Of a stretch of 21,814 nucleotides of DNA, positions 1-21,814 are shown piece by piece; within the stretch, counting starts at the first letter, position 1; every line of letters begins with the position of its first letter. A model generated the notes under the pieces. It had not been told where the DNA came from. It saw only the letters and a list, made by a program, of their open reading frames with translations, and made no database searches. Source of the stretch: a virus; the IMG/VR virus record IMGVR_UViG_3300025122_000186, positions 1 through 21,814 of that record. One strand, written 5' to 3'. A program made the translations under genes and the position numbers.

Positions 1-632
1 GCGGAACACTCAGCGCGAATCTTGTCATCTTGATCACCCTTTTGGTTTTGACGCCACATGATATTATCAATGTATTGATTATTAAGATAATTTTTTAGAT
101 TATCAAAACCGCCACGGATGTTTCGTTCTGAAGTCTTCTTTTGACTACCCCGAGTATTCCAACATGTAGCAGCATCGCGTACATCATCAATTTCTGAATA
201 TGCATTTTCGGAAACTAAAAACAAAAGTACAGCATTTCCTGCTGCACCTTCTTTATCAACAGCTTCTTGTACAGCATCAATAGTATGTTGGCCATCGTAA
301 TGTCCAGTTATACCAGGATTACTACATGTAAATGTTAAATAATTTCCCTGAACTTTCATAGAATCAAAGTCTACGACTGCGCAAACTCCACCATTTCTTA
401 CAGAAAAGCAAACTCCATCTTTGTACTCGTTTTTAATAGCTTTATATAAAGGCGTCGTAGGATCAATATCTCGTGGATTTGGTCCTTTTGGAATTTGAGT
501 TAAACCGTATTCTTCTGTTGGTTCAACCATCGCAACCATTCGTTGAATCGGTTGATTGTCTTGATCTATTGCTTCAACTAGGGGACCGAAAGAGGAACCT
601 CTTTCAAATAATTTTAATTTAATTTCTGTCAT
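1..632 (-). CDS. AIPR-family protein, N-terminal part (runs off left edge)
   Basis: The frame opens with ATG at 632 and stays open for 210 codons to the window edge, so the gene is partial. AGGAG lies six bases before the ATG. I read the segment NPRD (about residue 52), a phenylalanine-plus-NGG stretch (CFSVRNGG) and then GHYDGQHTIDAV, followed by a segment with an asparagine after a helical VRDAATCWN. This order (NPRD, then F..NxG, then DGxHT) is what I know from AIPR (abortive infection phage resistance, PF10592) proteins, which are usually host-encoded and linked to phage defence. Their biochemical role is poorly defined. Here the gene is on a phage, downstream of the gp32-like gene but behind a terminator, so it is probably transcribed separately or by read-through. 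The C-terminal half cannot be seen. The family call is from motif memory; the function of this copy is unknown. Confidence 0.62.
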   Translation of the reverse strand, partial: MTEIKLKLFERGSSFGPLVEAIDQDNQPIQRMVAMVEPTEEYGLTQIPKGPNPRDIDPTTPLYKAIKNEYKDGVCFSVRNGGVCAVVDFDSMKVQGNYLTFTCSNPGITGHYDGQHTIDAVQEAVDKEGAAGNAVLLFLVSENAYSEIDDVRDAATCWNTRGSQKKTSERNIRGGFDNLKNYLNNQYIDNIMWRQNQKGDQDDKIRAECS

Positions 633-681
633 TTTTCTCCTTTTTGGGTAACTGATTCTCTGTGAACCACCCATCTAAATT

Positions 682-714
682 AAAAAAGGGGGCATCCTTT
701 AGCGCCGTGCCCCC
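682..714 (-). terminator. Rho-independent terminator after the gp32-like gene
   Basis: Read on the minus strand, GGGGGCA (714-708) pairs perfectly with TGCCCCC (694-688) around a 13-base loop. It is followed directly by six T residues (687-682). It starts 17 bases past the TAG stop of the single-strand binding protein gene, where a transcript end is expected, and separates that gene from the AIPR-like gene. Confidence 0.85.
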
Positions 715-730
715 AAGCGGCGTTTTTTAG

Positions 731-1462
731 CTACGCAGACAATTCTTTAATTGCTTCGTCTACACTGCTAACACTGGATTCTTCCGGAAAAGGTCCAGCA
801 GCCGGGTCAAGAAACGATTCGAGAATCGCCTTGACATCGGCGGGAGACTTGCGTTGAAAAAGTGTATCAATCACGGGAACAGCCTCAAGGACTTCCTTAA
901 TTGCACCCTTAGTCTTCGCAAGCGCAGATGATTTTCGCTTCGGCACCAGATTAGTCTGTGGAAATGCACCCTTCGTTTTCGGAAGGGTATATGTCAGCGT
1001 AAAATCTACACCTGAATCCACATCGGTAATATCACCATAATCGGGATTAAGAACCAAACCAAGCAGGGTTTCATAAATGGTCTTACCATATCCCCATACA
1101 CGCACACCAGCTTCTTCTTCACCACGTACAACTACGGGCGTAAAAAATCGCTGTCGAACGAAAAGAGACTTTGCCATTTTCTTGCTATCGTCGGTTCCTT
1201 CTTGCCACAATTTTGAAGCGAAATCACAAATTGGACAGTTTTCACCAAACTGCCGCTTTGGGCAAAGTACACCACCACGCGCACCATCGCCCAAATTATA
1301 ATGAAAATGGAAAACCTTAAACGGATCACCATCTTCGGTGGGAACGAGTCGAATGTCTTGGTCGCCTTCTTGTGGACGCCACCATATATTGTCCGACTTG
1401 GACTTACCACCATTTTCGAGTTCTTGAAGTTTGGCCTTCATTTTTGTCATATCTAATGCCAT
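731..1462 (-). CDS. gp32: gp32-like single-stranded DNA-binding protein
   Basis: The 243-residue product resembles T4 gp32, which coats single-stranded DNA during replication and recombination. The N-terminus is basic and helical (KMKAKLQEL), as in the cooperativity region. A zinc site fits the gp32 pattern: His52 or His54, Cys67, Cys76 and Cys79 (CPKRQFGENCPIC). A core rich in aromatic and basic residues follows (RQRFFTPVVV, VWGYGKTIYE). The tail from about 220 is acidic (EESS, DEAIKEL), as expected for the partner-binding C-terminus. T4 gp32 is 301 residues, so this copy is shorter. ATG at 1462 has AGGAGA ten bases before it, inside an A-rich, unstructured leader, and a hairpin lies further upstream. 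A terminator follows the stop codon. It sits in the replication part of the window, downstream of the family A polymerase. Confidence 0.85.
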   Translation of the reverse strand: MALDMTKMKAKLQELENGGKSKSDNIWWRPQEGDQDIRLVPTEDGDPFKVFHFHYNLGDGARGGVLCPKRQFGENCPICDFASKLWQEGTDDSKKMAKSLFVRQRFFTPVVVRGEEEAGVRVWGYGKTIYETLLGLVLNPDYGDITDVDSGVDFTLTYTLPKTKGAFPQTNLVPKRKSSALAKTKGAIKEVLEAVPVIDTLFQRKSPADVKAILESFLDPAAGPFPEESSVSSVDEAIKELSA

Positions 1463-1487
1463 ATTTTTCTATCTCCTTTTTTAAGGT

Positions 1488-1511
1488 GAGGTTGGCAAAT
1501 ATCCCAACCCC
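1488..1511 (-). promoter_or_regulatory. Leader hairpin upstream of the gp32-like gene
   Basis: On the minus strand GGGGTTGG (1511-1504) can pair with CCAACCTC (1495-1488) over eight positions, one of them G-U, with an 8-base loop. No T run follows in the minus direction, so it is not a terminator for the upstream gene. It lies about 25 bases before the ATG, followed by an A-rich unstructured stretch holding the ribosome binding site. T4 gp32 represses its own translation from a folded leader next to an unstructured A/U-rich region; a similar role here is inference. On the plus strand the same hairpin is followed by a T run after four bases, so an antisense terminator is an alternative. Confidence 0.4.
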
Positions 1512-1522
1512 CCAATTTTTTT

Positions 1523-2353
1523 TTATTTTTGTATCATTGATGAATGATTTAAACAGTAAATATAATCTTGTTCATAATCTGTTTCAAATATTCCATAAGT
1601 AACACGAACACCTTCTGCTTTCTTTTCCGAAACTGCTTTTTTTATTTTACCCATTAATTCAAAATCCGATTCAAGTTTGTCTTTATTGTATGTGTAATAA
1701 TACACTATATCAGACACATTGTCAAGAGAAAAAAACATACTATCTTCATTTTTTTCTAGGTCTGACATTCCAATAGTTGTAAGCCGTGCGCCTATAGGTA
1801 AATCACAAAAAGTATCATTTACTGAACTGTTATTTTTATAAACATTAATCATATGAATTGTCGAAACAATCATTTCATTAATCTTTTCGTGATAATTTTT
1901 TATTGAAATGCCTCCAACGATCTGTTCAACTTCTTCATTGGAAACAATATACATTCTTTCAAAAACTCCCGAGCGTGTATATTCTTGAAATACATTATAT
2001 GTCAAACGATCCAATTTTAGTTGTGTTTCGTTTAACAAAGACATTTCTGGTTTAATATAAAGAATGTTTATGTTACATTTTTTCAAATATTGCAATACTT
2101 GTAAAGAAGCCGAAGACATTTTTCCGCCGCCTGCGACGACGAACAAAATATCACCAGTCACATCCTTCAGAAATGCCTTCAATGAGGGAAGTTTTTCTTC
2201 ATAATCTTCAAACTTTTCATGTTCTTTTAGAGGGAAGGTGGTCTTGGTCCGCTTGAGTCCAACGTCCAATTTATAGGTCAAATATTGAGGATATTGAGAG
2301 AACTTATCAGCAATGTTACAACCAGCATTCCCAAGACCGATGACAGTATCCAT
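1523..2353 (-). CDS. Divergent FtsZ/tubulin-like protein
   Basis: The 276-residue protein begins VIGLGNAGCNIADKF, which closely matches the N-terminal nucleotide-binding loop of FtsZ (VIGVGGGGxNAV). At 69-79 a beta strand ends in a glycine loop, ILFVVAGGGKMSS, at the place and spacing where FtsZ and tubulin have FVTAGMGGGTGTGA (the G box). Next come an amphipathic helix (SLQVLQYLKK), a strand with Pro (ILYIKPEM), a helix, a strand ending in Asn (MYIVSNEEV, like the FtsZ loop ending in xxPN), then the long helix 150-172. The G box lacks the second GTG, so nucleotide binding may differ. Length is shorter than bacterial FtsZ (about 380), and there is no acidic tail peptide. Its start overlaps the stop of the MazG-like gene (TAATG), so the two are translationally coupled. 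Phage tubulins (PhuZ, TubZ) make filaments; whether this one polymerises is unknown. A plain Rossmann fold is the main alternative. Confidence 0.5.
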   Translation of the reverse strand: MDTVIGLGNAGCNIADKFSQYPQYLTYKLDVGLKRTKTTFPLKEHEKFEDYEEKLPSLKAFLKDVTGDILFVVAGGGKMSSASLQVLQYLKKCNINILYIKPEMSLLNETQLKLDRLTYNVFQEYTRSGVFERMYIVSNEEVEQIVGGISIKNYHEKINEMIVSTIHMINVYKNNSSVNDTFCDLPIGARLTTIGMSDLEKNEDSMFFSLDNVSDIVYYYTYNKDKLESDFELMGKIKKAVSEKKAEGVRVTYGIFETDYEQDYIYCLNHSSMIQK

Positions 2354-2730
2354 TATTCTTCCTCAAGATATAATGTGTTGGAAGGTGTGTACGAACACCA
2401 TTTACTTTTGGTAACACTCTCATCTTCAATCACTTCTTGCAAAACATAACGGTGCCAAAATGCCCCTCGTTCATGATTTTTTAGAAATCGGGCTTTTGTA
2501 ATGTCCCAACGGTGAGCTTCTTGCAGTGCATTAATAACCTCTTGCACATCGGCCAATTCTTCAACACAAGGGTTCTCAAAAAATTCTTTTGCTTCTTCAA
2601 GGAGTTTATCCTTAAGTCTGTTTTGATAATCTTCACCTGTTGCAACATAAACTTTACATTTTTTTCCTTGTGCCTCGATAATCTCAGGAATTTTATCCCT
2701 TACCAATTTATCATATTTTTTAACTGTCAT
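2353..2730 (-). CDS. MazG-like / phosphoribosyl-ATP-pyrophosphatase-like nucleotide pyrophosphohydrolase
   Basis: The 125-residue protein begins TVKKYDKLVRDKIPEII, the hallmark N-terminus of the all-alpha NTP pyrophosphatase group that includes predicted house-cleaning enzymes. The magnesium-binding acidic motifs are present: EEAKEF (Glu45, Glu46, Glu49) and EELADVQEV (Glu57, Glu58, Asp61). The family's closing segment is visible as KNHERGAFWHRYVL. Such enzymes cut nucleoside triphosphates to monophosphate and pyrophosphate. In phages they may clear unwanted nucleotides or alter host nucleotide signals. A TTG start 12 bases upstream is possible, but ATG at 2730 is preferred, with GAG eight bases before it. 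The start overlaps the end of the methyltransferase gene by 11 bases, and the stop overlaps the next start by one base, so this is an operon. The C-terminal tail from about 100 is extra and unrecognised. Confidence 0.8.
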   Translation of the reverse strand: MTVKKYDKLVRDKIPEIIEAQGKKCKVYVATGEDYQNRLKDKLLEEAKEFFENPCVEELADVQEVINALQEAHRWDITKARFLKNHERGAFWHRYVLQEVIEDESVTKSKWCSYTPSNTLYLEEE

Positions 2731-3676
2731 GTTTAATCTCAAAGCAAAAATTATGTTCGTTGTTTATTTTAGCTGTTACAATTATAGGCTCTTTACTTTC
2801 TGCCAAAGCCCAATGTGTGGAATATCCTATTCGTTTGTTCATTTCCACAATAAGACGATCATTTTGAGCGTGATTATCTTCGTGCAAGAATTCAATCAAT
2901 CTTTTTGTCTGAAGGTCAGTAAACTCTTCATAATAAAGTTGAACAGGAATTAGTGGCGGGAACGACTCTTTAGGATAACACAGATAATCTCCGAAACCGT
3001 CAAAAGACCTACCGTGGTTGTGGAAGGGACTCGGAATAAAATAATCTAATTCCTCGAATACTTTAAAATCAAAACCACCGTCTTCTGGCTTTACAAAGCC
3101 TGGAAAACCTTCATACTTAACATCCAAACCTTCGTGATAGCCAATTAACCAAGTGGGCCTCACTTTTTCAATGATATTTTTCATGCCATGTAAGGCCAGA
3201 GTTTCCATTCCTTCGATATCCATTTTTACAAAATCGGGTGGCGGAAGATTATTTTCTTTCACAAAATCATCTAAAACAACATATTTAATTTCTCTTTCTT
3301 GAGGGGGAAGCCCTGTACAATCATCAAATTTTGTCTTTATAATATGTTTCTTGTTGCTAACTGCGACATCAAAAAGTTTTATGTTATCATAAGGTTCACA
3401 ATTTTTTTTCGCTCTCTCAAAATTATCAGGAAAGCCTTCAATGGAATAAACCTGCATACCAGCTATTGCTGCTGGAATTGACCACGTACCAATATAGGCT
3501 CCAATATCATAAAGAACATCGCCAGGTCTTATAGATTTAAAGAAGTGGTCTAAACGATGGTCATCTCGATTATATAAATCACCACTCAGAATATGTTGAT
3601 CTAAATTTTCCTCACCTGAAATGAGGTCATGGAATTTAATTGAGTGGCCATTAAATTTAATAATCTTATCAGTCAT
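2720..3676 (-). CDS. FkbM-family SAM-dependent methyltransferase
   Basis: The 318-residue protein has the FkbM layout. It shows the S-adenosylmethionine loop VLYDIGAYIGTWSI at 54-67, an acidic strand end VYSIEGFPDNF at 76-86, a D-x-A strand (LFDVAVSN), then VVLDDFV and the family hallmark DFVKMDIEGMETLAL at 148-162. FkbM enzymes transfer a methyl group to oxygen on small molecules or sugars, so the target could be a glycan or a phage or host metabolite; nothing here identifies it. Residues from about 240 to the end form an extra C-terminal part that I do not recognise. ATG at 3676 is nine bases after the polymerase stop, with AGAGAA before it, so it is probably co-transcribed. It looks like an auxiliary gene carried in the replication operon. 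Confidence 0.85.
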   Translation of the reverse strand: MTDKIIKFNGHSIKFHDLISGEENLDQHILSGDLYNRDDHRLDHFFKSIRPGDVLYDIGAYIGTWSIPAAIAGMQVYSIEGFPDNFERAKKNCEPYDNIKLFDVAVSNKKHIIKTKFDDCTGLPPQEREIKYVVLDDFVKENNLPPPDFVKMDIEGMETLALHGMKNIIEKVRPTWLIGYHEGLDVKYEGFPGFVKPEDGGFDFKVFEELDYFIPSPFHNHGRSFDGFGDYLCYPKESFPPLIPVQLYYEEFTDLQTKRLIEFLHEDNHAQNDRLIVEMNKRIGYSTHWALAESKEPIIVTAKINNEHNFCFEIKHDS

Positions 3677-3685
3677 AATTGTTCT

Positions 3686-4888
3686 CTATTTAAACCTCGT
3701 CATGTTACCAAAATGTGTTCCAAGACTGACATTAACTTTAAAAATACCTAAATCGGTATTTCCAAATTCCTTTACCAAATTATCGATCAAACCTTTGTCT
3801 TCGCGAGCAAAGTCAATCACCATACTATCATGAATTAGGCCCATCGTAAAGGATTTTTTGCCTTTTAATAATTTATTTACTGCGATTGCTCTCCTTAAAA
3901 AAGTGTCTGAAGTTGTACTTTGAATAATAGCATTCAAAGCGTGGAATTCGTCAGCTTTAATTTTTCTTCCAAAAGAATTTATGACTTCTTCTCCATTCCA
4001 ATATTTTTTAATAGCCTTCTTCTTATCATAATACTTTTCAATCTGAGGAATGCCAAGAGAAGCATCCAGTGGCCCATATAACCATCCAAAGATCTTGCGC
4101 TTAATATCGTTTCTATCTAAATTTTTATCAGAAAGTCGATTTAGAATAAAACCATGCCAATCATGGATATCTTCATCTGGTTGTTTTTGATTATTTAATG
4201 CCAACAAACACCTAAGCTCTGCTGCATTGAAATCTAATTCAATAAACCAATCGTTCTGAGGTTTGATAATCTTTCTATAGTTTTTATCTAATGTTAAGAT
4301 TGGAAACGAATCTTTCTTTGTTGTTAGTCGTCCTGTGATTGTTCCAAACACATTATAAGAAATGTGCTGTCGAAGACGGCGAAGCTTTTCTTTAAAATTT
4401 CTTGTCCGCAATTCATGTAGATCATTATCAAGTGCATCCAAATCAATATTAAGATTGTGATTTTCTATCTCTGCAACAAGTTCTGAGAGTTCTATTAAAA
4501 ATTCATAGTTCTCTGGCTTATCATAAGAATTTAAAACATAATCTGTAATCTGAGATTTCATATCAAAATATTCAATAACAAAAGATTCAGGCACAAGATC
4601 ATAAAAACAATAATCATTAAATTTAACCTTTGCTTCTTCAAAAGATTTAATATAAGCAAAATGTTTTTGCTTGACTTCTTCCCAGTTTTCTTTTAAACTA
4701 TCAGGACAACACTGCTCAAGGTTCTGACCTTGAGCATATAGATAAGCATATTTAATATCTTGATCTTTTAAAATTGAATTATATGACCAGGTTTTTGAAA
4801 GCTTATTATATTCTGGTTTAGATATAATTTCTTTATTTGTATAGATGCTTGCACATTGTTGTTTGTTATCTATTATTTGAAATAACAT
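3686..4888 (-). CDS. Short family A (PolA-type) DNA polymerase, polymerase domain only
   Basis: This 400-residue protein carries the full catalytic set of family A polymerases. TGRLTT at 185-190 matches the TGRLSS element. Motif A is DFNAAELRCLLAL (catalytic Asp219; Glu224 steric gate). DIHDWHG matches the conserved DIH. Motif B is RNDIKRKIFGWLYG, with Arg259, Lys263, Phe267 and Tyr271 at the usual 4-residue spacing. SFGRK at 305-309 matches the GRR turn, and motif C is LIHDSMVID (His353, Asp354), with Ser in place of the usual Glu. The first 150 residues show no recognisable 3'-5' exonuclease motifs and there is no 5' nuclease domain, so it is far shorter than bacterial Pol I (about 930). 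T4 itself uses a family B polymerase. I recall that the far-T4 phage RM378 has its polymerase and exonuclease in separate genes, which would fit. There is no clear ribosome binding site; see the promoter entry. Confidence 0.88.
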   Translation of the reverse strand: MLFQIIDNKQQCASIYTNKEIISKPEYNKLSKTWSYNSILKDQDIKYAYLYAQGQNLEQCCPDSLKENWEEVKQKHFAYIKSFEEAKVKFNDYCFYDLVPESFVIEYFDMKSQITDYVLNSYDKPENYEFLIELSELVAEIENHNLNIDLDALDNDLHELRTRNFKEKLRRLRQHISYNVFGTITGRLTTKKDSFPILTLDKNYRKIIKPQNDWFIELDFNAAELRCLLALNNQKQPDEDIHDWHGFILNRLSDKNLDRNDIKRKIFGWLYGPLDASLGIPQIEKYYDKKKAIKKYWNGEEVINSFGRKIKADEFHALNAIIQSTTSDTFLRRAIAVNKLLKGKKSFTMGLIHDSMVIDFAREDKGLIDNLVKEFGNTDLGIFKVNVSLGTHFGNMTRFK

Positions 4889-4895
4889 ATTTTAT

Positions 4896-4924
4896 ATCAT
4901 ATCATATTTTTTTGATGCGGTCAA
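4896..4924 (-). promoter_or_regulatory. Sigma70-like promoter for the polymerase gene
   Basis: On the minus strand TTGACC (4924-4919) is followed by a 17-base spacer and TATGAT (4901-4896). These are near-consensus -35 and -10 boxes at optimal spacing. The -35 overlaps the last codon and the TGA of the 730-residue virion gene. The expected start point falls at about 4889-4890, on or just before the ATG at 4888, so the message would be leaderless. That agrees with the absence of a ribosome binding site. It would let replication genes be transcribed independently of the virion operon. Confidence 0.6.
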
Positions 4925-7113
4925 GATCTTTTTTTGAAAGTTAGTGAAAATACCGGTACGACACTTTGGTCTGCTGTCAATTGCTCATTAATATATTTTA
5001 CTGCTTCAGTCATATCTACTTTATTATAAAACTGTATAGCCCTTCGACGAATAACTCTTAATTTTTTAAAAGGAAGTTTCTTTTTTAATTGAGCATTTTG
5101 TAGCAGTATATATTGTTTAAGCCAATAAATTTCTGTGTATTTTCGATTTATTGAGGTTTGTGTAATCTCTTCTCTTACAATCTTTTTGCGCTTTGTTATA
5201 TATGTGCCGGTGGAACATTTAGTAAGTTTTGAAATAATTGCTTGCGGATTTTGGGAGACATAAGAATGATAAAATTGCATACAGATTTCTTTTAACATAT
5301 TAACATCGGCTAAGTATGCACTCCCGAATCTTCTTTCAAATAAATTATTGGCATTAAGCCGAGTTGCAGTATTAAAAAAATTCAATCTTTCCAGGTATTC
5401 ATTGTTTAATCGAGTCCATTCGGGAAGTGCTCGGTCTTGCCAATCTCTAAATTTTTCCCGCCATTTTAGGTCCAATGCAGTCTGTTCAGTTTGCCATTTT
5501 TGTAATCTGATCGGATAAGAAATGCGCTCGGCAAAACGATTAAGAACGAATGGTGAGTTATCGTTCTTTAAATGTATGGCATCAAAAGGAACTTCAATTT
5601 GCATATCAAAATCTTCAAACGAGGATGGTTGGGGATTGGGCGTATTCCACCGCTTTCTATAATCATATGTGTCGAATTGGAACTGGTCCATCGCTGGGCG
5701 CAGTTCACCGCGTGCGTTCCGTGAGCCTCGCCATTTCCGAGATTTCAATAGGTTTCGCCACCAAATCCCTCTTAGTGCGCCGTCCCATTCGCGCATATTA
5801 ACAACTACCATACCCTCCGCAGGTGCCCATCCCCCTGCGGGTGAAGGGCCACCACCCGTTGCAAGATCACCAGCCACTCCCCACCACCGCGCAACCTGAC
5901 GCGGATTTGGATTAAATGCTTCAATCTTTCCATAGATATTGATGAGTTTGGGGTTCGCTGAAATGCCGCGAGTGTATCTAAACGTATGATCTTTAAACAT
6001 AGCGAATTCATCTCGGCCTTCAGGATCTCTTTTTGGCCTTGATCCGGGTTCTTTATTCCTATTTTTTAATTCTGTATGATCTCTTAACATTTCAAAGAGA
6101 TAATTTGTCGTCATCACTGGCGGATTGGCTGAGTTCAATGCCTGACCATATTCCGACAAGACAACTGCTATAGCCACTCGATCACCAACTTCAAAAGGAT
6201 TTGAGTATTGGGGCGATGGTGGAGGAAGAATTTCTTGTTGAGGTTCTGATGGTCTTAATTTTGTAAACTCTTTTGGCCTTTCGGGATATCTAAGCATATA
6301 ACCACGACCACCCAGAGATGGAGGAATATTGGGATCTCCTTCTCTTGTCATAACTGGAGAATTAATATCGGCAATCAAGCGACCAGGAAAGTTTTTATCA
6401 ATCTTGAATCCAAACCGCTCGGCAGCCTCCGCAAAACAAATAAAATTTCTATCATTAATAAAATGATTGTACTTATCTTGATCGTTTCCATGCAAATCCG
6501 TTGAAATATCGATCATTAAACCACTTATCGCCACCGGGCAATTTGGTGAAAGGATAAATTGAGAGAATGTAACAGGAATCCTTGGCGAATTCGTATCAAC
6601 AAACTCATAAAATATATCCATAAATTTATCAAATGTGGTAAGTTGCTCATCCATTTTAGTTTCTATTATATAATCAACAAACGTTTCATACACATAGTCC
6701 ATGAAGGAGTCATAAAAATCAATTGCGGAACTCCATCCCCTCGATGGGGACAAAGTAGCAAATGGTGTACCCTTAACAGCCTTTTTATTTAAAAACAGAA
6801 ACTCTTCTTTAAAATCATTAAAAGCATCTGCAACAAAATCAAGAGCCCACACATTGTTATCAACTTGTTTTAAGAATGTTTTTGGTGCAAAAACAGTGTT
6901 GCCTTCAAAATTAACTTTGCCAAAAAATGGGTTTTCATTCCACAAATTCATTGGTGTCGGCGCATAATATTTAGATGGATAAATGTCTTCATCGTAGTAT
7001 TTACGCTGCTGAAAAATAGCTAAAGCGGACAAGTCATTTGAACCAAGAGGCACGTCCCTTTCTTTCCTAAATCGTTCAATAAATTCAAGACGCTCTTTTA
7101 ATTTATCATTCAA
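4921..7113 (-). CDS. Large virion structural protein with a Pro/Trp-rich insert
   Basis: I do not recognise a named homologue for this 730-residue protein. Two parts look like one conserved phage virion family: residues 228-253, with FGFKIDKNFPGRLIADINSP, and residues 590-633, with YLADVNMLKEICMQFYHSYV ending in a Lys-Cys pair. In proteins I remember these segments lie close together. Here they are separated by about 330 residues that are rich in Pro, Trp, Gly and Arg, encoded by visibly more GC-rich DNA near 5680-5900. The C-terminus is strongly basic. The start is TTG at 7113, overlapping the TGA of the preceding gene by four bases (TTGA), with AGGTG seven bases before it; the next in-frame ATG is 54 codons downstream. 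Position after the hub-like gene suggests a tail or baseplate component. It is the last gene of the structural run. Confidence 0.55.
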   Translation of the reverse strand: MNDKLKERLEFIERFRKERDVPLGSNDLSALAIFQQRKYYDEDIYPSKYYAPTPMNLWNENPFFGKVNFEGNTVFAPKTFLKQVDNNVWALDFVADAFNDFKEEFLFLNKKAVKGTPFATLSPSRGWSSAIDFYDSFMDYVYETFVDYIIETKMDEQLTTFDKFMDIFYEFVDTNSPRIPVTFSQFILSPNCPVAISGLMIDISTDLHGNDQDKYNHFINDRNFICFAEAAERFGFKIDKNFPGRLIADINSPVMTREGDPNIPPSLGGRGYMLRYPERPKEFTKLRPSEPQQEILPPPSPQYSNPFEVGDRVAIAVVLSEYGQALNSANPPVMTTNYLFEMLRDHTELKNRNKEPGSRPKRDPEGRDEFAMFKDHTFRYTRGISANPKLINIYGKIEAFNPNPRQVARWWGVAGDLATGGGPSPAGGWAPAEGMVVVNMREWDGALRGIWWRNLLKSRKWRGSRNARGELRPAMDQFQFDTYDYRKRWNTPNPQPSSFEDFDMQIEVPFDAIHLKNDNSPFVLNRFAERISYPIRLQKWQTEQTALDLKWREKFRDWQDRALPEWTRLNNEYLERLNFFNTATRLNANNLFERRFGSAYLADVNMLKEICMQFYHSYVSQNPQAIISKLTKCSTGTYITKRKKIVREEITQTSINRKYTEIYWLKQYILLQNAQLKKKLPFKKLRVIRRRAIQFYNKVDMTEAVKYINEQLTADQSVVPVFSLTFKKRS

Positions 7114-9998
7114 CAGGTTTCACCTTTCCTTAGACCGCCTTGGGCGGTCGTCCCACCCGCTTTACATCTCCTTGCTTTTTGAATCTCTCTAATCGAATAT
7201 TCTGAAATCGTAGATAATTCAGTTACAAACTTGGACGAATCTAGTTGGTTGTTTACTCTGTTCACCCGATAATAACCGCCGATGGCCAAGTCTGCCAGAT
7301 ACATTGCTGGAACATGTTCGGCCTCGGCTAGTGATAGTCCCAAAGATCGCGGATCAAGATATACCATCATACCAGGTTTAAAAATTGGATTACCGAGCAC
7401 TGTAACTTTAGCGTCATAACGATCTGCAAATATTAAATTCATATTTTCAGGGCCATCATCTCTCATCTTTGCAATCATAGATTCTCTTTTACCAGGAATT
7501 TTTGTTTTAGTAAATTTTACATCAAGTAAAACTCCTGTTTCAGAACCCAGAAAATAATGAGGAACATTAATTTTTGTATCTTCCTCAATCCTGCCAGTCA
7601 ACACAGAATTTTCTGATTCCCCGCCAGTAACATAAACATACAACCACTGAGTATAATCATCTTTGCCTTTTTCTCCCCTACCTTGCTGACTTTTCAGAAC
7701 CTTTTGAATATCGATTCGTTCTTTTCTTCGTTGGCGACCAGCAAATCGCGGTGCGCGCTCTCCTTTAGACCATTCAACATCAAGTGGGTCGCCTTTTTTA
7801 GACCAGATTGTTTGAACTGCTGCTCGCATTCTTTTGCCTGGATTTCCGCCATATCTTTTAGGGGCCATAACATTATTTAATAGTTTGCTACACAGATCTC
7901 TTAAAAATACTCTCAATGGATAATTATCCCTATTTCTTTTAATAACATTTTCATACCACCAAGAATTAAAATAGTTAAAAGCAATAGGGACATCGGCTAG
8001 TTCCATAGTTTTTATATCGCCGCTCGATGAATCTACATACGAAAAAGAACCCAATAACACTCTTACATCATTTCTTATTTGTGGGCATTGCTTTCCGGGG
8101 TCTTTCTTCCCATCTTTGCTAGGATTAAAATAAACAATTTCCATTGCAGCTTCTATCAAATCTCCTAAGTAAATATAATGAATTCTGTTGGATCCTCTAC
8201 GCAAGCGGCGCTTTCTCCTTTGTTCTGCTTTTTTGCGTCTGTTCGCTTCCTTTTTGTTTCTCGCAGCACGAGCATATTTTTTTGGAGCCATATCGGAAGT
8301 ATTACCAAGCTTGGCAGCAGCATTCGGACCACCTTTTTTTGTTTTGGTATAGGATTGCTCGAACTCAAGCACTGAGCGTAATTCAAGAGCCACACTTTCA
8401 TATGTCGTTTTGATATAGTTTTTTTCTATCTCACTTGCTTTTTTACTTTCATGGTATGCATTCGCTCCAGCAACAAGAAGTGATACATACATTGATTTAA
8501 CAGCTGGCTGAAGATCAATATAAAAAATTCGTTCTTGTGCTCCTTTTCTCAACTGATCTAATAGCCGCTTATATCTTAGTGATCGCAACTCTGACTTCTT
8601 TTTCCCATAATTTTCTTGAAGCGACTTTCTTGCTTTTATATTTTTATCTAGTTTTCGCTGTTTCGTCCTTGCGCTCCTTTTAGACATGGCGATCTTTGCG
8701 TCGGATTTTCGCGACTCGCCAATCTCATCTCTATATTCTTCCATCTGCATTCTAAGCTGTGCCACGGACGCGGCAAAATCCAATGGTATCATTGTTTCGT
8801 CAATGCCTAAAAGATCTGCTGTAGAGCCAAAGGTTCTTCCTTCAATCGCTGCACAAAATGTAACTTTCATGTCAACTGCACCATTATCTGTAACATTAAT
8901 TTCTTGATCAATTGGTGTTATAACATAGGTCCGCCTTAATTTTTCTAATTTTTCGTCAAATTTGGAGTTCTTAAATTGCGAACTTATTGGTAAGCTCCAT
9001 CCAACTTCCATATGAATTTCATTTTGTGTTCCGCAATTTATATTATTTGAAGCAGCTTCAGCCATCATAATGTCATACTTCGCCTTATCAATTTTGTTTT
9101 TGCTCTTTAAGAGTTTGGCCTTTTTCTCGTCTGCCCTTCTTCCTACGAGTTGTTCCAGAATCATTATATCAGCGAATTTTATTTTGTGTCCATCAACTTC
9201 TCTTTCTTTAAAAATCCCTTCAAAACTTTGAAAATGAAACGTCAAGGTTCCTTTAAAAGAAACGCCGACATTTGCAGGATTTCCACCAGTATCATCCCAA
9301 TCCGCTTTTAAAAAACCAACGTCTGTTCCTCTTTGTTCTTTTGATTGTATAATTGATGACATTGTTGTGTGATCGTTAAATGGAAACGCGATGCGTGTTC
9401 TTTTTCGGTCCCAAGTAAGATTTGGCTGTTGAGGTAACACTTTATAAAGTTTAAAATGTGGCACAATCGAAGATAATTCTCCGGTGGTTACATGGGTAAA
9501 AGCCTCAATACCCATTGCATTTAATTTATTTACAGTTGTTAACGGATTATCATCTTTAATTTGGAGAAAATTTTTATATTTATAAAATTTGAGGTGTGGA
9601 TTTGGAATCACCTTACCACCAACAACAAATCCGGTTTTGCCCCCGGCTTTCCCCGGATCGGCCTCATTTAAGAAAAGACTCACATTGTCCCATAAAAAAG
9701 ATTGATCATCAAATTCAATCGGCTTTCTTTGGGGATGACCTTTTGCTTTTTCTCCACCTCCACCTGCACCAGCTCCCTCCGTTGCAGCCTTATTCCATTC
9801 GGCCTGGGCGACCATTCCTTTTTCTTCGTCGGTGAGCGGGTTTTGACCGACAACTTTGCCCTTTGCATCAATCCAATTCCCCTTGTCGTCTTGGATGATG
9901 GCACCTTTCGGCGGTGTTTTTGGATCAACAGGAGGTTTTTTTGCTGCTTTTTGTGCATCGAGTGCTTTTTGTGCGTATCTGAGTTCGAAGTTACCCAT
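7110..9998 (-). CDS. Large baseplate hub-like virion protein
   Basis: The 962-residue protein ends in a segment typical of baseplate hub proteins (the gp27 / late-control-D fold): GNPIFKPGMMVYLD at 869-882, then LADLAIGGYYRVNRVNN at 901-917 and SKFVTELSTISE at 922-933. This is the 'position stated, then an operator giving smooth beta strands' pattern found where the hub meets the tube. The N-terminus is low in complexity, with Pro, Lys and Gly stretches up to about 90. Residues 410-495 are Lys- and Glu-rich and probably coiled coil, and 572-605 is very basic. T4 gp27 is 391 residues, so this protein is much larger and may combine hub and other functions. ATG at 9998 has GGTGG about twelve bases before it. 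It lies between the LysM baseplate gene and the 730-residue gene. The hub call is inference from the C-terminus and position. Confidence 0.55.
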   Translation of the reverse strand: MGNFELRYAQKALDAQKAAKKPPVDPKTPPKGAIIQDDKGNWIDAKGKVVGQNPLTDEEKGMVAQAEWNKAATEGAGAGGGGEKAKGHPQRKPIEFDDQSFLWDNVSLFLNEADPGKAGGKTGFVVGGKVIPNPHLKFYKYKNFLQIKDDNPLTTVNKLNAMGIEAFTHVTTGELSSIVPHFKLYKVLPQQPNLTWDRKRTRIAFPFNDHTTMSSIIQSKEQRGTDVGFLKADWDDTGGNPANVGVSFKGTLTFHFQSFEGIFKEREVDGHKIKFADIMILEQLVGRRADEKKAKLLKSKNKIDKAKYDIMMAEAASNNINCGTQNEIHMEVGWSLPISSQFKNSKFDEKLEKLRRTYVITPIDQEINVTDNGAVDMKVTFCAAIEGRTFGSTADLLGIDETMIPLDFAASVAQLRMQMEEYRDEIGESRKSDAKIAMSKRSARTKQRKLDKNIKARKSLQENYGKKKSELRSLRYKRLLDQLRKGAQERIFYIDLQPAVKSMYVSLLVAGANAYHESKKASEIEKNYIKTTYESVALELRSVLEFEQSYTKTKKGGPNAAAKLGNTSDMAPKKYARAARNKKEANRRKKAEQRRKRRLRRGSNRIHYIYLGDLIEAAMEIVYFNPSKDGKKDPGKQCPQIRNDVRVLLGSFSYVDSSSGDIKTMELADVPIAFNYFNSWWYENVIKRNRDNYPLRVFLRDLCSKLLNNVMAPKRYGGNPGKRMRAAVQTIWSKKGDPLDVEWSKGERAPRFAGRQRRKERIDIQKVLKSQQGRGEKGKDDYTQWLYVYVTGGESENSVLTGRIEEDTKINVPHYFLGSETGVLLDVKFTKTKIPGKRESMIAKMRDDGPENMNLIFADRYDAKVTVLGNPIFKPGMMVYLDPRSLGLSLAEAEHVPAMYLADLAIGGYYRVNRVNNQLDSSKFVTELSTISEYSIREIQKARRCKAGGTTAQGGLRKGETC

Positions 9999-10051
9999 TA
10001 TTCAACACCACCCATACTTTGAATTAATTGTATTTCTACACAATCCATAAT

Positions 10052-10390
10052 TTATAAATCCAAATAATCAAGAATTTTTGAAAGAGGTAATGGTATTGCC
10101 ACAATATCGCCACGTTCTAAGTGACCTTCCGTTGGCATACGATTAAACCAAGCAATTACCCACCAAAGTTCTGGCTTGCCAAAATATCTGCCAGCTAGTT
10201 TCCAAAATCTGTCGCCATCTGCCCACGCATGATTAACAATACTTAAATTTGCTATTTCTTTAGCAGAAGGATGCTGCATATTTGGAGTTGTGTATTGTAA
10301 AATTGTTATTGTATTGCGTTTTTTAAATAAATTTTCATATTGTTCATCAAAATTTGTTATCAAACCTCTTGCACCATATCGTGAAACCAT
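10052..10390 (-). CDS. LysM-type baseplate wedge protein (gp53-like)
   Basis: This small protein of 112 residues has an N-terminal stretch leading to a LysM-like fold at about 55-103: ADGDRFWKLAGRYFGKPELW, then WWVIAWFNRMPTE, then LERGDIVAIPLP. That is the compact LysM pattern found in many myophage baseplates, including the T4 wedge protein gp53, where it binds other baseplate parts rather than cell wall. It follows the tube-cap-like gene after three bases, with GGGGG from that gene's end acting as ribosome binding site. A 53-base gap then leads to the hub-like gene and contains nothing I recognise. The LysM part is well supported; the exact match to gp53 rests on fold and context. Confidence 0.75.
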   Translation of the reverse strand: MVSRYGARGLITNFDEQYENLFKKRNTITILQYTTPNMQHPSAKEIANLSIVNHAWADGDRFWKLAGRYFGKPELWWVIAWFNRMPTEGHLERGDIVAIPLPLSKILDYLDL

Positions 10391-10393
10391 TAT

Positions 10394-11260
10394 TTAACCC
10401 CCTACTATTTTTGATTGAGTTGCTTCTTTTAATGCTTTAAATCGTTTTGCTTGTTCGTCCGACATTTTATTTTTCTTGCGTTTTCCTTTTGTCGTAATAT
10501 CACTTCCATAAGGAAGTTCTGGAGATACGGGTGTAGACCGAAAACCACTCCCCATTCCTGCTTCATCACCTTCAGTGCCTCCAGTATCCCACCCAAGAGG
10601 ATCTTCATGGATAACACTTAAGGTAAAACTTAAATCAACATATTTTGGGTACAAGTGAAGACCAACTTGAAAACTACCAGCTTCCAAATTTGGCTTAAAT
10701 GTAAATCCATTAATATAACCCAATAATCCAGAATCTTCAGCAGAACCGGCATCGCCTCCAGAACCCCGAGCAATCCAATTTAAAAACTTTACCTTAAATA
10801 AAGGCGATCCTTTAATTGTTCGAACTCGCGTGTCTGCTCGTGAAGCTGTTCGCGCCCCTGTTGTCGTTGCTCCTGGCATTCCTTCAGTATCAAATGACGG
10901 ATAAAGCATTTGAAGCAACAATGAAATACGTCGCATATTTTGTTCGGCTTCTTGCACACTTGAAGCAACGACTTTAAACCCGCAGTTTATGGATCTTGTT
11001 GTTCTTTGAAAAGTTGCGATTGGATCCATGCGTCCATAAACCTGTGTTGTTTTCCAATCTGATTTATAAGCATCATCAAAAGTTTCTATGTATGCTTTAA
11101 ATGCCACAAAGTAAGCAGATGGAAGATGAAAAAATTCAAGAAATTGAAAATGATTATTTGCAAGATTATCCGAAACATCATCACCATGTTTAAATGTGCG
11201 ATTATTATTAGGGTTAGTTTTTTCATCTAACTTCTCTTCTTTTTTTCCAAAAAATCCCAT
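10394..11260 (-). CDS. Putative baseplate tube-cap/initiator protein
   Basis: The protein is 288 residues. Its core at about 45-125 reads VAFKAYIETFDDAYKSDW, then VYGRMDPIATFQRTTRSI, then a helix with EAEQNMRRISLLLQMLYPSF. A second half has GSPLFKVKFLNWI and GLLGYINGFTFKPN, and the C-terminus is Lys-rich. A chain in which a residue pair 'GR.DPI.TFQ.T.R.I' is followed by a helix and MLYP is known to me from myophage proteins encoded between tape measure and LysM genes, which build the top of the baseplate where the tube begins (the role of T4 gp48 and gp54). I cannot align it confidently with either T4 protein. It begins three bases after the tape measure stop, with GGGGA as the ribosome binding site. 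Confidence 0.5.
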   Translation of the reverse strand: MGFFGKKEEKLDEKTNPNNNRTFKHGDDVSDNLANNHFQFLEFFHLPSAYFVAFKAYIETFDDAYKSDWKTTQVYGRMDPIATFQRTTRSINCGFKVVASSVQEAEQNMRRISLLLQMLYPSFDTEGMPGATTTGARTASRADTRVRTIKGSPLFKVKFLNWIARGSGGDAGSAEDSGLLGYINGFTFKPNLEAGSFQVGLHLYPKYVDLSFTLSVIHEDPLGWDTGGTEGDEAGMGSGFRSTPVSPELPYGSDITTKGKRKKNKMSDEQAKRFKALKEATQSKIVGG

Positions 11261-11263
11261 CTT

Positions 11264-13417
11264 TTATATCCCCTGTAAGCTAAATTCTTTATTTAATACT
11301 GGAATTACAGTTTGCCTTACAAACTCTCTACCATCAATATTAATTACAACTGTCACTGGCTGGTTTCCAGTGCCTGCATTTGCCATGTCGTTTGCGGTTA
11401 AAACAGTACCACCGGCAGAATTTTTTGAAGGTAAGATAACTGTTTCATTGTCTTCGACGATTGCTGGGCCGAGCATTGGCCGTCCTTGAGTTCCATCATG
11501 AAATCTTTCAAATGGTTCTATGAGAAAGTCTTCTCTCGAAGCATTTTGAAATACATCTGGCACCGCCCAGTCTGGTAAATTCGTTATTAAATCATAGGCC
11601 CATCCAATAAGACCATTAAGTGGTTTGATGATCCAATCATTAAGCATACCAACGAAAAAATTTCCTATACCCTGAAAAACAAGCCTTAATCCATCGCCAA
11701 GACTTGTAAATGCATTTAGCATGAAAGATCCAAAAGCCCCTAATTTTTCGAAAATCCAATCCATCGCATCACCGAACGCATCGGTCATGCCTGTTGCCAG
11801 ATTTTTCCACCAGTTCCATGCAACTATTAGTGCCGCCGCAATCTCCTCTTTAAAGATCCAAACAATGGCAATAATACCGACAATTGCCGCCACAACTAAA
11901 CCTATTGGAGAAAGAAGAGCACCAATAGCAAACATGATCACTTTAAAAGCAACTACAACAATAGGCCATAAAAGGTTCGCGACCACCCAAACCAGGATTT
12001 TGAATGCAGGAATTATGAATGCCTTCAAAATCGTGAACAATCCCATCACAATCATCTTCATACTTCCTAAAAAGGTCAGAATAGGCCCTGCCGCGATTGC
12101 AACTCCGAGAAAAATCGCTGCCCACTTCTTTATAGATTTAACAATTACACTATCTGATTCCATCCACCACTTAGCAACATCTCTGACCCAGAGCGCAAAA
12201 TCAACTATATGATCAACTGCCTGTCCTAATGGGCTTTTGTCGATCTCTCCAGGTGTAACAAGCCAGTTCATAAACTCCATCACCAGTGGCATAACTGCAT
12301 TAGATAACTTAGACATAATACCTTCCAGCATTGCTTTCCAAGCCTCCGTCATTGAAGTGCCTTTTTTCATGGCTTTGTTTAATTCTTCTTGGGCCGTTAA
12401 TGCTGGATCTGCTGCGGCTTCGGCATCTTCCATATCTTCCAATGAAGTTCCAAAAATCTTTCCAGCTTCAGCGAGATCAGTCATTCCAACTGCACCTGCT
12501 AATGCTTTTCTTTCAAAACGGTCCATGCTTTCCCAACTCTTTCCACTCGACTCGATTGATTGTTTCATCATCTCAATGCGCTCGCCTTCAGAAGCGGTTA
12601 ACATGTCTACACTATTGAGTTGAGTTCCCAACAGCGCATTCAATTGAGCAGTTGTGCCTGCTGCATCCTCAAATGTGTCAAATTTTCCGGCAACGCCTAA
12701 AAGAGAACTCATTTCTGCGCCAGTTGCTTTCGATTGTGCAGCAAGTTTTCTGAATACGCCTTCAGTATTTTTTCCATAACGTGCCAATATTGGTGCGGAG
12801 GCTGCAAAATCTGCTGCCATTTTTTTAGGTGTAGTCCCAAGGCCAATTGCAGTTCTCATAATAGATTTGGTCATTTCTTCAGTTTGTTCTACACTTAAGC
12901 CCAAGCCTTTATTCATAATATCGAAATTTTTTGCAGTTGTGCCCGCGTCAACACCAACCCGCGTAAGCCCAGCCGCAAGTCCTGCCATTCGGCCTTGAAC
13001 TTCTGATGAAAGATTAGAGAACGCTGACATTCCCTCATAGGTTGCGGTCATGGCTTCGGTTAAAAAGGCATAATTAGCGCCCAGGCCCTTTACGTGTTGG
13101 CGCATCTCACGGACTCCCTTGTTAAGACCTCCCGCTGCGCCAGTGGCTTTGTCCATGGCGGCCCGAGTGTTATCTATCTCAAGTGCAAACGCAATAATTC
13201 CACTAATTGACAGATCCATACCTCCTGTGAATTGGCTGATGAAACCTACAGCTGAGTTGCCAAGACCCACTGTGGCGTCTTTGGCATCACCCATATGTTC
13301 GGTAAAAGATTTAGTTGCTTTACCGGCTTCATCCATCGCTTCGGTGGTTTCATCTATTTCTTCAGAATCCGGAGCGGGCGGTATTGGGCCTTTTGGGCCT
13401 TTTGGGTCTTTTGCCAT
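11264..13417 (-). CDS. Tail tape measure protein
   Basis: The 717-residue protein has the make-up of a tape measure: a charged N-terminus, long Ala/Gly/Met-rich helical stretches (90-370), a strongly hydrophobic block at about 432-536 with several possible membrane-spanning helices, and a compact C-terminus (VTVVINIDGREFVRQTVIP), a closing pattern common in these proteins. Tape measure proteins fill the tail tube, set its length and often help pass DNA through the inner membrane of the host. T4 gp29 is 590 residues, so this tail could be somewhat longer. It sits in the expected place, after tube and small assembly genes and before baseplate genes. ATG at 13417 has only a weak AGG far upstream, and the leader holds a hairpin and a recurring motif. 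A terminator separates it from the gene before it. Confidence 0.88.
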   Translation of the reverse strand: MAKDPKGPKGPIPPAPDSEEIDETTEAMDEAGKATKSFTEHMGDAKDATVGLGNSAVGFISQFTGGMDLSISGIIAFALEIDNTRAAMDKATGAAGGLNKGVREMRQHVKGLGANYAFLTEAMTATYEGMSAFSNLSSEVQGRMAGLAAGLTRVGVDAGTTAKNFDIMNKGLGLSVEQTEEMTKSIMRTAIGLGTTPKKMAADFAASAPILARYGKNTEGVFRKLAAQSKATGAEMSSLLGVAGKFDTFEDAAGTTAQLNALLGTQLNSVDMLTASEGERIEMMKQSIESSGKSWESMDRFERKALAGAVGMTDLAEAGKIFGTSLEDMEDAEAAADPALTAQEELNKAMKKGTSMTEAWKAMLEGIMSKLSNAVMPLVMEFMNWLVTPGEIDKSPLGQAVDHIVDFALWVRDVAKWWMESDSVIVKSIKKWAAIFLGVAIAAGPILTFLGSMKMIVMGLFTILKAFIIPAFKILVWVVANLLWPIVVVAFKVIMFAIGALLSPIGLVVAAIVGIIAIVWIFKEEIAAALIVAWNWWKNLATGMTDAFGDAMDWIFEKLGAFGSFMLNAFTSLGDGLRLVFQGIGNFFVGMLNDWIIKPLNGLIGWAYDLITNLPDWAVPDVFQNASREDFLIEPFERFHDGTQGRPMLGPAIVEDNETVILPSKNSAGGTVLTANDMANAGTGNQPVTVVINIDGREFVRQTVIPVLNKEFSLQGI

Positions 13418-13439
13418 AGTTTAATATACCTATACAAAT

Positions 13440-13453
13440 GAGTGTTTACACTC
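13440..13453. promoter_or_regulatory. Short inverted repeat in the tape measure leader
   Basis: GAGTG (13440-13444) and CACTC (13449-13453) form a 5-base stem around TTTA. It lies 22 bases before the tape measure start and just downstream of the recurring ACTATTTA motif. It could be an operator half-site pair or an mRNA hairpin near the weak ribosome binding site; the function is not shown. Confidence 0.3.
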
Positions 13454-13464
13454 TTTGATAAGTA

Positions 13465-13472
13465 TAAATAGT
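13465..13472 (-). promoter_or_regulatory. Recurring leader motif ACTATTTA, copy before tape measure
   Basis: On the minus strand ACTATTTA stands between the terminator at 13485-13511 and the tape measure start. The same 8 bases stand before gp18 and gp13. On the plus strand it reads TATAAATAGT (13463-13472), whose first eight bases equal the T4 late promoter consensus but point away from the gene. Confidence 0.35.
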
Positions 13473-13484
13473 GTTGTATATAAA

Positions 13485-13511
13485 ATAAAAAACCTCCACA
13501 AAGGGAGGTTT
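13485..13511 (-). terminator. Rho-independent terminator after the gp26-like/small-protein pair
   Basis: On the minus strand AACCTCC (13510-13504) pairs with GGAGGTT (13497-13491) around six bases, then a T-rich run TTTTATTTTA. It starts 13 bases beyond the stop of the 71-residue gene. The stem is symmetrical, but the T run is clear only in the minus direction. Confidence 0.85.
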
Positions 13512-13523
13512 AAGATTTATTAA

Positions 13524-13739
13524 CTATTTTCGATTAGCCTCTTTTTGGCGTTTGGCTTCGTCGTCGAATTGTTTCTGGAGTCTGGTGAGCCACCAGTCTC
13601 TTAGCTGAATTGGAAGATTATAAGCTTCAATGAAGCTCCATCCTCCATGATATTTTAAGTAAAATAATTGTTCATAGACATTTTCAGAATATTTATCTGT
13701 CAGGCCAAAGAAAATTGGTTGAGAATGGGATAGATACAT
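13524..13739 (-). CDS. Small protein after the gp26-like gene, possible tail assembly protein
   Basis: The 71-residue protein has a helical pattern FYLKYHGGWSFIEAYNLPIQ, then LRDWWLTRLQKQ, and ends in a charged helix (DDEAKRQKEANRK). I recall similar small proteins next to gp26-like genes in T4-related phages; T4 gp51, a baseplate hub assembly factor, is a possible counterpart. Its location just before the tape measure also suits a tail assembly chaperone. It starts inside the gp26-like gene, with a 47-base overlap in the +1 frame, and has no clear ribosome binding site. It is therefore either made by re-initiation or joined to the upstream protein by a frameshift. A terminator follows its stop. 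Confidence 0.6.
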   Translation of the reverse strand: MYLSHSQPIFFGLTDKYSENVYEQLFYLKYHGGWSFIEAYNLPIQLRDWWLTRLQKQFDDEAKRQKEANRK

Positions 13740-14529
13740 TACTAACTACATCGCAGCCGTCACACTCAAGCTCATATGATAAATCCACATCTGGTTTGAT
13801 TTTTTCATATTCAATTCTTAAGTGATTGGCGTCAATTGCTGGCATTGTATCCACAAAATTCTCAACCGTACTCCTTTCGGTTTCACCATTAAGTGAAACA
13901 ATAACTAATTTTAACTGATCCGTTAATAAAGATTCCCCAAGCTTTAATTTCTCTTTCTTTTTTGCTTTTGCTAAAAGCTTGGACTCGTCCTTTCCTGTTA
14001 ACAGTTTACACTCTGCTTTAACTTCCGTTTTTGGAAGATCGATAAAAAAAGTTCCATCTTCTGTAAACTCAATATCATCATCTGCTTCTTTTACGTGTAC
14101 TTCTGATAAATCGAAATGTTGCTCACTCGCTGTCGAACATCCTCGACATGTTACATTTGCAGAATATTGGGCACCAAATCCACTAATCCTTGCAGCCATT
14201 AAGATTGCATTCTTATCTCCAAGGAAAAGATCTTGAACTTTAATAGATCTATCAACAATAATACTTTGTAGCATTCTATCGATAGCAAGACCTTTTTTTA
14301 ATAATGTTTTTGATGTCAAAAGATCTGTCTCTTTTGCAGTCATATACTTAATTTCTATAGTATCTACATTATGTAAGGGATGTTCTTGTGAATAAAACTT
14401 ACCTTTTGTTGGTAAATCAACAAACTCGGTAGGTTGAACGTAATTTAAAAGTGAATTAGTTTCTTGAAGGGGTGCCTCGCTACCACCTTCGGGTTTAGAC
14501 TCCAGACGATCCTGGTTATTTCTTGGCAT
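13693..14529 (-). CDS. gp26: T4 gp26-like baseplate hub protein
   Basis: The protein is 278 residues. It has the family's core: FVDLPTKGKFY at 36-46, HPLHNVDTIEIKYMTAKETD at 50-69, LLKKGLAIDRMLQSIIVD at 77-93, and the LGDKNAILMAARISGFG run at 103-119. Two CxxC pairs (Cys128/Cys131 and Cys256/Cys259) make a likely zinc site. This matches the T4_baseplate family (gp26 type, PF12322), part of or helper to the central baseplate hub. T4 gp26 is 208 residues. The first 30 residues are polar and variable. ATG at 14529 has AGAGG nine bases before it. It follows the tube gene, and its end overlaps the 71-residue gene by 47 bases. The leader contains TATAATATAAAAA, which could be a promoter -10 or only AT-rich sequence. 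Confidence 0.78.
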   Translation of the reverse strand: MPRNNQDRLESKPEGGSEAPLQETNSLLNYVQPTEFVDLPTKGKFYSQEHPLHNVDTIEIKYMTAKETDLLTSKTLLKKGLAIDRMLQSIIVDRSIKVQDLFLGDKNAILMAARISGFGAQYSANVTCRGCSTASEQHFDLSEVHVKEADDDIEFTEDGTFFIDLPKTEVKAECKLLTGKDESKLLAKAKKKEKLKLGESLLTDQLKLVIVSLNGETERSTVENFVDTMPAIDANHLRIEYEKIKPDVDLSYELECDGCDVVSNVSIPFSTNFLWPDR

Positions 14530-14571
14530 ATATACCTCTTTTTATATTATATCAGAAAATAGATGACTTTT

Positions 14572-15141
14572 TTAGCCTGTTGCATTAGAAGGAATTATTC
14601 CTCGACCACCTTTAATATCTACAAATGCATTATCATATTGAATAGTCATGGTTGTCTCAACCAGTGCTTCATCATCATAGGTGAGTTCGCCCATTGCAAC
14701 TTTTTGAATCCAAGCGTTTTTCAACGTCCATACTTCAACAATTTCGCCGTCACTATCAATAGTTTTGATTTTAACTGTGCCAAGCGCATCTCTTACTGCT
14801 TTAGATTTTGAAACAGTGCCCCATCCAGCAGGTGTCGTCGGATTTTCAGGCTCCCGATAACCCGATGCTTCTAACATTCGCATAATCTCTTGTGTTGCAT
14901 TAGCACTAGGATCAACAGTGTCAACAACAGTAACATCAACAGCCGTCCATTTTGTTTTACCGGGATACCAAAAAGAATGATTTAAAAATTTGTGCTCAAT
15001 AGAACCAATTTCCCACTCAGGTTTCTTGACCTTCTTAACCAAAAATTCCTTTAATCCATCAGTTTCACGACCTCCGGGAATACTTAAAATAAATTTATAA
15101 GTTCGTTTGGGCTCTAAACTTGAATCTTGCCAAAAAGTCAT
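14572..15141 (-). CDS. gp19: Tail tube protein, gp19-like
   Basis: The 189-residue protein matches the T4 gp19 tail tube family in length (T4 gp19 is 163) and layout. After a short N-terminus come YKFILSIPG, the loop with LVKKVKKPEWEIGSIEHKFL, then HSFWYPGKTKWTAVDVTVVD, a helix with IMRMLEASGY, and finally VEVWTLKNAWIQKVAMGEL and TTMTIQYDNAFV. Rings of this protein stack to form the inner tube through which DNA passes. It directly follows the sheath gene, the usual gp18-gp19 pair. ATG at 15141 has AGGAGA ten bases upstream. Confidence 0.9.
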   Translation of the reverse strand: MTFWQDSSLEPKRTYKFILSIPGGRETDGLKEFLVKKVKKPEWEIGSIEHKFLNHSFWYPGKTKWTAVDVTVVDTVDPSANATQEIMRMLEASGYREPENPTTPAGWGTVSKSKAVRDALGTVKIKTIDSDGEIVEVWTLKNAWIQKVAMGELTYDDEALVETTMTIQYDNAFVDIKGGRGIIPSNATG

Positions 15142-15179
15142 CTGTATCTTCTCCTATTATAATTAGTCATTCTTAAAAA

Positions 15180-18100
15180 TTAATCCTCAAATGACGCTCC
15201 AGTGTTTGTAATTATGAAATCAATTGCAATAAATTCAATTGCTCGTGTTGGCTTCAAGAAGATTTTTGCGTACATCACATTCCTATCAATAAGATCGGGT
15301 GTCGTTGTCGTTGAATCTAATACAACTTTATAATCTTCTAGCCCAAGCCTAACTTTAACACTATCAAGGAATGGGGCAACTTGTCCAGTAAATCTATCCC
15401 AAGTTACTGCTGTATTTGGATCAAAAAGTAACCTTGATGAAATTCGAGAAACTTCTTTCTTAATATGGATCAGCAAGCGTCTGACATTAACTCGGTCCAA
15501 AGCACTTCTTGTTGCTTGTAGCGTTTTTTGGCCAAAAACAACAAGTCCTTCCGCTGGAAATGAAGCAATTGGATTAATGTTATTCTCATAAAGCTTATCG
15601 CGATCCTTAGAAGACAATCGCTCAGTAACTCCAATGATTGGAACACCGCCAGCGCCTTCAGTTAAGCCACCGCGATTAAAGCCCGCTGGCGCATACCAAA
15701 CTTCTGATTGGGCCTCCGAATAAGCATAAGTTCCTATGGCAGCAATTGACGGTGGCGCAAAAAACGCAACACCAGAGTCTGAATCTCTAATTTGAATCCA
15801 CGGATAATAACAAGCGCCATAGCTATTGTTAATTTTCCTGTCTCTTAGCGTTGTCGCTGCTGTTGAAGCTTTACCTTGATTGGCACTATCAGAATCCTTT
15901 CCGAATGAACTTCGATCAGAGGGAGGTAAATAACCACCCTCGATATCAATGACTGCCAAAGTATCTGCTCGACGTTCGCAAATATCCAACATATGATTTG
16001 TTAATCCACGCGACTCGGTGGTAGTTCCAACTCCTGGTGCAGTCATCAAATTACATTCCACCATTTCCGCATCTGCACACGAATCAATCGCCTGTCTAAT
16101 AGAATTAAACTTGGAATATGTTTGCATCGTTGGAGTCGTAGCATAATAATTATCGAATGGATTAGTATGTTGAATATCTACTCCATTAAATCCACCGAAC
16201 ATCGGAACTGTAAATTTATTAAACTCACTATCTAAAGTGTTGTGATATGACTTGTAAGTCACTGTATAAATGCCACCCACAGAACCTGATGTTCCGGTAC
16301 AAGATAATGCCAAACCAACTGCTCTAGAACCAGAGAGATAATATGCATCTGTGGTTTGTGAAGCGTTTGGAGATGTTGAGCCACCGACATTCGACTCCAC
16401 ACCAGTTTCTGATCCCGTGTGATTAGTAATATCATCAAGAGAGAAAACATATGAATACTCAATTACATTTCCTTGAGCCGAATACGATACTGCCGTCCGT
16501 GGGCCAGTAGTCAACCGGCCAATACCAGTTGAAAGTCCGCGTACAACATCTTGATAAGCATTATCAAATCTTGTACTACCACCATATTGAGTTGTATCTA
16601 CTCCAAAGTATGCATCTGTTGGGTCATTTAAATTTCCTTCTGTTGTATTGCCGCGCATATACGTTCTTGGAAAATTGAATGAAGCTGTAAATTGAAGCCC
16701 ACCACCGGCCCCGCCACCGCCCATAGAACCACTACCAACCCATACAAATGGTGTACCAGACCTCTCGCCGCAAAGGCCAGGAACGCCCGCGTCCCATGTT
16801 TGAGCCATTGCACGAGCAAATGGTGTTGCCATTCCAGCGTGATCTAAAGAAGATGTCACTGTTCTAGCAGACGTACTTCCACTAAGAATGCCAAAAGAAC
16901 CCCATCGCGGTGGTCCTTGATAACCGAAAGGCAGCAAGTCAGAAGAAACGCCGCCTCCATCAACTTCAGACTTCATCTCAACGTAAATAAATTTCGAAGC
17001 ATTTGGATATCGGCCATGATATCGAAAACGCCTATCGGAATCATCCCATTTAGCATATTTATCACCAATTCTTCGTGCAATATAGTTTGGATCATTTGGA
17101 TTCAAACTTAAGTTTGCAAAACTTTCTACAACTTTTGGAGCTTCGTCACTATCATTTGCCTTTCTTACAAGGAGCGAAAAGGAGCCCCAAGGATCACTTG
17201 GCTCGACAGAGTATCTAATATCTCTAATCGAAATCTTAAGATTTTCTTGTGTCCATTCACCAGAATCGAGTGCTTTAATTTGAAACAATCTTTGATTATT
17301 TTCAGGTGAATAAGAACTAGATGCTCCCATATCTTGAGCAATAATCCAAGGAGTTTGCGCTGGAGTTGCACTTGCATAATTTTCAGACCAGCCTTCAGTT
17401 TCTGGTTTATTATAAAGAGAAGCAATAAAACCAAAAACATCACCGTTTCCTGATCCGCTATTAAGAGTTTCACGAACATCTCTTTCAAAAGTTTCGCCTA
17501 AGAAATATGATGCAGTTGCACCCGTATCATATAGCCGTGTAGTTAACTTTGTCGGATTTGTATTAAAAACGTTCCGGGCAAAATTACCAGCAGTTTCTGA
17601 TTTAATATTAAAACTAATCGTTTCTAAAAGATCACCGCCAGGTGTGCCTACGGAATTGTCTTTAACAAGAGCGGTAAATGTTGGTCCCGGTCCTGAACTT
17701 TTGATCAAAATTCCCGATCCAGTCACGTTTTTGGAGACAAAACCACCCTCGCCATCGGTCGATCCGCGAACGGCCCCCGAAAGTTCAATAGAACTTCCAG
17801 TACAGTACCAAACACAAGCAAGAGTACCAGTTACCGCAGTACCGGCACTTGCACTATCGCAAACGAATAATCCCAAAGCACCTGCATGTTCACGAGTGCC
17901 ATCTGGATCTTCGCCGCCAACCCACCAACCGGCTTGTTGGCCGCTTCTAGCAGTTGCTGTACTATCAGTGTGTTGTTGGCCTAAAAGACGCACATAAGTC
18001 AAAGGAGAACCATTTGCTAACCACGCTTGAGCAGCATAAGCACCATATGTAGGTGTTAATCCTGCACCTCCCTTTCTCCAAATATCACCACCAGCACCGC

Positions 18101-18293
18101 CAGGTAAAGGTTCTCCAAAAATTTCAACAAATTCTGTAAAATTTTGGACTTTTACCGGTCGAAGGGCCGGTCCTCGTTGGGCTCGCCCAATAATAACTGG
18201 TCCTACTGCCTCTGGTTCATCAGGGATTTGCGATCTATCAAGTTCGCGAAGCTGAATTCCTGGTGATACAAATCTGAATTTGCCTTGTGCCAT
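15180..18293 (-). CDS. gp18: Contractile tail sheath protein, gp18-like
   Basis: The 1037-residue protein begins VSPGIQLRELD and continues VGPVIIGRAQRGPALRPVKV then FTEFVEIFGEP, the standard sheath N-terminus. The last 118 residues hold the conserved sheath core: ALDRVNVRRLLIHIKKEV, LFDPNTAVTWDRF, FLDSVKVRLGLEDYKVVLD and FLKPTRAIEFIAIDFIIT. The segment before that (VDIEGGYLPP, CYYPWIQIRD, VFFAPPS-like FFAPPSIAAIG) is also typical. Subunits contract around the tube to drive it through the host envelope. T4 gp18 is 659 residues; the extra 380 or so are in the Gly/Ser/Thr-rich middle (about 100-700) and are expected on the outer surface. ATG at 18293 has AGGAGA before it. The leader contains the recurring ACTATTTA motif. 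Confidence 0.93.
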   Translation of the reverse strand: MAQGKFRFVSPGIQLRELDRSQIPDEPEAVGPVIIGRAQRGPALRPVKVQNFTEFVEIFGEPLPGGAGGDIWRKGGAGLTPTYGAYAAQAWLANGSPLTYVRLLGQQHTDSTATARSGQQAGWWVGGEDPDGTREHAGALGLFVCDSASAGTAVTGTLACVWYCTGSSIELSGAVRGSTDGEGGFVSKNVTGSGILIKSSGPGPTFTALVKDNSVGTPGGDLLETISFNIKSETAGNFARNVFNTNPTKLTTRLYDTGATASYFLGETFERDVRETLNSGSGNGDVFGFIASLYNKPETEGWSENYASATPAQTPWIIAQDMGASSSYSPENNQRLFQIKALDSGEWTQENLKISIRDIRYSVEPSDPWGSFSLLVRKANDSDEAPKVVESFANLSLNPNDPNYIARRIGDKYAKWDDSDRRFRYHGRYPNASKFIYVEMKSEVDGGGVSSDLLPFGYQGPPRWGSFGILSGSTSARTVTSSLDHAGMATPFARAMAQTWDAGVPGLCGERSGTPFVWVGSGSMGGGGAGGGLQFTASFNFPRTYMRGNTTEGNLNDPTDAYFGVDTTQYGGSTRFDNAYQDVVRGLSTGIGRLTTGPRTAVSYSAQGNVIEYSYVFSLDDITNHTGSETGVESNVGGSTSPNASQTTDAYYLSGSRAVGLALSCTGTSGSVGGIYTVTYKSYHNTLDSEFNKFTVPMFGGFNGVDIQHTNPFDNYYATTPTMQTYSKFNSIRQAIDSCADAEMVECNLMTAPGVGTTTESRGLTNHMLDICERRADTLAVIDIEGGYLPPSDRSSFGKDSDSANQGKASTAATTLRDRKINNSYGACYYPWIQIRDSDSGVAFFAPPSIAAIGTYAYSEAQSEVWYAPAGFNRGGLTEGAGGVPIIGVTERLSSKDRDKLYENNINPIASFPAEGLVVFGQKTLQATRSALDRVNVRRLLIHIKKEVSRISSRLLFDPNTAVTWDRFTGQVAPFLDSVKVRLGLEDYKVVLDSTTTTPDLIDRNVMYAKIFLKPTRAIEFIAIDFIITNTGASFED

Positions 18294-18329
18294 GCGTGTT
18301 TCTCCTTATAATACTTTAAAAGTCTCTAA

Positions 18330-18337
18330 TAAATAGT
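18330..18337 (-). promoter_or_regulatory. Recurring leader motif ACTATTTA, copy before tail sheath
   Basis: On the minus strand ACTATTTA lies 36 bases before the sheath ATG, between a weak hairpin after gp15 and the ribosome binding site. On the plus strand it reads AATAAATAGT. Confidence 0.35.
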
Positions 18338-18367
18338 AGCTTATCATTCGAAAAGCCAAAGGAATGA

Positions 18368-19291
18368 TTACGACCTATATTTTCCTTTTGGCTTTCCGAT
18401 TGGCCCCCAATCGGGCTCATCTTCTGTAATAACTCGTTCTCGTGGAATTCTAACATCAACTGCATTTTCCCGAATAACAATATGAGGTTGTTCATCGTTC
18501 TTATCTCCCCCCACAAGATAACCCAAAACTTTTAAACTTATTTTAGTTTCATGAAATCTTGCCTCATCTCCTGGTTCTGCAATGTTTCCATCAGAAGAAA
18601 AATCAGGTTGCATAAAAGCTTCATATGCATGACCATCTTGTTTTAATTTTAAATAATTTATTCCTTTAGAAAAAGTAACAAAAGGTTGCAATATCTCATT
18701 CATCTGTTGTTGATATTCTGTCCGAATACTTATGGAATACATAGCATCAATATATACAGGCATTGGAATCGTAATTGTTTCATAAACAACTTTTTTGTTT
18801 TTCGGCATTGGAAAATTAATTTGTTGATCACCAGGAGTACCCGCATTTCCCGCAATTCTTGATCTTTTTTTATAAGCATCTGCATTTGCAAAATTGGCAG
18901 TTTTCTCCTGATTTATTCTCCGTGCAATTGTAATGGAGCCACCTTTAGCATCCTGAACGGGTGGAATATTAGCCCAGAAAGATCCTTTATTATTGGGAGT
19001 TTTTGAAAAATTATCTCTTTGAAGGGCAATGATTGGAAATATCAAAGTATCATCACTATCTCTTAAATCTTTATGATTTTTTAACTGCCAAGACCTTTCT
19101 CCTGACACCCATATGACCGGGACTGGTTTCCATCCTTTATTGGTAGTACAAGAAACATTTATTTGTTCTTTAATCCAATTATAAACTGCAAAATCTATTG
19201 TTTCTAAAGTCGAGGGCTTATATGACATAATGGTGCGTTTTTCACCATCTGCTTTTCCGCCCCTATCAACTGATCCACTTAATATTGCCAT
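18368..19291 (-). CDS. gp15: Tail sheath terminator/stabiliser, gp15-like
   Basis: The protein is 307 residues (T4 gp15 is 272). The best landmark is the segment at 172-206, TITIPMPVYIDAMYSISIRT followed by EYQQQMNEILQPFV, which matches the T4 gp15 segment with SPIKMIYELSIFTRYEDDMF followed by a helix and ILPYF. Upstream, WVSGERSW and TLIFPIIALQRDNF fit strands of the same fold. A later LGYLV and a C-terminal tail of charged and Pro residues follow. gp15 caps the completed tail and joins it to the neck. The start lies two bases after the gp14-like stop, with GGTG before it, so the pair is coupled. Confidence 0.78.
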   Translation of the reverse strand: MAILSGSVDRGGKADGEKRTIMSYKPSTLETIDFAVYNWIKEQINVSCTTNKGWKPVPVIWVSGERSWQLKNHKDLRDSDDTLIFPIIALQRDNFSKTPNNKGSFWANIPPVQDAKGGSITIARRINQEKTANFANADAYKKRSRIAGNAGTPGDQQINFPMPKNKKVVYETITIPMPVYIDAMYSISIRTEYQQQMNEILQPFVTFSKGINYLKLKQDGHAYEAFMQPDFSSDGNIAEPGDEARFHETKISLKVLGYLVGGDKNDEQPHIVIRENAVDVRIPRERVITEDEPDWGPIGKPKGKYRS

Positions 19292-19293
19292 GT

Positions 19294-19782
19294 TTATTCA
19301 CCATCAAAAAGACCTTGACGTGCTCGGAAGCACTTAGCTGATATTTCAAGCATGTGGTCTGGTTGTCCAAATAATTGTTTTGGTTGATTTAAGGTTGTTA
19401 TTTCATAATAATCATCATCATATAAGATAAAATCACCCTCACGAACATATAAGTCTTGATCTTCCGTTAATCTTCTTTTATGAAAATGACAAGTTAAATG
19501 ATAAACACGATCTAATCCATATTTTCCAGCTTTTGTCGTAGTTTCTCCCCATTCAACTAATGCGTAAACTCGTATAGGTGGCAAAAAATTTTTTTCAATG
19601 GCTTCTCCATACAAAGAATGAAAATTTGTATGAGTTATGCTAATAGGATAATAAAGAATATCTTGACCGATAACACGTTCAATTAATTCATCATTAACCT
19701 GCTTAACTAAGTCACGTTCTTTTTTCCCAATAAACAAGGGAGGTGGTGCTTGTTCTGGTCTTTCCCATTTATTCTGGCCCAT
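19294..19782 (-). CDS. gp14: Neck protein, gp14-like
   Basis: The 162-residue protein resembles T4-type gp14 neck proteins. After a polar N-terminus come LVKQVNDELIERVIGQDILY, then YYPIS, then KYGLDRVYHLTCHFHKRRL, the hydrophobic REGDFILYDDDYYEI and ISAKCFRARQGLF. The order (helix with a Gly-x-Asp strand, a mid-chain GL, an 'EGD.I.....YEI' hairpin, and a final strand) is what I expect of this family. It is shorter than T4 gp14 (256). gp14 forms part of the neck ring between head and tail. Placement between gp13-like and gp15-like genes agrees with the T4 order. ATG at 19782 has AGAGG nine bases before it. Confidence 0.75.
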   Translation of the reverse strand: MGQNKWERPEQAPPPLFIGKKERDLVKQVNDELIERVIGQDILYYPISITHTNFHSLYGEAIEKNFLPPIRVYALVEWGETTTKAGKYGLDRVYHLTCHFHKRRLTEDQDLYVREGDFILYDDDYYEITTLNQPKQLFGQPDHMLEISAKCFRARQGLFDGE

Positions 19783-19787
19783 TTACA

Positions 19788-21104
19788 TCATCCTCTAAAA
19801 ATTCCCATTGGAATATGTATTTGTAGCCGATTGGCATCTTCTGCTTTTTTGGCATCAGCATCGGCCAACGCAGAATATGTTAATTTATCCAATAATTCTT
19901 TAAGTTCAGTTTTTAATGCCGTTTGTTCTTCTTTGGCTTGTGCTGATAATTCCGATGCATTTAATGTAACTGCCTCACCTGGAATTGGAATAGAGGCAAA
20001 TTTTCCTCTTACCTGCGCCAGCATTTCTTTTGAAATTGCTAAAGCATATCTTCTAATCCATTGCAAACCCATACTATTAATATTCTCATATGGGATATTC
20101 GAAAACGGTAAAGTGCTATAATTATTAACACCATCAATACCTTCTTGTCTAGTGGAACTGGTTACATATGCATCTTGTGGAACTGAAAAATCAAACCACA
20201 TTTTAGTCGGTGCTCCAGTACCAGGATTTGACGGTGCAGGATATATTCTAAGTCTAGTATCATTTAATTCATAAGAATAATGAGAAGCACGAGTATAGAG
20301 GCTTGTTTCAAAAGCCATTGATTGTAATTTATTTTGCCAAGCTGGAATAACCTCGAATGTTGATTCATCTGAATATTGGCCATATGTTGTTAAATTTCCC
20401 ACAACATTTAATCCGCCATAATATCCATAAAATCTCCACATGGTTCGTGGTGATCTATAATATACCCTTCTTATTGCAATTCTTTTGTTATTTACACCAT
20501 TTGCAAAATCTTGTCCCATTGTTGAGCCATCTGTAGACGCATCTTGAACAATTTTTTGTAAATCATAATGTTGTGTGGCATCTTGTAAAAGAAAAGAGGC
20601 CGAATATATTCTTATATCATCTCCTAACCCAGCACCACCAGCAAGTCCGTCAGCAATTCTCTTGCTATATTCAAATTTGAATTTTGGAAATTTTAATGCA
20701 GCATGAGATCTTTTACCATCCTTGGTTAAACTTGAGGATAATTCTCCACCCGCTTGAAGTGTTCCTGAATGGCTAAAAGTTCCTGTTACTGCCCCTAAAA
20801 AATCAGATAATACATTTATTGCTTGGTGATTGTTAACGATATAGGAATATTCTAATGTGGCAAGTTCGTATGATGTATAAACGTTATCCTCAGTTAATTC
20901 AATATCAAGCACATCACCACCGAGCATTTTATAAGTAAGCGCAACTTGAGACACAGCGCCAGATCCCCACTGACTAGAGCTTAATGGCCCCCTCATATAT
21001 GCACCATATGGTACACTTGTTGTCGTTAGAAGACCAGCTGCGCCAGTTGAGTGTAATACAATAGCACTAGTTTGTTGTTTTGGTGTTAAATTGGGAACTG
21101 CCAT
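19788..21104 (-). CDS. gp13: Neck protein, gp13-like
   Basis: The 438-residue product matches both ends of T4 gp13 (309 residues). At the N-terminal end, LGGDVLDIELTEDNVYTSYE compares with [20 protein letters not shown] of T4. At the C-terminal end, WIRRYALAISKEMLAQVRGK, then SIPIPG, then a helix with ELSAQAKEEQTALKTELKEL, and finally IPMGIFRG compare with the WVKDYATALAKELNGQ, MLPGG, RLIEEARLEKEALREELY and FGILVG of T4. The middle is longer than in T4. gp13 is the portal-proximal neck protein. The frame is open further upstream to 21164, but that start lies inside the terminator. ATG at 21104 has AGGAGA before it and is chosen. The leader contains the ACTATTTA motif. Confidence 0.82.
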   Translation of the reverse strand: MAVPNLTPKQQTSAIVLHSTGAAGLLTTTSVPYGAYMRGPLSSSQWGSGAVSQVALTYKMLGGDVLDIELTEDNVYTSYELATLEYSYIVNNHQAINVLSDFLGAVTGTFSHSGTLQAGGELSSSLTKDGKRSHAALKFPKFKFEYSKRIADGLAGGAGLGDDIRIYSASFLLQDATQHYDLQKIVQDASTDGSTMGQDFANGVNNKRIAIRRVYYRSPRTMWRFYGYYGGLNVVGNLTTYGQYSDESTFEVIPAWQNKLQSMAFETSLYTRASHYSYELNDTRLRIYPAPSNPGTGAPTKMWFDFSVPQDAYVTSSTRQEGIDGVNNYSTLPFSNIPYENINSMGLQWIRRYALAISKEMLAQVRGKFASIPIPGEAVTLNASELSAQAKEEQTALKTELKELLDKLTYSALADADAKKAEDANRLQIHIPMGIFRG

Positions 21105-21122
21105 TATTATTCTCCTCTTATT

Positions 21123-21130
21123 TAAATAGT
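21123..21130 (-). promoter_or_regulatory. Recurring leader motif ACTATTTA, copy before gp13
   Basis: On the minus strand ACTATTTA lies 18 bases before the gp13-like ATG, downstream of the strong terminator. It ends only a few bases before the ribosome binding site. Confidence 0.35.
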
Positions 21131-21154
21131 TAAAGAGTGCTTTAAACGAAAAAG

Positions 21155-21189
21155 AAAACCCCACCCTTCAAAAAGAAAGGCGGGGTTTT
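21155..21189 (-). terminator. Strong terminator after the major capsid gene
   Basis: On the minus strand AAAACCCC-G-CC (21189-21179) pairs with GG-G-T-GGGGTTTT (21166-21155), an 8-base stem (AAAACCCC/GGGGTTTT), one mismatch, then GC pairs around an A/T-rich loop, followed by CTTTTT. The plus strand also ends in TTTT, so it may act in both directions. It sits 28 bases beyond the capsid gene stop, as expected for a very highly expressed gene. Confidence 0.88.
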
Positions 21190-21217
21190 ACAAAGTTAAA
21201 AAGATAAGTCTAATAAA

Positions 21218-21814
21218 TTAGACAAGATCTTCGACAACAACAAGACCATACATATCTGGTCGAACCATCTTCTTACCGTAACGGGTCATAACGCCCTTAC
21301 GAGGTACAAAATCCTCTGTACCAAAGATAGTCGGAGTAACTTGCAGCGGCACATAAGGTGCATATACATAGCCACTCTCAAGGAAGCTACTGCCCTTACG
21401 TCCTACCAATAACAAGTTACGTGGGAAATACGGGTCAACGTAAATATCCCATTTCTTGCTAATTGCGCCGACTTTAACAGCACCAGCGGTGCCCTTGTTT
21501 TCGTCAGCAGTCGTATCAGCACGGAATCCAGCAGTAAATTCAAGAACATTCGCAACTTCTGGGCTTGTAACAATAAAGTTAGCCCCACCACGAAGCGTCT
21601 TGCGATGAATATTTGCTGAAACGTCATTGACAGTTTCAAGCAAAGTCTCATACCACTCAGACACAGTTCCAGTAAAGTCTGGATGTAGCGAAGTGTTAAT
21701 AGGCGTACCAGCACTAAGTCCCTGTCCTGAACGTTGTACAAACTTACCCGGTCTTCGCGACCAGTAATAAGTTCCAGCAGTTGAACCCTTCACGAGATCC
21801 TCAAGAATTTCTTG
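21218..21814 (-). CDS. gp23: Major capsid protein, gp23-like, C-terminal part (runs off right edge)
   Basis: The frame is open to the last base of the window, so about 199 C-terminal residues are present and the start is outside. The visible part has the T4 gp23 core: GANFIVTSPEVANVLE, DIYVDPYFPRNLLLVGRKGS, GYVYAPYVPLQVTPTIFG, FVPRKGVMTRYGKKM and the final MYGLVVVEDL. These match the gp23 segments 'ASP.VA..L', 'DPY.....LVG.KG', 'YAPYVPL' and 'TRYG'. The protein forms the hexamers of the icosahedral head and is probably matured by cleavage of its N-terminus, which is not in view. A GTG at 21793 is internal, not a start. A strong terminator follows, and the neck genes begin right after it. Confidence 0.95.
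   Translation of the reverse strand, partial: QEILEDLVKGSTAGTYYWSRRPGKFVQRSGQGLSAGTPINTSLHPDFTGTVSEWYETLLETVNDVSANIHRKTLRGGANFIVTSPEVANVLEFTAGFRADTTADENKGTAGAVKVGAISKKWDIYVDPYFPRNLLLVGRKGSSFLESGYVYAPYVPLQVTPTIFGTEDFVPRKGVMTRYGKKMVRPDMYGLVVVEDLV

What the first reader, a model, noticed from the sequence alone, without database searches (positions are those of the whole stretch)
3686..4888. Minimal polymerase-only family A DNA polymerase in a T4-type genome
All palm and fingers motifs are present (Asp219, Lys263, Phe267, Tyr271, Asp354), but there are no recognisable exonuclease motifs in the first 150 residues and the whole protein is 400 residues. T4 itself uses a family B polymerase. The motif C has Ser where Pol I has Glu. 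A separate proofreading exonuclease gene elsewhere in the genome is predicted, as I recall for phage RM378.
Basis: partly seen in the sequence, partly recalled or inferred. Interest (0 to 1): 0.6.

Follow-up and report, generated by a model that had tools for sequence, protein, structure and literature searches.

The report
Accessory exonuclease-less phage DNA polymerase
A T4-like marine phage carries a stripped-down DNA polymerase with no proofreading part, but its relatives also carry a full bacterial-type replicase, so the small enzyme is most likely a helper rather than the main copying machine, and it appears to match a helper polymerase class described in 2024.

Summary
In detail: the minus-strand ORF 3686-4888 encodes a 400-aa family A polymerase with every palm and fingers residue named, HDS at motif C and no exonuclease motifs. 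Sampled full-length relatives are 391-405 aa. (1) RM378 is not a precedent for a split family A enzyme: its separate exonuclease and polymerase proteins are both family B, and it has no family A polymerase. (2) The protein is probably not the replicase. All 19 relatives with at least 20 kb downstream of polA also encode a ~1130-aa family C polymerase (DnaE). The close relatives' DnaE proteins keep all nine metal ligands of the PHP domain, so proofreading can sit there. No DEDD exonuclease or family B polymerase was found. (3) Homology and gene order tie it to divPolA1 of Flavobacterium phage immuto_3-5A (Yutin et al. 2024, PMC11348598), a second polymerase beside a regular replicase, so the kind is known. 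Most likely job: gap filling with the stand-alone 5'-3' exonuclease encoded nearby, together a split Pol I (inferred). Unexpected: a tubulin/FtsZ-fold protein is encoded just downstream of polA in all 90 testable loci. The window lacks its own dnaE, so points 2 and 3 rest on relatives.

The parts
3686..4888 (-). 400-aa family A DNA polymerase, polymerase domain without exonuclease domains (divPolA1-like)
   Evidence: PF00476 49.6 bits; invariant motifs; AF2 model pLDDT 92.3 and Foldseek hits to family A polymerases, E about 1e-12
4896..4924 (-). sigma-70-like promoter TTGACC-17-TATGAT ending 7 nt before the polA ATG, suggesting an almost leaderless transcript that opens the replication module
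   Evidence: the same 17-nt spacing and 6-8 nt gap in 14 of 22 close-clade loci; not tested experimentally
2720..3676 (-). FkbM-type methyltransferase inserted just after polA; variable between relatives
   Evidence: PF05050 44.9 bits; many relatives have the next gene here instead
2353..2742 (-). 129-aa protein of KYDKLVRDKIPEII type, probably a MazG/HisE-like nucleotide pyrophosphohydrolase (by sequence pattern only)
   Evidence: ortholog beside polA in G001/G002; no Pfam match over cut-off
1523..2353 (-). 276-aa tubulin/FtsZ-superfamily fold protein, always just downstream of polA
   Evidence: 90 of 90 testable loci; AF2 pLDDT 94.7; Foldseek top hit TubZ 2xka E 3e-13, TM 0.74
731..1462 (-). 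gp32-like single-strand DNA-binding protein
   Evidence: PF08804 53.9 bits; phrog_1192 89.7 bits
15180..18293 (-). tail sheath (genome-type marker)
   Evidence: phrog_23 223 bits; RM378 sheath E 4e-43
21218..21814 (-). gp23-like major capsid protein, partial (genome-type marker)
   Evidence: RM378 gp23 E 1e-31, immuto gp23 E 3e-50

Best explanation
The protein is an accessory family A DNA polymerase of a Far-T4-type phage, orthologous to divPolA1 of Flavobacterium phage immuto_3-5A, with no functional 3'-5' or 5'-3' exonuclease domain. The genome's replicase is most likely a separately encoded family C polymerase (DnaE) with an intact PHP proofreading site. The small polymerase most likely fills gaps left when the stand-alone 5'-3' exonuclease of the same module removes RNA primers and flaps. 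The two genes together would do the job that bacterial Pol I does in one chain, on gp32-coated DNA. Shown: motifs, conserved length, absence of exonuclease motifs, co-occurrence with dnaE and the 5'-3' exonuclease, gene order. Inferred: catalytic activity, division of labour, gap-filling role, and presence of dnaE in the window's own genome.
For: All catalytic residues invariant. DnaE in 21 records, including all 19 with at least 20 kb downstream of polA. DnaE is a full 1130-aa protein with PHP, palm, fingers and HHH domains. PHP ligands are intact in the close clade, matching the 'active' motif HHDHEH[C/H]DH of PMC12926913. Stand-alone 5'-3' exonuclease (PF02739) in 14 of 27 records. In G001 the order is polA, small gene, tubulin-like, SSB, UvsX, 5'-3' exo, DnaB, RNR. 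Immuto has the same order from SSB on. Immuto divPolA1 aligns with residues 98-387 (HHalign E 3e-11, phmmer E 1e-9 to G002). The window sits inside a PolA clade whose members carry DnaE.
Against: The window fragment ends before dnaE would be reached, so its own genome is not shown to have one. PolA is in the core replication operon while the regular polymerase is the part that varies between divPolA1 phages (PMC11348598), which could mean a role at the fork itself. No activity of any family member is known. PolA and the 5'-3' exonuclease are near each other but not adjacent. All five DnaE phages tested outside this group lack PolA, so DnaE phages do not need such a partner in general.
Confidence: 0.6

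Rival explanations
1. The small PolA is a core fork enzyme (primer extension or lagging-strand synthesis, or even the main replicase), and the DnaE is secondary.
For: It sits in the conserved replication operon with SSB, UvsX, 5'-3' exonuclease and DnaB, while in divPolA1 phages the other polymerase is family A, B or C and its neighbourhood is looser (PMC11348598). A conserved promoter opens the unit at polA.
Against: No proofreading domain and no partner exonuclease found; a complete PHP-DnaE is present wherever enough sequence is held.
Confidence: 0.2
2. A low-fidelity polymerase for recombination or lesion bypass (like APEX/PolA2 or Pol theta/nu), acting with UvsX.
For: Exonuclease lost; UvsX and SSB two to three genes away; Foldseek matches include Pol nu and Pol theta; inactive-exo PolA2 is thought to be low-fidelity (PMC12926913).
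Against: Foldseek hits to Pol nu and theta are no better than to Klenow, Bst or apPol; their special insertions were not seen or tested; the neighbouring 5'-3' exonuclease fits Pol I-type work at least as well.
Confidence: 0.15
3. It is the sole replicase, and proofreading comes from a separate exonuclease.
For: The window shows no other polymerase; no family B polymerase in 20 relatives.
Against: DnaE in 21 relatives; no DEDD exonuclease found; RM378's parts are family B.
Confidence: 0.05

Closest known systems
[quoted passage not shown] 2024, PMC11348598)
   Same: Extra family A polymerase beside a regular replicase; homologous over residues 98-387; same downstream SSB, RecA/UvsX, 5'-3' exo and DnaB order; T4-like tail genes upstream.
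   Different: Immuto's is 441 aa with a divergent active site (TYDAF at motif C, histidine at the E710 position); its regular polymerase is family A (777 aa) rather than DnaE; it lacks the tubulin-like neighbour in the parts read.
Rhodothermus phage RM378 split polymerase
   Same: Distantly related Far-T4 genome (gp23, gp20, gp17, sheath, DnaB, 5'-3' exo, RNR); exonuclease and polymerase activities on separate chains.
   Different: Both RM378 chains are family B and it has no family A polymerase.
E. coli Pol I / Klenow fragment
   Same: Same polymerase core and motif spacing to the C-terminus.
   Different: No 3'-5' exonuclease domain and no fused 5'-3' exonuclease; motif C HDS instead of HDE; about 30 residues shorter between motifs B and C (inferred from residue numbers).
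PolA2/APEX of Actinobacteria (PMC12926913)
   Same: Accessory family A polymerase without proofreading.
   Different: PolA2 keeps a vestigial exonuclease domain with a beta-clamp motif; not sought here.

Membership tests
Family A DNA polymerase | Motifs A, B and C with the two metal-binding aspartates, in the family A fold | tested here: met
Pol I (PolA1) | Fused 5'-3' exonuclease domain | tested here: not met
   400-aa ORF with no upstream extension; the 5'-3' exonuclease is a separate gene in relatives
Pol I (PolA1) | DnaQ-like 3'-5' exonuclease domain, active or inactive | tested here: inconclusive
   No motif, no profile match, no sheet in the model; an eroded remnant cannot be excluded
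divPolA1 | Homology to the published proteins | tested here: met
   immuto gene 1, HHalign E 3e-11 over residues 98-387; phmmer E 1e-9. The marine members (MK892584, LR796625) are not in the collections
divPolA1 | Present in addition to a regular DNA polymerase | tested here: met
   In relatives: DnaE in 19 of 19 records with enough sequence; not visible in the window fragment
divPolA1 | Conserved replication genes directly downstream | tested here: met
divPolA1 | Inactivated 3'-5' exonuclease domain and truncated thumb | tested here: inconclusive
RM378-type split polymerase | Family B palm and family B exonuclease on separate chains | tested here: not met

The most novel reading that the evidence does not exclude
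The polymerase and the tubulin/FtsZ-fold protein encoded just after it form a functional unit, so that DNA synthesis or repair in these phages is tied to a tubulin-like protein.
Probability: 0.12. Interest if true: 0.75.

Novelty: new member of a known kind. Interest (0 to 1): 0.42.

Why it matters
It corrects a tempting reading (a proofreading-less replicase in a T4-type phage) and extends divPolA1, described from 14 genomes, to a family with at least 373 relatives in IMG/VR, always near full length where sampled. Taken with RM378 and immuto, related T4-like phages use family B, A or C replicases, while divPolA1 is kept in at least two of these lineages. A cultured relative (immuto on Flavobacterium sp. 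LMO8) makes the accessory polymerase's role directly testable.

Tried and rejected
Direct tblastn of the protein against named phages at 1e-5: no match; at E up to 10 only ordinary longer PolAs covering about half the query. The PF01612 hit in G001 (E 0.014) covers 39 profile positions with a stop inside: rejected. The N-terminus as an exonuclease domain: HHalign probability 0.15% against Klenow, with no usable signal to immuto's N-terminus either. PF10108 as the missing exonuclease: it picked up the RM378 and PAK_P3 proteins weakly but nothing in 12 records of this group. DnaE plus PolA as a general phage habit: five other DnaE phages have no PolA. RNA-polymerase reading: not favoured because the E710 steric-gate glutamate is kept (E224; the role of E710 is general knowledge).

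Full report
What is there. The window is a complete 21.8-kb IMG/VR virus record. The ORF at 3686-4888 is on the minus strand and encodes 400 aa. It matches Pfam DNA_pol_A above the curated cut-off. The open frame is 401 codons, so no upstream exonuclease domain is hidden in frame. HHalign puts residues 176-394 on E. coli Pol I 657-925, with D219/D705, K263/K758, F267/F762, Y271/Y766, D354/D882 and S355/E883. Their length is almost constant, 391-405 aa.

Exonuclease. Residues 1-125 have no detectable similarity to the Klenow 3'-5' exonuclease domain. The AlphaFold2 model is confident throughout (pLDDT 92.3), and its first 60 residues hold only strands of one to three residues. Foldseek finds family A polymerases at E about 1e-12, with query TM-scores mostly 0.55-0.69. 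I had no coordinates, so an eroded exonuclease remnant is possible. Yutin et al. describe an inactivated exonuclease domain in divPolA1 (PMC11348598).

The RM378 comparison. I fetched the RM378 genome. Its 313-aa 'DNA polymerase' is a family B exonuclease domain alone (PF03104). Its 522-aa 'similar to DNA-directed DNA polymerase' is a family B palm alone (PF00136). RM378 has no PF00476. The split architecture is real, but it is a family B split, so it is not a precedent for a family A enzyme.

The replicase. Two relatives of 151.6 and 156.6 kb (G001, G002; PolA 65% and 69% identical) share gp23, gp20, gp17, gp21, sheath, tube, DnaB-type helicase, 5'-3' exonuclease and RNR with RM378. G001 encodes a 1130-aa DNA polymerase III alpha with PHP, palm, fingers and HHH domains. 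PF07733 was then found in 9 of 27 close records and 12 of 20 more distant ones. Plotted against available sequence, all 19 records with 20 kb or more downstream of polA have it, 11.6-22.1 kb away; the 17 records without it end sooner. The window is nested among DnaE-bearing relatives in a FastTree tree, with local support 0.86 and above from the 15-tip clade outward apart from one weak node. In the 11 close-clade DnaE sequences matched, all nine PHP ligands are present (checked by eye). Intact PHP sites proofread in M. tuberculosis DnaE1 (PMC5636811). No family B polymerase was found in 20 records, and no PF00929, PF01612 (over cut-off) or PF03104 exonuclease.

The known relative. Yutin et al. 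2024 described divPolA1, a second, diverged PolA in 14 phages that also encode a regular polymerase of family A, B or C (PMC11348598). Immuto_3-5A gene 1, the 441-aa divPolA1, aligns with the window's protein over residues 98-387 at E 3e-11. Downstream, immuto has SSB, RecA, 5'-3' exonuclease, DnaB and RNR, as in G001; upstream lie the same tail genes. Immuto is also closer than RM378 in TerL (513 v. 211 bits), gp20 and gp23. I therefore treat the window's protein as a divPolA1 ortholog. The marine divPolA1 records could not be tested, because they are not in the collections.

How it most likely works. A stand-alone 5'-3' exonuclease lies about 3.7 kb downstream of polA in G001 and was found in 14 of 27 records. 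Bacteria that lack Pol I nearly always keep a stand-alone 5'-3' exonuclease (PMC12926913). A DnaE replicase needs something to replace RNA primers. The economical model is that polymerase and exonuclease act as a two-gene Pol I. This is inference: no activity has been measured.

The neighbour. A 276-aa protein is encoded directly downstream of polA, or after one or two small genes, in 90 of 90 testable loci (some contigs were fetched twice, so independent cases are fewer). Its model (pLDDT 94.7) matches TubZ and FtsZ, although Pfam hardly sees it (one of 44 members at E 0.035). The GGGTGTG signature is degenerate in the consensus, so normal GTPase activity is doubtful. It was not found in RM378 or in the parts of immuto read.

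Limits. The window does not reach dnaE. G001 and G002 have no end repeats and may be incomplete. Profile searches can miss a very diverged exonuclease. Fidelity, clamp binding and activity are untested.

Noticed in passing
window 1523-2353 (-): Tubulin/FtsZ-fold protein (Foldseek top hit TubZ, E 3e-13) with a degenerate signature loop, just downstream of polA in all 90 testable loci; not found in RM378 or in the parts of immuto_3-5A read.
   Followed up: partly
window 4896-4924 (-): TTGAC-N17-TATGAT promoter-like site ending 6-8 nt before the polA start codon in the window and 14 of 22 close relatives, which would give a nearly leaderless transcript at the tail/replication module boundary.
   Followed up: partly
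L167 3704-9063 (CP070664.1, WOR-3 bacterium MAG): A polA/tubulin-like/gp32/recA-like phage stretch sits between runs of N inside a MAG 'chromosome', probably a phage contig scaffolded into it by mistake.
   Followed up: partly
L051 21996-22937 (RM378 p024): Annotated 'DNA polymerase' but holds only a family B exonuclease domain; the palm is p092, 57 kb away.
   Followed up: yes
window 2720-3676 (-): FkbM-type methyltransferase between polA and the next conserved gene; this slot differs between relatives.
   Followed up: no
window 3-674 (-): Partial 224-aa ORF after gp32 with no counterpart in G001 or G002, where uvsX is the next gene.
   Followed up: no
immuto_3-5A gene 1 (L172 1-1326): divPolA1 there has lost the motif C histidine and the E710-equivalent glutamate (DFDGYHLR, TYDAF), unlike the marine family, so the two branches may differ in activity.
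   Followed up: no
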